Shown here in pieces: positions 1 to 64,000 of a stretch of DNA of 64,000 nucleotides (its first letter is position 1; the number at the start of each line of letters is the position of its first letter). Origin of the DNA: Acidobacteriota bacterium (lineage in GTDB: Bacteria; Acidobacteriota; Holophagae; Holophagales; Holophagaceae). The notes below the pieces were generated by a model. That model made no database searches and had not been told where the DNA came from. It worked only from the letters and a program-made list of their open reading frames with translations. The stretch is from the NCBI GenBank assembly GCA_016195985.1, contig JACPYP010000029.1:62001-126000 (forward strand), written 5' to 3'. A program made the position numbers and the translations under genes.

Positions 1-377
1 TAGGCCTCCACGGGAGCCAGGGCGGCCGAAGCCTTTTCTGGAATATCCAGCTTGGCCTTCACCAGGGCTTCCAGAGTCTCGCGGACTTCCAGGGCCCTGG
101 GGTGGCTGTGGTAGAAGCCCAGCTCGTGGGCGGAAAGCGCGGCCCGGTACAGGGTGTAGGCGAGCTTGCGCTGGGTGGGCCGGAGCTGGTCGAAGCCCTT
201 GGGTTCGGCGGCCTTTGGTTCCTCCTGGGGGACCACTGGGGGTTCCTGGGCCGGTTTGGTTTCCGGGGCCGGAACCTGAACCGGCGTGGCCGGGGGTTCC
301 TGAGGCGGTGTCGGCGGGGGCGTCTGGGCCAAAAGGCCCGAGGCCACGATCAAGGCCATGACCCAGTGTCGCTGCAT
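1..377 (-). CDS. Secreted protein, N-terminal part only; possibly M49 peptidase-like
   Basis: Only the first 125 codons lie in the window; the gene runs off the left edge. The protein opens with a basic/hydrophobic signal peptide (residues 1-18, ending GLLAQ), followed by a Pro/Glu/Ala-rich linker to about residue 60. A helical segment follows (GFDQLRPTQRKLAYTLYRAA, then a VRETLEALV helix). From memory this resembles the opening of bacterial dipeptidyl-peptidase-III-like (M49) proteins, in which a GFxxLxxxQKxLxYYLxxAAL segment is followed by an IRRTLE helix. The zinc motif would be downstream, so the assignment is tentative. The ATG is favoured by the signal peptide directly after it. The upstream neighbour on the same strand is the MglA-kinase fusion. 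Confidence 0.5.
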   Translation of the reverse strand, partial: MQRHWVMALIVASGLLAQTPPPTPPQEPPATPVQVPAPETKPAQEPPVVPQEEPKAAEPKGFDQLRPTQRKLAYTLYRAALSAHELGFYHSHPRALEVRETLEALVKAKLDIPEKASAALAPVEA

Positions 378-434
378 TGATGACTCCTTGGTGAAGGTGC
401 TATGGAATTCCCCAGTATGCAGCAGGGGAGAATC

Positions 435-2816
435 TCACGCCTCGACCGGAGTCTCTACGAGCCGCTCGAGACTTTGCTTGAGTTGCTTTAGATCGAAAGG
501 CTTACCCAGGTAGGGCACCTGGCTGGCCTCCAGGAATTCCCGGGTCTTCACGTCGAAGGAATCCCCCGTGGTGTAGAGGATCCGCCGGGTCATGGCCGGG
601 CGCTGGGCCTTCAGCCAATCAAAGAGATCGACACCCGAAAGGCCGGGCATGCGGATGTCCGAGACGATGACGTCAAAGGTGCCGGCCTCCAGCTTCTGGA
701 TCGCCTCATCGCCCCGGGGGCTGGATTCCACCTCCATGCCCCAGGCGCTGAGAGCATCCACGAGGCACTCCAGCAGGAAGCTTTCGTCGTCGACCACCAG
801 GGCCCTGGTGCCCTTCAGGCCCGCCTGGGCGGGGGGAGCCACCACGGCCTCCTTCACGGGCACGACCGGAAACTCCATCAGGAGTGCGTTTCCGAGCCCC
901 TCCTGGCTGCGCGCGCTGATGCGGCCCCCGTGCTGGCGGGCGATGATGTCGGCGATGGGCAGGCCCAGGGCTTCGGTGGTGGTGGCCTGGGCCGGATCGA
1001 ACAGTTCCGCCTGCCGCGCTTCGCCCACGGCCGGGCCCGTGTCCTGGACCACCACCTGCAAGCTCTCGCCGGACACCCGGGTGGCCACCCTCAGCCGCTT
1101 GATGGGGCTCAGGGCCATGGCCTGCAGGCCGTTCAAGAGCAGGTTGGTGAGGGCCTGGACCAGGAGCCCCGGATCCAGGGCCGTCAGGGGCAGGGCCGGA
1201 TCCAGATTCAGCTCCACGGAAGCGCCCATGCGCTGTGCCTTGGCATCCACCAGGGCGGCGGCCTCCTGCACCAGATCGTTCATCCGCACGGGCAGGGGCC
1301 TGGGGCTGGGCGGATTCAGGACGGTTTGCAGGGGGTGCAGCAGGCTCTGGATGGAATCCACCGCCTTCACCAGGCGGGTGGCCTGCTCGGCCTGGTGCGG
1401 ATCCATGGAGGATTCGGCGATGAGCCGGGATTCCAGCAGCACCGGGGTGAGCCGGTTGGCGGCCTCGTGGAAGAGGGAGGGCACCAGGCGCCCCAGGGCC
1501 TCATGCTTCTGGGAGTGGACCAGCTGATCCTGCAGGTCCCTGTGTTCGGACAGATCCCGCACCAGGGCCGAATAGGCCAGCACCCGCTCGTCGTTGCCGC
1601 GGACAGGCGCGTAGGTGATGTTCGCCGGGAAAGCCACGCCCCCTTTGCGGAGCCGCGTGGTGGCCATGTCGCGGATCACCTGGCCGCGGCCCACCTGCTG
1701 GGCCACCTGGTCCAGTTCCGTCAACAGGTGGTCCGGCGTCAGCTGGGCCATGCTGCGTCCCACGATTTCAGGGCGCGAATAGCCGAAAATGCGCTCCGCC
1801 GCCATGTTCCAGGTCAGGATCTTGCCGTCAGGAGCATAGGAGATGACCGCTTCGCCGATGTTCTGCACCAGGCCTTCCAGGTAGCGCCGGGTTTTCAGGT
1901 TGTCTTGGTTGGCGCGGTCCAGCTGGGTGTAGAGCTGGCTCAGCTCCTCGTTTTTCTTTTCCAGCGTGTCCTTCACCTGCTTCAGCTCGGAATAGAGCCG
2001 CGCCGTCTCCATGTTGGATTTGAGGGCGTCCTCCAGCAGGTCCTGGGCGTCGGCCACCTTGCCCGGCGTCAGGTCCGCCACCGTCACGTTGCTGTGCCGC
2101 AGCACCGTGGATTCCACCGGCGGAGCGAGCGGAGCCTCCTGGGGCTGGGGCAGATCCCGCATGCTCGACCGCACGTTGGATTCGATGAGATTGAGCATCT
2201 CTTCGAAATCCTTGATCTTCTTGTCGAGGTGGTACTTCTTGAAGGTATAGCTGACGGTTTCGCGGGTGATGGAGAGGAAGGTGTCCAGCACGCCCGTGCC
2301 CCGGTTGGCCACGGATTCGAAATAGGGCACGCTGCGGAAGTTCAGGCGGCGATTCATGACACCCACCGCCAGCGCGTCAGGCAGGTCCCGCTTGTTGTAC
2401 TGGATGACGAAGGGGATCTGCTTGATGTTCAGGCGGTTCGCGTTGAGGTTGTGGTACAGGTTCGACAGGGAATCCACGTTGTCCTGCATCTTGGCTTCGC
2501 TGGAGTCCGCCACGAAGACCACCCCGTCGGCGCCGCCGAGCACCACGCGGCGGCTGGCGTCGTACTGCACCTGGCCAGGCACGGTGTAGATCTGCAGATG
2601 GATGGCATTGCCGTAGATGTAGCCCAGGTTGATGGGCAGCAGATCGAAGAACAGCGTGCGGTCTTCCTGCGTGTTGACCGAGAACATCTCGCCCCGCTGC
2701 TCGTCCGAGCACATGGCGTGCAGCGACTGCAGGTTCGTGGTTTTTCCTGACAGCCCCGGTCCGTAGTAGACCAGCTTGAGCAGGATCTCATTGGCACGGG
2801 TGTTGAACTGAACCAT
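435..2816 (-). CDS. MglA-like GTPase fused to PAS, histidine kinase and receiver domains
   Basis: A 793-residue cytoplasmic signalling fusion. Residues 1-200 are an MglA/Ras-like GTPase: P-loop GPGLSGKTT (19-27), the MglA-type TVPGQ G3 motif (78-82) and NKRD (141-144). A Pro-rich linker and a coiled coil (about 258-310) lead to a PAS domain (about 311-425). A kinase core follows with H450 (LFHEAANRL) as the likely phospho-acceptor, N558/N562 of the ATP-binding N-box, and a reduced G-box (LGLPIADIIARQHGG). Residues 670-790 are a receiver domain with D676/D677, phospho-acceptor D720 (VSDIRMPG) and K772. No transmembrane segment is visible. Free-standing MglA controls polarity and motility with MglB-type partners, so the GTPase may gate the kinase; that role is inferred. 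The ATG start gives an intact GTPase N-terminus. Confidence 0.9.
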   Translation of the reverse strand: MVQFNTRANEILLKLVYYGPGLSGKTTNLQSLHAMCSDEQRGEMFSVNTQEDRTLFFDLLPINLGYIYGNAIHLQIYTVPGQVQYDASRRVVLGGADGVVFVADSSEAKMQDNVDSLSNLYHNLNANRLNIKQIPFVIQYNKRDLPDALAVGVMNRRLNFRSVPYFESVANRGTGVLDTFLSITRETVSYTFKKYHLDKKIKDFEEMLNLIESNVRSSMRDLPQPQEAPLAPPVESTVLRHSNVTVADLTPGKVADAQDLLEDALKSNMETARLYSELKQVKDTLEKKNEELSQLYTQLDRANQDNLKTRRYLEGLVQNIGEAVISYAPDGKILTWNMAAERIFGYSRPEIVGRSMAQLTPDHLLTELDQVAQQVGRGQVIRDMATTRLRKGGVAFPANITYAPVRGNDERVLAYSALVRDLSEHRDLQDQLVHSQKHEALGRLVPSLFHEAANRLTPVLLESRLIAESSMDPHQAEQATRLVKAVDSIQSLLHPLQTVLNPPSPRPLPVRMNDLVQEAAALVDAKAQRMGASVELNLDPALPLTALDPGLLVQALTNLLLNGLQAMALSPIKRLRVATRVSGESLQVVVQDTGPAVGEARQAELFDPAQATTTEALGLPIADIIARQHGGRISARSQEGLGNALLMEFPVVPVKEAVVAPPAQAGLKGTRALVVDDESFLLECLVDALSAWGMEVESSPRGDEAIQKLEAGTFDVIVSDIRMPGLSGVDLFDWLKAQRPAMTRRILYTTGDSFDVKTREFLEASQVPYLGKPFDLKQLKQSLERLVETPVEA

Positions 2817-2941
2817 GGGTTCGCCAGGAAAAAAGTGGAATACAGCCTAACACGGGGGAAGGCGCCGCAAGGCGCCACACCCTCTCTACGGCAAGCCCCG
2901 TGCTAGCATGACCTTTTTCACCCCTCGAGGTTTCCAGCGCG

Positions 2942-3262
2942 ATGACCGTTCCGACCCCTGTGGCCATCATTATCCCGGTATGCCCTCCGGGCATGCTCGA
3001 GGCCGGCCACGCGGCACCCGCCCGGAAATGCCCAGCCCTGAGCCCGCGATGACTGTTCCGACCCACGTCGCCATCATCATCTCGGTATGCCCTCTGGGCA
3101 TACGCGAGGCCGCCCACGCGGCACCCGCCCGGAAATGCCCAACCCTGAGCCCGCGATGACTGTTCCGACCCACGTCGCCATCATCATCTCGGTATGCCCT
3201 CTGGGCATACGCGAGGCCGCCCACGCGGCACCCGCCCGGAAATGCCCAGCCCTGAGCCCGCG
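2942..3262 (+). repeat. Three tandem copies of a 107-bp unit ending at the uppS start
   Basis: Units begin at 2942, 3049 and 3156, and the real uppS ATG is at 3263, so the period is exactly 107 bp. Each unit holds a copy of the first 33 nt of uppS followed by a 74-nt segment. Copies 2 and 3 are almost identical; copy 1 is more diverged. The 74-nt part contains a hairpin (TATGCCC-TCT-GGGCATA) and, in copies 2 and 3, a second inverted repeat (GCCGC-CCAC-GCGGC). The segment ending at the uppS ATG is the same 74-nt sequence, so the array fills the uppS leader. Confidence 0.9.
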
Positions 3263-3266
3263 ATGA
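2942..3266 (+). other. Chain of three 36-codon mini-ORFs coupled by ATGA overlaps to uppS
   Basis: Each 107-bp unit is an open reading frame of 36 codons plus TGA (2942-3052, 3049-3159, 3156-3266). Each stop overlaps the next start as ATGA, and the last one overlaps the uppS ATG. Because 107 is not a multiple of three, successive mini-ORFs lie in different frames and each must terminate before the next starts. Their N-termini copy UppS (MTVPTHVAII). A role as a translational-coupling leader is inferred; stable peptides are not claimed. Confidence 0.45.
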
Positions 3267-3949
3267 CCGTTCCGACCCACGTCGCCATCATCATGGACGG
3301 CAACGGCCGTTGGGCTGCCCAGCGGGGCTGGCCCCGCATCAAGGGGCACAAGGCCGGGGTCCTGGCAGTGGAGCGCATCCTAGAGGCCGCCGCTGACGCG
3401 GGCATCAAGCATCTAAGCCTCTATGCCTTTTCTACGGAAAACTGGAAGCGGCCCGCCCTGGAGGTGGGGGCCCTCATGGCCCTGCTGCGCATGTACCTCC
3501 GCATGTTCCTCCATAAGCTCGCCCGCAAGGGGATCCGGTTCCACCACCTGGGTTCGCCCGAGGGGATGCCTTCGGGGATCCTGGCGGACATGAGGACCCT
3601 GGAGGAAGCCACCGCCCAGAACACCGGCATGACCTTCCACCTGGCCGTCAACTATGGCTCCCGGCTGGAGCTGGCTCAGGCCGCTCGGCGCTGCGTGGAG
3701 GACGGCCTCCTCCCCGGGGAGGTGGACGAAGCCGCTCTGCAGGCCCGGCTTTGGACGGCGGGGGTGCCCGATGTGGACCTGCTCATCCGCACCAGCGGCG
3801 AGCACCGCATCTCCAATTTCTTGCTATGGCAATCCGCCTACGCCGAACTGCACATGACCGACCTCCTGTGGCCCGATTTCGGCCCCGCCGAACTGAAGGC
3901 CGCGCTCGATGACTACGCCCAGCGCGAGCGGCGTTTCGGGGGAATCTGA
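3263..3949 (+). CDS. uppS: Isoprenyl transferase (undecaprenyl diphosphate synthase)
   Basis: A cis-prenyltransferase that condenses isopentenyl diphosphate onto farnesyl diphosphate to make the C55 carrier lipid for peptidoglycan and other wall polymers. The 228 residues show the family signatures: HVAIIMDGNGRWA with catalytic D12, YAFSTENWKRP, VNYGSR, and the C-terminal RTSGE-HRISNFLLWQSAYAEL. The start at 3263 gives the normal length and places D12 as in the family; an upstream in-frame ATG at 3194 lies inside the repeat array and would add a non-homologous 23-residue tail. Its stop overlaps the cdsA start (TGATG). It opens the conserved uppS-cdsA-dxr-rseP operon. Confidence 0.96.
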   Translation: MTVPTHVAIIMDGNGRWAAQRGWPRIKGHKAGVLAVERILEAAADAGIKHLSLYAFSTENWKRPALEVGALMALLRMYLRMFLHKLARKGIRFHHLGSPEGMPSGILADMRTLEEATAQNTGMTFHLAVNYGSRLELAQAARRCVEDGLLPGEVDEAALQARLWTAGVPDVDLLIRTSGEHRISNFLLWQSAYAELHMTDLLWPDFGPAELKAALDDYAQRERRFGGI

Positions 3950-4839
3950 TGGAACGCACCACGCCCAAGGTGGATACCCGCAACATGACCGTGCGGATCG
4001 CCACCGCCGCGGTTTTCGGGGTCTTTTTCTTCAGCCTCCTCTGGTTCGGCGACCAGCCCTGGGCTCCGGGGACCTACCTGGCCGTCATGGCCGCCGCCAT
4101 CCTCATGGGCGTCCGCGAAATGGCCCTCATGGCCCGGGTCCGGGGATTCAACCCCTCAGTGGTCTCGGGCGTCCTCGTGGCCTGGGGCATCATGATCCAT
4201 TTCTTTTTCGCCACCGGCAACCAGGATCCCCTGCCCCTCTGGCTGGTCTTCACCCTGGGCGGCCTGCTCATCCACTTCGGCGCCCTGTTCTTCGACGCCA
4301 AGCTGGAAGAAGCCCTCCCGAGCCAGGCGATCACGTGGCTCGGCGCCCTCTACCTGGGTTTCGGCCTGGGCTTCCAGCAGAAGCTTTTCATGCTGCAGGG
4401 CACCCTGCCCAAGACCGGAAGCCGCCTCATCCTGGCGCTGTTCATCATCACCTGGTTCGGCGACACCGCGGCCTACTTCGTGGGCAGCTACTTCGGCCGC
4501 CACAAGCTGGCCCCCAAGGTGAGCCCCAAGAAGAGCTGGGAGGGCGCCCTCGGCAACCTCGGCGGCAACATCCTGGGCGCCTTCCTCATGAAGGCCACCA
4601 CCGTCTGTCCCGAGTGGTCCCTGGTGGACATCTTCGCCCTGGCTTTGCTGCTGGGCACCGTGGGCCAGCTGGGCGACCTGGTGGAAAGCACCTGGAAGCG
4701 CAGCGCCGGCGTGAAGGATTCCAACGCGGGCAGCGTTTCCATTCCCGGCCACGGCGGCATGCTGGACCGGGTGGACAGCCTGGTCTTCGCCGCCCCGGCT
4801 CTCTACGCCTACGTCCACTTCGTGCACGGATTCAACTGA
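3949..4839 (+). CDS. cdsA: Phosphatidate cytidylyltransferase
   Basis: An integral membrane enzyme making CDP-diacylglycerol from phosphatidic acid and CTP, the branch point to all phospholipids. The 296-residue chain has several hydrophobic helices and the conserved C-terminal half: FGRHKLAPKVSPKKSWEG, then the family signature ending GHGGMLDRVDSLVFAAP. The start overlaps the uppS stop by one base, so translation is probably coupled. Its stop codon lies inside the left arm of the inverted repeat that bounds the following GxxExxY gene, so the extreme C-terminus may have been set when that element arrived. Confidence 0.96.
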   Translation: MERTTPKVDTRNMTVRIATAAVFGVFFFSLLWFGDQPWAPGTYLAVMAAAILMGVREMALMARVRGFNPSVVSGVLVAWGIMIHFFFATGNQDPLPLWLVFTLGGLLIHFGALFFDAKLEEALPSQAITWLGALYLGFGLGFQQKLFMLQGTLPKTGSRLILALFIITWFGDTAAYFVGSYFGRHKLAPKVSPKKSWEGALGNLGGNILGAFLMKATTVCPEWSLVDIFALALLLGTVGQLGDLVESTWKRSAGVKDSNAGSVSIPGHGGMLDRVDSLVFAAPALYAYVHFVHGFN

Positions 4840-5313
4840 TCTCCACGAAGGACACCAAGGAGGCGAATGGACACGAAAGAGCTGCGTTTCAAAGACGAGG
4901 TGTTTGCCATCGTCGGGGCAGCCATCGAGGTCCATCGCGCGCTCGGACATGGCTTTCTCGAGGCCGCGCCTGCGGAGGCCCTCGCCAGAGAGCTGGCCCA
5001 GGCCGGAATCCCTTTCGAACAGGAAGTTCCTTTGCAGATCCACGACAAGGCTGAGCCCTTGAAGAAAGCCTATCGAGTCGATTTCCTGGTGTTCGGAGTC
5101 ATCCTGGTGGAGTTCAAGGCCTCAGACGCCCTCAGCAGCGCCGACCAGGCCCAACTGCTCAATTACCTCAATACCACGGGGCATGCTGTTGGCGTCCCTC
5201 TGCACTTCGACCATCACCCCAAGCTCGAATGGATCCGAATGTGAACTGACCTTTTCAGCACCTGCCCTTTGTATCCTCTTTCATTTCTCTTCTTTGTATC
5301 CTTCGTGGAGATC
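4838..5313. repeat. Inverted repeats bounding the GxxExxY gene
   Basis: The left arm starts at 4838 with GATCTCCACGAAGG and continues imperfectly (ACACCAAGG). The right arm ends at 5313 and is its reverse complement: CCTTCGTGGAGATC at 5300-5313 is a perfect 14-bp match, with further partial matching inward. The left arm overlaps the cdsA stop and contains the AAGGAGG ribosome-binding site of the enclosed gene. The right arm contains the GGAG preceding dxr. The pair therefore encloses one gene inserted in an otherwise conserved operon. Confidence 0.8.
4867..5244 (+). CDS. GxxExxY family protein (PD-(D/E)XK-like fold)
   Basis: A 125-residue protein of the GxxExxY family, named for a GxxExxY motif seen here in variant form (GHGFLEAAPAEAL). 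A nuclease-like core follows, with D and E/K residues in YRVDFLVFGVILVEFKA, as in PD-(D/E)XK enzymes. Biochemical function is unknown. Genes of this family are often found with short CACCAAGG-type repeats, as here. It has a strong AAGGAGG Shine-Dalgarno sequence 3 nt before the ATG, supplied by the repeat. It sits between cdsA and dxr, genes normally adjacent, so it is a probable recent insertion unrelated to lipid synthesis. Confidence 0.85.
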   Translation: MDTKELRFKDEVFAIVGAAIEVHRALGHGFLEAAPAEALARELAQAGIPFEQEVPLQIHDKAEPLKKAYRVDFLVFGVILVEFKASDALSSADQAQLLNYLNTTGHAVGVPLHFDHHPKLEWIRM

Positions 5314-5322
5314 CTTTCCCTC

Positions 5323-6477
5323 ATGCGCCATCTCGCCATCCTCGGCTCCACCGGGAGCATCGGCACTTCCACCCTGGACGTGGTGCGGGCCCACCCCGAA
5401 CGGCTTTCGGTGGCCGCCTTGGCGGCGGGGCGCAACCGGGATCTGCTGAAGGTCCAGTGCGAGGCCTTCCGCCCCCGCTGCGTTTCCGTGGGCTCCCGGG
5501 AAGATGCGGAATGGCTCCGCTCCAACCTCCCGTACCGCCCGGACATCCACTGGGGCGGCGAGGGCCTGCTGGCCTGCGCCCTCCACGCCGGGGCCGATAC
5601 CGTGGTGGCCGCCATCGTGGGCAGCGCGGGCCTGGCCAGCACCGAGGCCGCCCTGCGGGCCGGACGGCGAGTCTGCGTGGCCAACAAAGAGTCCCTGGTG
5701 GTGGGCGGGGCCCTCATGCATGAGGCGGCCCTGGCCGGAGGCGGCGAACTGCTCCCGGTGGACAGCGAGCATGCGGCCCTGCACCAGTTGCTGGCGGGAC
5801 GCGATCCCGCCTCCATCCGCGAGGTGCGCATCACCGCCAGCGGCGGGCCCTTCCGGGACTGGCCCCTGGCCCGGATCCAGGCCGCCACCATCGATCAGGC
5901 CCTCAACCATCCCACCTGGAAGATGGGCCCCAAGATCACCATCGACAGCGCCACCCTCATGAACAAGGGGCTGGAGGTCATCGAAGCCTCGGTGCTTTTC
6001 GGCCTTCAGGCCGACCAGGTGGCCGTGACCGTGCATCCCCAGAGCCAGGTGCACGCCATGGTGGGCTTCCATGACGGCAGCTACCAGCTGCAGGTCTGCG
6101 CCAACGACATGAAGCTGCCCATCCAATACTGTCTGCTCTACCCCGACAAGCAGCCCGGCCCCGTGGCGCCCTACCCCTGGGACGAGGCCCGCCACTGGAC
6201 CTTCGAGGCCCCGGACCTGGAACGATTCCCCTGCCTGGGGCTGGCCTTCCGGGCCCTCCGCGCCGGGGGCACCGCCCCGGCCCTTCTGAACGCCGCCAAC
6301 GAGGTGGCCGTCGCCGCCTTCCTGCAGGGAAGATTGGGCTTCTGGGACATCCAGGCCTGCAACCATGAAACCCTGGACCGGATTGACGCCAGGCCTCTGG
6401 AGTCCCTGGCCCAAGTGCTGGATGCGGACGCCGCCGCAAGGCGTCATGCTGAAGGTTGGGTCCACGCCCGGGCCTAA
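5323..6477 (+). CDS. dxr: 1-deoxy-D-xylulose-5-phosphate reductoisomerase
   Basis: The committed step of the MEP isoprenoid pathway, converting DXP to MEP with NADPH; cytoplasmic. The 384 residues open with the NADPH-binding LAILGSTGSIGTSTLDVV and carry ANKESLVVGG, the metal-binding PVDSEHAAL, ITASGGPFRDWPL, and HPTWKMGPKITIDSATLMNK. The ATG at 5323 places the dinucleotide-binding strand at residues 4-8; a longer in-frame start at 5269 would begin inside the inverted repeat. Its GGAG ribosome-binding site lies in the right repeat arm. Product and neighbours (uppS, cdsA, rseP) link isoprenoid supply with envelope lipid synthesis. Confidence 0.96.
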   Translation: MRHLAILGSTGSIGTSTLDVVRAHPERLSVAALAAGRNRDLLKVQCEAFRPRCVSVGSREDAEWLRSNLPYRPDIHWGGEGLLACALHAGADTVVAAIVGSAGLASTEAALRAGRRVCVANKESLVVGGALMHEAALAGGGELLPVDSEHAALHQLLAGRDPASIREVRITASGGPFRDWPLARIQAATIDQALNHPTWKMGPKITIDSATLMNKGLEVIEASVLFGLQADQVAVTVHPQSQVHAMVGFHDGSYQLQVCANDMKLPIQYCLLYPDKQPGPVAPYPWDEARHWTFEAPDLERFPCLGLAFRALRAGGTAPALLNAANEVAVAAFLQGRLGFWDIQACNHETLDRIDARPLESLAQVLDADAAARRHAEGWVHARA

Positions 6478-6491
6478 CTTTTCGGACCTCC

Positions 6492-7622
6492 ATGAACCGC
6501 CTTCGCCTGCCCCTGACTCTCTCCTTGTCCCTGATCGCGCTGTTCGCCCTGAAGGTGCCTGGCGCCGGTTTCTGGGGCCCCATCCTCATGCTGGGCGGCC
6601 TCGTCTTCCTGCACGAGGGAGGCCACTTCCTCGCCGCCAAGTACATGGGCATGCCGGTGGAGGTCTTCTCCCTGGGCTTCGGGCCCCGCCTCTTCGGCTT
6701 CAAGTGGCGGGAGACCGACGTGCGCCTCTCGGCCCTGCCCCTGGGCGGCTACGTGAAGCTGGCCGGATTCAACCCCGAGGACCCCGGCGCCGACGACCCC
6801 TACGGCTTCCTCCAGCAGCCCTTCGGCAAGCGCATGCTCTTCTACAGCGGCGGCATCCTCGCCAACCTGGCCACCACCTTCATCCTCTTCACCTTCGTGG
6901 GGGCGGACCAGGCCCGCGTCACCAAGTCCCAGGATTCCTGGACCATCATCGAGGTGGTGCCCGGCAGCGCCGCCGAGCAGGGCGGCCTGAGGGTCGGCGA
7001 CGAGCTCCAAGCCATCGGGAACCTGACCTTTCCGGGAGCCACCTGGGAAGCGGCCGTGGCCTATATCCAGGCCCATCCAGGCCAGCCGGTCCCTTTCCGC
7101 CTCACCCGCGAGGGCAAGACCCATGACCTGACCCTCACGCCCCGGCTGGAAGGCGGCAAGGGGCGCCTGGGCTTCCAGCCCGCCCCCTTGGGCAATCCCC
7201 TGGAACGCCGCGCCTATCAGCCAGGGGACTTCCTGGTGGGGGCCAAGTACGCCGTGGCGGTCTCCTGGCGCATGAGCGGCCAGGTGTTCGGGTTCCTCAA
7301 GAAACTCGTCACCTTCCAGGCGCGGAGCGCCGAAGTGTCCGGGCCCATCGGCATCATCCGCGCGGGCAGCCGCGCGGCCAAGTCGGGGTGGCAAGAATTC
7401 CTCTTCATGTGCGGCGCCATCAGCCTGCAGCTGGGGCTTCTCAACGCCCTGCCCATTCCGGCCCTGGACGGCGGCCACATGGCCCTGCTCCTCTTCGAGA
7501 AGCTGCGGCGCAAAGATCTCACCGTCGAGCTGAAGGAGAAGATCCTCACCGGCGGCTTCCTGCTGCTGGCCTCCCTCATGGCCCTGGTGATCGTCATGGA
7601 CGTGCTGAAGCTCAGGAAATAG
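6492..7622 (+). CDS. rseP: RIP metalloprotease, site-2 protease family (RseP-like)
   Basis: An inner-membrane zinc protease that cleaves transmembrane segments, for example of anti-sigma factors. The 376-residue protein has the HEGGH zinc motif (41-45) in the first transmembrane helix. An MRE-beta-like region (PLGGYVKLAGFNPEDPG) follows. A single PDZ domain (about 140-220) contains VVPGSAAEQGGLRVGDEL. The C-terminal LDG motif is NALPIPALDGGHMAL. The ATG at 6492 is chosen because it leaves a short cytoplasmic tail before the first helix; a start at 6456 would overlap dxr. The gene lies 14 bp after dxr as the last gene of the operon, and its 3' end overlaps that of the convergent kinase by 11 bp. 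Confidence 0.94.
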   Translation: MNRLRLPLTLSLSLIALFALKVPGAGFWGPILMLGGLVFLHEGGHFLAAKYMGMPVEVFSLGFGPRLFGFKWRETDVRLSALPLGGYVKLAGFNPEDPGADDPYGFLQQPFGKRMLFYSGGILANLATTFILFTFVGADQARVTKSQDSWTIIEVVPGSAAEQGGLRVGDELQAIGNLTFPGATWEAAVAYIQAHPGQPVPFRLTREGKTHDLTLTPRLEGGKGRLGFQPAPLGNPLERRAYQPGDFLVGAKYAVAVSWRMSGQVFGFLKKLVTFQARSAEVSGPIGIIRAGSRAAKSGWQEFLFMCGAISLQLGLLNALPIPALDGGHMALLLFEKLRRKDLTVELKEKILTGGFLLLASLMALVIVMDVLKLRK

Positions 7623-8985
7623 GCGCCTCGACGCGCGGCAGCAGCACCTGGAAGCGGGTGCCCTTGCCCGGCGCGCTTTCCACCAGGATGGTGCCGCGGT
7701 TCTGTTTCACCACGCCGTGGACCATGGCGAGCCCCAGGCCGGTGCCCCGGCCCTCGCCCTTGGTGGTAAAGAAAGGCTCGAAAATCCGCGCCACCAGGTC
7801 AGGCGCCATCCCACAGCCCGTGTCGGAAATGCTGAGACAGACATGGTCGCCCGGGCGCGCTTCGACCAGGGCGGCGCAATCCGCCAAGGTGAGGGTCCGG
7901 TTCGAAGTGGCCACCTCGATCTGCCCTGTGCCGGAGATCGCGTCCCGGGCATTCACCAGCAGGTTGGTGAGTACCTGGTCCAGCTGGGTCGGGTCCATCA
8001 GCACTTTCCCCAGGCCCGGGGCCAGGGACCAGCGCAGCTGCACCTCCGGACCCACCAGCCTTCCCAGGACGGCCTTCAGGTCCGCGATGGATTGATTCAG
8101 GTCCAGCAGGCGGGGATCCACCGGCTGCTGCCGGGCGAAGGCGAGGAGCTGGCGCGTGAGGTCCGCCGAATGCTTGGCGGCCCGCAGGATCTCCTCCAGA
8201 TGCTTGCGCTCCGGGTAATCCAGCGGTTTGCCATAAAGGGCCAGGTCCGCATTGGCCAGGATCACGCCCAGCATGTTGTTGTAGTCGTGAGCGACGCCCC
8301 CGGCGAAACGCCCCACCAGCTCCATTTTCTGCGCTTGCTGAAGTTGGGCTTCCAGCCTGGTTCGTTCGCTGACCAGACGGGTGTGTTCGGTGATATCCCG
8401 GCCAATGCCCAGGACGCCGATGAGGACTCCATGGCCGTCATACATGGGGGTTTTCAGGGTTTCCAGCACCACCTCCTGGCCCGTTTCCGCCAGGGTGACC
8501 CGCTCCTTGTTCTCCCGGGTGGCGCCTGCGGCAATGGCCTTCCGGTCCTGATCCCGGAAGAAATCGGCCAGTTCCTTGTCCACGAAGTCGTAGTCGGTCT
8601 TGCCGATGATCTCGGCTTCCGGGGCGCCGAAAAGCCGCTCGAAGGCGCGGTTGCACCCCAGGTAGACGCCTTGCGGATCCTTCAGCCAGACGAGGTCCGG
8701 GATGGCGTGAATGAGCGTGTTCAACCTGGCTTCGCGGTTGGCGGTCTGCTCCACCAGGCGCTTCACCATGACAAAGAGCATGGCGGCGGTGACCGCCACG
8801 AACACCCAGCCTTTCAGGATGCTGAGCAGCGTCATGGCCTCCGGATCGTGCACCAGCATGCCCACGGCCCGGTCTGACAGCAGAATCCAGAGCCCGGAAA
8901 ACACGGCGTACAACAGGACGATCCGCAGGGCTCCGGCCGTGCTCGACACCGCCGACTTCGGGTGGATCTGGATGGACTGAGCCAT
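7612..8985 (-). CDS. Membrane PAS-domain sensor histidine kinase
   Basis: A 457-residue sensor kinase. Two transmembrane helices (about 21-38 and 57-75) enclose a very short periplasmic loop. A PAS domain (about 87-200) is followed by the dimerization helix with H233 (FAGGVAHDYNNML), the N-box NLLVNARDAI and the G-box GTGLGLAMVHGVVKQ. The small loop suggests sensing in the membrane or via PAS. The HDYNN-type H-box is typical of kinases that work with NtrC-like or separate receivers; none is fused here. It lies 50 bp downstream of the LytTR regulator on the same strand. The ATG at 8985 is inferred from the start of domain homology; longer in-frame starts run into the regulator gene. Confidence 0.9.
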   Translation of the reverse strand: MAQSIQIHPKSAVSSTAGALRIVLLYAVFSGLWILLSDRAVGMLVHDPEAMTLLSILKGWVFVAVTAAMLFVMVKRLVEQTANREARLNTLIHAIPDLVWLKDPQGVYLGCNRAFERLFGAPEAEIIGKTDYDFVDKELADFFRDQDRKAIAAGATRENKERVTLAETGQEVVLETLKTPMYDGHGVLIGVLGIGRDITEHTRLVSERTRLEAQLQQAQKMELVGRFAGGVAHDYNNMLGVILANADLALYGKPLDYPERKHLEEILRAAKHSADLTRQLLAFARQQPVDPRLLDLNQSIADLKAVLGRLVGPEVQLRWSLAPGLGKVLMDPTQLDQVLTNLLVNARDAISGTGQIEVATSNRTLTLADCAALVEARPGDHVCLSISDTGCGMAPDLVARIFEPFFTTKGEGRGTGLGLAMVHGVVKQNRGTILVESAPGKGTRFQVLLPRVEAPIS

Positions 8986-8999
8986 GGGAGCTTCCCGGG

Positions 9000-9020
9000 G
9001 ATCCGGACTTGATCCGGACT
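9000..9020 (-). promoter_or_regulatory. Tandem direct repeat before the second kinase gene
   Basis: GATCCGGACT occurs twice with one base between (9000-9009, 9011-9020), giving an 11-bp period just upstream of the kinase start. A single GATCCGGAC recurs at 10938-10946 before the other kinase of the cluster. LytTR proteins bind spaced direct repeats, so this could be an operator; the sequence differs from published LytTR sites and chance is possible. Confidence 0.25.
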
Positions 9021-9035
9021 CCCAGGACTGTTTCG

Positions 9036-9761
9036 TCAAAGCCCAAGCAACTCCTTGATTTTCGGTGTGGCGCTGCGGCTGACTTCCAAATCCAGCCCCT
9101 CGGCGACCCGCACCAAGGCGCGGCCTCCCTCCAGGGACCTCAACCCGAGCACCGCCTCGGGGCGGAGCAGCAGGTGCCGCTGGATTCGCAGCAGGCCGGC
9201 TCCCGGAAGGGCCGCCTCCACCTCCGCCAGGGTGGTCCAGGGGGTCCGGTGCCGGCCCCCGCCCGCCCAGGCCCAAACGACCTCCTCTTCCACCTCGAAA
9301 TGGGACGTCCGTTTCAAATCCAGGAATACGTGCCCTTCTCCCGCCCGCACCGGGAAGCGCTGGGGTGCCGCCGCTGGTCCCTCCGGCCGGCGGAGGCCGC
9401 CCTCCTTCAGGCGGGAGAGGGTCTTCGCCAAGCGGTCCGCCGACACCGGCTTGAGGATGTAATCCACCGCCGCAGCCTCGAAGGCGCGAACCGCATGCTC
9501 CGAATAGGCGGTCACGAAGACCACGGGAGGGCAGTGGCGGCAATCGGCCAGCTCGGCCGCCACCTCCAGGCCCGTGGCCCCCGGCATCTGGATGTCCAGG
9601 AAGAGCGCATCGACGTCCTTGGGCTCCTGCAGCCAAGCCAGGGTGGAGGGACCATCCTCCAATTCGGCCTTCACGTCGCAGCCCGCTTCCCGCAACAGCC
9701 GGGAAAGCCGGGCCCGGGCCAGGGGTTCGTCATCGGCCAGTGCCACGCGGAGGCTCGTCAT
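9036..9761 (-). CDS. LytTR-family response regulator
   Basis: A 241-residue regulator with an N-terminal receiver domain (DDEP acidic pair at D10/D11, phospho-acceptor D56 in LFLDIQMPG, K in ILKPVS) and a C-terminal LytTR DNA-binding domain (about 140-240, including LLRIQRHLLLRPEAVLGL). Its ATG overlaps the stop of the upstream sensor kinase as ATGA, so the two are translationally coupled and form the cognate pair. LytTR regulators usually control cell-surface or stress genes; the targets here are unknown, but the divergent glutathione peroxidase gene and the downstream kinase are candidates. Confidence 0.93.
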   Translation of the reverse strand: MTSLRVALADDEPLARARLSRLLREAGCDVKAELEDGPSTLAWLQEPKDVDALFLDIQMPGATGLEVAAELADCRHCPPVVFVTAYSEHAVRAFEAAAVDYILKPVSADRLAKTLSRLKEGGLRRPEGPAAAPQRFPVRAGEGHVFLDLKRTSHFEVEEEVVWAWAGGGRHRTPWTTLAEVEAALPGAGLLRIQRHLLLRPEAVLGLRSLEGGRALVRVAEGLDLEVSRSATPKIKELLGL

Positions 9762-10861
9762 CGCCTCATCTCCAAGTGTTCCAACACCACTTCGGCCACC
9801 GTGAGGGCGCCTTCCGGCCGGAGGTGGAAGGCCACCCCCGTTCCGTAGGCCAGCTTCAGACGGGCGTCCAGATTGGCGAGGCCCACCCCCTGGCCCGGCA
9901 ACAGCCCCAGCCCCTTACCGGAGTTGGCGACCCTCAGGCGCAGGCCCGCCCCATCCCGGTGCAGCTGGATGATCAGTTCCCCCCCGGCCGAATGGGGGGC
10001 GATGCCGTGCTTCAAGGCGTTTTCCACCAGGGGTTGCAGCAGGAAGGGAGGGGTTTCGACGGAATCCAGGCTTTCGTCCCATTCCCAGCGCACTTGCAGA
10101 CGGGGACCGAACCTCAGCCCCTCCACCGCCAGGAAACGCTGGACCAGGGCGCGCTCCTCGCTCAGGGCGGCCTTGGGGCGGTCTCCGTGGCGCAGGAGGG
10201 CCCGGTACAGCTCTGACAGGTCCAGGAGCGCCTGCTCCGCCGCCAACGGATCCATCCGCACCAGCTCGGCCAGGCCATTGAGGGAGTTGAAGAGCACGTG
10301 GGGGCTGAGCTGCCCGCGCAGCAGCACCCATTGGGCCTCCTCCAGCTTCGTCTCCACGGCGACCTTTTCTTCTTCCGAGATGACCGAGAAGGCGATGATG
10401 GCGCCCACGATGGTCATCATGGGCAGGCCGCCCAGCAGGGTCAGGGAGAGGATGCCCATGAAAGTCGGCGCGACGCCCCGCGGATATCCCAGGGCCTCGG
10501 CCTTCGCGCTGGCGCCGTGCACCAGGAACCAGCTGATGGCTACCAGCAGCAGAATGAGGAGGGCATTGAACAGCAGGGCCTGGAGCAGTCCGCGCCAGAA
10601 GGGGGCCCGGCTGCGGTCGTCCCCGCTCCAGCGCCAGGGCAGGGGCGTGAGGAAGCCATAGCAGAAGGACATCAGGAAGGGCATGAGCAGGGAATTCGCC
10701 AGGGCCCCCGGCTGCCGCATCTGGGCCGAAGCCGACACCAACAGGAACTGGAAAGCCGTGAACACGGCCGTGAAGACCAGCACCACCACCCAGGGCGTCC
10801 GCTTCCGCAAACGGGACAGGAAATGCTGCTGGAGCGGAACGAATCGCATGCCATTCAGCAT
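9758..10861 (-). CDS. LytS/YehU-type sensor histidine kinase
   Basis: A 367-residue membrane kinase with four hydrophobic helices (about 24-43, 55-73, 91-113, 133-160), a short coiled region, and the His_kinase-family phospho-acceptor H188 in QLSPHVLFNSLNG (the family norm is NPHFLFN). The ATPase domain has the N-box QPLVENALKHGI and GVGLANLDARL. This is the usual partner of LytTR regulators, encoded immediately downstream with a 4-bp overlap. The start at 10861 (MLNGMRF) is chosen; a second ATG at 10849 is equally possible. It is transcribed divergently from the glutathione peroxidase gene. Confidence 0.9.
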   Translation of the reverse strand: MLNGMRFVPLQQHFLSRLRKRTPWVVVLVFTAVFTAFQFLLVSASAQMRQPGALANSLLMPFLMSFCYGFLTPLPWRWSGDDRSRAPFWRGLLQALLFNALLILLLVAISWFLVHGASAKAEALGYPRGVAPTFMGILSLTLLGGLPMMTIVGAIIAFSVISEEEKVAVETKLEEAQWVLLRGQLSPHVLFNSLNGLAELVRMDPLAAEQALLDLSELYRALLRHGDRPKAALSEERALVQRFLAVEGLRFGPRLQVRWEWDESLDSVETPPFLLQPLVENALKHGIAPHSAGGELIIQLHRDGAGLRLRVANSGKGLGLLPGQGVGLANLDARLKLAYGTGVAFHLRPEGALTVAEVVLEHLEMRR

Positions 10862-10951
10862 GCCCCAGTCCCGCCGGTTCCGGCGGATGGCCGCCAAGCG
10901 GCCGTCCCGGGCCGCCCATCCGGGTTCCAGCACCGGGGATCCGGACCCGGA

Positions 10952-10984
10952 ATTCCCATGGAACAGACCGTCTTCCATGGGAAT
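10952..10984. promoter_or_regulatory. 12-bp perfect inverted repeat between divergent kinase and peroxidase genes
   Basis: ATTCCCATGGAA at 10952-10963 and its reverse complement TTCCATGGGAAT at 10973-10984 are separated by 9 nt. The element lies 91 bp upstream of the kinase start and 24 bp upstream of the peroxidase start. It has no T-run, so an operator or leader hairpin is more likely than a terminator. The bound factor is unknown. Confidence 0.5.
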
Positions 10985-11008
10985 CCAAGGGGCATGCCCG
11001 GAGGCCCG

Positions 11009-11560
11009 ATGCGCCCGATCCTGACCCTCGCCCTGACCCTGGCCGCCAGCCTGGCCGGCACCCCGCCTTCCCTCGCCGCTGAAAGGAAGCCCATGTCCCT
11101 GCACGAAATCACCCTCAACAACCTGGACGGCAAACCCCAGTCCCTGGCCGCCTACAAGGGGAAGGTCGTCCTGGCCGTGAACGTGGCCAGCGAATGCGGC
11201 TTCACGCCCCAGTACGCCGGGCTTCAGAAGCTCTACTCGGAACTGAAGGACCGGGGCCTCGTGGTCTTGGGCTTCCCCTGCAATCAGTTCGGCGGCCAGG
11301 AGCCTGGTACCGCCGCTCAGATCGAAACCTTCTGCCAGAAGAACTACGGCGTCACCTTCCCGCTGTTCGAAAAGCTGGACGTGAAGGGGCCCCACCAGGC
11401 GCCCATCTACGCCTTTCTCACTGCCAAGAACGGCGAACCCGCCTGGAACTTCCACAAGTACCTGGTGGGCAAGGACGGCCAGGTGATCCAGGCCTTCAGC
11501 AGCAAGGTGGCCCCCGACAGCGCTGAGCTCAAGGCCGCCATCGAGGCCGCGTTGAAGTAG
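11009..11560 (+). CDS. Exported glutathione peroxidase-family protein
   Basis: A thiol peroxidase of the Gpx family, reducing peroxides with thioredoxin or glutathione. The 183 residues carry an N-terminal signal peptide (about 1-24), placing it in the periplasm. The catalytic tetrad is complete: peroxidatic C63 (SECGFTPQY; cysteine rather than selenocysteine), Q97 (NQFGGQEPG), W146 and N147 (WNFHKYLV). The start at 11009 follows a GGAGG 4 nt upstream; an alternative ATG at 10994 would add five residues. It is divergent from the LytS-like kinase and ends directly against the convergent marC-like gene. Confidence 0.92.
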   Translation: MRPILTLALTLAASLAGTPPSLAAERKPMSLHEITLNNLDGKPQSLAAYKGKVVLAVNVASECGFTPQYAGLQKLYSELKDRGLVVLGFPCNQFGGQEPGTAAQIETFCQKNYGVTFPLFEKLDVKGPHQAPIYAFLTAKNGEPAWNFHKYLVGKDGQVIQAFSSKVAPDSAELKAAIEAALK

Positions 11561-12250
11561 CTATTTCGTGGAGACGACCACCCCCGCGGGCGCGGTCTGC
11601 TGCATCTCCACGTAGAGCGCCTTCACGCCGTTGATGAGGAATTGCATGGCCACCGCGGCCAGGATGAGCCCCATGAGCTTGTTCATGACCTTGGTGCCGA
11701 TGGCCCCGATGCGCCCGAACACGGCCGGAGCCTTCCGCAAAATGAGGTAGGTCAGCCAGATGTTGGCGATGATGGCCATCAGCACCACGCCGTACTCCCG
11801 CCAGGTGACTCCCGCGATCATGCCCATCACCGTGGACAAGGTGCCCGGCCCCGCCAGCAGCGGGATGCCGAAGGGGATGATGGCGAAGTCCTCGGGGTGC
11901 TTGAGACTGGCCTCGGCTTTTTCGTCGTCGGTGCTGCGTTCGCGGGGGTCCTCGCCGTAGAGCATGGAAATGGCGCGGTAGAGCACCAGCACGCCCCCCA
12001 CGAAGCGCATGGCCAGGGCCGTGAAGCCGAAGAAACTGAAGATGAACTGGCCCACCAGCGCGAACACGATCATGGCCGTGCCCGCCGTCAGAGCGGCTTT
12101 CCGCGCGCTGCGCCGGAGGGCCACAGGATCCATCCCCACCGTGGCGCTGGCGAAGATGGCCGCCGCGCTGATGGGATTCAGCACCGAGAACAGCGAGGTG
12201 GTCACACCGAGGGCGAAGGACCAGGAGGGCAGGGGGCCGAGATGGGGCAT
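11561..12250 (-). CDS. MarC-family integral membrane protein
   Basis: A 229-residue protein of the MarC/UPF0056 family with about six transmembrane helices and the family features near the N-terminus (LFSVLNPISAAAIFASAT) and centre (FAIIPFGIPLLAGPGTLSTV). The biochemical role of the family is not established; early links to multidrug resistance in E. coli were withdrawn. It faces the peroxidase gene tail to tail with no gap and no visible terminator. Its start lies 27 bp from the divergent acyltransferase gene. Confidence 0.92.
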   Translation of the reverse strand: MPHLGPLPSWSFALGVTTSLFSVLNPISAAAIFASATVGMDPVALRRSARKAALTAGTAMIVFALVGQFIFSFFGFTALAMRFVGGVLVLYRAISMLYGEDPRERSTDDEKAEASLKHPEDFAIIPFGIPLLAGPGTLSTVMGMIAGVTWREYGVVLMAIIANIWLTYLILRKAPAVFGRIGAIGTKVMNKLMGLILAAVAMQFLINGVKALYVEMQQTAPAGVVVSTK

Positions 12251-12277
12251 GCGCTACTGTAGCGTTAGCATGAAGTC

Positions 12278-12892
12278 ATGCGCGATCCAGAAGCCCTTCG
12301 CGAGCAGCACAAACGCCGCCTGGCCTGGATGCCCTGGCTCTACTTCGCCCTGAAGGCCCGGCACCGGGACTGGGCCCGGGCCTGGCAGGCCGAGGTGCAG
12401 GCGCGGCTCCTGGCGCAGGAAACCGTGCAACTGGGAGAGGGCTGCTTCATCGCGCCGGAGGCCGCCATCTTCGGCGAGCCGGGTCGGCCCGTGATCCTCG
12501 GCGACCGGTGCGCCGTGGCGGCCCAGGCCTTTCTCCACGGCCCCATCACCCTGGGCCACGACGTGAGCGTCAATGCGGGGGCCCGGCTGGACGGCGGCCG
12601 CAAGGGCCTGATCATCGGCGACGGCACTCGCATCGCCAGTGGCGCTGCCCTCTACGCCTTCGACCACGGCCTGAAACCCGATCGCGACATCAGGGACCAG
12701 CCCGTGCGCTCCCGCGGCATCCGCATCGGACGGGATGTCTGGATCGGCGCCAACGCGGGCGTGACCGATGGCGTCAGCATCGGCGACCACGCGGTGGTGG
12801 CCATGGGAGCCGTGGTGGTCCGGGATGTCCCCGAATGGTCCATCGTGGCGGGCGTGCCCGCAGTGGCCGTGGGCGACCGCCGCGACCGGTAG
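12278..12892 (+). CDS. Hexapeptide-repeat (left-handed beta-helix) acyltransferase
   Basis: A 204-residue O-acyl/acetyltransferase of the LbetaH superfamily, resembling sugar acetyltransferases such as those of colanic acid synthesis. From about residue 45 the chain follows the [LIV]-G-x-x-x-x rhythm (IAPEAAIFGEPGRPVILGDR), with a loop containing LYAFDHGLKPD that carries the probable catalytic histidine. A second coil stack follows (IRIGRDVWIGANAGVTDGVS) and the terminal VVRDVPEWSIVAGVPA. Substrate is unknown. No glycan cluster surrounds it. Confidence 0.85.
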   Translation: MRDPEALREQHKRRLAWMPWLYFALKARHRDWARAWQAEVQARLLAQETVQLGEGCFIAPEAAIFGEPGRPVILGDRCAVAAQAFLHGPITLGHDVSVNAGARLDGGRKGLIIGDGTRIASGAALYAFDHGLKPDRDIRDQPVRSRGIRIGRDVWIGANAGVTDGVSIGDHAVVAMGAVVVRDVPEWSIVAGVPAVAVGDRRDR

Positions 12893-12961
12893 CCGCGTCG
12901 CCCCCTGCCACACCGTGGCGGACTCATGTTGCATTTCGCGAGAACCGCTTCTTGGGACACG

Positions 12962-12978
12962 GTTTAAATCATTTAAAC
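12962..12978. promoter_or_regulatory. AT-rich perfect palindrome upstream of a small secreted protein gene
   Basis: GTTTAAAT-C-ATTTAAAC is a perfect 17-bp inverted repeat in a GC-rich genome, 79 bp before the start of the next gene. Its AT content and position fit an operator or promoter region. No matching repressor is identifiable here. Confidence 0.4.
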
Positions 12979-13056
12979 ACTAAGGTTAAGGACTTGGCAT
13001 AAGACATGAACAGCCTTTGCCACGGAGCTGCCGACCTGGCTCTGGAAGGAGACACC

Positions 13057-13329
13057 ATGCGAAGCCTGGTTCTGCTCGCCCTAATGACCCTCGCCGCCTT
13101 CCCCCTGTCCGCCCATGGCCGGTGGCATGGACCCCGCCGCGTGGTGGTGGTCGAAGCCCCCCGCTACGCTCCCTACTCCCATTGGGATGAGCGCCGCTGG
13201 GATGACCGCTGGGAGCGCCGCGCCTGGCGCCACCATCATGACTGCGACGATGAGCGCATCTACCTGCGCCCCCTTCCGCGTCCCTTGGCGCCTCCTTTCG
13301 AAGGCCGCGTCGTGCTTCACATCCGCTGA
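13057..13329 (+). CDS. Small secreted Arg/His/Trp-rich protein, unknown function
   Basis: A 90-residue protein not recognised beyond its composition. A signal peptide (about 1-20, ending PLSAHG) precedes a charged, aromatic stretch rich in R, W, H, D and Y (including WDERRWDDRWERRAWRHHH), which could bind metal or anionic polymers. The GAAGGAG Shine-Dalgarno before the ATG at 13057 decides the start over an in-frame ATG at 13006. A palindrome lies upstream and a strong terminator follows, so it is probably its own transcription unit. Confidence 0.7.
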   Translation: MRSLVLLALMTLAAFPLSAHGRWHGPRRVVVVEAPRYAPYSHWDERRWDDRWERRAWRHHHDCDDERIYLRPLPRPLAPPFEGRVVLHIR

Positions 13330-13374
13330 TCCGGCCAAGCGACAATCATTGTCCAATGATGCGTTCGAAACTGA

Positions 13375-13402
13375 GGGGGTGGCCAAGGCCGCCCCCTTTT
13401 TT
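13375..13402 (+). terminator. Rho-independent terminator
   Basis: The stem GGGGGTGGCC pairs with GGCCGCCCCC across a 2-nt loop and is followed by six T residues. It lies 46 bp after the small secreted protein gene. Confidence 0.9.
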
Positions 13403-13413
13403 CGCATCGGCCC

Positions 13414-13442
13414 TTGACAAAGGCGAAAATAAAACGAATATT
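13414..13442 (+). promoter_or_regulatory. Sigma-70-like promoter for the following small gene
   Basis: TTGACA at 13414-13419 is followed after 17 bp by AATATT at 13437-13442, in an AT-rich stretch between a terminator and a small gene starting at 13469. The -35 is perfect and the -10 partial. The leader would be about 20 nt. Confidence 0.55.
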
Positions 13443-13468
13443 GGATCTACGGAACGGATGGAGCCCCC

Positions 13469-13669
13469 ATGCTGACCTCTCCCCGCAGCTTCGGTTACAA
13501 ACTCAGCGACTATTTCATGGAATACGGACCCATCGAGGCCCCCAGTCTGGATGCCGCCAAGGCCCAGATCCGGCGCCGCCTCGGTGTCAACCGACTGCCC
13601 CTGGGGCTCCAGGTCTGGGATCTGGCGGAGCGGCCGCTGACGCGCTGGCGAATCGACCTGGCCAGCTAG
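13469..13669 (+). CDS. Small protein of unknown function
   Basis: A 66-residue soluble protein with no recognised family. Its central helix (SLDAAKAQIRRRLGVNRLPL) and terminal DLAERPLTRWRIDLAS look like a compact folded domain rather than noise. It has its own likely promoter 27-55 bp upstream and a GGAG ribosome-binding site before the ATG, supporting expression. It is convergent with ribF, 18 bp apart. Confidence 0.65.
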   Translation: MLTSPRSFGYKLSDYFMEYGPIEAPSLDAAKAQIRRRLGVNRLPLGLQVWDLAERPLTRWRIDLAS

Positions 13670-13687
13670 CCGCCGCTACCTCCCCCG

Positions 13688-14626
13688 CTACCTCCGGTTG
13701 GCCGTCCACCAGACTTGGCCCTCGGCCACATCCTGCGCGATCCGGACCCGGAGTTCATCCACCGAACCGAATTTCACCTCGCCCCGGATGCGGTGAAGAA
13801 AGCGAACGCTCAGCCGCGCACCGTAAAGGTCACCGTCAAAGCCCGGCAAGTGGGTTTCCACCGTGAGCCGCTGCCCCTCGAAGGTGGGCTTTTCTCCCAC
13901 ATTCGTCAGTCCCAGGTGGGTGCCTCCATGGTGAGGCATGGCCACCTCAGTGACATAGACACCGTTGGCGGGCATCTGCTCCTGCTCCCAGGCCAGGTTC
14001 GCCGTGGGGAATCCCAAATGGCGGCCGCGGCGGTCGCCCTCCACCACCACTCCGGTGAGGGTGTACGGATGTCCCAGGAATGCGGCCGCCATGGCCACGT
14101 CGCCGGCATCCAGGGCCTCGCGGATGCGGGTGCTGGAAAGACGCCCCCCGTCAGGCGCCCTCAAGGCAAGGGTGCGGACCCGGCAGTTGTGGGCGGCGCC
14201 CCAGGCCTCCAGGGTGCTCACGGTCCCGCTGCGGTCGCGGCCGAAACAGAAGGCGCGGCCCACATGGATCTCGATGGGCTTCAGGATCTGCTGAATGCGG
14301 TCCAGAAAGGCTTCCGGGCTCAGTTCCGAGAAAGTCCGGCTGAAGGGAATCACCCAAGCCAGATCCATGGCCTCGGCCTCGAAGGCCGCCAGCCTCTGCT
14401 CCAGGGTCATGAGCAGTTTTGGTTTGCGCTCCGGGGAAACCACCAGGGTGGGATGAGGATCAAAGGTCACCACCGCGGCCCGCTGGCCCAGCACCTTGGC
14501 CCGCCCGGACGCGATCTGCAGCAGCTCCCGGTGGCCCGCGTGAACGCCATCGAAGGTGCCCAAGGTGACGACGAAGGGCCCCGAGGCCGGAGCCGTCTCA
14601 AGATCGTGGCGCCAGACTTCCATCAT
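13688..14626 (-). CDS. ribF: Bifunctional riboflavin kinase / FAD synthetase
   Basis: Converts riboflavin to FMN and then FAD. The 312 residues contain the N-terminal nucleotidyltransferase domain with GTFDGVHAGH (23-32), FDPHP and SSTRIREAL, and a C-terminal flavokinase domain with GRHLGFPTANL and ETHLPGFDGDLYG. The ATG at 14626 overlaps the stop of the upstream TerC-like gene as ATGA; a longer reading frame on this strand is only the TerC gene in another frame. Co-transcription with a membrane protein of unrelated role suggests simple operon packing. Confidence 0.95.
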   Translation of the reverse strand: MMEVWRHDLETAPASGPFVVTLGTFDGVHAGHRELLQIASGRAKVLGQRAAVVTFDPHPTLVVSPERKPKLLMTLEQRLAAFEAEAMDLAWVIPFSRTFSELSPEAFLDRIQQILKPIEIHVGRAFCFGRDRSGTVSTLEAWGAAHNCRVRTLALRAPDGGRLSSTRIREALDAGDVAMAAAFLGHPYTLTGVVVEGDRRGRHLGFPTANLAWEQEQMPANGVYVTEVAMPHHGGTHLGLTNVGEKPTFEGQRLTVETHLPGFDGDLYGARLSVRFLHRIRGEVKFGSVDELRVRIAQDVAEGQVWWTANRR

Positions 14627-15567
14627 GCCTCTCCGTCCCGCTCCGCGGGCCAGGCCAGACTGGCCACCACGCTGCCCGCCAGCACCGCGGCGATGATCAG
14701 CAGGCTGTACTGGACCGGAATGTGGAACCATTTCGCCATGCACATCTTCACGCCCACGAAGGCCAGCACCACCGCCAGGCCGGTCTTCAGCCGGTGGAAG
14801 CGGTCCATCATCTTGGCGAGCAGGAAGTAGAGGCTCCTCAGCCCCAGAATGGCGAAGATGTTCGATGTGTAGACCACGAAAGGATCGCGGCTCACGGCCA
14901 GCACCGCCGGGATGGAATCCACGGCGAACACCAGGTCGGTCACCTCGATGGTGATGAGCACCAGCAGCATCGGCGTCGCGAAGCGCTTGCCGGCCCGCAC
15001 CACCCAGAACCGCTCGTGGCCACCAGTCTCGTCGTAGGGCATCATGCGCCGGAAGGCCCGCACCAGCGGGTTCTGCGTGGGGTCCGCCTCCTGCCCGTCC
15101 ACCAGCAGCATCTTGAGGCCCGTGTAGACGAGGAAGCCACCGAAGACGTACATCATCCACTCGAAGCGGTTCAGCAGGGCCGTGCCCGCCAGAATCATGG
15201 CCGCGCGCATGATCAACGCGCCCAGCACGCCCCAGAACAGCACCCGGTGCTGATGGCGGAGGTCCACCTGGAAGCTGCGGAAGACCAGCACGAACACGAA
15301 GAGATTATCGACGCTGAGGGATTTCTCCAGCACGTAGCCTGTGAACCACTCCAGGCCCTTCTGCGCGCCCTCCGCCTGGAAGATCAGCCCATTGAAGATC
15401 AGTGCCAGGCTGATCCACACCACGCTCCAGATACCCGCCTCGCGCATGGTGGGCGCGTGCACCCGCCGGTTGAAGACGCCCAGATCCAGGGCCAGCATGA
15501 GGAACACGAAAGCGTGGAACCCAACCCAAGCCCACCAGGGCGCGGCTTGGAGCAGGGCGTCGACCAA
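14623..15567 (-). CDS. TerC/Alx-family membrane protein
   Basis: A 314-residue polytopic protein of the TerC family (the group containing E. coli Alx, implicated in manganese export and in tellurite-resistance loci). About eight transmembrane helices are visible, with the family acidic motifs EKSLSVDNLFVFVLVF in the third helix and TIEVTDLVFAVDSIPAVLAV later; these Asp/Glu residues are thought to bind metal. The start is TTG, 4 nt after GGAGG, and no ATG gives full coverage. Some relatives are controlled by a manganese (yybP-ykoY) riboswitch; I could not recognise one in the 100-bp leader. Confidence 0.92.
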   Translation of the reverse strand: MVDALLQAAPWWAWVGFHAFVFLMLALDLGVFNRRVHAPTMREAGIWSVVWISLALIFNGLIFQAEGAQKGLEWFTGYVLEKSLSVDNLFVFVLVFRSFQVDLRHQHRVLFWGVLGALIMRAAMILAGTALLNRFEWMMYVFGGFLVYTGLKMLLVDGQEADPTQNPLVRAFRRMMPYDETGGHERFWVVRAGKRFATPMLLVLITIEVTDLVFAVDSIPAVLAVSRDPFVVYTSNIFAILGLRSLYFLLAKMMDRFHRLKTGLAVVLAFVGVKMCMAKWFHIPVQYSLLIIAAVLAGSVVASLAWPAERDGEA

Positions 15568-15623
15568 GGATCCTCCAGTTCCATTAGCTTATCTGGATTG
15601 CCAAGCCCCGGCCCAGCCACACG

Positions 15624-15652
15624 CGAGAAGGGGCCCGGAGGGCCCCTTCTCG
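15624..15652. terminator. 13-bp perfect stem-loop between two leftward genes
   Basis: CGAGAAGGGGCCC at 15624-15636 pairs with GGGCCCCTTCTCG at 15640-15652 around a 3-nt loop. It lies 17 bp beyond the stop of the leftward small basic protein gene. There is no T-run on either strand, so it may act as an mRNA-stabilising hairpin or factor-dependent terminator. Confidence 0.6.
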
Positions 15653-15669
15653 AACGTCAAACGGCGGAA

Positions 15670-16038
15670 CTACTTGGTGGCCTGGCCGTCGTGCTTCTGC
15701 CTGCGGATCCGCCGGCTTTCCCTGTTCTGCTCCCGCTCGATCTTGCTGGCTTCCTTCTTGGTGACCTTGCCGTCGGCCTCGGCCTTGGCGATGTTCCTGT
15801 CGACCCGGGCCTCCTGGCGTTCGAGCCGGGCTGTTTCCTTCGGGGTCAGCGAACCGCTGGCCACGCCCTGGGCGATGCGCTTCTGCTGGCGGTCCGCGCG
15901 CTTTTCCGCGCGGGCTTCGCGCCGGGGGGTGGCGGTTTGCGTGCCCGGCGCGGGAGTCTGGGCCGGCGCCTGGGCGAAGAGGGAGGCGCCCATCAGCGTG
16001 ATTCCGAAGGCGGCGAGGGCGAGGCGGGGGAAGTTCAT
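15670..16038 (-). CDS. Small secreted basic coiled-coil protein, unknown function
   Basis: A 122-residue protein with a signal peptide (about 1-22, ending GASLFAQ), a Pro/Thr linker, then a very charged helical region. The pattern ASGSLTPKETARLERQEARV and then ADGKVTKKEASKIEREQN looks like two repeats of a helix-loop-helix unit with a D-G-K loop, reminiscent of EF-hand-like secreted proteins found widely in proteobacteria and acidobacteria. Function unknown. The ATG at 16038 has AAAGGAA 7 nt upstream; an earlier in-frame ATG at 16191 lacks a signal peptide. Confidence 0.75.
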   Translation of the reverse strand: MNFPRLALAAFGITLMGASLFAQAPAQTPAPGTQTATPRREARAEKRADRQQKRIAQGVASGSLTPKETARLERQEARVDRNIAKAEADGKVTKKEASKIEREQNRESRRIRRQKHDGQATK

Positions 16039-16232
16039 GACGGTTCCTTTCGGGTGAGGGGCAACGGCCCCGTAGGCTTCCAATGTCACGACCCATGCCA
16101 AATGGGTATCTGTCTTGACCCCAATCCTTCTTGATTGGTTGAAGAGGCTTCCCGAGGAACGTTGCCTCAGGACGGCCCCAACCTGTTGCACCCTGCCTCG
16201 CCACCACCCCTGGAATCCCCCATCATGTCCCC

Positions 16233-16961
16233 ATGAGCCTGCCCCGCCTGTTCATGGATGCCCTCCCGGCCGCTGAAAACACCCTGGTCCCTCTCGGGCC
16301 CGAGGCGGCCCGCCACCTGAAGGCCCTGCGGCTGAAGCCCGGCGCGGCCCTGGAACTGGTGCTAGGCGAGGAGGCTTGGACGGCGGATCTGGCCGAACTG
16401 GACCGGGGTCGCGCCGCCGCCCGGCTGGTATCTCCCCTGAAAGAAGACCGCGAGCCCCCCGTGGCCCTGGAGGCCTGTCTGCCCCTGCCAGCCCAGCTCA
16501 GCCTCTTCGACGAGTGGCTGCCTCCCCTCGTGGAGTTGGGAGCCACCCTCCTGCAGCCCGTGATCTACCAGCGCAGCGAGTACGATGCGGCCAAAACCCA
16601 GGCCCGCCTCGAGCGCTGGTCCCGCCTCATTCAATCCGCCTGCGAGCAGAGCCACCGCAGCCGCCGGCCCGAACTGCGGGCCCCCATCCCCTTCGAGCAG
16701 CTGCTGGACTGGCCGGCCTCCCAGAAGTGGGTCGCCTATGAGCTCGCCACGGGCGAAGCCAATCCGGACTTTCGTCACGAATCCCTGGCCTTCACCAGCG
16801 GTCCTGAAGGCGGCATCACTCCCGAGGAATATGAAGCCATGGAAAAAACCGGCTGGAAGCCCGTCAGCCTGGGACGGAGCATTCTGCGCGCCGTCACGGC
16901 CCCGGTGGCTTTGTTGGGAGCCATCCAATTCCAGATTGGTCGCTTCCCCCCCGGAATTTGA
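16233..16961 (+). CDS. rsmE: 16S rRNA (uracil-1498-N3)-methyltransferase
   Basis: A SPOUT-class (trefoil-knot) methyltransferase that modifies U1498 of 16S rRNA using S-adenosylmethionine. The 242 residues include an N-terminal PUA-like domain and the C-terminal knot: ERWSRLIQSACEQSHRSRRP, the SAM-binding SGPEGGITPEE, and SLGRSILRAVTAP. It is divergent from the small basic secreted protein gene and is followed by a 143-bp gap. Confidence 0.95.
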   Translation: MSLPRLFMDALPAAENTLVPLGPEAARHLKALRLKPGAALELVLGEEAWTADLAELDRGRAAARLVSPLKEDREPPVALEACLPLPAQLSLFDEWLPPLVELGATLLQPVIYQRSEYDAAKTQARLERWSRLIQSACEQSHRSRRPELRAPIPFEQLLDWPASQKWVAYELATGEANPDFRHESLAFTSGPEGGITPEEYEAMEKTGWKPVSLGRSILRAVTAPVALLGAIQFQIGRFPPGI

Positions 16962-17104
16962 TCAAAACCGCCCTTTCGGAGGAGAAGTCTGCACGAAAGT
17001 CACATTGGACTCGACCCAAGTTCAGCCCCCGTCCCCCCCGACCGATGAGGGGAAAGTGCGCGCTCAGGGTTTTGGTAGCTGCGCCCCTGTCTGGAGGTTG
17101 ACCT

Positions 17105-17602
17105 ATGAAATCGAGAATCGCTCTGTGCGCCGCTATCCTCATGGCTTTGCCCCTGCGCGCGGGTGAATTCGACGCTCTCGCGAAGAACCTGCGCCAGACC
17201 TGGCCCAACTGCGCCACCGTGATGGTGGTGTGTGATGTGTCGAACAGCAAAGCCACGGTGGAAGCCGCCAGCAGCGCCTTCGGCGGCGTCAAGGTGATGG
17301 TGGTGGATGTCAAAGGCCCCCAGGACATCGGCCGGGCCGCTGGTGCCGTCACCACCCGCCGCCCCGACGCCGTGTTGCTGCTGCCCAGCGACAAGGTCGT
17401 GAGCGATGGCAGCAGCGCGGCCTCCTTTCTCATCCAGCGCCTCGGGGCTGCCAAGATCCCCGTCATCTGCACTTCTGAAGCCGGCGTCCGCCAGGGCGCA
17501 GTGTTCGCTTCCGGCCCCAGCACGGGCGGCAAGGTCTTCGCCAACAGCAAGGCCGCGGCAGTCGCCGGTGTGAGCCTGCCCAGCGGCGCCACCAACATCT
17601 GA
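17105..17602 (+). CDS. Secreted protein resembling ABC-type substrate-binding domains
   Basis: A 165-residue protein with a short signal peptide (about 1-19, ending LPLRAG), then alternating strands and helices in a Rossmann-like arrangement: TVMVVCDVSNSKA, VKVMVVDVKGPQDIGRA, RPDAVLLLPSDKVVSDGSSA and IPVICTSEAGVRQGAVFAS. This pattern is like one lobe and hinge of the DUF534/ABC_sub_bind family, but the chain is about half the usual length, so a stand-alone domain is likely. GGAGG precedes the ATG. In the 143 bp upstream no known riboswitch could be recognised. Confidence 0.7.
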   Translation: MKSRIALCAAILMALPLRAGEFDALAKNLRQTWPNCATVMVVCDVSNSKATVEAASSAFGGVKVMVVDVKGPQDIGRAAGAVTTRRPDAVLLLPSDKVVSDGSSAASFLIQRLGAAKIPVICTSEAGVRQGAVFASGPSTGGKVFANSKAAAVAGVSLPSGATNI

Positions 17603-17640
17603 TCGAAAAACCCTCCAAGCCCCGTCTTGCGAGGTATGCT

Positions 17641-17663
17641 GAAGGCTCCCCCCGGGAGCCTTC
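17641..17663 (+). promoter_or_regulatory. Hairpin burying the ribosome-binding site of the M28 peptidase gene
   Basis: GAAGGCTCC (17641-17649) pairs with GGAGCCTTC (17655-17663), and the start ATG follows immediately at 17664. The only Shine-Dalgarno-like sequence (GGGAG) is in the 3' arm. In RNA this would hide the ribosome-binding site unless melted. Confidence 0.45.
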
Positions 17664-19283
17664 ATGCGTTTCATGCTTTCTGTTCTGGCCGCCGCCAGCC
17701 TGATGGCCCAGGCACCACCCCCTCGCGCCCACGCGCAAGTAATGGAGGGATCCCTCCGGGCCCACCTGGCCTTCCTGGCCGACGATCTCCTCGAAGGGCG
17801 TGGCACGGGCCAGCGGGGGGCCGAATTGACGGTCCGCTACCTGGAAACCCAAATGCAGGCGCTGGGGCTGAAGCCCGCCCAGGGCGGATCCTACCGGCAG
17901 CCCGTATCCCTCCTGGGCCTGCGCACCCAGGTGGATCGCAGCGTCCTCAGCTTCCAAGGCGGAAACGCCTGCCTTACGCCCACCTTCGGTTCAGAGATCG
18001 TCTTCGGGGCGGGCCAAGCCAAGGCTGAGCAGGTTTTCGACGCCCCCGTGGTATTCCTGGGCTTCGGCATCGACGCCCCGGAATACCGCTGGAACGACTA
18101 CAAAGATGTGGATCTGCGGGGCAAGATCCTGCTCGTGATGGTGAACGAACCCGCCCCCACGGCGGAGGAGCCGGGCCTCTTCGACGGGCCCAACCTCAGC
18201 GCCTACGGCCGCTGGACCACCAAGTTCGAGATGGCCGGCAAGCATGGCGCGGCTGGTGTGCTGCTCATCCACACCACGCCCTCGGCCACCTACGGCTGGA
18301 CTGTGGTGCGTCCCAGCTGGGAAGCGGAACGCTTCTCCCTGGCCAAGGGACCCGCCGGAACCCCCCTTCAGGGCTGGCTGACCGAAGAGACGGCCAAGGC
18401 CCTGGTGAAACAGGGCGGCCAGGACCTGGAGGCCCTTCGTGCCAAGGCCCTGTCCCGGGACTTCCGCCCCGTGGCCCTGGACCTCACCCTCAAGGGCCAA
18501 CTCCACAGCGCCGTCCGCATCGTCGATCAGTTCAATGTGGCGGGCGTGGTGCCGGGCTCGGACCCTGCCCTCAAGGACGAACTGGTGGTCTACAGCGCCC
18601 ACTGGGACCACCTGGGCAAGGGCGGCGGCCTGGCCGCGGACAGCCACCCCAATCCAGAATCTGGCCTCGGGAAGGACACCATCTACAACGGCGCCGTGGA
18701 CAACGCTTCCGGATGCGCCGCCTTGCTGGCCATGGCCCAGGCCGCGCGGCATGCGCCCGCCAAACGCAGCCAGATGTTCCTCTTCGTCTGCGCCGAAGAA
18801 CAGGGCCTTCTGGGATCGAAGGCCTACGCGGCGAGTCCCCTTTGGCCCTTGGCCAAGACGGTCGCGGATCTGAACCTGGACAGCCTGAACTTCGTGGCCC
18901 CCACCCGCGACATGGGCCTGCCGTTCAGCGAACGCAGCACCCTCGGCGATCTGGGCCGCACCGTGGCCAAGGCCTCAGGCCTCAGCATCGGCCCCAGCCA
19001 CCCTGATACAGGCGGGGGCTATTTCCGCTCGGACCACTACAGCTTCGTGCAGGCGGGCGTTCCGGCCCTGTCCGTGGGGGGAGGCCGCGACTACATCGGC
19101 GCCGATTCCGCGGCACTCAAGGCCAAGGCTGCCGCCTACGGCAAGCGCTACCACCAGGTCACCGACGAGTACGATGCCTCCTGGGACCTGCAGGGCATGG
19201 TGCAGCAGGCGCAGTTCACCTTCGACCTGGGCCAGGCGGTGGCCAACCGCGCTGACCGGCCCACCTTCAAGACCCTCAAGTAG
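17664..19283 (+). CDS. Secreted M28-family metallopeptidase
   Basis: A 539-residue di-zinc aminopeptidase-type enzyme exported by a signal peptide (about 1-15, ending LMAQ). A PA-type insert (about 130-240) precedes the catalytic domain. Zinc ligands in order are the His of SAHWDHLG (about 313), Asp of GAVDNASG (about 345), Glu pair CAEEQGLLG (about 377, first Glu as general base), Asp of LNLDSLNF (about 405) and His of YHQVTDEYD (about 497). Likely role is digestion of peptides in the periplasm or outside. Expression may be limited by the hairpin over its ribosome-binding site. Confidence 0.93.
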   Translation: MRFMLSVLAAASLMAQAPPPRAHAQVMEGSLRAHLAFLADDLLEGRGTGQRGAELTVRYLETQMQALGLKPAQGGSYRQPVSLLGLRTQVDRSVLSFQGGNACLTPTFGSEIVFGAGQAKAEQVFDAPVVFLGFGIDAPEYRWNDYKDVDLRGKILLVMVNEPAPTAEEPGLFDGPNLSAYGRWTTKFEMAGKHGAAGVLLIHTTPSATYGWTVVRPSWEAERFSLAKGPAGTPLQGWLTEETAKALVKQGGQDLEALRAKALSRDFRPVALDLTLKGQLHSAVRIVDQFNVAGVVPGSDPALKDELVVYSAHWDHLGKGGGLAADSHPNPESGLGKDTIYNGAVDNASGCAALLAMAQAARHAPAKRSQMFLFVCAEEQGLLGSKAYAASPLWPLAKTVADLNLDSLNFVAPTRDMGLPFSERSTLGDLGRTVAKASGLSIGPSHPDTGGGYFRSDHYSFVQAGVPALSVGGGRDYIGADSAALKAKAAAYGKRYHQVTDEYDASWDLQGMVQQAQFTFDLGQAVANRADRPTFKTLK

Positions 19284-19288
19284 GATGA

Positions 19289-19313
19289 GTTCCCGCCTCG
19301 ATGCGGCGGGAAC
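19289..19313 (+). terminator. Stem-loop after the peptidase gene
   Basis: GTTCCCGCC pairs with GGCGGGAAC around a 7-nt loop, 6 bp past the stop. A second small inverted repeat (GCCTTGG/CCAAGGC) follows. There is no T-run, so termination is likely but not certain. Confidence 0.5.
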
Positions 19314-19370
19314 CCCTGATAGCCTTGGCCCATCCCAAGGCCTCGGTTGAAAATCAGCCATCCTCCCCCC

Positions 19371-20030
19371 ATGAAACCTGCGGCCCAGTTCCAGGACAAA
19401 CCTGGTGCCCCCGCCACTGCGCCAGGCCCGCTGCAGGGATCCGCCGCACGGGATTTCCTATTCCTCCGCCTGGGGGGGCTCATTCCCCTGGTCTTCTTCG
19501 GCACCACAGCAGTCTGCGGCTGGATACACGGCCGATACAACCACCTCACGGGGATGGTGAGTGAACTGGGTGCCCTGGGAACGCGGTCGCAGCATGTGTT
19601 CACCGCAGGGCTGCTTACTTGCGCGTTGCTCAGCGTCGGATTCAATCTCGCCTTGCTGCGCGCCTGCCGGCGCCAGAAGGTGAGCCCTCTGCCGGTTCTG
19701 CTTCTCTTCTCATTCACGGTTTCCATCGCTGGAGCCGGTCTTTTCCCGCTCCCCACGCGCCTGCATCTTCTGGCGGGCATGCCGGCTTCCCTTCTGGTCC
19801 TGTCGCCCCTGGCCAGCCTCCTTCTCTGGCGAGGCGGGACCGCTCCCGCTCGTTCCGGGAAGATGGCCGCCATCAGCCTTGGGGTGATGTGCCTGGGGTT
19901 CCTCAGCTTCTTTCCCGGCGTTCTCCCCCAGTCGATGGGCTTGAAGCAGAGATTGTTCCATCTCGGCTGGTCCATCTGGTTCATTCATTTGAGCCTCGGT
20001 TTCCGCGCTCGAGTCCCGGAGACAACATGA
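19371..20030 (+). CDS. DUF998-like integral membrane protein
   Basis: A 219-residue protein with about six hydrophobic helices and DUF998-like features: an early YNHLTGMVSELGALGTRSQ loop after the first helix, and a final VLPQSMGLKQRLFHLGWSIW region. Function is unknown in the family. The ATG at 19371 is preferred to an upstream TTG at 19347. Its stop overlaps the start of the next small lipoprotein gene, so the two are probably coupled. Confidence 0.75.
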   Translation: MKPAAQFQDKPGAPATAPGPLQGSAARDFLFLRLGGLIPLVFFGTTAVCGWIHGRYNHLTGMVSELGALGTRSQHVFTAGLLTCALLSVGFNLALLRACRRQKVSPLPVLLLFSFTVSIAGAGLFPLPTRLHLLAGMPASLLVLSPLASLLLWRGGTAPARSGKMAAISLGVMCLGFLSFFPGVLPQSMGLKQRLFHLGWSIWFIHLSLGFRARVPETT

Positions 20031-20197
20031 AACCCAGAACCCTCTTTGTATCTTTGGCCGCGGGGCTCTTTTCTCTCGCCTTGCTGTCGGCCTGTCAAAG
20101 CCTGCACAAGAACAAGCCCCTCCGGCCGAACCCCGTGCTTCCACCCAAATCGGCGAATCCCGCTCCGCCCCCCGGCCCGGCCGCCATCCGACGCTAG
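20027..20197 (+). CDS. Very small proline-rich lipoprotein
   Basis: A 56-residue protein starting at the ATG that overlaps the preceding stop (ATGA). It has a lipoprotein signal with lipobox LLSAC (Cys at residue 23), then a short Lys/Pro/Asn tail ending PPGPAAIRR. It resembles small entericidin-like or membrane-anchored peptides only in layout; no family is assigned. The coupling to the DUF998-like gene suggests the two act together, which is inferred. Confidence 0.65.
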   Translation: MKPRTLFVSLAAGLFSLALLSACQSLHKNKPLRPNPVLPPKSANPAPPPGPAAIRR

Positions 20198-20217
20198 GTC
20201 TACCCCATGAGGTTGCC

Positions 20218-20652
20218 ATGTCCGTTGCGATTTCGTGGTTGCTGATTCAAGGCCTGGCCGGCTTGGATCAAGCCCCCATCCTGCCCTCGCGCTCCGTGCA
20301 TCCATCCACTCTCTCGTACGAGACCGCGCTCACGTCGCTGCCGCCGCGCTCGAGGGACTGCCCGGCCTTCCACCCCGTCCTTCCCGGCGATATTCGAATC
20401 AAGTCCAAGCCAGAAAACCCCCCCATGCTTCCGATCCTGAGCATCGCCCAGGGAGACGACGAGGTTGTCGTTCAGATCTGCGTCGACAAATCGGGAACCC
20501 CCATTTCGGCCATCGCCATCTGCGGTCCACTTCGCTTTCGCCTGTCCTTCGAGCGCTACTGCATGCAGCTCAGGTTTGATCCATACGAGGCCGATGGCTC
20601 GCCCCAGGACGTCACTTTGTACATGCCGTTCCGGTTTTCCGTGGCCCATTGA
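20218..20652 (+). CDS. TonB C-terminal-domain-like protein
   Basis: A 144-residue protein with a weak hydrophobic N-terminus (possible uncleaved anchor or signal, about 1-15) and a C-terminal 60-residue segment resembling TonB_C: VVVQICVDKSGTPISAIAIC, then LRFDPYEADGSPQDVTLYMP and a final FRF. The usual TonB transmembrane anchor and Pro-rich spacer are short or missing, so it is more likely a stand-alone periplasmic domain than an energy transducer. Two Cys pairs could form disulphides. GAGG precedes the ATG. Confidence 0.55.
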   Translation: MSVAISWLLIQGLAGLDQAPILPSRSVHPSTLSYETALTSLPPRSRDCPAFHPVLPGDIRIKSKPENPPMLPILSIAQGDDEVVVQICVDKSGTPISAIAICGPLRFRLSFERYCMQLRFDPYEADGSPQDVTLYMPFRFSVAH

Positions 20653-20786
20653 CATCTGACTTTTAAAGTTTTTTTAGCCATTCATTGCCTGTTTTTTATT
20701 GATTTCACCCCGTTTTAATTGAACCATCCTGAATACCCGCTCCAACCAGACCTTCCCCACCCTGACCCCAGCGCTCGGAGGCTCAC
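20653..20786 (+). promoter_or_regulatory. AT-rich leader before the DUF2235 gene
   Basis: This gap is much more AT-rich than its surroundings, with runs such as AGTTTTTTTAG and GTTTTTTATTG. It probably holds the promoter of the DUF2235 gene. TTGACA occurs at 20649-20654, but a convincing -10 at standard spacing is absent. Confidence 0.4.
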
Positions 20787-21938
20787 ATGTCGAAGCACAT
20801 TGTGTTCTGTGCGGATGGGACCTGGAACAACCCCAACGAGGACGAAAACCACGACCAGACGGCGGATCCCACCAATGTCTACAAACTGTTCGTGGGCCTC
20901 GACGGAAGCCTGAATCCCGAATCGCTGCTCCTCGCGGACGAGCAGGAGAAGACGCTGACGGAGGGTGGGGCCGCCGTTCAGGTGGCCAAGTACCTCCATG
21001 GGGTCGGCGATTCCCGCAACGCCATCCTGCGCCTCATGGGCGGCGCCTTCGGCGCAGGCCTGATCTCCCGCATCGTCCGGGGCTACACCTTCATTTCCAG
21101 GAACTACGAGCCCGGCGACCGGATCAGCATCCTGGGCTTCAGCCGTGGAGCCTATACCGCCCGGGCCCTCGCGGGCCTCATCGCCTCGCAGGGCCTGCTG
21201 CGCCCGGCGCTCACCGAAGACAAGGAGCAGGCCTATCGCTCCGGCGCCCAGGCCTGGTACCGCTACCGGCAGGCGGCCCTGCACAATCCTTTCAGCCTGA
21301 GCCGGCTGGCGGAGATCGTGGCGGATCTCCCGGCCTTCCTCTCCCAGGGGTCCCTCAAGGACAGCGATCTCATCCCCGTGGACACCCTCCAGGCCGTGGG
21401 CGTGTGGGATACCGTAGGCGCCATGGGCATTCCGCTCTACGCCTCGGGCGGCACGAGGCAGGATGCCTTCCGCTTCGCCGACACCAAGCTCAGCCCGAAG
21501 GTGCTCAACGGCTTCCACGCGGTGTCCCTCGACGAGCGGCGCAACGACTTCGCCCCCACCCTGTGGGACGCCGACGCCCGCATCCTCCAGGTGCTCTTTC
21601 CGGGGGCCCACGCGGATGTGGGAGGGGGCTACCCCGCCGCCAACCAGGAGAGCGGCCTATCCGGCGGCGCCCTGAAGTGGATGGCCACCCAGCTCGGCCA
21701 AACCGGGCTCCGCTACAGCGCCGGGTGGCTGGAGGCCATCCAGGCCAATCCCGCCGGCACCGCCCATGCACCGTGGACGCACCTGCCTTGGACCCTGCCT
21801 GGGGTGGCCCTGGGCCCCCGCAGCTTCCCCAAAGGAATGGTCGTGGACGCCTCTGTCGCTCAGCGGCGTGAATCCGGCAACGTGGTCGCCGAACCGGGCA
21901 CCGCCCCCGCCCCCTACAATCTGGCCAATCTCCCCTGA
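20787..21938 (+). CDS. DUF2235 / Tle1-like alpha/beta-hydrolase
   Basis: A 383-residue protein of the DUF2235 family, whose characterised members include type VI secretion phospholipase effectors (Tle1). The N-terminus IVFCADGTWNNPNEDENHD is the family opening. The nucleophile elbow is SILGFSRGAYTARALAG (Ser), with candidate acid GVWDTVGAMG and His in FPGAHADVGGGY. No Vgr, Hcp or immunity gene is adjacent, so a housekeeping lipase/hydrolase role is as likely as an effector. It lies in its own AT-rich promoter context and ends 13 bp from the convergent regulator. Confidence 0.88.
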   Translation: MSKHIVFCADGTWNNPNEDENHDQTADPTNVYKLFVGLDGSLNPESLLLADEQEKTLTEGGAAVQVAKYLHGVGDSRNAILRLMGGAFGAGLISRIVRGYTFISRNYEPGDRISILGFSRGAYTARALAGLIASQGLLRPALTEDKEQAYRSGAQAWYRYRQAALHNPFSLSRLAEIVADLPAFLSQGSLKDSDLIPVDTLQAVGVWDTVGAMGIPLYASGGTRQDAFRFADTKLSPKVLNGFHAVSLDERRNDFAPTLWDADARILQVLFPGAHADVGGGYPAANQESGLSGGALKWMATQLGQTGLRYSAGWLEAIQANPAGTAHAPWTHLPWTLPGVALGPRSFPKGMVVDASVAQRRESGNVVAEPGTAPAPYNLANLP

Positions 21939-21951
21939 CTTCCGCCGACGA

Positions 21952-22800
21952 TTAGACCGGATCCCGGGTGGGCTGCAGGGAGGCCTTGGCCGCCTCCATC
22001 CGCGTGAGCGCCGTCGGCCCCTTGCGCAAGGCCAGGGCCACGGTGAGCACGTCGATGATGGCCAGGTGCACCAGCCGCGACACCATGGGCGCGTAGACTT
22101 CGGGGTTCTCTTGGACGTCCGCCGGCAGCACGATGTCGGCCAGGGCCGCCAGGGGCGAATCCGTGCGCGTAATGGCGATGACCTTGGCCCCCGAACGCCG
22201 GGCCAGGGTGGCCACGTCCAGCAGGGACTTGATGCGGCCGGAATTGGAAATGATCAGCACCACGGCATCCGCAGGCAGCAGCACCGCAGCCACCCGCTGC
22301 ATGTGGGTATCCGTGCAAGCGATGGTGGGCGTGCCCAGACGGAAGAGCTTCATTTGGGCATCCTGGGCGGTCACCCCGGAATTCCCCAGGCCGTAGCATT
22401 CGATCCGGCTGGCGCGGTCCAGCGCGTCCACCGCCTGCTCCAGCGTGTCGGGGGAGAGGGCCTGCCGCCCCTGGGCCAGCCCCGCCACCGCGTGATCGAA
22501 AACCTTGCCGATGAGCTGGCTCAAACCATCGCCGGGGGAGAGGCTGGCGTGGACGAAGGGGATGCCCGCGCCCAGATCTCCCGCCAGCTTGAGTTTGAAG
22601 TCCGGCAGGCCGGCGCATTGCAGCCGCCGGCAGAAGCGGATCACCGTGGGCTGGCTCACCTCGCACCAGACGGCGATCTGCGAAATGGGGGCGGAGATCA
22701 CCTCCACGGGCTTGTTCAGCACCAGCTCCGCCACCCGCCGCTCCGAAGGCGGAAGGCCGGAGAGCAGGGTCTGGATGCGCGAAAGGAGGGAGAGGGTCAC
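21952..22800 (-). CDS. hexR: RpiR-family regulator, probable HexR
   Basis: A 282-residue regulator with an N-terminal RpiR helix-turn-helix (about 1-77, SERRVAELVLNKPVEV and WCEVSQPTVIRFCRRLQC) and a C-terminal SIS sugar-phosphate-binding domain (about 125-260, YGLGNSGVTAQDAQMKLFRL and VVLIISNSGRIKSLLDVATL). In proteobacteria HexR represses zwf, edd, eda and gap genes and is released by 2-keto-3-deoxy-6-phosphogluconate. Here it is the third gene after zwf and pgl and faces edd-eda-gapA, with two HexR-like boxes between. The GTG start at 22800 overlaps the pgl stop (GTGA). Confidence 0.88.
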   Translation of the reverse strand: MTLSLLSRIQTLLSGLPPSERRVAELVLNKPVEVISAPISQIAVWCEVSQPTVIRFCRRLQCAGLPDFKLKLAGDLGAGIPFVHASLSPGDGLSQLIGKVFDHAVAGLAQGRQALSPDTLEQAVDALDRASRIECYGLGNSGVTAQDAQMKLFRLGTPTIACTDTHMQRVAAVLLPADAVVLIISNSGRIKSLLDVATLARRSGAKVIAITRTDSPLAALADIVLPADVQENPEVYAPMVSRLVHLAIIDVLTVALALRKGPTALTRMEAAKASLQPTRDPV

Positions 22801-23471
22801 GGCGCCCAGAATACCGAAACCGGCGCCGCTGTCTGCCGCAGGATGGCCCGCACTGGCAGATCTTCCGCAGACCCCTCCTCGAGCGCCCGCTCCAGGGTCC
22901 TTCGTTTCCCTGGGCCCGAGATCATCAGCACCAGATCTCGCGCTTCCAAGAGGGTCCGAAGGGAAAGGCTCAGGCGGGCCTGGGCGGCCCGGGGCGGACG
23001 CGCGGCCAGGGCGACTTCGGCGCTCCGCTCCGGGGACCCCGGAAACAACGAAGCCACGTGGCCATCCTCCCCCATGCCCAGCACCACCTGGGCGAAGGGG
23101 CGGGGGAGGGCTTCCAGCGTTTTGCAAACCGAGGGCAAGGCGGCCTCCGGCGTGGCATCGCCGGTCCAGAGGGGCACGAGGCGGGCGGCGGCGGCCGGGC
23201 CCTGCAGCAGGTGCCTGCGCACCATGGATTCGTTGCTGTCCGGGTGGCCCGGCGCCACCCAGCGCTCGTCCGTCAGGGTCACCGCCACGCGCTCCCAGGC
23301 CAGAACCTCCGTGGACAGCGCCTGCAGCAGAGGCACGGGACTGCGCCCACCCGGCACCACCAGCACCGCCCGCCCAGTCCGGGCCAGCTCCTCCTTCAGG
23401 CGCCGCGCCACATGCTGCGCCACCGCGCCCGCGAGGGCCGCGCCATCGGAGCACTCCCTGAGATCCGGCAC
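22797..23471 (-). CDS. pgl: 6-phosphogluconolactonase
   Basis: Hydrolyses 6-phosphogluconolactone made by Zwf. The 224 residues match the DevB/SOL type: LVVPGGRSPVPLLQAL, TLTDERWVAPGHPDSNE, and the signature GMGEDGHVASLFPG. The start is GTG, 2 bp after the zwf stop, and its own stop overlaps the hexR start, so zwf-pgl-hexR is one transcript with tight coupling. Confidence 0.94.
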   Translation of the reverse strand: MPDLRECSDGAALAGAVAQHVARRLKEELARTGRAVLVVPGGRSPVPLLQALSTEVLAWERVAVTLTDERWVAPGHPDSNESMVRRHLLQGPAAAARLVPLWTGDATPEAALPSVCKTLEALPRPFAQVVLGMGEDGHVASLFPGSPERSAEVALAARPPRAAQARLSLSLRTLLEARDLVLMISGPGKRRTLERALEEGSAEDLPVRAILRQTAAPVSVFWAP

Positions 23472-23473
23472 CG

Positions 23474-24934
<1,461 letters not shown>

Positions 24935-24945
24935 GCGCACTCCGG

Positions 24946-24960
24946 TGTAGAAATATTACG
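24946..24960. promoter_or_regulatory. HexR-like operator upstream of zwf
   Basis: TGTAGAAATATTACG has the GTA-N-TAC dyad of the HexR consensus as I recall it (TGTAATTAAATTACA, about 10 of 15 positions). It lies 12 bp before the zwf start, where binding would block initiation. Confidence 0.55.
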
Positions 24961-24987
24961 ACAAACGGGCTGCATTTCTCACCATTA

Positions 24988-25002
24988 GGTAATAAAGTTA
25001 CA
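24988..25002. promoter_or_regulatory. HexR-like operator upstream of edd
   Basis: GGTAATAAAGTTACA matches about 12 of 15 positions of the recalled HexR consensus TGTAATTAAATTACA. It is 39 bp upstream of the edd start and 42 bp from the first box, in the only AT-rich part of the zwf-edd gap. Confidence 0.65.
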
Positions 25003-25041
25003 TATGTGGCGACGAAAGTCGGCCCCTCGAAGGAACATCTC

Positions 25042-26883
25042 ATGGCTTTGAATCCCCATGTGGCAGCCCTGACCGATCGCATCCGGCAGCGCAGCCGGGT
25101 CAGCCGGGACGCCTATCTGGCGCAGATCCGCGAGGCCGCTTCCGCCGCGCCCCACCGTTGCAACGTATCCTGCGCCAACCTGGCGCACAGCTTCGCCGCG
25201 GCGGGCGTCGACAAGAAGGCCCTCCGCGAGGGCCAGCGGCCGAACCTGGGCATCGTGACGGCCTACAACGACATGTTGTCCGCCCACCAACCCATGGAGG
25301 CCTACCCGATCTGGATACGCCAGGCGGCGCGGGCCGCGGGGGCCACGGCCCAGGTGGCCGGCGGCGTGCCCGCCATGTGCGACGGCATCACCCAGGGCCA
25401 GCCCGGCATGGAGCTGTCGCTGTTCTCCCGCGACGTCATCGCCATGGGCACGGCGGTGGCCCTTTCCCACAATGTTTTCGACGCGGCCCTCTGCCTGGGC
25501 GTCTGCGACAAGATCGTGCCGGGCCTGCTCATCGGGGCCCTGCAATTCGGCCATCTGCCCGTGCTCTTCGTGCCCGGGGGCCCCATGGCGACGGGCCTCT
25601 CCAACGAGGATAAGGCCCAGGTGCGCCAGCGGGCGGCCGCGGGCGAAGCGGACCAAGCGGAGCTGCTGGAAACGGAGGCCAAGGCCTATTCGGCCCCTGG
25701 CACCTGCACCTTCTACGGCACCGCCAACAGCAACCAGATGCTCATGGAAATCATGGGCCTGCACCTGCCCGGCACGGCCTTCGTGCCCGCGGGCAGCCCT
25801 TTGCGGGAGGCGCTCACGCGCCGTTCGGCGGCCCGCGCGGTGGAGCTGGTGGCGGGTGGTTCCGAATACACGCCGCTCGGCCTGGTCATCGACGAGCGGG
25901 CCATCGTGAACGGCATGGTGGGCCTGCTGGCCACGGGCGGCTCGACCAACCACACCCTGCACCTGGTGGCCATCGCGCGGGCCGCGGGCATCCACATCGA
26001 CTGGAGCGACTTCGATACCCTGTCGGCCCAGGTGCCCCTGCTGGCCCGGGTCTACCCCAACGGCGAAGCCGATGTGAACGCCTTCCACAAGACCGGCGGC
26101 ATGGGCTTCCTCATCCGCGAGCTGCTCGACGCAGGCCTTCTGCACGAAGACGTGCTCACGGTGGCCGGCCCCGGCCTGCGCCCCTACACTCAGGCGCCGG
26201 AGCTGGAGGCCAAGACCAAGGCCCTGGTGTGGCGCGAAGCCCCTGCCCAGAGCCGCGACGAGGAGATCCTGCGCCCCTTCCTGCGGCCTTTCTCCCACAA
26301 CGGGGGCCTGCGCTTGCTCACGGGCAACCTGGGCCGTTCGATCATCAAGGTTTCCTCCGTGAAACCCGAGTACCGCCACATCCTGGCCCAGGCGCGGGTC
26401 TTCGACAGCCAGGAAGCCATGCAGGCCGCCTACCAGAACGGCAGCCTGAACCGGAACGTGGTGGTGGTGGTGCGCTTCCAAGGACCCCGCGCCAATGGCA
26501 TGCCCGAATTGCACCAGCTCACACCACCCCTGGCGAACCTGCTGGATCGCGGCTACAAGGTGGCCCTGATCACCGATGGCCGCATGTCCGGCGCTTCGGG
26601 CAAGGTGCCCGCCGCCATCCACGCCTCGCCCGAGGCCCTGGCTGGCGGACCCCTGGCCAAGATCCAGGACGGCGACCTCATCGAATTGGACGCGGAGCGG
26701 GGCACGCTGGAAGTGCGGATCGATCCCGCTGAGTGGGCCCTTCGGCCCCTGGCGCAACCGCCTGCCACCAGCCATGATCGGGGCCTGGGCCGGGAACTCT
26801 TCGGGCTCTTCCGGGCCCATGCCGCCCCCGCCGAAGCCGGAGCCACCTCCTTCGGCCCCAGCTTCGACCGGAGTCAACCGTGA
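25042..26883 (+). CDS. edd: Phosphogluconate dehydratase
   Basis: Dehydrates 6-phosphogluconate to KDPG, the first committed Entner-Doudoroff step. The 613 residues belong to the ILVD/EDD iron-sulfur dehydratase family, with C113 in [21 protein letters not shown]155 in [12 protein letters not shown], and the C-terminal [20 protein letters not shown]. The ATG at 25042 follows AAGGAA; an in-frame GTG at 25006 would overlap the HexR-like box region. It begins the edd-eda-gapA-glk cluster. Confidence 0.96.
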
Positions 26884-27503
26884 AGCTTGAACAAATTCTC
26901 AAGGCCTCGCCGGTGGTGCCCATTCTGGCGCTGGAGCGCCTTGACCAGGCCCTTCCCCTGGCAGAGGCCCTGCTGGAAGGGGGCCTCTCCACCCTTGAGG
27001 TCACACTGCGCACGCCCCCGGGCCTCGAGGCCATCCGCCTCATCAGCCGCCATTTCCCGGGAGCCCATGTGGGGGCTGGCACCGTGACCAACCCCGAAGC
27101 CCTGAAGGCAGTGGAGGATGCGGGGGCCGCCTTCGCCGTAAGCCCCGGGCTCTCTCCTGCCCTGGCGGCCGCCTCCCGGGAGCGGTCCATCCCCCTGCTG
27201 CCCGGAGTCATGACCCCCACCGAAGTGATGGCGGCCGCGGATGCGGGATTCCAGATCCTCAAGCTCTTTCCCGCCGAGCAGGCCGGGGGAATCGGCCTGC
27301 TGAGGGCCCTGGCGGGCCCTTTCCGCGACCTGCGCTTCTGTCCCAGCGGCGGTGTGACTCCCGAAAATGCCCCCGCTTATTTATCCCAGCCCAACGTGAT
27401 TTGCGTGGGCGGATCCTGGCTGATACCCAAGGCTTCACTGGACGCTGGCGACTGGAAGGTCATCATAGATCTGGCCCGCCGGGCCACCGCCCTCGCCCAC
27501 TGA
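26880..27503 (+). CDS. eda: KDPG aldolase
   Basis: Splits KDPG into pyruvate and glyceraldehyde 3-phosphate. The 207 residues carry LEVTLRTP (catalytic Glu40), GAGTVT, the Schiff-base K128 in ILKLFPAE, and FCPSGGV. The start is GTG overlapping the edd stop by 4 bp (GTGA), so both are made together. The glyceraldehyde 3-phosphate product is the substrate of the next gene. Confidence 0.95.
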
Positions 27504-27519
27504 ACGACCTTTTTCTTAG

Positions 27520-28527
<1,008 letters not shown>

Positions 28528-28556
28528 GCCACCACCAGCCGGTCCGGGACCGGCCC

Positions 28557-28603
28557 ACACCGAGGGCGCCGAGGGGAGACCTCCTCCGCGCCTTCGGTGT
28601 TTT
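28557..28603 (+). terminator. Terminator after gapA
   Basis: ACACCGAGGGCGC pairs with GCGCCTTCGGTGT (one G-T wobble) around an 18-nt loop, followed by TTT. It separates gapA from glk, which probably has its own promoter. Confidence 0.8.
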
Positions 28604-28660
28604 CCGGTCCCGTTCGCCAACCCTGGTTTCATACCAAGTCGCGTTCAATCCAATCGAAAA

Positions 28661-28737
28661 AGGACTTTCACCACCAAGACACCAAGTTTCTTTTTGTACA
28701 GTGGCTCTGGTTTTCTTGCTGTCTTGGTGGTGTTCCT
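28661..28737. repeat. CACCAAGACACC inverted-repeat element without a gene
   Basis: CACCACCAAGACA (28669-28681) and its perfect reverse complement TGTCTTGGTGGTG (28720-28732) enclose about 38 bp, and flanking AAGGA/TTCCTT matches extend the arms. The motif resembles the CACCAAGG arms around the GxxExxY gene at 4.8 kb, but no reading frame lies between. It could be an empty or miniature form of the same element. Confidence 0.6.
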
Positions 28738-28785
28738 TGTCTTTTGCATTCAAATCCGCCTCATTCCTTTCGAAGTGATCCTTCC

Positions 28786-29817
28786 ATGAACACCAGCGCC
28801 GATTCCCCCGTCCTGGTCGCCGATGTGGGCGGCACCAACCTCAATCTGGCCCTGCTCGTGCCGGAGGCCGGCCGCTTCCGCCTGCTTCGCAAAGCCCGCT
28901 TCAGCACCCAGGCTGAGCGCTCCCTGCTTGACCCCGTCCGCTCCTTCCTGGATTCCGGCGGCGCCATCCGCCCCGCCCGGGCCTGTTTTTCGGGCGCCGG
29001 GCCGGTGCTGGACCGGCGCATCCATCTTACGAACGCCCCCTGGGACATCGACGGCGCCGCCCTGGAGCGGGATCTCCAGATGCCCGTCCACCTGGTCAAC
29101 GATTTCATCGCCCTGTCCTGCGGCATCGCCCACCTGGACCTGGGGGATCCCGCCCAGGTGACGCCCGTGCCCCACGGCGACGGCAGCCTCCCGGAGGCGG
29201 ATCCCAACGGCCTGGCCCTGGTGGTGGGCGCCGGGACCGGACTCGGCGTGGGCTTCATCATCCGCACGCCCCAGGGGCCCCGGGCCTTCCCCAGCGAGGG
29301 CGGACACATCGGCCTGCCCGTTTTCGACGAGGATTCGCTGGCCCTGTGGAAGCACCTGCAGAAGGGACTGCCTGGCCCTCCGGGGGCCGAAATGGCCGTC
29401 TCGGGCATGGGCCTGGCCCACCTCTTCCGTTTCCTCCTGGATTCCCAGCGGGTGCCCTGGACCCCCGCGGCCAGCGGCATCCTGGCCCTTCCCAACGCCG
29501 ACCAGCCCGCCGCCATTTCCGCGCAGGCTGCCACGGACGCCGCCTGCGCCCGGGCCATGGCCCTCTTCGTGGATCTCTACGCCCGCGTCTGCGCCGATCT
29601 CTGCGCCGTGTTCATGCCCAGAGGCGGCCTGTTCCTGGCAGGAGGCATCGCCTCGAAAAACGCGCCGCACTTCCTCGGCGGCCGCTTCATGGCCCGCTTC
29701 GAGCGCAACTACAGGGCCCACATGGACCTGCTCATTCGCTCCACGCCGGTGTTCCTGACGCGGGACTACGACCTGAGCCTCTTCGGCGCGGCCCACGCCT
29801 CGAGCTGCGCTCCCTGA
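28786..29817 (+). CDS. glk: Glucokinase
   Basis: Phosphorylates glucose to glucose 6-phosphate, feeding Zwf. The 343-residue protein has the ATP-binding VADVGGTNLNLAL at the N-terminus, VNDFIALSCGIAHL, VVGAGTGLGVGFI and EGGHIGLPVFD, typical of the E. coli-type Glk (PF02685) rather than ROK kinases (no CXCGXXGC zinc motif). The ATG at 28786 gives the DVGGTN motif its usual N-terminal position. It closes the divergent sugar regulon after the gapA terminator and an inverted-repeat element. Confidence 0.92.
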   Translation: MNTSADSPVLVADVGGTNLNLALLVPEAGRFRLLRKARFSTQAERSLLDPVRSFLDSGGAIRPARACFSGAGPVLDRRIHLTNAPWDIDGAALERDLQMPVHLVNDFIALSCGIAHLDLGDPAQVTPVPHGDGSLPEADPNGLALVVGAGTGLGVGFIIRTPQGPRAFPSEGGHIGLPVFDEDSLALWKHLQKGLPGPPGAEMAVSGMGLAHLFRFLLDSQRVPWTPAASGILALPNADQPAAISAQAATDAACARAMALFVDLYARVCADLCAVFMPRGGLFLAGGIASKNAPHFLGGRFMARFERNYRAHMDLLIRSTPVFLTRDYDLSLFGAAHASSCAP

Positions 29818-29844
29818 TCTGCCGGCCCTGGTCTGTCGGCCCGG

Positions 29845-31134
29845 CTAGCGCCGCACCGCGAAGCCTTGGAAACCCTCTCCCTCCCAATGCAGGGGATCGG
29901 GCCGGAAGACGCTGGATGGCCCCTCGCTGGATTCCCCCTTCACGCCCAGGCTCCCGGGCCACACTGGGGCCGCCGCCAGGTCCGGCCGGGCTTCGGCCAG
30001 CCACTCGCGGTGGGTCTCGCACTCCTCGGGCAGCCAGGAACACACGGCGTAGATCAGCAGACCTCCGGGGGCCAGGCGTTCCGCCGCAGCCGCGAGCAGG
30101 CGGCGCTGCAGGCCCGTCAGCCGGGGCAAATCCTCGTGCGGAAGCCAGGGCCACTCGGGGTGCTTCTGCAGGGTGCCGCTGCCGCTGCAGGGCGCATCGA
30201 GCAGGATGAGGTCGAAGCTGTCCTCGGCGCGCTCCAGCCACTCAGCGGCGTCGGCATGGATGACGCGAGCCGCGACGCCGCGCTGCTCCAGGGTCCGGCG
30301 CAGGCGGTCCGCACGGCGGGGGTGCACCTCCAGCGCCGTGATCACCGCGTCTGGATGGCGCAGGGCCAGGCTCGTGGTCTTGCCGCCGGGGGCGGCGCAG
30401 GCGTCGAGAATGCGTGTGACGGGCCCTTCCCAGCGGTAGGCCAGCAGGGCCTGGGAACTGCGATCCTGTACCATGCCTCCAGCCGCCTCCAGCCAGGTCC
30501 GGGGGAAGGGTGCGCCCTCTTCCATGCAAAGGCACCCGGGCAGCTCGGGCAGGGGCGCCAGCCCGTCGGGCACGTCGCCCTTCAGCAGGCGGAAATCCGC
30601 GCGGGGGGGGCGTTGAAGCCGGGCCCAGAGGGCCTCCAGCTCCCCTTCGGCGCCGTGGGGCGCCAGAGCGGCTTTCAAGGCCCGTTCCACGGCGGGACTG
30701 CGGTCCAGCGAGGGGGGCAGGGCTTCCAGTTCGGCGGCCAGGGCCTGGCGGTTCTTGGCGGCTTTGCGGAGGATGGCGTTCACCAGCCCCTTGTGGGGCA
30801 CGAAGCCCAGGTCGCGATCCCCGGCCAAGGTCACGGATTCGTTCACGGCGGCGTGGTCGCTGACGCCGGGCAGCCAGGCCAACTGGGCCAGGCCCATGGC
30901 CAGGGCCACCTGGGTGCCCAGCGGCACGCCCCGGCCAGGATCCTTGAGCTTGGGCTTCACCCAGGCCTGCAAGCGCCCCCAGCGGCGCAGGCACAGGCCG
31001 AGCAGAGCCTGGGCCAGGTGTGCGTCTTCGCCCAGGTTCCGGTCCCAGATGTCCGGCACGCGGCCGCCTTCCCCGAAGACTTCGTGCAGGGCATGGGCAA
31101 CGTGGATGCGGGCGGGCGTGGGCATGGCGTTCCA
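29845..31134 (-). CDS. rsmB: 16S rRNA (cytosine-967-C5)-methyltransferase
   Basis: Methylates C967 of 16S rRNA. The 429 residues have an N-terminal NusB-like RNA-binding helical domain (about 1-140) and a Rossmann methyltransferase domain with SAM motif LDACAAPGGKTTSLAL, the catalytic Cys motif LDAPCSGSGTLQKHPE and the second Cys in YAVCSWLPEEC. The ATG at 31134 gives the expected NusB-domain start. It lies 68 bp downstream of the epoxide hydrolase gene in the same direction. Confidence 0.94.
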   Translation of the reverse strand, partial: WNAMPTPARIHVAHALHEVFGEGGRVPDIWDRNLGEDAHLAQALLGLCLRRWGRLQAWVKPKLKDPGRGVPLGTQVALAMGLAQLAWLPGVSDHAAVNESVTLAGDRDLGFVPHKGLVNAILRKAAKNRQALAAELEALPPSLDRSPAVERALKAALAPHGAEGELEALWARLQRPPRADFRLLKGDVPDGLAPLPELPGCLCMEEGAPFPRTWLEAAGGMVQDRSSQALLAYRWEGPVTRILDACAAPGGKTTSLALRHPDAVITALEVHPRRADRLRRTLEQRGVAARVIHADAAEWLERAEDSFDLILLDAPCSGSGTLQKHPEWPWLPHEDLPRLTGLQRRLLAAAAERLAPGGLLIYAVCSWLPEECETHREWLAEARPDLAAAPVWPGSLGVKGESSEGPSSVFRPDPLHWEGEGFQGFAVRR

Positions 31135-31202
31135 ATCACTCAAGGAGGAAGAAGGCGCGAAGGATGATGATTCCACGGACGGGCCTGGCCTTGCCGAGGA
31201 AG

Positions 31203-32366
31203 TCAGATCCCGGCGAAGAAGGCCGCGATGTCCCGCGCAAGGCGCTCGGGCTCCTCCGCGGGCCCGAAATGCCCGCCCCTCGGCATCGGCGTCCACCGGC
31301 GGACCTCGTAGAGCCGCTCGACCCACTCCCGCGGCGGGCTTCCTTCCGGCACGAAGTTGCGGTCGAAGCAGGCGAATCCCGTCGGCACCCGCACGCGGTC
31401 CCCGGGTTGAAGGCCGGGCCCATGCCACCGGTTGTCGAAATAGTCCCGCATGCCCGGAGTGATGGTCTCCGTGGCCCAGTAGATGGTGAGCATCGTGAGA
31501 AGGAAATCGCGGGAAAAATGCCCTTCGAGGTCGCCGCAGGAGTCGCTCCAGGCCCGCCATTTTTCGAGAATCCAGGCCGCCAGCCCAGCAGGCGAATCGT
31601 TCAGGGCGTAGCCGAGGGTTTGCGGCTTCGTGGATTGGATGGCCGAATACCCCCGCTCGGCTTCCTCCCATCGGCGCACTTCCGCCACGTACCGGTTCTC
31701 GGCTTCGGTCAATGGCCGCGTTCCTTCACCGGTGGGGGGCCAGAGTTCCATCGTTGTCAGGTGGAGGCCCATCACGGCCGCCGGGTTCTCGATGGCCAGG
31801 TACGTGGCCACGCCCGCGCCGAAATCGCCCCCTCCCGCGCCATACCGTTCGTATCCCAGACCGCGCATGAGCTGGTGCCACATGCAGGCCACGGTCCCGT
31901 AGGTCGCCCGGGCTGGCCGTTCCGAAAAGCCGTAGCCCGGCAGAGACGGAATGACAAGATCGAAGGCCGGGGCCTCGATGCCGTGGGCCTTTGGATCGGT
32001 CAGCAGAGGCACCAGCGGCAGCAGCTCGTGGAATGAGCTGGGCCACCCATGGGTCAGGATCAAGGGAATGCCGTTCCCCTGCCGCGCCCTTTCGTGCACG
32101 AAGTGGATGCGGACGCCTTCAAGCTCGGCGCGGAAATGCCGGAAGCCGTTCAGCCGAAGCTCCTGCGAACGCCAGTCGAACCCCTCGGCCCAATAGCCCA
32201 GCAGGCCCTTCAGGAACGTGAGATCCGCACCCTGCTCCCAGGCCGCTCCAGGCGCCCCTTCCGGCCAGCGCGTGCGAAGGATGCGCGCCCTGAGATCGGA
32301 TAGAACCTCATCCGGAACGTGGATCCTGAAGGGCAGGACCGGCACGGGCTTGTCATTGGCGCTCAT
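31203..32366 (-). CDS. Epoxide hydrolase (EHN-domain, alpha/beta-hydrolase)
   Basis: A 387-residue hydrolase of the microsomal epoxide hydrolase type. An N-terminal EHN segment (about 10-110, including PFRIHVPDEVLSDLRARI) is followed by the hydrolase core: oxyanion HGWP (106-109), nucleophile D181 in GAGGGDFGAG, and catalytic H366 in GGHFGPAEEPE. Such enzymes open epoxides to diols; substrate unknown. The ATG at 32366 lies 4 bp after the stop of the upstream CsgG-like gene, so the two are probably co-transcribed. Confidence 0.9.
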   Translation of the reverse strand: MSANDKPVPVLPFRIHVPDEVLSDLRARILRTRWPEGAPGAAWEQGADLTFLKGLLGYWAEGFDWRSQELRLNGFRHFRAELEGVRIHFVHERARQGNGIPLILTHGWPSSFHELLPLVPLLTDPKAHGIEAPAFDLVIPSLPGYGFSERPARATYGTVACMWHQLMRGLGYERYGAGGGDFGAGVATYLAIENPAAVMGLHLTTMELWPPTGEGTRPLTEAENRYVAEVRRWEEAERGYSAIQSTKPQTLGYALNDSPAGLAAWILEKWRAWSDSCGDLEGHFSRDFLLTMLTIYWATETITPGMRDYFDNRWHGPGLQPGDRVRVPTGFACFDRNFVPEGSPPREWVERLYEVRRWTPMPRGGHFGPAEEPERLARDIAAFFAGI

Positions 32367-32370
32367 GAAG

Positions 32371-33534
32371 TCACAGCTCTTTGAGGATCTCCGCCTTCTT
32401 GGTTTCGTAGTCCTTCTTGTCCAGCAGGCCCTTCTTGTATAGCTCCTGCAATTTCTGGAGGCGCTCTTCGGGGCTGGTCCTGGCAGGGGCGGCTTCGGCC
32501 CGGGGCTGGGATTTGGCTTCCGGCGGCGGAGCCGCGGCGGGGCGGCTTTCGGCCCGGCGCAGGGCCTCCTGCAGGTCGATGGCCTCCCGGCATTCCCGCA
32601 GAGCGGTCTGGAAGATGCTGGCGTCGGGCTGCATGTCCAGGGCCGCCCGCAGGTAGGGCAGGGCCTCCTCGTAGCGCCCCTGGATGAAGTGGATGATGCC
32701 GACGTTGTACTGGGCCCGGGGGTAGTACTTGGGCTTTTGGCCCTTGTCCCGCTTGGATTGATCCAGGCCATCCAGGGCCAAATCCAGGGCCCCGCGCACA
32801 TCTCCGGATTTGAGGCGCTGGTGCGCCTTCTCCATGCCGAAGGTCTCGTCGTCGAAGAAGGTGAGCTTGCGCCCCTCGCTCCAGGAGAGCAGCATGCGCA
32901 GCACCTTCACCTTGGCGGTCTCGAAGGCCAGGCGGCGCACGTCCGAATCCCGCGGGTAGGCGGGGAAACCCTCGTACGAGGTGTTGCTGAGGCTGGGCGT
33001 GTCTTCCAGACGTTGGGCCCCGAAGACACGGCCGGTGCTGAGATCCACCACCTGGACTGTGGCGCTGAAATCCAGGCTGGTGATGCTGGTGCGCTTGTGG
33101 CGGATGATCTCCTGCTTGGTTTTGTAGTCGGTGCTGCGCTCTTCCTTGGTGGACTGGTTCCGGCTCAGGTCCGAGCGGTTCACGTTCACGATCACCAGCA
33201 CACTGGGGCCCAGCAGCTTGCCGAGTTTGGCGATGGTGGCGGGCTCCACGTAGCCGTTGGCGCCCAGTTCCTGCTCCTTGAGCACCGCATCCAGGTGGGC
33301 CCGGTCCACCACCTCCACCTGGCGGCTCTGCACCAGGTCGGCCGTGAGGGCATCGGCCAGTTCCCGAGAATTGATGTCACGGGAGGGTGCGAAAGCCAGA
33401 CGCTCCACCTTGAGGCCCAGGCCCGGCGGGTGCACGAGGGTGACCTCCACCTTGGGATTGGCCAGCTCGCTCCAGAACTGGGCCTGGACGGGCAGGGCGA
33501 GCAGGGCCAGGGAGGCCGGCAGCAGCGGGCGCAT
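32371..33534 (-). CDS. Secreted CsgG/FlgO-like protein with TPR and SHOCT-like tail
   Basis: A 387-residue exported protein (signal peptide about 1-18, ending PVQAQ). Residues about 20-220 resemble the CsgG/FlgO-type fold: LAFAPSRDINSRELADALTA, VDRAHLDAVLKEQELGANGY and SLDFSATVQVVDLSTGRVFG. A TPR-like region follows (AQYNVGIIHFIQGRYEEALP), then a Pro/Ala/Glu linker and a C-terminal SHOCT-like helix pair (LQELYKKGLLDKKDYETKKA). It lacks a lipobox Cys, so it is probably periplasmic. CGGAG precedes the ATG. Function unknown. Confidence 0.72.
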   Translation of the reverse strand: MRPLLPASLALLALPVQAQFWSELANPKVEVTLVHPPGLGLKVERLAFAPSRDINSRELADALTADLVQSRQVEVVDRAHLDAVLKEQELGANGYVEPATIAKLGKLLGPSVLVIVNVNRSDLSRNQSTKEERSTDYKTKQEIIRHKRTSITSLDFSATVQVVDLSTGRVFGAQRLEDTPSLSNTSYEGFPAYPRDSDVRRLAFETAKVKVLRMLLSWSEGRKLTFFDDETFGMEKAHQRLKSGDVRGALDLALDGLDQSKRDKGQKPKYYPRAQYNVGIIHFIQGRYEEALPYLRAALDMQPDASIFQTALRECREAIDLQEALRRAESRPAAAPPPEAKSQPRAEAAPARTSPEERLQKLQELYKKGLLDKKDYETKKAEILKEL

Positions 33535-33578
33535 GGAAACTCCGGAGAGGCTGATCCAGGCTAGCAGGACGATGCTCT

Positions 33579-33786
33579 CCAGGGGGGACCGCCCGGCTTC
33601 GCCTCTGCGTCCCCCCTGGAACCCCCGCATCGAAGACGGGCAAAGCCCGCCTTCGGTGCCCCCCGCTCATCGCCACGCTCTCCCAAGGGGGACCGCCCGG
33701 CTTCGCCTCTGCGGACCGCCCGGCTTCGCCTCTGCGTCCCCCCTGGAACCCCCGCATCGAAGACGGGCAAAGCCCGCCTTCGGTGC
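33579..33786. repeat. Two copies of an intergenic hairpin repeat
   Basis: An approximately 80-bp unit occurs at 33579-33659 and again at 33686-33786. Each carries CCGCCCGGCTTCGCCTCTGC, a GTCCCCCCTGG arm and a CGAAGACGGGC/GCCCGCCTTCG hairpin. In the first copy CCAGGGGGGAC and GTCCCCCCTGG form a perfect 11-bp stem. The second copy contains an internal duplication of a 23-bp GGACCGCCCGGCTTC-type segment. The pattern is REP/BIME-like. It fills the 301-bp gap between two divergent genes. Confidence 0.85.
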
Positions 33787-33835
33787 GGCCCGCGCAACGG
33801 TTACTCTGTCCAAAGCACCGACAACGGAGACCCCC

Positions 33836-34282
33836 ATGGCCCACAGCTACCCCCTCACCCTGACCTGGACCGGCAACACCCTGGACGGCACCTACAACCG
33901 CAACGCCACGGTCAGCAACCCGGGCAAGCACCCGCTTTCCGTGAGCAGCGCGCCGGAGTACCTGGGCGATCCCGCCCGCTGGAACCCCGAGGATCTGCTG
34001 GGTTCGGCCCTCTCCACCTGCCACATGCTCACCTTCCTGGCCCTCTGCGCCAAGGCGAAGGTGGAGGTGGTGGGCTACGAGGACCACGCCGAGGCCGTCC
34101 TCGACACGGTGGAAAAGGTCACCCGCGTGACCCAGGTCCACCTGCGCCCCGTCATCCGCGTGACCCGCGGGACCAGCATGGCCAAGGTGATCGAACTCTT
34201 CGAGAAAGCCCACAAATACTGCTTCGTGGCCAATTCTGTCACCTGCGAAGCCGTCATGGCTCCCCGCGTGGTGGAAGTCTAG
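33836..34282 (+). CDS. OsmC-family peroxide-reducing protein
   Basis: A 148-residue OsmC/Ohr-superfamily protein that uses two cysteines to reduce hydroperoxides. C62 lies in LGSALSTCHMLTFL and C137 in NSVTCEAVM, with Arg/Glu neighbours in ARWNPEDLLGSA. GGAG precedes the ATG at 33836; longer in-frame starts run into the repeat region. It is 11 bp upstream of nrdR, suggesting an osmC-nrdR-lon transcript. Confidence 0.92.
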   Translation: MAHSYPLTLTWTGNTLDGTYNRNATVSNPGKHPLSVSSAPEYLGDPARWNPEDLLGSALSTCHMLTFLALCAKAKVEVVGYEDHAEAVLDTVEKVTRVTQVHLRPVIRVTRGTSMAKVIELFEKAHKYCFVANSVTCEAVMAPRVVEV

Positions 34283-34293
34283 GCGGGAGATCC

Positions 34294-34872
34294 ATGCGCT
34301 GTCCTTTCTGCGGGCACCTCGAGGATAAGGTCGTGGATTCCCGGGAATCCCGAGAGGGCGATTCCATCCGCCGCCGCCGAGAATGCCTGTCCTGCGCCCG
34401 TCGCTTCACCAGCTACGAGCGGGTGGAAGAGGTGCCCCTGGTGATCCTCAAGAAGGACGGGCGGCGGGAGCCCTTCGACCGCCAGAAGCTCATGAAGGGC
34501 CTGCTGCTGGCCTGCCAGAAGCGGCCCGTGTCCCTGGCCCGCATCGAAGAACTCGTGGGCGACGTCCAAGCCCGCCTCATGGAGCGCCCCGACCGCGAAA
34601 TCCACAGCCGCGACCTGGGCGAGTGGATCATGGACGAACTCAAGGGCCTCGATCAGGTGGCCTATGTGCGCTTCGCCAGCGTGTACCGCGATTTCAAGGA
34701 TCTGCCCGATTTCGTGAAGGCCTTTGAGGGATTGGTGCACAAGGAGGCCGCCACCGGGCGCGGCCCCGGTTCCGCCGCCCAATCGCCCTCCCCGGAACCC
34801 GCCAAACCCGTGCCCCAGGCCTTGTTTCCGGGCGAAGCCGATGCTCCCGTCCTGAGAACCCGAAAGAAGTAG
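34294..34872 (+). CDS. nrdR: Transcriptional repressor NrdR
   Basis: Represses ribonucleotide reductase genes when dATP is abundant. The 192 residues begin with the zinc ribbon (MRCPFCGH, C3/C6; CLSCARRF, C31/C34), followed by the ATP-cone (about 45-140, VILKKDGRREPFDRQKLMKG). The family is usually about 150-160 residues; this one has an extra Ala/Pro/Ser-rich tail of roughly 40 residues after AFEGLVHKE. No ribonucleotide reductase gene or NrdR-box pair is visible in the window. Confidence 0.95.
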   Translation: MRCPFCGHLEDKVVDSRESREGDSIRRRRECLSCARRFTSYERVEEVPLVILKKDGRREPFDRQKLMKGLLLACQKRPVSLARIEELVGDVQARLMERPDREIHSRDLGEWIMDELKGLDQVAYVRFASVYRDFKDLPDFVKAFEGLVHKEAATGRGPGSAAQSPSPEPAKPVPQALFPGEADAPVLRTRKK

Positions 34873-34900
34873 GGGTATTCTGTTAGGCCGAGGTTTTTCC

Positions 34901-37312
34901 GTGGCCGATGATGTCCTCCTGCCCCCCCAGCCCGACGAAACGCCGAAGCTGCCTGAAGAGCTGCCGGTGCTGCCGCTGCGCGACGTGGTGGTGTATCCCT
35001 ACGTGATCCTGCCGCTGAGCATCAGCCGTGAGAAGTCCATCCGCGCCGTGGACACGGCCCTGGTGGAGAACCGCATGATCCTGCTGCTCTCCCAGAAGCA
35101 GACGGAGATGGACAACCCGCGGCCCGAGGACCTGTACCAGGTGGGCACCGCGGCCCTCATCATGCGCGTGCTGAAGCTTCCGGATGGCCGCATCCGGGCC
35201 CTCGTGCAGGGTCTGCAGCGAGTGCGTGTCGAGTATTTCACCGAGACCGAGAGCCTCTTCAAGGCCCGGGTGGAGCCCCTGGCCGAACCCGAAATGAAGA
35301 CCCCCGGCCTCGAATCAGACGCCCTGCTGCGCAGCGTGAAGCAGACCCTGGAAAAGGCCGTGGCCCTGGGCAAGACCCTGCCCCAGGAAGTGCTGGTCAT
35401 CGCGGGCAACCTGGACAACCCCGGCCGCCTGGCGGATCTGGTGGCCTCCAACCTCGACCTCAAACTGCAGCAGACCCAGGAGGTGCTGGAGATCGCCCAT
35501 CCGGGCCTGCGCCTGAAGCGGGTGAACGAGCTGCTGCAGCGGGAAATCCAGCTGCTGGAGGTGCAGCAGAAGATCACCATGGAAGCCCGCGGCGAGATGG
35601 ACAAGAGCCAGCGGGAGTACTACCTGCGCCAGCAGCTCAAGGCCATCCAGCAGGAGCTCGGCGAGGGCTCCGAGCTGGGCGAGGAGGTGGCCGCCTTCCG
35701 CGACAAACTCTCGAAGATGAAGGTGCCCGACGAGCCCCTGGTGGAGATCGAGCGGAACCTCAAGAAGCTGGAACGCATGCACCCGGATTCCAGCGAGACA
35801 GCCGTCACGCGCACCTACCTCGAATGGATGACCGAGCTGCCCTGGGGCGTTGCCACCGAGGACAACCTCGACCTGAAGCAGGCCAAAGCCGTGCTGGACG
35901 AGGACCACTTCGGCCTGGCCAAGATCAAGGACCGCATCCTGGAATTCCTGGCGGTGCGCAAACTGAAGCCCGACCTCCGCGGCACCATCCTGTGCTTCGT
36001 GGGGCCTCCGGGCGTGGGCAAGACGAGCTTGGGCAAGTCCATCGCCCGGGCCCTGGGCCGCAAGTACTCCCGGATTTCCCTGGGCGGCGTGCACGACGAG
36101 AGCGAGATCCGCGGCCACCGGCGCACCTACGTGGGCGCCATGCCCGGCCGCATCGTGCAGGCCCTGCACCAGGTGAAGAGCATGAACCCCGTCATCATGC
36201 TCGACGAGGTGGACAAGATCGGCCGCGACATGCGCGGCGATCCCAGCGCGGCCTTGCTGGAAGTGCTCGATCCCGAGCAGAACCACACCTTCCGCGACCA
36301 CTACCTGAACGTGCCGCTGGACCTCAGCCAGGTCCTTTTCCTGGCCAACGCCAACGAGCTGGATCCCATCCACCCGGCCTTCAAGGACCGCATGGAGATC
36401 ATCCACCTCAGCAGCTACACGCTGGAAGAAAAGCTGGGCATCGCCGAGCAGCACCTGGTGCCCAAGCAGCTGGAGAAGCACGGCATCACCAAGAAACACC
36501 TGGCCATTTCCCGCAAGGCTCTGAAGGCCATCATCACCGGCTACACGCGGGAGGCAGGCCTGCGCCAACTGGAGCGTGAGATCGGCGCCGTCTGCCGCAA
36601 GGTGGCCCGCCGGGTGGCGGAAAACAGCCTCAAAAAGAAACTCAACCTGGACGATGCGAGCCTCCACGAGCTGCTTGGCCCCGTGAAGCTGCTGCAGGAC
36701 GAGCGCCTCAAGGCGCCCCGTGTGGGCGTGGTGACGGGCCTGGCCTGGACCTCCGTGGGCGGCGACGTGCTCTTCGTCGAGGCCCTGAGAATGCCCGGCA
36801 AGGGCCAGCTCATCCTCACGGGCCAACTGGGCGACGTCATGAAGGAAAGCGCGCAGGCGGCCCTCAGCTACATCCGCAGCCGCGGGGAAGCTTTCCAGAT
36901 CGATCCCGAGGTCTTCCAGAAGCAGGATCTCCACATCCACTTCCCCGAGGGCGCCATCCCCAAGGACGGGCCCAGCGCCGGGCTGGCCATCGCCACGGTG
37001 CTGCTCTCCGTGCTCAAGGACATCCCCGTGCGGAACACCTTTGCCATGACCGGCGAGATCGACCTGCGCGGCGAGGCCCTGGCCATCGGGGGCCTGAAGG
37101 AGAAATCCCTGGCGGCCCTGCGCCTGGGCATCAAGGAGATCCTCATTCCCTTCGCCAATCAGAAGGACCTCGAGGAGATCGATCCCGAACTGCGCAAGCA
37201 GCTGCGCTTCCATCCCGTGAAGCACGTAGAGGAAGTCTTCGAGCAGGCCCTGGTGGGCTGGATCCGCCCTGAAGCAGGCAAGGGGTCCGTTCAGCGCCGC
37301 CCCCGACGCTGA
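34901..37312 (+). CDS. lon: ATP-dependent protease Lon
   Basis: A cytoplasmic AAA+ serine protease degrading damaged and regulatory proteins. The 803 residues comprise the N-terminal substrate-recognition domain (about 15-210), a coiled region, the AAA+ module with Walker A GPPGVGKTSLGKSIA and EVDKIGRDMRGDP, and the protease domain with the Ser-Lys dyad S692 (PKDGPSAGLAI) and K735 (GGLKEKSLAAL). The start is GTG 8 nt after GAGG. It follows nrdR by 28 bp and ends inside its own terminator stem. Confidence 0.97.
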   Translation: MADDVLLPPQPDETPKLPEELPVLPLRDVVVYPYVILPLSISREKSIRAVDTALVENRMILLLSQKQTEMDNPRPEDLYQVGTAALIMRVLKLPDGRIRALVQGLQRVRVEYFTETESLFKARVEPLAEPEMKTPGLESDALLRSVKQTLEKAVALGKTLPQEVLVIAGNLDNPGRLADLVASNLDLKLQQTQEVLEIAHPGLRLKRVNELLQREIQLLEVQQKITMEARGEMDKSQREYYLRQQLKAIQQELGEGSELGEEVAAFRDKLSKMKVPDEPLVEIERNLKKLERMHPDSSETAVTRTYLEWMTELPWGVATEDNLDLKQAKAVLDEDHFGLAKIKDRILEFLAVRKLKPDLRGTILCFVGPPGVGKTSLGKSIARALGRKYSRISLGGVHDESEIRGHRRTYVGAMPGRIVQALHQVKSMNPVIMLDEVDKIGRDMRGDPSAALLEVLDPEQNHTFRDHYLNVPLDLSQVLFLANANELDPIHPAFKDRMEIIHLSSYTLEEKLGIAEQHLVPKQLEKHGITKKHLAISRKALKAIITGYTREAGLRQLEREIGAVCRKVARRVAENSLKKKLNLDDASLHELLGPVKLLQDERLKAPRVGVVTGLAWTSVGGDVLFVEALRMPGKGQLILTGQLGDVMKESAQAALSYIRSRGEAFQIDPEVFQKQDLHIHFPEGAIPKDGPSAGLAIATVLLSVLKDIPVRNTFAMTGEIDLRGEALAIGGLKEKSLAALRLGIKEILIPFANQKDLEEIDPELRKQLRFHPVKHVEEVFEQALVGWIRPEAGKGSVQRRPRR

Positions 37313-37319
37313 ACGGACC
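37284..37319 (+). terminator. Stem-loop overlapping the lon stop codon
   Basis: GGTCCGTTCAGCG pairs perfectly over 13 bp with CGCTGAACGGACC around a 10-nt loop; the lon TGA lies within the 3' arm. A T-rich stretch (CTTGTTTT) follows after 13 nt, so termination is likely though not classical. Confidence 0.65.
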
Positions 37320-37332
37320 AACCCCTAAGCTC

Positions 37333-37346
37333 TTGTTTTAAAACAA
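37333..37346. promoter_or_regulatory. AT palindrome downstream of lon
   Basis: TTGTTTTAAAACAA is a perfect 14-bp palindrome standing out in GC-rich surroundings. It could be part of the lon termination region or an operator for a short downstream frame; no binding protein is suggested. Confidence 0.3.
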
Positions 37347-37354
37347 CTAATCCC

Positions 37355-37618
37355 TTGCGCATCCATCCGCCGACGACCCCTCCAGGATCCTCCCACGGAG
37401 CACTGAGCCTGGACCTCCGGGGACTCTGGCCTGATCCGCCCCCATCCCTGGTCAACAAACCCGTGGATGCGCTGCTGTTCCTGGCGGTGGCCTATGCGGG
37501 CCGCACCCGCTGGGATGAAACCCCCTGGTTAGCCCGGACCTGGCAGGCCACAGACGCAATCACCCCCGTGGCGGTGCCACCGGGGGTTCCCCCGCTCCGG
37601 AGCGACCACTCCCGGTAG
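37355..37618 (+). CDS. Possible small hypothetical protein
   Basis: An 87-residue frame opening at TTG, with codon use like coding DNA and an ordered middle (SLVNKPVDALLFLAVAYAGR, then WDETPWLARTWQATDAITP). No family is recognised. No good ribosome-binding site is visible, and a strong hairpin (37562-37587) lies inside its 3' end, which argues for a terminator rather than a gene end. The call is uncertain. Confidence 0.3.
   Translation: MRIHPPTTPPGSSHGALSLDLRGLWPDPPPSLVNKPVDALLFLAVAYAGRTRWDETPWLARTWQATDAITPVAVPPGVPPLRSDHSR
37562..37587. terminator. Stem-loop between lon and the convergent cytochrome gene
   Basis: ACCCCCGTGGC and GCCACCGGGGGT pair around a 3-nt loop with one bulged base. The location, about 46 bp beyond the stop of the leftward cytochrome gene, fits a bidirectional terminator, although no T-run is present. 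Confidence 0.55.
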
Positions 37619-37632
37619 TTCCACGTGGAACA
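37617..37632. promoter_or_regulatory. Putative parS site 1
   Basis: AGTTCCACGTGGAACA contains the perfect 14-bp palindrome GTTCCACGTGGAAC, related to the bacterial parS consensus TGTTTCACGTGAAACA and to the Streptomyces form TGTTTCACGTGGAACA. It sits right after the stop of the leftward cytochrome gene, about 14 kb from dnaA. Confidence 0.65.
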
Positions 37633-38946
37633 CTACTTAGCCTTCAGGGTGTGGAGGTACTTCCCCACCTGCTCGGCCTCCTGCTCGGTGCCCGCAAAGG
37701 GCGGCATTCGATCCAGGTAGGGATTCATGCCGGGGTCCAATTCCCTCAGGCTCTGGACCAGGGCCACCAGGTCGCTTTCGGAATAGGGGGCTGTCAGGGC
37801 TTTGAGGCTCCGGTAGCCCTCCCGGGTGTGGCAGGCCAGGCACTGGCTTCGCAGAATGGCCTCCCCCCTGGCCAGGTCCGTATCACCCTTGGAGGCGGCG
37901 AAGGTCCGGGCCCAGACATTGGCCGGCAGGAATCCATCCTTCTGGTAGCCCGACACCTGCTCGACCCGGATGCCGTTGGAGTACATCACCTCGCGGATGA
38001 CATAGGGCTTGCGGGCCACTTCGCGGATCCACTCGAAGCCCCCGAACCCCCAGCAAGCCAGCAGCAGGCCGAACACCGCCGCGGAACGCCGGAAGGCATC
38101 CCCTCGCAGGAAGGCCCAAAGCGCGAGGAGGGCGGGCAGCAGGAAGGCTCCCAGGCCCAGGAGGGCCCAGCGGAACCCTTCGGCCAATCCCGTGGCGCCC
38201 CGCAGGTTGCCCAGCACCAGTTCCTTTCCTGCGGCAGGAAAACTCTGGAAATAGAACCAGCCGGAGAGGCCCGCCAGCAGGATTCCCGCAACCACGGACA
38301 GGGCCGTCGGCTTCAGCACCCGGACTTTCAGGCCCGGGGGAATCCGTCCCGCCATGGCCCAGAGTCCGCCCAGGGCCAGGGCCACGCAGCTCCGCAGCCA
38401 CAGGCTGGGCAGGTAGGTGGCGTTGAAGAAGCCGTCCACCATCGCATGGCTCGCGGTCCACCCCTTTCCGGGACTCAGCATGAACGTGACGATGCCGTTG
38501 ATGACCACCAGGCTGAGCCAGGCGCAAAGGGCGTAGAGCCAGACCAGGGCGAGCCGCTGGCCCGGGCTCAATCGCCCGTAGGCCCGCACCAGCACGATGA
38601 GGGTGGCCATCTCTCCCGCGAAGAGCAGCCATTCCGTGGCCCAGCCCATGACGAAGGCCCGGATGAGGTGCTGAGTGGCCGTCGGGCTCACGAGACCGAT
38701 GGCCACCCAGATGCCCACGCCCGTGGCCGCCCCGAAGATGCTCGACAGCCACAGCAGGGACTTGGCGCGGCCCCGCAGCCATCCCTGCAGCTCCCCATCG
38801 CGGGCGCGCTGGGCGCGGGTCTCCATGAACGCCAGCCAGAAGCCCGCCCCCACCACCAAGTGGGCAATGGACACGTGGATGATGCTAACGAGGCCGATGA
38901 TCCAGCCGCTGCCCATCCAGGGGAGATCCCACACCGGATGATTCAT
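37633..38946 (-). CDS. Cytochrome bd subunit I-like membrane protein with a C-terminal c-type haem
   Basis: A 437-residue protein. About eight transmembrane helices (to about residue 330) resemble cytochrome bd subunit I: a helix-1 His region (SIIHVSIAHLVVGAGFW), GAATGVGIWVAIGLVSPTA, and an EWLLFAGEMATL helix like the CydA Glu helix. The canonical CydA His in the later FNP-xxx-H segment appears replaced (FFNATYLPSLWLRSC), and no long Q-loop is seen. A mono-haem cytochrome c domain follows with C369-LAC-H373 and a candidate Met ligand at 414 (RMPPFAG). It is therefore probably a quinol-linked electron-transfer protein rather than a standard oxidase. The ATG overlaps the upstream partner's stop (ATGA). 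Confidence 0.82.
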   Translation of the reverse strand: MNHPVWDLPWMGSGWIIGLVSIIHVSIAHLVVGAGFWLAFMETRAQRARDGELQGWLRGRAKSLLWLSSIFGAATGVGIWVAIGLVSPTATQHLIRAFVMGWATEWLLFAGEMATLIVLVRAYGRLSPGQRLALVWLYALCAWLSLVVINGIVTFMLSPGKGWTASHAMVDGFFNATYLPSLWLRSCVALALGGLWAMAGRIPPGLKVRVLKPTALSVVAGILLAGLSGWFYFQSFPAAGKELVLGNLRGATGLAEGFRWALLGLGAFLLPALLALWAFLRGDAFRRSAAVFGLLLACWGFGGFEWIREVARKPYVIREVMYSNGIRVEQVSGYQKDGFLPANVWARTFAASKGDTDLARGEAILRSQCLACHTREGYRSLKALTAPYSESDLVALVQSLRELDPGMNPYLDRMPPFAGTEQEAEQVGKYLHTLKAK

Positions 38947-40043
38947 GACAGCTCCTTCCCCGTATCCGGAGATCCGGGAGGCTGGGCGGCCCAACGGAAG
39001 ATCGTCACCAGCAGCGCGGCCACGCCCAGGAAGGTCAGGCCGAAGATTCCGAGCGAGGGCCAGTCCGTGCGGTGGGGCAGGGCGGCGGCCTGGAAGCCTG
39101 CCCCGGCCAGGGCGGCGTCCCGCATCTGGTCGCGCAAGAGGATCATGCCCAGCACCGAGGCCAGGGCCAGGATAACGGGGGCCCACGCATCCTTCGCCGG
39201 AGCCCCCTTCTGGCTGGCGGGAATGGCCATGAACAAGGCCAGGGCCCCGCAGGCGATGGCGATCCACAGGGTGAGGCCGGGAGCCGTGTTGGCGTTCAGG
39301 AGCAGATCCAGCAGCGGCTTGGGCTGCGCCACCAGCAGCCAAGTACCCCAGAGGGCCTGGCTGGCCGTGGCCGCCAGGAACCAGCGCAACCCCACCCTGC
39401 GGGCATAGGCATGGTGCCGCCAAGCGCCCCAACCGGCCAGGAAGAGGCCGGCCACGGCGATCATGGCCGCCGCCATGTGCAGAAACCGGGGCCAAAGGGT
39501 CGGATCCACCGTGTTCAAGCGCAGGCCGTGGGGCGAAGCCGCCGCGTGGGCAGCCCAGAGATCAGGGCGCAGGGAGAGGGTGGTGACATTCGTCAGGGCC
39601 AGGCCCGCCCCCAGCATCAACAGGGTTCCAAAGATGCCGCTGAAGGCCCTGAGCGCCTGCGTCTCCACCGAATCCACGAAGCGGTACAGCAGCACGTACC
39701 CGGCCATCAGCAGGAAGATCAGGGCCAGCCAGGGCACGGCCGTCAGCACCGAAGCCGTGTAGAAGAACGGGCCGTAGATCAGCTGCACGAACAGCAGGGG
39801 CGCCACGCCCAGGGTGATGGCGAAGGTCACGCTGGCGGGAAGCAGCGGCGCCAGGCGGCGCACCAGATCCCGGTCTTCCTCCTTTCCGCGCAGCGCGTGC
39901 GCGGCCGCGAGAAGGCTCCCGCCCACCCCCAGGTTCACGGCCATGAGGTGCAGGGTGAAGGTGGCCAGCAGCAGCGCCTTCAGCACCCCCGGCGGCAGGG
40001 GCAGGGGCAGCGGGTCTGGGGCGGGGATGGGCAGGGGGCTCAT
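38943..40043 (-). CDS. Polytopic membrane partner of the bd-like cytochrome
   Basis: A 366-residue protein with about eight or nine hydrophobic helices and many membrane His and Arg residues (FTLHLMAVNLGVGGSLLAAA, WPRFLHMAAAMIAVAGLFLA). Helix 1 resembles the opening of the downstream bd-like protein, so the two may be distant relatives forming a heterodimer as CydA/CydB do. It has no CXXCH motif. GGAG precedes the ATG at 40043. Its stop overlaps the start of the haem-carrying gene, implying one complex; the substrate and acceptor are unknown. Confidence 0.75.
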   Translation of the reverse strand: MSPLPIPAPDPLPLPLPPGVLKALLLATFTLHLMAVNLGVGGSLLAAAHALRGKEEDRDLVRRLAPLLPASVTFAITLGVAPLLFVQLIYGPFFYTASVLTAVPWLALIFLLMAGYVLLYRFVDSVETQALRAFSGIFGTLLMLGAGLALTNVTTLSLRPDLWAAHAAASPHGLRLNTVDPTLWPRFLHMAAAMIAVAGLFLAGWGAWRHHAYARRVGLRWFLAATASQALWGTWLLVAQPKPLLDLLLNANTAPGLTLWIAIACGALALFMAIPASQKGAPAKDAWAPVILALASVLGMILLRDQMRDAALAGAGFQAAALPHRTDWPSLGIFGLTFLGVAALLVTIFRWAAQPPGSPDTGKELS

Positions 40044-40165
40044 GGACTGGCTCCAGGCTTTTCGATGCCGCGCGGGCCCGATGCTCCCAGCGTACGCCAT
40101 CTTCGGAAATCCGGACTCTGGGAAGCCCCTAAGGCTTCGGTAGACTGGAAGTTCGCGAGGTGTCC

Positions 40166-41077
40166 GTGGGTTTGCTGGATGGCCTGTTCAACCAATTCAA
40201 GAAGGGCCTGAAACGCACGCAGGAGCTGGTGCTGGCGCCCATGGGACGCCTGCTGGGGCTGCGGCGGCTGGACGAGGCCCAACTGGAGGAACTGGAGGAT
40301 CTGCTGCTCCAGGCCGACCTGGGCGTGAAGGCCGTGGATCAGCTGATGGCGCGGCTGCGCGCTGAACTGAAGGGCGGCTCCGACATCGATCCCAAAGCCA
40401 TTCTGAAAGACGAGCTGCTGAAACTGCTGCGGCAGCGTCCGGCCAACGCCTTCGAGGCCTCCGGCACGCAGGTGGTGCTGCTGGTGGGGGTCAACGGCGT
40501 GGGCAAGACCACCACCCTGGGCAAGCTCGCCGCCCACCTCAAGGCCAAGGGGGATGCGGTGCTCGTGGTCGCCGGCGACACCTTCCGGGCCGCGGCCATC
40601 GACCAGCTGGAGCGCTGGGGCGAACGGGCCGGGGTGCCCGTCATTCGCAACCAGATGGGCGGCGATCCCGCCGCCATCGCCTTTGACGGCGCCGCCAGCG
40701 CCAAGGCCAAGGGCACGCCCTGGGTGCTCATCGACACCGCCGGGCGCCTGCACACCAAGGACCACCTCATGAAGGAGCTGGACAAGATCCACCGCAGCCT
40801 TCAGAAAGTCATCCCCGGCGCCCCCCATCGGGTGCTGCTGGTGCTCGACGCCACCACGGGACAGAACGGGCTGGTGCAGGCCGAAGCCTTCGCCCAGGCT
40901 GCCGGCGTTACGGATCTGGTGCTCACCAAGCTGGACGGCAGCGCCAAGGGCGGGGTGGTGGTATCCATCCTCGACCGCCTGAGGCTTCCCATCGCCTTTG
41001 TGGGCGTGGGCGAAGGCGTGGACGATCTGATCCCCTTCAACCCCGAAGCCTTCGTGGACGGCCTGCTCGATGCCTGA
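40166..41077 (+). CDS. ftsY: Signal recognition particle receptor FtsY
   Basis: The SRP-receptor GTPase that docks ribosome-nascent chain complexes at the membrane. The 303 residues consist of a short amphipathic N-terminus and the NG domain: helices 20-95, G1 VGVNGVGKTTTLGKLA, DTFRAAAIDQLERW, DTAGRLHTKDHLM and TKLDGSAKGGVV. The long acidic A-domain of enterobacteria is absent. The GTG at 40166 is chosen because GAGG lies 5 nt upstream; GTG at 40160 is the alternative. It is divergent from the cytochrome pair and overlaps ribD by 8 bp. Confidence 0.96.
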   Translation: MGLLDGLFNQFKKGLKRTQELVLAPMGRLLGLRRLDEAQLEELEDLLLQADLGVKAVDQLMARLRAELKGGSDIDPKAILKDELLKLLRQRPANAFEASGTQVVLLVGVNGVGKTTTLGKLAAHLKAKGDAVLVVAGDTFRAAAIDQLERWGERAGVPVIRNQMGGDPAAIAFDGAASAKAKGTPWVLIDTAGRLHTKDHLMKELDKIHRSLQKVIPGAPHRVLLVLDATTGQNGLVQAEAFAQAAGVTDLVLTKLDGSAKGGVVVSILDRLRLPIAFVGVGEGVDDLIPFNPEAFVDGLLDA

Positions 41078-42197
41078 CTTGAGGCTCAGTCCCGACGTCG
41101 CCTGGGCCCTGGCCACCGGGGGGCCCTGGCCCGACCCTGCGGTCCTGTGCGGGGACGAACAGTTCATGGCCGAAGCCCTCCGGGAAGCTCTCAAGGGTGT
41201 GGGTCTGGCCAGCCCCAATCCGCCGGTGGGCTGCGTGCTGGTGAAGGAGGGCCGCATCCTGGGCCGGGGGGTGCACACCCGGGCCGGCGATCCCCACGGC
41301 GAAATCATGGCCCTGCGCGACGCCGAGGCCCGGGGCGAGGACCCCAGCGGCGCCACCGCCTACGTCACGCTGGAGCCCTGCTGCCATCAGGGCCGCACAG
41401 GCCCCTGCACCATGGCCCTCATCCAGGCAGGCGTCGCCCGGGTGGTGGTGGGCGTCCGCGATCCCAATCCCCGCGTGGATGGGGGCGGGCTGGCCATCCT
41501 GCGGGCCCAGGGCCTCTCCGTGCAGGAGGAAGTCCTGGGGGAGGCCTGCGCGCGCTTCCACGCGCCCTTCTTCAAGCTCATCCGGACGGGCCTTCCCTGG
41601 GTCACCCTGAAACTCGCCCTGGGTTCCGACGGTTCCCTGGGACCGGCCGGACAGAGCACCCAGGTGACCCCCCCGGAGGTGCAGCAGCTGGCCCACGCCC
41701 TGAGGCGCGCCTCCGAAGCCATCGTGGTGGGCCGCCACACCATCGAGGTGGACGATCCCCAACTGACCGACCGCTGGCCCGCGCCCACGGCCCCCCATCG
41801 CAGCTTCGCCCGGGTGGTCCTGGACCAGGGCGGCCAGGTCTCCCCCCGGGCCCGGGTGTGGCAGCCCGTGGCCGGGCAACCCGCCTTCCGCGCCGTGGTC
41901 GGCGATCCCGCCCCCCTGCGGGGCGTCGAGGATCTGCGCCTTCCGCCGGACGAGCGTGGATGCAGTTTGCGCCATCTGTTGCATGAACTCGCCGCGCGCG
42001 GGGTGGGACGCGTGCTCGTGGAGGGAGGAGGCACCCTGGCTGCGGGCTTCCTCGCCCAGAACCTCGTGGATGAATTTCACCGTTTTCAGAGCGACGCTCC
42101 GGCCGGAGGCCACTCGCTATCCCTGCGTTTGCCCTCGGCTTGGAAGTTCTCTTCCTCGGCGCGATGGGAGACTGGCCGTTGGGAAATCTGGCGGTAG
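41070..42197 (+). CDS. ribD: Riboflavin biosynthesis deaminase/reductase RibD
   Basis: Bifunctional enzyme carrying out two early riboflavin steps. The 375 residues include a deaminase domain with zinc ligands in GDPHGEIMALRDA and PCCHQGRTGPCTMAL, and a reductase domain with TLKLALGSDGSLG, SEAIVVGRHTIEVDDPQLT and RVLVEGGGTLAAGFL. The deaminase motif reads HGE instead of the common HAE. An N-terminal extension of about 30 residues precedes the deaminase fold. The start lies within the last codons of ftsY. Confidence 0.94.
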   Translation: MPDLRLSPDVAWALATGGPWPDPAVLCGDEQFMAEALREALKGVGLASPNPPVGCVLVKEGRILGRGVHTRAGDPHGEIMALRDAEARGEDPSGATAYVTLEPCCHQGRTGPCTMALIQAGVARVVVGVRDPNPRVDGGGLAILRAQGLSVQEEVLGEACARFHAPFFKLIRTGLPWVTLKLALGSDGSLGPAGQSTQVTPPEVQQLAHALRRASEAIVVGRHTIEVDDPQLTDRWPAPTAPHRSFARVVLDQGGQVSPRARVWQPVAGQPAFRAVVGDPAPLRGVEDLRLPPDERGCSLRHLLHELAARGVGRVLVEGGGTLAAGFLAQNLVDEFHRFQSDAPAGGHSLSLRLPSAWKFSSSARWETGRWEIWR

Positions 42198-42251
42198 ACT
42201 AAGCCTGGCACGCCCTTTGACAGCCCCTGGTGATTGACCTCAGGAGATCCC

Positions 42252-43949
42252 ATGCGCAGCGCCCCCTGGCGATTCCTCACTGGTTTGGTGGCCTTGGCCC
42301 TCCTCGCGGCTTGCGGGGGCGGGGGCGGATCTTCGGTCAATTCCGAGGCGCGGCTCACCATCCAGGCCCAGTTCGAGAAGCGCACCCTGTCCGCGGCGGG
42401 GCTGAGTTCCGCCACCACCCTCAAGCCCATCCGCTACTGCTGGGCGGAGGTCCGGGACGCAAATTCCAAGGCCCTTCTGTCCTCTGGCTACCTGGGCAGC
42501 GACGGCACCGGCGCCACGACGGTGCCGCGGGGCCTGTCCGTGTACGTGGAGATCTTCGCCGAGTACCAGGTGCCCAGTTCGGATCCCAACAGCTTCTTCC
42601 TCCGGGGCGACGTCAAGAATGCTCCCCTACCTCCGGCGCCTGGATACATAACTATTAATGATTTCAATAAATTACCATTGTGGAGCGTCACCAGCGCCAC
42701 CTTCGTGGCGGACCGGGACGGCACCCTCGGGGTCACCGCCCTGGCCAGCAACCGCATCGCCGGGGCCTTCAACATTGCCGATCAGGCCGTGACCTTCGCA
42801 GCTGCCGTCCGCGACATGGATGGTTCGGCCACCTTCCGGCTGCCCAACCTGCACACCTTCTGGACCACCAGCACGAATGCCGCGGACCAGGCCCGCACCT
42901 TCCCTGAACTCACCTGGAGCTCCGCCACCTCGTACCTGCAGTCCGCCAGCGGGCGGGCCCTGTTCAGCCACGGGGTGCTGGGCCGGGACGATGGGGCGCC
43001 AAACACCGGCCCCGATGAGTGGAGCGACGCCCTCCTCCGCCAGACCTTCGCCCGCCTGCTCTTCGCCGACCACAGCTACCAGCCCGACGGCACCAGCACC
43101 CTTTCCCTGCTGCGTCGCGACAACGACAACGTGAGCGTGTCCCGCACGGTGCCTTCGGAATCCACCGCCGCCTTCGTGGCCGGATTCTGCGATTACCTGG
43201 CCGCCGCCTCCGGCAACCAGAGCCAGATCCTGGACTACTACTACGACGGGTCCGGACGGAGCACCGTGGATGTCTTCGATCTGTCGGACACGGGCTCCCT
43301 GCCCACCTCCCAGGGCGAGTTCACCCGCGCCAACATCGCCAGCAGCCTCTGGGGCATCTGGAAGCAGTCTCTGGGCGGCGCGTCCTCCGGCCTCGGCACC
43401 ATGTGGGCCGCCGTGCGCTCCACCATGGCCCTGAACGGCGGCATCGGCGAGTACGAGCAGGCCACCCTGGGCTGCTACCCCAGCTACCTGCTGGGCCTTC
43501 TGAACCGGAGCACGCCCACTGTCTGGACCTCCATCCTGGGCCAGTTGTCCCAGGCCTCGATTCCCAACCCCGATCCCATCGCAACCTCTTACTTCAACAC
43601 CGACGCCCTCTGGGTCACCCGGGCCATTCCGCTCAATGCGAGCGGCAGCCTGCAAACCTATGCCGCCAGCGCCCACATCTACTACGACCGCAACCAGAGC
43701 CAGGCGTACCGGTTCACCCATGGCGGCGGCAACCGTACCATCACCATGAACCCCACCAGCGGGCAGGACTTCTATCTGGAACTCCTTGGCCCCGGCGGCT
43801 GGGTGGCCGGTGACACCTCCAGTTCCCGCATGGGCCAAACCCGCACCCTCAGCCTTGCGAACCTGCCCGCCGGCGTCTACGCGGCCCGGGTCCGGGCCGG
43901 TGCCACCACGGCCACGGGCCTGAACAGCTACACCATCACGGTGAACTAG
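42252..43949 (+). CDS. Large lipoprotein with C-terminal PPC-like domain
   Basis: A 565-residue surface or periplasmic lipoprotein with lipobox LLAAC (followed by a Gly-rich spacer GGGGGSS). The mid-region (about 130-450) has no recognised catalytic motif; it contains DWF-poor, Ser/Thr/Ala-rich repeats suited to beta-structure, and a FADHSYQPDGTSTLSLL segment. The last about 110 residues resemble a PPC (bacterial pre-peptidase C-terminal) domain: YRFTHGGGNRTITMNPTSGQ, FYLELLGPGGWVAGDTS and LPAGVYAARVRAG. CAGGAG precedes the ATG at 42252. A short AT-rich island at about 42650 is less GC-rich than the rest. Confidence 0.8.
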   Translation: MRSAPWRFLTGLVALALLAACGGGGGSSVNSEARLTIQAQFEKRTLSAAGLSSATTLKPIRYCWAEVRDANSKALLSSGYLGSDGTGATTVPRGLSVYVEIFAEYQVPSSDPNSFFLRGDVKNAPLPPAPGYITINDFNKLPLWSVTSATFVADRDGTLGVTALASNRIAGAFNIADQAVTFAAAVRDMDGSATFRLPNLHTFWTTSTNAADQARTFPELTWSSATSYLQSASGRALFSHGVLGRDDGAPNTGPDEWSDALLRQTFARLLFADHSYQPDGTSTLSLLRRDNDNVSVSRTVPSESTAAFVAGFCDYLAAASGNQSQILDYYYDGSGRSTVDVFDLSDTGSLPTSQGEFTRANIASSLWGIWKQSLGGASSGLGTMWAAVRSTMALNGGIGEYEQATLGCYPSYLLGLLNRSTPTVWTSILGQLSQASIPNPDPIATSYFNTDALWVTRAIPLNASGSLQTYAASAHIYYDRNQSQAYRFTHGGGNRTITMNPTSGQDFYLELLGPGGWVAGDTSSSRMGQTRTLSLANLPAGVYAARVRAGATTATGLNSYTITVN

Positions 43950-43961
43950 GGCAGGGCGGGT

Positions 43962-44162
43962 TCAGCCTCCCCCCACCAGCCTCACCACCTCCAGGCGGTC
44001 CCCCTCTCGCAGGGGGGTGACCGCCTGCTCGGTGCGGCGCACCACCTCGCCGTTCAACTCGATGGCGCTGCCGTAACCCGGCAGGTCCAACCAGAGGGCC
44101 AGATCGGCCACGGTGGCCAGGGCCGGGGTCTCACGGGAGTCGCCATTGATCTGGAGTTTCAT
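43962..44162 (-). CDS. thiS: Sulfur-carrier protein ThiS-like
   Basis: A 66-residue ubiquitin-fold sulfur carrier. It starts MKLQINGDSRE, has the central AIELNGEVVRR, and ends VVRLVGGG with the terminal Gly-Gly to which sulfur is activated as thiocarboxylate. Its ATG overlaps the stop of the upstream PLP enzyme gene (ATGA). No thiG, thiF or thiC is nearby, so it may serve thiamine synthesis from afar or supply sulfur to the neighbouring enzyme, as the HcyS carrier does in some bacteria; the latter is inference. Confidence 0.85.
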   Translation of the reverse strand: MKLQINGDSRETPALATVADLALWLDLPGYGSAIELNGEVVRRTEQAVTPLREGDRLEVVRLVGGG

Positions 44163-45352
44163 CGGGCCTCCGCGGCGGCCTGGAATCCTTTTTCCAGATC
44201 CGCGATGAGATCGGGCTGATCTTCGATGCCCACGGAGAAGCGCAACAGACCGTCCGTAATGCCGAGACGCGCCTTGACCTCCGGGGCGGTCTTCAGGTGG
44301 CTCATGCTGGCCGGGTGCTGGATGAGGCTTTCCACTCCCCCCAGGCTCACGCCCCGGGTGATAACCTCCAAGGCTTCGCAAAATCGCCGCCCCGCCTGAA
44401 GGCCGGCCCGCAGCTCGAAGCCCACCATGGCGCCGTAGCCTTTTTCCATCTGGCGCAGGGCGATGTCATGGCCCGGATGGGTGGGCAGGCCGGGGTAGTC
44501 CACCCGGGCCACGTGGGGTTGCCACAGAAGCCACTGGGCCAGGGCCTGGGCGTTGTCCGAGGCGCGGCGGACCCGCAAGGCCAAGGTCTTGAGGCCCCGG
44601 TGCAGCAACCAGGCGGCCATGGGGTCGAGGGTGGGCCCCAGGATTTTGCTGAGGTGCCAGCAGGCCACCACGTCCGCCTCGCGGCCGGCCACCACGCCAG
44701 CCACCACATCCGAATGCCCGGCCAAATACTTGGTGGCCGAGGCCACGCTCAGATCGATGCCGAAGGCCAGGGGCTTGGTGTGGATGGGGCTGGGGAAGGT
44801 GTTGTCGGCCACGGTGCGGACGCCGTGCTTCCGGCCCAGGGCCGCCACTCCGGCGAGATCGGTCATGGCCAAGGTGGGGTTGGAGGGCGTCTCCACCCAG
44901 ATCAGGCGGGTGTTGGAACGAATGGCGGCTTCCCACTCGCCCAGGTCCAGGGTGTTCCCGACCCAGGTGACCTGGAGGCCCCGCTCCGCCTCCCAACGGC
45001 GGATGAGTTGTTCGGTGCCCAGGTAGATGGCGGCGGGGGCCACGAGGTGGTCGCCATTCTTCAGAAAAGCCTCGAAGACCAGGGCGAAGGCCGCCATGCC
45101 CGAGGCGGCGACCAGGGCCCTTTCGGCCCCCTCCAGCTCCGCCAGCACCACTTCCACCTCGCTGGTGTTGGGGTTGCCCCAGCGGGTGTAGAAGGCCGGG
45201 GGTTCTACGCTGGCGGCGAATTCAGCTCCTTCGCGGTTTTCCAGAAGCTGGAAGACCGAGGTCTGGAAGATGGGTGTCGTCACGGCCCGGGTGGGATTGA
45301 ATCGCTTCCCGGCGTGGATGGCGGTGGTGGTGGGTCCCCAGGGCTTGGGCAT
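44159..45352 (-). CDS. Cystathionine gamma-synthase / sulfhydrylase family PLP enzyme
   Basis: A 397-residue Cys/Met-metabolism PLP enzyme. The PLP lysine is K208 in SVASATKYLAGHSD, with D183 in VADNTFPSP pairing with the pyridine nitrogen, and the N-terminal FYTRWGNPNTSEVE supplies the phosphate-binding Tyr/Arg of the neighbouring subunit. Sequence alone does not separate cystathionine gamma-synthase (MetB), O-succinylhomoserine sulfhydrylase (MetZ) or a lyase. Coupling to thiS favours a role in sulfur incorporation. The ATG at 45352 gives the usual N-terminus. Confidence 0.9.
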   Translation of the reverse strand: MPKPWGPTTTAIHAGKRFNPTRAVTTPIFQTSVFQLLENREGAEFAASVEPPAFYTRWGNPNTSEVEVVLAELEGAERALVAASGMAAFALVFEAFLKNGDHLVAPAAIYLGTEQLIRRWEAERGLQVTWVGNTLDLGEWEAAIRSNTRLIWVETPSNPTLAMTDLAGVAALGRKHGVRTVADNTFPSPIHTKPLAFGIDLSVASATKYLAGHSDVVAGVVAGREADVVACWHLSKILGPTLDPMAAWLLHRGLKTLALRVRRASDNAQALAQWLLWQPHVARVDYPGLPTHPGHDIALRQMEKGYGAMVGFELRAGLQAGRRFCEALEVITRGVSLGGVESLIQHPASMSHLKTAPEVKARLGITDGLLRFSVGIEDQPDLIADLEKGFQAAAEAR

Positions 45353-45377
45353 CAGAACTCCAAACCCAAGGATAGGC

Positions 45378-45665
45378 CTAGCGCCGCCAGAAGACGATGC
45401 CCAGGGCAATTACGGCAAAAGTCACCACCACCACCAGCCGCCACACCGTGGGCCGGCCATCCGGCAGATCGATGGGCTCCCGGTCCTCCAGGGCCGCCTG
45501 GGTGAGCGCATCTTCCGGGGCGGGGGCCAGCCCTTGGCAGTCTGCGCACCGGAAGGGCTCGCCCGGCGTGATCACCGCGGCTACCACGGAACAGCCGCAG
45601 GACTGGCACACATGGGCCACACCCGGATGGTAGGCCTCAAGGGCAGTGGGGATCTCATTGGTCAT
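45378..45665 (-). CDS. Small zinc-ribbon protein with C-terminal membrane anchor
   Basis: A 95-residue protein with four clustered Cys in two knuckles (HVCQSCGCS at about 18-26, RCADCQG at about 39-45) that probably bind zinc, and a single C-terminal transmembrane helix (WRLVVVVTFAVIALGIVFW) ending in RR, so it is probably tail-anchored with the ribbon in the cytoplasm. Function unknown. It sits 25 bp upstream of the MetB-like gene and 63 bp downstream of gatB. Confidence 0.72.
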   Translation of the reverse strand: MTNEIPTALEAYHPGVAHVCQSCGCSVVAAVITPGEPFRCADCQGLAPAPEDALTQAALEDREPIDLPDGRPTVWRLVVVVTFAVIALGIVFWRR

Positions 45666-45728
45666 GCGGCCTCGCCGGTGTGGAACGAGGCTCCCGCCCC
45701 GTTCACCTGGCCCAGCATGAGGCGCGGG

Positions 45729-47189
45729 CTAGGATTTGGCCAGGGCCTCGGCCAGGATCTCATTCACCAGCTTGGCGTCCAGGCGCCCCTGGCCCGCCTT
45801 CAACACCTGGCCCACCAGGAAGCCCTTGAGGCTTTCCTTGCCCCCCTTGATCTGGGCGACGGGCCCGGGGTTGGCCGCCAGGACCTGGGCGACCAGGGCC
45901 TCGATGGGCCCTCGATCGCTGATCTGGGCCAGCCCCTTTTGCGCCACGATGGCCTCGGCGCTGCCCTCGCCCGCCAGCAGGACCGGGAAAACCTGCTCCT
46001 TGGCCGTGCCGAATCCCAGGGTGCGGGCCTCCACCAAACGCACCAGCCCGGCCAGGGTTTCCGGAGACACGGGAAAGGCTTCGATGCCGATGCCGCGCTC
46101 ATTGAGGACCCGGCTCACCTCCCCCAGCATCCAGGCGGCCGCCCCTCGGCCGGACCCGCTGAGCTGGGCCAGGGTTTCGAAGTAGGCCGCGAAGGCTGGA
46201 CTCTGGGCCAGGGTCTGTGCCTCATCCAGCCCCAAGCCATGAGCCTCCCGCCAGCGGCGGATGCGCTGATCGGGAAGCTCGGGAAGCGCGGCGCGGACGG
46301 CAGCGATTTCCTCGGGCTCAATGACCAGAAGCGGCAGGTCGGGCTCCGGGAAGTACCGATAGTCCATGGCCGCCTCCTTGGACCGCTGCCCTCGCGTCTC
46401 CCCCGCGGCGGCATCCCAGCCCCGGGTCTCCATCAGCACCGTCTCGCCGGCCTCCAGCAGGGCTGCCTGTCTTTCGATTTCGTGATCCAAGGCCTGGCGG
46501 ACGAACCGGAAGGAATTCAGGTTCTTTACTTCCACCCGGGTGCCGAAGGCCGTGTCGCCCGCTCTTCGGAGGCTCACGTTGGCATCACAGCGGAAACTGC
46601 CATCCTCCATGTTGCCGTCGCAGATCCCCAGGCCCACCACCAGGCGATGGAGGGCCTTGAGGTAGTCCGACGCCTCCTGGGCACTGCGCAGGTCCGGCGC
46701 CCCCACGATTTCCACCAGGGGAACCCCGGCGCGGTTCAGGTCCACATGGCTGTGGTGGGCATCCAGGTCGTGGAGGCTCTTTCCCGAATCCTCCTCCAGG
46801 TGGGCCCGCTCGATGCGAATGCGGACCGGGCCCTCCGCGCCCCTCACGCGAGGGTCTCCCGGCACGTCCAGATGCCCCTCTTCCACGATGGCCACGGGCC
46901 CCTGGGTGATCTGGTAGCCCTTGGGCAGGTCGGGGTAGAAATACTGCTTCCGGTAGAAGGTGCTCCGGGGTCGAAGGGTGGCCTCCAAGGCCAGCCCCAG
47001 GCCCAGGGCCATGCGCACGGCTTCTTCGTTCAGAGTGGGCAGGGCCCCCGGCAGACCCAGGCACACAGGGCAGGTCAGGCTGTTGGGCGGAGCACCAGAC
47101 AGGTTGCGGCAGGCGCAGAACATCTTGGACCGGGTCCGCAGCTGAACATGCACTTCCAGACCGATCACCGCTTCGTAGCCAGACCTCAT
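45729..47189 (-). CDS. gatB: Aspartyl/glutamyl-tRNA amidotransferase subunit B
   Basis: Kinase/tRNA-binding subunit of GatCAB, which converts mischarged Glu-tRNA(Gln) or Asp-tRNA(Asn) to the correct form. The 486 residues start with YEAVIGLEVHVQL and carry the zinc Cys FCACRN and CPVCLGLPG, KQYFYPDLPKGYQIT, GVPLVEIV, and a C-terminal YqeY-like domain ending in the ANPGPVAQIKGGKESLKGFL region. The ATG at 47189 has GGAG 5 nt upstream. Its presence implies indirect Gln-tRNA or Asn-tRNA synthesis. Confidence 0.96.
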   Translation of the reverse strand: MRSGYEAVIGLEVHVQLRTRSKMFCACRNLSGAPPNSLTCPVCLGLPGALPTLNEEAVRMALGLGLALEATLRPRSTFYRKQYFYPDLPKGYQITQGPVAIVEEGHLDVPGDPRVRGAEGPVRIRIERAHLEEDSGKSLHDLDAHHSHVDLNRAGVPLVEIVGAPDLRSAQEASDYLKALHRLVVGLGICDGNMEDGSFRCDANVSLRRAGDTAFGTRVEVKNLNSFRFVRQALDHEIERQAALLEAGETVLMETRGWDAAAGETRGQRSKEAAMDYRYFPEPDLPLLVIEPEEIAAVRAALPELPDQRIRRWREAHGLGLDEAQTLAQSPAFAAYFETLAQLSGSGRGAAAWMLGEVSRVLNERGIGIEAFPVSPETLAGLVRLVEARTLGFGTAKEQVFPVLLAGEGSAEAIVAQKGLAQISDRGPIEALVAQVLAANPGPVAQIKGGKESLKGFLVGQVLKAGQGRLDAKLVNEILAEALAKS

Positions 47190-47224
47190 CGCATCTCCTG
47201 CGCCCAGTCTACCCGGGCCCCTTT

Positions 47225-48526
47225 CTACTTCCCGAGGCAGAACCCGCTGAAGAGCGCGTCCAAGGCGCTGTCTGCCCGATCCTCCCCGGTGAGGCGGGCC
47301 AGTTGGGCCCAGGCCCCCTGGAGGAGGGAGGCGGACACCTCGGGGGGACACCCTTCCTCCAGGGCCAGGAGCAAATCCAGCTGGTGCGCCAGATCATCCA
47401 GCAGCTCCAGCTGCCGGCCCGTGGCGAGGGCGCCCAGGCAGGCATCCGGCGCCAGCCCCCCCAGCAGCCTTTCTTTGAGCGCCGCCTCCAGGGCATCCAG
47501 GTCCCCCTGGTGGGCGGCGATGGCCACCCCCGCGGCCTCGCCCCGATCGGCGAAGGTCCTGACTTCCAGAACCTTCCCGCGGAAGGGGGCCAGGGTCGTC
47601 TCCAGCAGTCCGTCCGGCCCTTCACCGATGGGGGTCAGGTGCAGCACCAGGTCCGCCCCTTCGAGCACGGCCCCTACCCGAGCCACGCCCAACTGCTCCA
47701 CCCGGTCCTCGGAATCCCGCAAGCCCGCCGTGTCGAACAGGCGCAGGGGCAACCCCCTCCATTCGCACCGCACTTCCAACACGTCGCGGGTGGTGCCCGG
47801 AAGGTCGGTCACGATGGCCCGGTCCTCCCCTGCCAGGGCGTTGAAAAGGGTGCTCTTGCCCGCATTGGGACGGCCCACGATGCCCAGGCGGAGACCCTCC
47901 CGGAGGTGCCTGGCGGCCCTGGACCGGGTTTGTTCCACGTGGAACCGGGCCCTAAGGGCAGCCAGGTTTTCTTTTAGATCTTTGTGGTCAAGGATGATGC
48001 CCTCTTCCTCTCCATAGTCCACAGCAGCCTCTGCGCGGGCCATCCAGGGAGCCAGGGTGGTTCTCGCCAGGTGGATCCAGGCTGGCTGGGCCCCGGCCCG
48101 GGCCTGGGCCAAACGGATCTGGGTATCTGTCTCCGCGGCCACCAGGTCCCGCAGGGCCTCGACCTCCAGCAGCCCTTGTTTGCCGTGGAGAAGGGCCCGG
48201 CGGGTGAACTCTCCCGGTTCTGCCTGGCGAACCCCCAGGGCCCCCAGGTGGGACAGGAGGCGCCGCGCCAGCAGGGGATTGCCGTGAACCTGGAATTCAA
48301 CCAGGTCCTCGCCGGTATAACTGTTGGGCCCAGGGAAAAACAACACCAGGGCCCGCTCCCGGAAGCCATCCCATTCCAGGGTGCGAAGGGCCGCCCTGCG
48401 CGCCTCGGGCAGGGACAGCAGTGAGGCGAGGCGTTCCGCCAGGCTAGAACCGGACACGCGCAGCACCGCCACCGCTGAAGGCAGCAGGGGGGTCGCAGGA
48501 GCGCAGATGGGTTCGGAAGCGGGCAC
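47225..48526 (-). CDS. mnmE: tRNA modification GTPase MnmE
   Basis: With MnmG it modifies U34 of several tRNAs. The 433 residues contain the tetrahydrofolate-binding N-domain (VAVLRVSGSSL, FPGPNSYTGEDLVEFQVHGN), helical regions, the inserted G domain (GIVGRPNAGKSTLFNAL, DLPGTTRD, FDTAGLR) and the terminal Cys motif CLGK (430-433) required for catalysis. GTG start. A parS-like site lies in its coding sequence. It is last in the rpmH-rnpA-yidC-jag-mnmE block; mnmG and rsmG are not adjacent. Confidence 0.96.
   Translation of the reverse strand: MPASEPICAPATPLLPSAVAVLRVSGSSLAERLASLLSLPEARRAALRTLEWDGFRERALVLFFPGPNSYTGEDLVEFQVHGNPLLARRLLSHLGALGVRQAEPGEFTRRALLHGKQGLLEVEALRDLVAAETDTQIRLAQARAGAQPAWIHLARTTLAPWMARAEAAVDYGEEEGIILDHKDLKENLAALRARFHVEQTRSRAARHLREGLRLGIVGRPNAGKSTLFNALAGEDRAIVTDLPGTTRDVLEVRCEWRGLPLRLFDTAGLRDSEDRVEQLGVARVGAVLEGADLVLHLTPIGEGPDGLLETTLAPFRGKVLEVRTFADRGEAAGVAIAAHQGDLDALEAALKERLLGGLAPDACLGALATGRQLELLDDLAHQLDLLLALEEGCPPEVSASLLQGAWAQLARLTGEDRADSALDALFSGFCLGK
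47931..47946. promoter_or_regulatory. Putative parS site 2
   Basis: TGTTCCACGTGGAACC lies inside mnmE, with the same GTTCCACGTGGAAC core as site 1. Intragenic parS sites near the origin are common. About 3.3 kb left of dnaA. Confidence 0.65.
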
Positions 48527-48535
48527 CAGGCCAGT

Positions 48536-49000
48536 CTACTTCCGGAACACCCTGACGGGCTTGAAGGTCCCCGTACCCTCGCTTTCGGTGCCGAGGCCCG
48601 GTTCGCGGCTCACCACGAGATGCACCCAACGGCGCTCGCGGGCGCTGAGGGCTCCCAGGGTGTGGCTGCCCAGTTCTCTCGCCTTGGCGGCGGCGAACTG
48701 GCCCATGGCCATGACTTCCTGCATGCGGAACAGGCGGGCGCCCTTCACGTCCAGGTAGGCCAGCTTCCGGTCTTCCCTTTCGCCCTGGGCCTCGTGCAGC
48801 AGGAACTGCAAGGCATCCAAGGCCTGGCCCCGGTTCGCGGCCAGGAAGGCGGCGTCGGGACCGGAGAGGGCCACCCGGTTCGGGAAGGCCTCTTCATCGC
48901 CTGAAGGGGCGAAACGGGCCTCGAGGGTCAGGCCCAGATGGCCGCCCCACCGGGCGATGAGCTCGGGGACGGATTCCAGTGTGGCGCCGTTTTTCCGCAC
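48536..49000 (-). CDS. jag: KH/R3H RNA-binding protein (Jag/KhpB-like)
   Basis: A 154-residue protein downstream of yidC. The KH-II-like part has a degenerate loop (FLAANRGQALDALQFLLHEA, where GRRG would be usual). The C-terminal R3H domain reads ALSARERRWVHLVV and ends FKPVRVF. The N-terminal Jag_N domain and the linker of the Firmicutes protein are missing, so it is a short form. GTG start with GGAGG 5 nt upstream. It probably binds RNA and influences cell envelope growth in relatives; not shown here. Confidence 0.86.
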   Translation of the reverse strand: MRKNGATLESVPELIARWGGHLGLTLEARFAPSGDEEAFPNRVALSGPDAAFLAANRGQALDALQFLLHEAQGEREDRKLAYLDVKGARLFRMQEVMAMGQFAAAKARELGSHTLGALSARERRWVHLVVSREPGLGTESEGTGTFKPVRVFRK

Positions 49001-49009
49001 GGGAACCTC

Positions 49010-50560
49010 CTACAGAACGATGGGCTGGGGCTGGTAGGAACGCATGATCCACCAGGTCTGGGCCATGCCGATGACGTTGAACACGAAATAGTAGATCGTC
49101 AGACCCGCTGGGCTTTGGGCGAACATGAAGGTCATCATGACGGGCATCAGGACCAGCATTATCTTGCGCTGGGCGGGATCCCCCACGGCGGGCGTCATGG
49201 CCTGCTGGGCGAACATGGAGCCGCCCATGAGCACGGGGAAGATGAAGTAGGGATCCTTGGCTGACAGGTCGGTGATCCAGCCGAAGAAGGGCGCGTGGCG
49301 CAGCTCGAAGACGTTGTTGAGCATGGACCAGAGGGCCAGGAAGATGGGCATCTGAAGCAGCATGGGCAGGCAGCCGCCCATGGGGTTGTGGCCGTTTTTC
49401 TTGTAGAGGGCCATGAGCTCCTTCTGCATCTCGGCCTTCTTGGTCATGTCGTTGCCGAACTTCTCGTATTTGGCCTGGAGGGCCTTCTGATGCGGCTCGA
49501 AGTCTTTCATGCGCAGCATGGAAATGGTCTGCTTCGTGTTCAGGTGCCAGGTGGCCAGGCGGATGATCAGGGTGAAGAGCACGATGGCCCAGCCCCAGTT
49601 GCCCACCAGGGCGTGGACTTTCTTCAGGATCCAGAAGAGCAGGTGGGACACGGCGCCGAAGAAGCCATAGTCGATGACCTGGGTGAAGGGCTTCTCGAAG
49701 GCCAGAAGGGGCTCGGCCTTCTTGGGGCCCAGGTAGAGCGAGGCGTCCAGGCGGCCGTTCTGGGAGAGAAGCTCGTAGCCGCCGGCATCCCGGCCCGCCG
49801 GACGGGGCAGTTTCCAGAGGGCGGCGAAGTAGTGGTTCCGCTGGCTCTTGGAATCCTTCTCCAGGCCTGCGTCCACGCCCAGTCGCTCGGCGGTGGGGGG
49901 CAGGACCTTGCGCTTGGCCCCCAGGAAGCTGAAGAAAGGATCATGCAGCATCTCGGCCCAGGTTACGGCCTCAACCCCTTTTTCCGTCAGGGTGAAGACC
50001 CGTCCCAGGCCCTTCACGGGTTCGTCCTGGGTGGGATTGGAGACCAGTTGAAGGGCCGCGTGGCTGGGGGAGACGGCTTCGACTTTCAGGACATGACCCT
50101 GAGCTGGCACCGAATAGGTGAGCCGCTCGCCGGAGGTGTTCTCGAAGATGACCGCGGTGCTGCTGGAACTCCGCTCCTCCCGCACCGTTTCAAACCCGGT
50201 CCCCTTCATGGAGCCCAAACCCACGAAGGCGTCCGGGAAGAACAGGGTGCCGTCCTGGCGCCAGGCAACCTGCTTGAGGGCGCCCGTGGCCACCTGCCAG
50301 GTCAGGGTCAGGTCTCCGGACGACAGGGTGTGCAGGTCCGCGGGATTGGCGGTCTTGACGCCAGTCTGAGCCTGGGCCGCAGGGGCGGTGGGCGCCGCAG
50401 CAGGGCTGGCGGTCTCCTGGGCGGCTTTGGCAGGGGCGGGAGCCACCTGCTGGGCCTCGATCCTGGCGGCGGGCTTGGCGTAGCGGGAGGACAGCCAGAA
50501 CTGGCCCGCCAGCAGGATGACGCTGCCGATGACGAAGAGGATGACATTGCGGTTGTTCAT
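49010..50560 (-). CDS. yidC: Membrane protein insertase YidC
   Basis: Inserts and folds inner-membrane proteins, alone or with Sec. The 516 residues start with a transmembrane anchor (NVILFVIGSVILLAGQFWL), an Ala/Pro-rich linker, a large periplasmic beta-domain (about 75-300, as in Gram-negative YidC), then the conserved core of five helices (NWGWAIVLFTLIIRLATWHL, GGCLPMLLQMPIFLALWSML, SPAGLTIYYFVFNVIGMAQT). Overlaps the rnpA stop by ATGA. No yidD gene is present between rnpA and yidC. Confidence 0.96.
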   Translation of the reverse strand: MNNRNVILFVIGSVILLAGQFWLSSRYAKPAARIEAQQVAPAPAKAAQETASPAAAPTAPAAQAQTGVKTANPADLHTLSSGDLTLTWQVATGALKQVAWRQDGTLFFPDAFVGLGSMKGTGFETVREERSSSSTAVIFENTSGERLTYSVPAQGHVLKVEAVSPSHAALQLVSNPTQDEPVKGLGRVFTLTEKGVEAVTWAEMLHDPFFSFLGAKRKVLPPTAERLGVDAGLEKDSKSQRNHYFAALWKLPRPAGRDAGGYELLSQNGRLDASLYLGPKKAEPLLAFEKPFTQVIDYGFFGAVSHLLFWILKKVHALVGNWGWAIVLFTLIIRLATWHLNTKQTISMLRMKDFEPHQKALQAKYEKFGNDMTKKAEMQKELMALYKKNGHNPMGGCLPMLLQMPIFLALWSMLNNVFELRHAPFFGWITDLSAKDPYFIFPVLMGGSMFAQQAMTPAVGDPAQRKIMLVLMPVMMTFMFAQSPAGLTIYYFVFNVIGMAQTWWIMRSYQPQPIVL

Positions 50561-50922
50561 GGGGCATCCGAGGCGGGAAGGCGATTCAGGGCGAGCTGGA
50601 GCTGGCTTTCAATGTCCTGGAAACGGATTCGATCGAGGGGCGGGGCCGAACGGCCTGGACGCACCCACACCACCCAAGGGAGCCCCAACAGGGGCCCGAC
50701 CTGGGCCAGAAACGCCATCCTCACCTGGCGGCGGAACCGGTTCCTCTGCACGGCGCCGCCGGTTTTCCGGGGCGAGGTGACCAGCAGGAGCGGCTCGGCG
50801 CCCCCGGTCCGGCGCCAGGCGCGGATATCCAACGACGATTGCCCCAGCAAGGGCCGGGGCAAGGGTGTCGGAACCGCGTGGTCTTTGTGCCGCACCGTGC
50901 GGAAGCGGCCTCTGTAGATCAC
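50557..50922 (-). CDS. rnpA: Ribonuclease P protein component
   Basis: The protein subunit of RNase P, which matures tRNA 5' ends with the RNA subunit (not in the window). The 121 residues show the RNR signature (GGAVQRNRFRRQVRMAFLAQ) and an N-terminal RTVRHKDHAV-type segment. GTG start. It lies 8 bp downstream of rpmH and overlaps yidC. Confidence 0.92.
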   Translation of the reverse strand: MIYRGRFRTVRHKDHAVPTPLPRPLLGQSSLDIRAWRRTGGAEPLLLVTSPRKTGGAVQRNRFRRQVRMAFLAQVGPLLGLPWVVWVRPGRSAPPLDRIRFQDIESQLQLALNRLPASDAP

Positions 50923-50930
50923 GGAAAGGT

Positions 50931-51065
50931 CTAGAGGGCCAGGACGTGACGGCCCTTGGCACGGCGGCGCTTGAGCACCAGGCGGCCGTTCTTGGTCTTC
51001 ATGCGGCTCAAGAAGCCATGGGTCTTGGCACGGCGACGGTTGTTGGGCTGAAAGGTCCGCTTCAT
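50931..51065 (-). CDS. rpmH: 50S ribosomal protein L34
   Basis: A 44-residue basic ribosomal protein: [20 protein letters not shown], then a [13 protein letters not shown] end, typical of bacterial L34. AGGTGG precedes the ATG at 51065. It starts the leftward rpmH-rnpA-yidC block, the classic partner of dnaA around bacterial origins. Confidence 0.98.
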
Positions 51066-51277
51066 GTTTCCACCTCGGGGGTCCCCTCCCGGGGAGGAGG
51101 ACGAACCTTCGAGCCTACCAGCGGCAGGGCTCTTCCTCAAGGGGATTTCCACGCTTCCATCCCGTCGGATGGGTGCTAGATTAGGTTCCCCCTGCGGGTC
51201 AAGCGTGGACGGAGTTTGCGTGGCATCCTCTGCCGATGGCGAGTGCCCGCGCCTTGCCCACCCCTGCTGGTGACCTC
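51066..51277. promoter_or_regulatory. rpmH-dnaA divergent intergenic region
   Basis: A 212-bp gap between the divergent rpmH and dnaA genes, so it must hold promoters for both. It contains a GC hairpin near 51090-51110 (CCTCC-CGG-GGAGG) just upstream of rpmH, and a TGCTAGATT (extended -10-like) at 51174-51182 pointing toward dnaA. No perfect DnaA box is seen here; ATTTCCACG at about 51148 is only a partial match. Confidence 0.5.
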
Positions 51278-52654
51278 ATGCGATCCGCCGATCCCTCTAT
51301 CCTCTGGGACACCATTCGACAGGGCCTGTCCAAACAGCTGCCCGAGGCCAGCTTCAAGGAGTGGATCGCTCCCTGCGAACCCCTGAAAATGAATGATGGG
51401 GCGCTCTGGATCCAGGTCCCAAGCGCGGCGGCCAAGCTGTGGATCGAACAGCAGTTGCCTGAAGAATTCAGCGATGCCCTGGCCCAAAGCGGCCTGTCCG
51501 ACCTGCGTCTCGAATTCCAGGTGAACGGGGCCCCTTCGGCGGAGCCCAGGCCAGCGCCCAGGAAGGCGGCCCCGGTGGCCGCCGGAGCGGTGGAGCCACC
51601 CGTGGCCTTCCCGCACTTGTTCAACCGCTACACCCTCGACCGGTTCGTGGTCGGGCCCGGCAGCCAGCTGGCCTTCGCTGCCGCGAAGGCAGTGGTGGAC
51701 AGCTTCGGCAAGGCGGCCACCCCCCTCAGCATGAACCCCCTCTTCATCTACGGGGGCGCGGGCCTGGGCAAGACCCACCTCATGGTGGGCATCGGCAAGG
51801 GGCTGATGGAGCGGGATCCCAACCTGCGGGTGGTCTACCTCAAGGTGGACAACTTCTTCAACGAACTGACCGTGGCCATCCGCGCCAAGAACACCGAACC
51901 CATGCGGAAGAAGTACCAGCAGAACGATGTGCTACTCCTGGATGACGTGCAGACCCTAGGCAAGATGGAACGCACCCAGGAGGAAATCTTCCACATCCTG
52001 GAACACCTGCTTCAGCACGGAAAGCAGATCGTCATCACCTCGGACAAGCCCCCCCAGCGGCTGGAAGGCTGCCATGAACGCCTGATCACCCGCTTCAAGT
52101 GGGGACTCACCGCGGACATCCAGCCCCCCGACTTCGAAACCCGCATCGCCATCCTGAAGAAGAAACTGGAGGATGTGGATTTCAAGCACGTGCCGGCCAT
52201 CCCGGAGGACGTGCTCACCTTCATTGCCCACAAGGCCAAAGGCAGCGTGCGGGATCTGGAGGGGTTTCTCACCCGCGTCATCTTCCAGGCCAGCCTCATC
52301 GGAGTGCCCCCCTCGCTGGAGGTCGCCCACGCGGCGTTCCAGGGGCAGAGCGGAGAGGAGCCCACGGCACCCATCCATCCCGACCGCATCTTCCGCATGA
52401 CGGCCGAAACATTCAATGTTTCCTACGTGGACCTTATGAAGAAGCGGTCACGGCAGCAGGCGATCCTTTTGCCGCGGCAGGTGGCCATGTATCTCGCACG
52501 GGAAATTGCCTCCATGCCCTTCACAGACATCGGACGCTCCTTCAACATGCACCATTCCACGGTGATGAACGCCATCGATTCCGTAAGGGACCGCATGAAG
52601 CGGGATTCTGAATTCCACAGGATGGTGCAGGCTCTCTTGAACAGCATCCACTGA
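51278..52654 (+). CDS. dnaA: Chromosomal replication initiator DnaA
   Basis: Binds DnaA boxes and opens the origin. The 458 residues contain domain I (LWDTIRQGLSKQLPEASFKEW), a linker, the AAA+ domain III (FIYGGAGLGKTHLMVGIGKG, LLLDDVQTL) and domain IV with the signature RQVAMYLAREIASMPFTDIG then HHSTVMNAI. The start at 51278 has domain I beginning directly; an ATG at 51236 would add 14 residues with no ribosome-binding site. It heads the dnaA-dnaN-gyrB-gyrA block. Confidence 0.97.
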   Translation: MRSADPSILWDTIRQGLSKQLPEASFKEWIAPCEPLKMNDGALWIQVPSAAAKLWIEQQLPEEFSDALAQSGLSDLRLEFQVNGAPSAEPRPAPRKAAPVAAGAVEPPVAFPHLFNRYTLDRFVVGPGSQLAFAAAKAVVDSFGKAATPLSMNPLFIYGGAGLGKTHLMVGIGKGLMERDPNLRVVYLKVDNFFNELTVAIRAKNTEPMRKKYQQNDVLLLDDVQTLGKMERTQEEIFHILEHLLQHGKQIVITSDKPPQRLEGCHERLITRFKWGLTADIQPPDFETRIAILKKKLEDVDFKHVPAIPEDVLTFIAHKAKGSVRDLEGFLTRVIFQASLIGVPPSLEVAHAAFQGQSGEEPTAPIHPDRIFRMTAETFNVSYVDLMKKRSRQQAILLPRQVAMYLAREIASMPFTDIGRSFNMHHSTVMNAIDSVRDRMKRDSEFHRMVQALLNSIH

Positions 52655-52868
52655 TTTCATTACCGTTCTGTTCTTTTCCACAGGCCTTGTCGTTGGCCGA
52701 TCCACAGTCATCCCCTTTCGTGGTTCCCGACTCGGCGAGACCCCCCGGTTCCGCACCGTTCCGGCCCCTTTCCACAGCCTGTCCCTGGTGGCGAAACTCC
52801 GGTAGGATATGGGTTTGACACGTCTTTCCACAGGTTGCCCCGGTCCTCAGCATCATCAAGGGTGATTC
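52655..52868. other. dnaA-dnaN intergenic region, candidate oriC
   Basis: This 214-bp gap contains DnaA-box-like nonamers at 52674-52682 (TTTTCCACA, matching TTWTNCACA), 52698-52706 (CGATCCACA), 52768-52776 (CTTTCCACA) and 52824-52832 (CTTTCCACA). All four are in the same orientation, each read on the + strand with CCACA at the 3' end. It follows a TTTCATTACCGTTCTG stretch that is comparatively AT-rich. Origins are often here, and gene direction changes left of dnaA. Confidence 0.65.
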
Positions 52869-54002
52869 ATGACTCTTCAGTTACAAGTTTCCAAGGATCG
52901 TCTAGACCGGACACTGGGCCTGCTGAAGCACGCCCTCGACCGGCGGGTGACCCTTCCCATCCTTCAGCACATCCTCGTGGATGTGCGGCCGAAGGAAGTG
53001 GTGATGAAGGCCACGGACATGGAACTGGCCTTTGAGGCCACCGTACCCGGGGAAGGACAGGGGCAATGGACCATGGCCGTTCCGGGAAAAAAGTTCATCG
53101 AAACGGTTCGGGTCTTCCCCGAAGGCATTCTTAGCCTGGAGTGCCCGGATGCCGGAGGCCGTCTTTGGCTTAGGGCCAAGGGCATGAACTCCGAACACAA
53201 CATTCAGCCCGGCGAGGGCTTCCCGGAATTGCCGGCCCCCGGCAAGGAACTGCCGGTGGTGAAAATCCCTGTGCTGCGCTTCAAGCGGGCCATTCAGTTG
53301 GGTTCCATCGCCGTGAGCAAGGATGCCACCAAGCCCACCCTCTCTGCCGTGCTGCTGCACCTCTCCAAGAACCACGTGCGTGTGGTTTCCACAGACGGCT
53401 TCCGCTTGGCCGTGGCCGAAGTGCCATGCGACACGAAGCTCAAGGACGAGGTCCGGCTCATCGTGCCCAAGCGCGCCCTGGATCTCATTCCGACCCTGCT
53501 GGGTGATGAGGGAGAGGTGGAGCTCTGCTGGGATGGCACCACGCTGTTCCTCGACCAGCCCGGCCTGAAATTCAGCACCCGCCTGGTCACGGGCAACTAC
53601 CCCGCCTACGAGAAGGTCCTGCCGGCGGAACTGCCCAAGCGGGTGATCCTCGACCGGGAAGTCTTCCTCCGGACCCTCCGTTTCGTGGGCCTGAAGAAGG
53701 ACGACTACAACAAAAACGTTCGCCTCTTCTATGAATTCCCCAACCTGCGCACGGTGTTCCAGCACCCTGACGAAGGCGTGAACCAGGCCACCCTGCCCTT
53801 CACCGGCGAAGAGCAGCCCTTCGAGCTCGCCTTCAATATCGACTACCTCACGGAGCTGCTGGAGCGGCTCCCCGGAGAGGAGGTGGTCTACCAGTTCAAG
53901 GACGAGGTGGGCCAGGGCGTGTTCATGTCGCCCAGCCTCGAGGATTTCAGCTTCCGCTATGTCCTGATGCCCGTTCGTTTCGCCAACAGCGCCACTGCTT
54001 GA
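52869..54002 (+). CDS. dnaN: DNA polymerase III beta subunit (sliding clamp)
   Basis: The ring-shaped clamp that tethers the replicative polymerase. The 377 residues fit three copies of the beta-clamp fold, with recognisable pieces ILQHILVDVRPKEVVMKATD, LSAVLLHLSKNHVRVVSTDG-FRLA, RVILDREVFLRTLRFVGL and the C-terminal YVLMPVRF. Directly follows the candidate origin. Confidence 0.96.
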   Translation: MTLQLQVSKDRLDRTLGLLKHALDRRVTLPILQHILVDVRPKEVVMKATDMELAFEATVPGEGQGQWTMAVPGKKFIETVRVFPEGILSLECPDAGGRLWLRAKGMNSEHNIQPGEGFPELPAPGKELPVVKIPVLRFKRAIQLGSIAVSKDATKPTLSAVLLHLSKNHVRVVSTDGFRLAVAEVPCDTKLKDEVRLIVPKRALDLIPTLLGDEGEVELCWDGTTLFLDQPGLKFSTRLVTGNYPAYEKVLPAELPKRVILDREVFLRTLRFVGLKKDDYNKNVRLFYEFPNLRTVFQHPDEGVNQATLPFTGEEQPFELAFNIDYLTELLERLPGEEVVYQFKDEVGQGVFMSPSLEDFSFRYVLMPVRFANSATA

Positions 54003-54044
54003 GTCGCGCCGGAATACCGCACTTCACCGTACCCAACCAAGTGA

Positions 54045-56606
<2,562 letters not shown>

Positions 56607-56634
56607 GCCTATTTTTATCAGGCAGGTGGCGCAG

Positions 56635-56650
56635 CGTTCCACGTAGAACA
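56635..56650. promoter_or_regulatory. Putative parS site 3
   Basis: CGTTCCACGTAGAACA, one mismatch from the GTTCCACGTGGAAC core, lies in the 55-bp gap between gyrB and gyrA. About 5.4 kb right of the dnaA start. Confidence 0.6.
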
Positions 56651-56661
56651 CCGGAAGACAC

Positions 56662-59268
56662 ATGAATCAGAATCGAATCGAGCCATTGGAAATCGAAAAG
56701 GAAATGCGGAAGTCCTACCTGGACTACGCCATGAGCGTCATCGTGGGCCGGGCCCTGCCCGACGTGCGCGACGGTCTGAAGCCGGTCCACCGGCGCGTGC
56801 TGTACGCCATGAAGGAAGCGGGCAACGACTGGAACCGGGCCTACAAGAAGTCCGCCCGCACCGTCGGCGACGTGATGGGTAAGTACCATCCGCATGGCGA
56901 TTCCGCGATCTACGACACCCTGGTGCGCATGGCTCAGCCCTTCTCCATGCGCCACGTGCTGGTGGATGGCCAGGGGAATTTCGGCTCCATTGACGGGGAC
57001 TCCGCGGCGGCCATGCGCTACACCGAGGCTCGCCTCTCCCGGCTCGCCAACGAGATGATGGGGGACATCGACCAGGACACGGTGGATTTCGGGCCCAACT
57101 ATGACGGCAGCATGGAGGAGCCCCTCGTCCTGCCCGCCCGCTTCCCGAACCTCTTGGTGAACGGATCCCAGGGCATCGCCGTAGGCATGGCCACCAGCAT
57201 CCCCCCCCACAACCTGCGCGAGTGCTGCCGGGCCCTGGTGGACCTCATCGATCAACCCGGCCTTCCCCTGGAGGGTCTCATGGCCCACATCAAGGGGCCT
57301 GATTTCCCGGGTGGCGGCCTCATGTTGGGGACCGAGGGCGTGCTGGATGCCTACCGCACGGGCCGGGGCCGGTGCGTGGTCCGCGCCAAAGCTCATGTCG
57401 AGCAGATCAAGCGGGCCGGGGACCGGGAGCAGATCGTTTTCACCGAACTGCCCTACCAGGTCAACAAGTCCACCCTCATCGAGAAGATCGCCGAGCTGGT
57501 GCGGGACAAGAAAATCGATGGCATCAGCGATCTCCGCGATGAGAGCGACCGGGAGGGCATCCGCCTGGTGGTCGAGCTGAAGAAAAACGAGCCCAGCGAC
57601 ATCGTGCTGAACCAGCTCTACCAGCTGACTCAGCTCCAGAACAGTTTCCCCATCACCATGCTGGCCATCGTCAACGGCCAACCTCGCATCTGCACCCTCC
57701 GAGAGGTGCTTCAGGAGTTCATCGGCTTCCGCCGCGAGGTGGTCACCCGCCGCACCCTGTTCCAGCTCCGCAAGGCGGAGGAGCGGCACCACGTACTGAT
57801 GGGCCTCAAGATCGCCCTGGATCACCTGGATGCGGTCATCAAGCTCATCCGCGGCGCCAAGAGCCCCGAGGAGGCCAAAGCAGGGCTCATGGCGGGAGCC
57901 TTCGCCACGGCCGCCGCCATCAAGAAGGACCCCACCCTCTGCCTCTCGGCCGTCCAGGCCCAGGCCATCCTGGACATGCGCCTCCAGCGCCTGACGGGCC
58001 TGGAGCGGGAGAAGATCCTCGATGAGCTGGCCGAGCTGGAAAAGGTCATCGCCCGGCTCAAGGCCATTCTGGCGGACGAGAAGCTGCTCCTGAACGTCAT
58101 CAAAGAGGAGTTCCAGCAGGTGGCCGACCAGTTCGGCAACGACCGCCGCACCGAGATCGTCGGCTACTCCGGCGAGATCCGCATGGAAGACGTGGTGCCG
58201 GACGATCCCATGGTCGTCACCATGTCCAAGGCCGGCTACATCAAGCGCACGGACCTCACCGCCTACCGCCGCCAGCGCCGCGGCGGCAAAGGCAAGGTGG
58301 GCATGAAGACCAAGGACGAGGATTTCGTCGAGCAGCTCTTCATGACCAAGGCCCACGACACCCTCATGGCCTTCACCGACAAGGGCATCGTATATGCCCT
58401 GAAGGTCTACGACCTGCCCGAGGCGGCCGCCTCCACCCGGGGCAAGCACATCCGGAACCTCATCTCCCTGAAGGATGGGGAGAACGTGGTGACCCTCATG
58501 GCCCTCCGGGATTTCCCGGAAGGGGAGAACCTGGTCTTCGCCACCAGCGACGGCACGGTCAAGAAGTCCAGCCTGGCGGCCTATGCCAACATCCGGGCCA
58601 ACGGCCTCATCGCCCTCAACATCGAGGAGAGCAACAGCCTGGTGGCGGTGCGCCGCTCCACGGGTAGCCAGCAGATCGTCTTGGCCACCGCCCAGGGCAA
58701 GGCCATCCGCTTCCCCGAAGAGGATGTCCGTGCCACGGGGCGAGCCACCACCGGCGTGCGCGGCATGAAGTTGGCGGCCAAGGATCACATCGTGGACATG
58801 GAAGTGGCCGATCCGCTGCCGGACCTGCCGGAGGGCGTGGAGCCCGACGAGAGTACCGAGGACCATGGCATGCTGCTCACGGTCTGTGAGAAGGGCTACG
58901 GCAAGCGCAGTCTGGTGCAGGACTACCGCCTGCAGGGCCGCGGCGGCACGGGCGTCATCAACATCCGGGCCGGGGTTCGCAATGGCCAGGTGGTGGGCTT
59001 CAAGTTGGTCAAGCCTGGTGAGGGCTGTCTCCTCATCAGCCAGGAGGGCATGGTCATCCGCTTCCTCATCGATGAAGTCCGGAAGACCGGCCGCAACGCC
59101 CAAGGCGTGGGCCTGCTGAAGCTGGCCAGCGCCGATGACCGCGTGGTGGGTTTGGCCAAGATTGACGCCAGCGCCATGGCCCTCGACGAGGAAGAGGAGG
59201 CGGGAGAGGCTGAAGTGGCTCACCCGGGCCCTGACGAAGGCGGCGAGCAGCCGAAGCTGGGCCTGTAG
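56662..59268 (+). CDS. gyrA: DNA gyrase subunit A
   Basis: The cleavage/religation subunit of gyrase. The 868 residues have catalytic Y120 ([11 protein letters not shown]) and a quinolone-resistance region [20 protein letters not shown] with Ser81 and Asp85, i.e. the susceptible-type residues. The C-terminal beta-pinwheel blades include [20 protein letters not shown]. An acidic tail ends the protein. It follows gyrB by 55 bp holding a parS-like site, and ends at a strong terminator. Confidence 0.97.
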
Positions 59269-59283
59269 GTCTGGAGGTTCCGC

Positions 59284-59320
59284 GCAAAAGGACCGGCCTT
59301 GCCGGTCCTTTTGCTTTACA
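59284..59320. terminator. Bidirectional terminator after gyrA
   Basis: GCAAAAGGACCGGC (59284-59297) pairs over 14 bp with GCCGGTCCTTTTGC (59301-59314) around CTT, followed by TTT on the + strand. It serves gyrA and can end transcription from the convergent gene, whose stop lies in the right flank. Confidence 0.88.
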
Positions 59321-59756
59321 TGTCCCCTGGCAGGTAGGGGGCCCAATCACCATCCGGAAGTTCGACCGCTTCCTGCTGCAGACGGGGCAGCCGTTCCACA
59401 TGGAACACGTAGACCCAGGCCTTGTAGATCTGGCCACCCTCTAAAACCACGGGGAGGACTTCGCGGGTGAAGAGGCCTTCCTCCACACCCTCAAGGGGGT
59501 CGAGGTCGTCCAGGGCCGACTGAAGGTCCGCGTCGTCCGCATAGCCGGCGAATTCTCCCCGGACCCAACCGGGGCCCGGGTGCAGGGCGCCGGGGATGCC
59601 CTGGGGAACCAGGGCCGGGTAGCCTGCGGGAAGGTGAAAGAGGCGGCCGGGGACCCAGGCCCCGGTCATTCCTTCGGGGTGGGTCCGCAGGAGCCAGGCA
59701 TGATGGCTTCCGCCCTCCCGAAGGGTGCCGTAGACGAACAATCCATCACTGATCAT
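59316..59756 (-). CDS. Gamma-glutamylcyclotransferase-like (AIG2/GGCT fold) protein
   Basis: A 146-residue protein of the GGCT-like family: N-terminal FVYGTLREGGSHHAWLL (YGTL motif), RLFHLPAGYPALVP, and the acidic LDDLDPLEGVEEGLFTRE containing the candidate catalytic Glu, then YKAWVYVF. Members cyclise gamma-glutamyl compounds or act on damaged nucleobases or proteins. The ATG overlaps the last 11 bp of the upstream hybrid kinase gene. A parS-like site is within its coding sequence. Confidence 0.88.
   Translation of the reverse strand: MISDGLFVYGTLREGGSHHAWLLRTHPEGMTGAWVPGRLFHLPAGYPALVPQGIPGALHPGPGWVRGEFAGYADDADLQSALDDLDPLEGVEEGLFTREVLPVVLEGGQIYKAWVYVFHVERLPRLQQEAVELPDGDWAPYLPGDM
59392..59407. 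promoter_or_regulatory. Putative parS site 4
   Basis: CGTTCCACATGGAACA keeps both arms of the GTTCCACGTGGAAC palindrome with a single central change. It lies inside the gamma-glutamylcyclotransferase-like gene, about 8 kb right of dnaA. Confidence 0.55.
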
Positions 59757-61782
59757 GGCGGTCCGTGGGGGGAGGGGATTGGAGGCCGAGGGCGGACAAG
59801 GATTCCTTGAGCTGTTGGAGGCGGAAGGGCTTGGACAAGAAGGCCCGGTGGGGCCCGTTGAGCAGATCCGAGCGGGTGTCGGCGCTGTAACCACTGATCA
59901 TCAGGGCCGGCAGGTCCGGGCGCAGGGCCTCGATGCGCGCCAGGACCTCGGCCCCTCCCAGGCGTGGCATCACCAGGTCGAGAATCACCAGATCCCAGGC
60001 TTGGGGATCGGACAGAAAAGCTTCCTGGGCCGCCAAGCCGTCGGCAGCCTCCACCACAGCGAAGCCTTCGCTCTCCAGGAATTCCCGGGTCAGTTCGCGG
60101 ATGCCGCTTTCATCATCGGCCAGAAGGATGTTGCGGGTGGGCCGGGACCGGAGGGAGGGAGGGGCCGGAACGGGAATGGATTGGCATTGCGGGATGGAGA
60201 TGACGGCCTGGGTGCCCCGTCCCACCTGGCTGGTCAGGACGAGATTCCCGCCCATCTGGCGAATGAGGGAAAAGGCGATGGAAAGGCCAAGACCGCGGCC
60301 GGGCGCCACGGGCCTGGTGGTGAAGAAGGGATCGCAGGCCCGCAGCAGAACCTCTGGGCTCATGCCCTTGCCGGAATCTTCGAGGCGAAGCTTGGCCCAG
60401 TTCCCCTCCTGCCAGGTCTGGAGGACGATCCGGCCCTGGCCGGGGATGGCTTCCAGACTGTTGGAGAGGAGGTGTTGAAGGGCCTGGCACAAGAGATCGG
60501 GGTCCACGCCGACGGTGGGGTCTTCACGGGGTGACCAGCTGAATGAGACCCGCGCGGGCAGGGCCTTGGCGGCGGCCAGAAAGGGGATGAGCGCCTCGCC
60601 CAGCTTCAGCGGCTGGGCGCCCAAGGGCGCGTGGTGGGAAAGGAATTTCAGCTGCTGCACCCGTTGGCCCATGGCCAGCGCGGTGCTCTCGATGCGCTGG
60701 AGCAAGGCATCGGCAGATGGATCGCCGGAGAGCGAATCCTTCAGGCGATCCAGGTTGCCGAGGACCACCGTGAGCTGGTTGTTGAACTCGTGAACCAACC
60801 CGCCGGCCAGGGTGCCCACGGCCTCCATTCGGATGGTTTGCAGATCGCGGGCATGGAGGGCCCACTGGGCCTGCCGGGTTTCTTCAGCGGCGGCGGAGGT
60901 GAGGTGGGTGGCCAGGCCCAGAACCAGGATCAGGCCCTGGGAGAAGCGGAATACCTCGTCGGGAAGACCTGGACCAAGCAGCCAAAGCTGAGTCAGCAGG
61001 GCCAGGGACAGCAGGGTCAGGCCGGCGCTGCTGGCCCGGGGGCCGTAGCGAAGGGCCATCCAAAGGGCCGGCAGCACCAGGGCGAACTGCAGCGCGAGGC
61101 GGAAATCCCCGGACAAACCTTGGTGAACGCGGCCCGCCAAGAGGAGGACCAGGCAGAACGCGCTCAGGAGAGCCTTGACCGCCAAGGGGAAAGCCGGGGC
61201 GGGGGCAGGACTGGAATGACGGTCCCCCCGGGGCAGGAATTGGAGCAGGAAGGGGCCCAGGCAGACGATGGCGGTGACATCCCCAAGGAACCAGGAGAAG
61301 CCGGAGGTGAGCCCGGGGGCGAAGGCTTCGCCGGGGTGGGTCGCGGCGATGAGGAGGGATCCAAGTCCGGATGAAAACAAGGCACTGCAAAGGGCCGTGG
61401 ACCCCAGCCAGAGCAGGAGATCCCGAGTGCGGCCGGGATCGGGCTGCGGGCATCCGCCCCGTTTCAGGGCCCACCAGGCCAGCCAGGGGCCCAGGCACTG
61501 GAAGAGGGACATGGCCAAGGCCAGGGGCCAGGGCAACCAGCCGCTCAGGTTCAGCGCCAGACTGCCCAACGCCAGGCCCCAAAGGGCCCGCGGGCCCCAA
61601 ACGAAGCAGACCGTATAGGCCACCGCGGCGGCCGGCCAGAAAAAGTAGGCCTGGAAGACCAGCCGGTGCGGGAGCTGGGCGGCTCCGAAGTAGAGCAGGG
61701 CGATGAGAGGCACAAGCAACACCCCGGTCCAGCCGCGCGCCATGCCAAAGGATGGAGCGCGGCTGAACCGGGGTGTTTCCAC
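59746..61782 (-). CDS. MASE1-type membrane hybrid histidine kinase
   Basis: A 678-residue hybrid kinase. The first about 300 residues form a MASE1-like sensor of eight or so transmembrane helices (YFFWPAAAVAYTVCFVWGPR, GFSWFLGDVTAIVCLGPFLL). The kinase core has the H-box LAGGLVHEFNNQLTVVLGNL, N-box HLLSNSLEAIPGQG and G-box PGRGLGLSIAFSLIRQMGG. A C-terminal receiver has DDES, phospho-acceptor Asp in LVILDLVMPRLGG and Lys in LSKPFRLQQL. The GTG at 61782 lies 5 bp after the glyA stop, so it is coupled to glyA; an ATG at 61743 is the alternative. Confidence 0.88.
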   Translation of the reverse strand: METPRFSRAPSFGMARGWTGVLLVPLIALLYFGAAQLPHRLVFQAYFFWPAAAVAYTVCFVWGPRALWGLALGSLALNLSGWLPWPLALAMSLFQCLGPWLAWWALKRGGCPQPDPGRTRDLLLWLGSTALCSALFSSGLGSLLIAATHPGEAFAPGLTSGFSWFLGDVTAIVCLGPFLLQFLPRGDRHSSPAPAPAFPLAVKALLSAFCLVLLLAGRVHQGLSGDFRLALQFALVLPALWMALRYGPRASSAGLTLLSLALLTQLWLLGPGLPDEVFRFSQGLILVLGLATHLTSAAAEETRQAQWALHARDLQTIRMEAVGTLAGGLVHEFNNQLTVVLGNLDRLKDSLSGDPSADALLQRIESTALAMGQRVQQLKFLSHHAPLGAQPLKLGEALIPFLAAAKALPARVSFSWSPREDPTVGVDPDLLCQALQHLLSNSLEAIPGQGRIVLQTWQEGNWAKLRLEDSGKGMSPEVLLRACDPFFTTRPVAPGRGLGLSIAFSLIRQMGGNLVLTSQVGRGTQAVISIPQCQSIPVPAPPSLRSRPTRNILLADDESGIRELTREFLESEGFAVVEAADGLAAQEAFLSDPQAWDLVILDLVMPRLGGAEVLARIEALRPDLPALMISGYSADTRSDLLNGPHRAFLSKPFRLQQLKESLSALGLQSPPPTDRHDQ

Positions 61783-61787
61783 GAAGG

Positions 61788-63026
61788 TTACTCGGGGATG
61801 GGGAACTGATCGGTCAGGTGGAAGACTTCCTGGCGGACACGGGCGAAGGTGCTGTCATCGGCGCGATGGCGGAGCGTCACATCGAAGAAGCGGGCGATCT
61901 GATCCATCTCCTCTTCCTTCATCCCCCGGGTGGTGAGGGCCGGGCTGCCCAAGCGGATGCCCGAGGGCTTGAGGGGCGGGTTGGGGTCGAAGGGAATGCC
62001 GTTCTTGTTGGTGGTCATGCCGGCGCGGTAGAGGCAATCCTCCGCCTCGTGGCCCAGGAGGCCGTGATCACGCAAGTCCACCAGGAACAGGTGGTTGTCG
62101 GTGCCGCCGCTCACAATGCGCCAGCCGCGCTCCTGCAGGCCCTTGGCCAGGGCGTGGGCGTTGCGGATGGTCTGGCCGCTGTAGGCCTTGAACTCCGGCT
62201 GCAGGATTTCATGGAAGGCCACGGCCTTGGCGGCGATGACGTGCATGAGGGGACCGCCCTGCACGCCGGGGAAGACGGCGCGATCAATATCCTTGGCATA
62301 TTGAGACTTACAGAGAATCAGTCCGCCACGGGGTCCACGGAGGGTTTTGTGGGTGGTCGTGGTGACGAAATCGGCGTGGGGCACGGGACTGGGGTGGTGG
62401 CCCGTGGCGACCAGGCCAGCGATGTGGGCCATGTCCACCATGAGCATGGCGCCCACCTCATCGCAGATCTGGCGGAAGAGAGGGAAGTCCCAGGTGCGGC
62501 TGTAGGCCGAGGCGCCCACCACGATCATCTTGGGGCGGTGCTGCAGGGCCAGGGCGCGGACCTCATCCATGTCCACGCGCTCGTCGCTCTGCTTCACATG
62601 GTAGGGGACGAACTTGTACAGGATGCCGGAGCTGTTCAGGGGGTGGCCGTGGGTCAGGTGCCCGCCGTGGGCCAGGTCGAGACCCATGACCGTGTCGCCC
62701 GGTTTCAGGGCCGCGAGGTAGACGGCCATGTTGGCCTGCGCGCCGCTGTGGGGCTGCACGTTGACGTGCTCGGCGCCGAAGATCTGCTTGGCCCGGTCCC
62801 GCGCCAGGGTCTCGACGGTGTCCACATGGGCGCAGCCGCCGTAGTAGCGCTTGCCGGGGTAGCCTTCCGCGTACTTGTTGGTGAAGTGCGAACCCATGGA
62901 CTGCATGATCGCGCGGGAGGCGTAGTTTTCCGAGGCGATGAGTTCCAAGTGGTGCCGCTGGCGCTGCACTTCCAATTCCAGAGCTTGGAACACAGCGGGG
63001 TCGGAGGTTCGGATCACTTCGTACAT
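61788..63026 (-). CDS. glyA: Serine hydroxymethyltransferase
   Basis: Interconverts serine and glycine with tetrahydrofolate, feeding one-carbon units to purine, thymidylate and methionine synthesis. The 412 residues contain LIASENYAS, the PLP lysine in [31 protein letters not shown] and [13 protein letters not shown]. It is divergent from purB and directly followed by the hybrid kinase gene, whose relation to it is unclear. Confidence 0.97.
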
Positions 63027-63145
63027 GGCGGGGGCTCCAGAGGCGATGCCCTTATCGTAGCCGCGACCGGCTCTGCGGCAGATGCCCTCTTCGTGAGCAG
63101 GGTCACAGGTCAGAGCGTGTGAGACACTGGAGGGCCGGAGTTCTC

Positions 63146-64000
63146 ATGCCCTTCCTCCCGCCCCACGATGGTTCCGAACTGGAGCGCTTCGAGCATCCCC
63201 TGGCCAGCCGCTATGCGAGCAAGGCCATGGTGCGCTTGCTGTCGCCGCTGTACCGCCAGCGGGTGTGGCGGCGGCTTTGGATCGCCCTGGCCGAATCGGA
63301 ATCAGAGCTGGGCCTCCCGGTGACCGCTGCCCAGGTCGCGGAATTGAAGGCCTCCCAGGATGCCGTGGACTTGGACGCCATCGCGCGCCACGAAGCTTCG
63401 CTGCGCCACGACGTGATGGCCGCCATCCACGCGTGGGGAGAACAGGCCCCCGGGGCCCGGCCCATCATCCACCTGGGCGCCACCAGCTGCTTCGTGACCG
63501 ACAACGGCGATCTGCTCATCGTGCAGGAGGCGCTGGCCTTGCTGCGCCGCCGCCTGCAGGACGTGCTCGCCTCGCTGTCGACTTTCGCGGATCAGTGGAA
63601 GGACCAGGCCACCCTGGGCTTCACGCACTTCCAGCCCGCCCAGCCCACCACCGTGGGCAAGCGGGCCAGCCTATGGATCCAGGACCTGCTGTTGGATCTG
63701 GAAGACCTCGACCACCTCATCGCCACCACGCCCGTGCGTGGCGTAAAGGGCACCACGGGCACCCAGGCCAGTTTCCTGGAACTGTTCGGGGGGGATGGGG
63801 CCAAGGTGGAGGCCCTGGAGCAGCGCTTCTGCGCCAAGGTGGGCTTTCCGGCCATTCCCGTTTCGGGCCAGACGGCCACGCGCAAGCTGGAGGACCGCAT
63901 TGGTCAGGTGCTGTGCGGCATCGCGGCCTCGGCCTCGAAATTCGCCAGCGACCTGCGCCTGCTTCAGCACCTGAAGGAAGTGGAAGAGCCCTTCGAGAAG
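63146..64000 (+). CDS. purB: Adenylosuccinate lyase, N-terminal part
   Basis: The first 285 codons; the gene continues past the right edge. It catalyses two fumarate-releasing steps of purine synthesis. Visible features are the N-terminal HPLASRYASKAMVRLLSP, the catalytic-His region RHDVMAAIHAWG, IIHLGATSCFVTDN, and TLGFTHFQPAQPTTVGKRAS with its His. The arrangement resembles the longer eukaryote-like PurB type. The fumarase-family GSSxMPxKxN signature would lie downstream of the window. GGAG precedes the ATG. Confidence 0.93.
   Translation, partial: MPFLPPHDGSELERFEHPLASRYASKAMVRLLSPLYRQRVWRRLWIALAESESELGLPVTAAQVAELKASQDAVDLDAIARHEASLRHDVMAAIHAWGEQAPGARPIIHLGATSCFVTDNGDLLIVQEALALLRRRLQDVLASLSTFADQWKDQATLGFTHFQPAQPTTVGKRASLWIQDLLLDLEDLDHLIATTPVRGVKGTTGTQASFLELFGGDGAKVEALEQRFCAKVGFPAIPVSGQTATRKLEDRIGQVLCGIAASASKFASDLRLLQHLKEVEEPFEK

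Follow-up and report, generated by a model that had tools for sequence, protein, structure and literature searches.

The locus raises the question of how a gene comes to be preceded by repeated copies of its own beginning. In the window (by which we mean the whole stretch of 64,000 nucleotides analysed, from an Acidobacteriota bacterium of the family Holophagaceae), three tandem units stand directly upstream of uppS. The original prediction took this array either for an amplified translational-coupling leader, which could tune the synthesis of UppS (carrier lipid), or for a mobile short repeat that had copied the gene start. By sequence comparison, this array turns out to be a single case of a small palindromic element that is dispersed through Holophagaceae. 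Both earlier ideas have gained support: the mobile repeat, because the hairpin occurs family-wide between edge copies of many genes, and the coupling leader, because the mini-ORFs nearly always stop close to the next start, at uppS as well as at other gene starts.

The array was delimited at 2938-3294 by Tandem Repeats Finder (period 107, 3.3 copies, 94% matches, 0 indels), and its features are collected in Table 1. The exact period that had been claimed for the three units was found, but unit 1 has diverged, being identical to units 2 and 3 at 96/107 and 97/107 positions (11 and 10 differences). Likewise, the units do start as copies of uppS, albeit with differences in each of them, and depart from the gene after the shared first 32 nt. 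The predicted chain of 36-codon ORFs was read correctly: each TGA overlaps the following ATG, the last of which belongs to uppS, and all overlaps have the form ATGA. Since the period is not a multiple of 3 (107 = 2 mod 3), each successive unit falls in a new frame, as had also been pointed out. Within the window, a degenerate hairpin pattern with 3 mismatches identified exactly the three array hairpins (0.01 expected), and the remaining matches to covariance model R1 at E-values up to 1 were the same hairpins on the opposite strand only (12.8-14.7 bits). No sigma-70-type promoter could be identified by consensus match upstream of unit 1, so that the promoter role of the leader in front of it is presumed. 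A block similar to this leader (2884..2941) precedes unit 1, or a uppS gene devoid of units, in most genus genomes (by eye).

Table 1. Features of the uppS array and its surroundings (positions in the window)
Feature	Position	Strand	Description
Leader with GAGG (2927-2930)	2884..2941	+	5' of unit 1; presumed promoter and Shine-Dalgarno region
Unit 1	2942..3048	+	107 nt: uppS-start copy, hairpin, spacer; most diverged of the three
uppS first-32-nt copy, unit 1	2942..2973	+	four differences from uppS
Hairpin, unit 1	2972..3004	+	covariance model R1, 37.7 bits
Mini-ORF 1	2942..3052	+	36 aa; TGA (3050-3052) overlaps ATG at 3049
Unit 2	3049..3155	+	107 nt; Tandem Repeats Finder and unit alignment
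uppS first-32-nt copies, units 2 and 3	3049-3080, 3156-3187	+	one difference each
Hairpin, unit 2	3079..3111	+	covariance model R1, 53.2 bits; also degenerate pattern
Mini-ORF 2	3049..3159	+	36 aa; TGA (3157-3159) overlaps ATG at 3156
Unit 3	3156..3262	+	107 nt; 106/107 identity to unit 2
Hairpin, unit 3	3186..3218	+	covariance model R1, 53.2 bits; also degenerate pattern
Mini-ORF 3	3156..3266	+	36 aa; TGA (3264-3266) overlaps uppS ATG at 3263
uppS, undecaprenyl diphosphate synthase	3263..3949	+	228 aa; Pfam PF01255, 1.6e-78

A 251-aa version of UppS (window 3194-3949) results if translation is read from an in-frame ATG within the third hairpin, and automatic annotation could pick this start. 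Elsewhere in the window, a divergent 793-aa ORF (435-2816, minus strand) combines, by eye, an MglA-type GTPase with PAS, histidine-kinase and receiver-like parts. Downstream of uppS, a small ORF (4867-5244), which we take to resemble the GxxExxY family, lies between cdsA-like and dxr-like genes (by eye).

A search of the DNA of the source genome returned, past chance-level matches, one weak second place (E 0.016) in a biotin carrier protein gene, the 3' end of which is duplicated around a uppS-like hairpin. A degenerate pattern scan then revealed many dispersed hairpins. The element is a hairpin of about 31 nt with the consensus core CTCGGTATCNCCTGCGGNGATACGCGAG, a three-base loop and a single bulged G; the stem has 13 bp, counting a T and an A/G just outside the core. 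The 31 aligned 33-nt hairpins begin with NTCTCGG or close variants. Among 31 distinct copies, 97.8% of the cells are paired and two-sided changes occur in 6/13 pairs, with a covariation of 0.240 against 0.099 after shuffling (0/500 as high) and at most 0.113 in slid controls. The uppS hairpins alone (31 copies, 29 distinct) are paired in 96.8% of the cells and show a covariation of 0.154 against 0.072 when shuffled (0/500); their two-sided changes, in 3/13 pairs, are a count reached by 80/500 shuffles. A conserved peptide encoded by the hairpin was rejected for lack of third-position bias in the hairpin codons, which suggests that it is the pairing, and not a peptide, that is kept.

The covariance model R1 matches all 41 genus genomes with 3-36 copies each, the source genome having 36. 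Under stricter filters, matches were obtained in 58/65 family genomes (the exceptions being G068, G073, G076, G081, G084, G091 and G092) and in 0/16 genomes from other families of the class. The pattern scan of viral contigs gave no hairpins, and a plasmid search with the uppS array gave no match. For eight loci compared with Rfam no family was found, a single miRNA match scoring 29.8 bits against a gathering score of 90. This dispersal through genomes rules out any explanation confined to uppS; the earlier view of the hairpin segment as specific to this gene had to be abandoned, the same hairpin being present at about 20 hosts.

Among 60 relatives, uppS was detected in 56, and the leader was read in 35 genus genomes, G063 among them (in G014 the leader is cut off at the contig start). 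At least one unit precedes uppS in 27/35 of these, with 41 units in total and a copy number of 0-3; the copy-number variation anticipated for Holophagae genomes is thus present. An assembly duplication, which had been named as a possible refutation, does not account for units at the same place in 27/35 genomes, including the single-contig assemblies G020, G032 and G063; together with the presence in many species, these assemblies rule out an artefact as the source of the phenomenon. In the draft genome G009, contigs C8 (L171) and C46 (L172) end at hairpin arrays, and copy numbers from draft assemblies are therefore lower bounds. Units are absent from 8/35 genomes, of which six (G031, G015, G010, G035, G027, G030) have clean leaders with neither hairpin nor uppS-start copy, and two (G004 and G023) have leaders of degenerate appearance (by eye).

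When copy number was mapped onto a gene tree of 36 uppS rows, the bootstrap of which had not settled, 16 changes were counted against a shuffled mean of 17.6, a value as low being reached in 45/200 shuffles. Copy number is hence not clearly clustered on the tree, suggesting rapid turnover without sign of a preferred number. Spacer identity averages 0.72 within genomes (range 0.32-1.0) and 0.40 between genomes. In a second Holophagaceae lineage, represented by an uncultured bacterium (L215, 75% UppS identity), the 107-nt unit begins with GTG, the overlap reads TAGTG, and a weaker candidate unit precedes this one.

The surroundings of the hairpin were compared for 126 R1 matches in 100 loci, of which 123 were examined, forming 100 locus groups; the three excluded matches were one decayed copy (L081) and two overlapping ones (L132). 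In 52/100 locus groups, representing about 20 hosts, the hairpin is flanked on both sides by direct copies of a host-gene edge, a share that is no estimate for a genome, since the loci come mostly, and not exhaustively, from nine genus genomes and 20 of them (L073-L092) were partly chosen for visible pairs. Of 675 control positions shifted within these loci, 1 passed the duplication criterion. Well-preserved repeats reach 72-79 nt (e.g. L073, L076, L079, L186, L191), implying a unit of about 73 nt of host sequence plus about 31 nt of hairpin. The periods of the 52 arrays are 102-108 in 38 cases, and 67-69 (2), 113-116 (2), 154-158 (7) or 170 (3) in the others; in the two E2 arrays (113 and 116) the hairpin loop is 10-11 nt longer. 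For 14/20 hosts, by our own hand grouping, all periods lie within 102-108, and in a few genes the spacing indicates a host duplication of about 36 or about 124-138 bp. For uppS and several more hosts, taken to be older cases, the alignment is confined to the coding part (about 32 nt in uppS). The remainder of the uppS unit does not clearly resemble the leader, which is why its origin as a copy is deduced from the better preserved loci.

The duplication criterion was failed by 48/100 groups, many of them located within longer palindromic repeats; some groups failed because their copy is offset, decayed or short, or because a contig end truncates it (L166, L167, L159, L172). The longer palindromic repeats of many non-duplicated groups are of at least two kinds and often have a tail such as AACTGATATCTG (by eye), and they may hold the source or the vehicle of the hairpin. 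In the source genome (G000, loci L133-L140, e.g. L137:771-803), nine identical hairpins are embedded in a longer palindrome, CACCACCAAGACGCCAAGGCACCAAG ... CTTGGTGCCTTGGTGTCTTGGTGGTG, which has no flanking direct repeats; related copies were found in L141-L150, L203 and L204. In L081, L087, L088, L156 and L210 the hairpin is held by a longer folded repeat with a tail near AACTGATATCTG, which in L081 has a z-score of -3.3 over 241 nt and for which L081, L087 and L088 gave no Rfam match. Some copies of this repeat end in the inverted repeat GTGCCTAACAAAACCCC ... GGGGTTTTGTTAGGCAC, which presumably recalls the core boxes of integron attC sites.

Hosts were identified by a Pfam scan of one representative each, leaving two (L183 and L199) unassigned. 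At gene starts, nine hosts were found: uppS, polA (5'-3' exonuclease domain), a manC-like gene (nucleotidyltransferase), a DUF502 gene, a MacB-like permease, ThiF, an amino-acid permease, cydB (cytochrome bd subunit II) and a folP-like gene (pterin-binding enzyme). The nine hosts at gene ends are rpsT, elongation factor P (efp), two biotin carrier proteins (BCCP), 2-oxoacid dehydrogenase E2, an NFACT-R domain protein, adenosine deaminase and two open frames without Pfam domain (L163, L092). In all 18 assigned hosts the insertion point lies 12-120 nt inside the coding sequence, after a pyrimidine-rich stretch ending in T, and in 0/18 is it intergenic. Judged by the period, the duplication in these 18 cases is long enough to extend beyond the gene edge, which leaves the copy next to the body of the gene whole. 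In both biotin carrier genes (L002 and L082) the interruption separates Met from Lys in the biotin motif, and the periods are 158 and 170 and not about 105.

The rpsT gene, present in 36/41 genus genomes, provides a second comparison of occupied and empty sites. Of its loci, 30 were fetched (6/36 genomes were not) and 28 were readable (not L299 and L309); second C-termini were searched over 420 nt, and the hairpin was judged by eye within 130 nt. A further copy of the C-terminus follows a hairpin in 14/28 loci, with two further copies in G000, G015, G019 and G005, and G009 has only a decayed further copy (by eye). In 13/28 readable loci no second C-terminus was found within 420 nt. In loci with a well-preserved duplication (L073, L076, L079), the repeated stretch includes the terminator downstream of rpsT. 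The empty sites at uppS and rpsT support insertion with target duplication, and the occupied state is taken as derived, as the family was not found outside Holophagaceae; repeated precise loss also fits single empty sites.

With respect to reading frames, 38/41 uppS units (27 genomes) have their stop at -16..+6 from the next start, against a mean of 26.1 (sd 2.0, highest 32 in 300 shuffles) with shuffled spacers; because the genomes share ancestry, units are not independent in such counts. Of the units of 107 nt, 28/29 stop at +1 (ATGA) and one at -11, and of those of 106 nt all 11 stop upstream, nine at -10 and two at -22. The 105-nt unit of G022 has no nearby stop, being in frame with uppS and running into it.

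In 9/9 representative gene-start hosts the stop of the truncated ORF falls at -13..+8 nt from the true start, a range that was chosen after the data were seen and that refers to gene starts of our own choice (manC has two possible ATGs). The stop lies at +1 in uppS, DUF502, manC and the amino-acid permease, where the overlap has the form NTGA, at +5 in polA and cydB (NTGNNTGA), at +8 in folP, at -11 in ThiF and at -12 in MacB. For all nine hosts, only one frame in three gives a stop in this range, which corresponds to 5e-5 under random frames; the product over the nine hosts is 1.5e-6 for shuffled spacers with random frame, and a weaker 8e-4 if spacer length is kept. The stop of polA is at +5 in 8/8 loci, and ThiF in G001 is off frame, with a stop at -18. 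The left copies of ThiF and of the permease have no start codon at the aligned position and one in frame nearby (by eye). Two rdgB-like loci (named by eye), which by the duplication criterion lie outside the 52 groups, have their stop in TTGA at a possible TTG start.

Differences between the truncated copy and the gene number 32, 31 and 88 at codon positions 1, 2 and 3 (41 uppS units). Such a third-position bias is expected if the stretches are translated or are regularly gene-converted, and it could be due to either. The reading phase of the hairpin, shared by nearly all hosts (L155 is the exception), was dropped as evidence: if the target ends in TT and this TT occupies codon positions 1-2, or is the AA of Lys AAG on the opposite strand, a shared phase can arise without any need for selection. 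The placement of the stops supports a putative translational coupling at the truncated copies, but coupling cannot be the reason for the presence of the element at gene ends.

We propose that the uppS array originates from a dispersed hairpin of Holophagaceae that probably inserts with duplication of its target, rebuilds the gene edge that it enters, forms recombining arrays and, at gene starts, leaves truncated ORFs coupled to the gene; we put the probability of this reading at about 0.7. Its footing is comparative: the dispersed hairpin, the flanking edge copies, the empty and occupied sites, the copy-number variation and the stops at true starts were all established by comparison. According to the proposed mechanism, the hairpin would insert in a single event behind a pyrimidine run ending in T and duplicate a target of about 73 bp, as suggested by occupied and empty sites. 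Insertion near a gene edge would rebuild the edge on one side and leave a truncated copy on the other, and arrays of 2-3 units would then grow and shrink through recombination between the direct repeats. At gene starts, as the comparative signals indicate, the truncated copy, still equipped with the original leader, would be where ribosomes initiate; they would translate across the hairpin, terminate at or beside the true start and re-initiate there. Selection would have filtered or adjusted lengths and stop codons in such a way that coupling was preserved, and in uppS the coupled unit would occur one to three times. More tentatively, and with the odds somewhat against it, the element might represent a class of minimal mobile DNA: a hairpin of about 31 nt placed by a ruler enzyme at a T-ending coding site, with a duplication of about 73 bp (about seven helical turns), which could therefore settle at essential gene edges and leave the genes unbroken, producing coupled leader ORFs as a by-product. 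To our knowledge, a fixed target duplication of about 73 bp fits no transposition mechanism.

That the array is instead a selected regulatory leader of uppS, with UppS synthesis set or tuned by its repeated coupled mini-ORFs and its hairpins, appears unlikely. The units in 27/35 genus genomes, the two-sided changes by which hairpin pairing is kept at the uppS locus, and the different stop-start solution (TAGTG) of the second Holophagaceae lineage with 75% UppS identity would all agree with it; however, units are cleanly absent from six genomes, the element is also found in about 19 hosts besides uppS, in nine of them at the gene end, and copy number changes often (16 against 17.6 when shuffled), with no preferred number evident. 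We give little credence to a scheme without any insertion, in which gene edges were duplicated in tandem by replication slippage seeded by a pre-existing hairpin. In Wolbachia, slippage is the assumed origin of VNTRs that contain 23-bp hairpins (PMC3287509); hairpins can promote it, arrays of 2-3 similar units exist, and the higher spacer identity within than between genomes points the same way. It cannot have placed the hairpin, though, as one hairpin sequence family is found at about 20 unrelated hosts and is absent from the empty sites, but it may well explain the later growth of arrays.

Two known modes of transposition were considered as the mover. Retrotransposition, in which a hairpin RNA would be reverse-transcribed by target priming from a T-ending nick and a staggered second nick would give the long duplication, would be in line with the insertion point behind a pyrimidine run ending in T and with the duplications being long. 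The rather uniform duplication length argues against it, as does the distribution of reverse transcriptase (PF00078), which was found in only 9/23 genus genomes searched and is absent from element-rich ones (no such domain in G001, G002, G007, G008, G015, G017 and G018, with 8-28 R1 matches each), making this route improbable. Mobilization as a REP-type element by a Y1/RAYT transposase is the least credible of the alternatives: size, bulged palindrome and dispersal are reminiscent of such elements, but Y1_Tnp (PF01797) is present in just 5/41 genus genomes, insertion is within coding sequence and with long duplications, and there is no GTAG tag inside the aligned 33 nt. Both enzymes are thus disfavoured as mover, missing as they are from many carriers.

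Returning to the proposed target-duplicating hairpin, the gene-start cases appear closest in action to the mycobacterial MIRUs, by analogy. These are described as apparently mobile repeats whose insertion at a start codon couples an ORF inside the repeat to the gene at a -4 nt (NTGA) spacing (PMC12548453), so that the gene likely bears the insertion (PMC12548453, PMC2734929); the enriched spacings listed for neighbouring genes include -4 and -8 (PMC12548453). For fpg1 of M. tuberculosis, expression level has been linked to how long the repeat array in front of the gene is, which sets a precedent for the idea of an effect on UppS dose (PMC2734929). Both systems are small, dispersed and apparently mobile repeats with tandem units of variable copy number (here 0-3 before uppS in 35 genomes and 0-2 extra rpsT C-termini in 28), and in both a unit ORF overlaps or abuts the downstream start, as far as sequence indicates, the stops at ThiF, MacB and folP lying nearby. 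The differences are that the start and the first ~10-27 codons of the mini-ORF are here a copy of the host gene and not a repeat-borne ORF, that the carried part is just the hairpin of about 31 nt, that the lineage is Holophagaceae, and that insertion is not at start codons but 12-120 nt inside coding sequences, at gene starts as well as ends.

Other known systems share fewer features. REP/REPIN (RAYT) elements are likewise palindromes of 20-40 bp dispersed in the genome (PMC3733652, PMC3116915), but no GTAG or CGTC tag occurs in the 31 aligned hairpins, most carriers have no Y1 transposase, and the element resides at coding-sequence edges with a host duplication of about 73 bp. Rickettsia palindromic elements also occur in reading frames of conserved genes; they are described as 105-146 bp long and fused in frame into host proteins (PMC2229807), whereas here the host protein is intact and the truncated ORF separate, except for the in-frame uppS unit of G022. 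The Wolbachia repeats VNTR-105 and VNTR-141 resemble the present arrays in their periods (105 and 141 bp), internal hairpins and signs of concerted evolution, but neither duplication of gene edges nor one hairpin family at multiple genes is shown for them in the parts of the source considered (PMC3287509). A published description of the hairpin element was not found in the literature searched, which is weak evidence, most subscription papers lying outside its scope.

If the proposed insertion mechanism is correct, this is a mobile repeat that would be safe inside essential genes, because the gene edge that it enters is rebuilt, and its near-constant duplication of about 73 bp would place it outside the transposition mechanisms known to us. 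Hairpin arrays of this kind flag errors in start sites and repeats in the annotation of the genomes that carry them. The nine gene-start hosts would then constitute natural experiments on translational coupling, in which a stop had to come to adjoin a start, and the spacing that most of them have reached (-4, -8 or a few nt upstream) is of a kind listed as enriched or efficient in PMC12548453.
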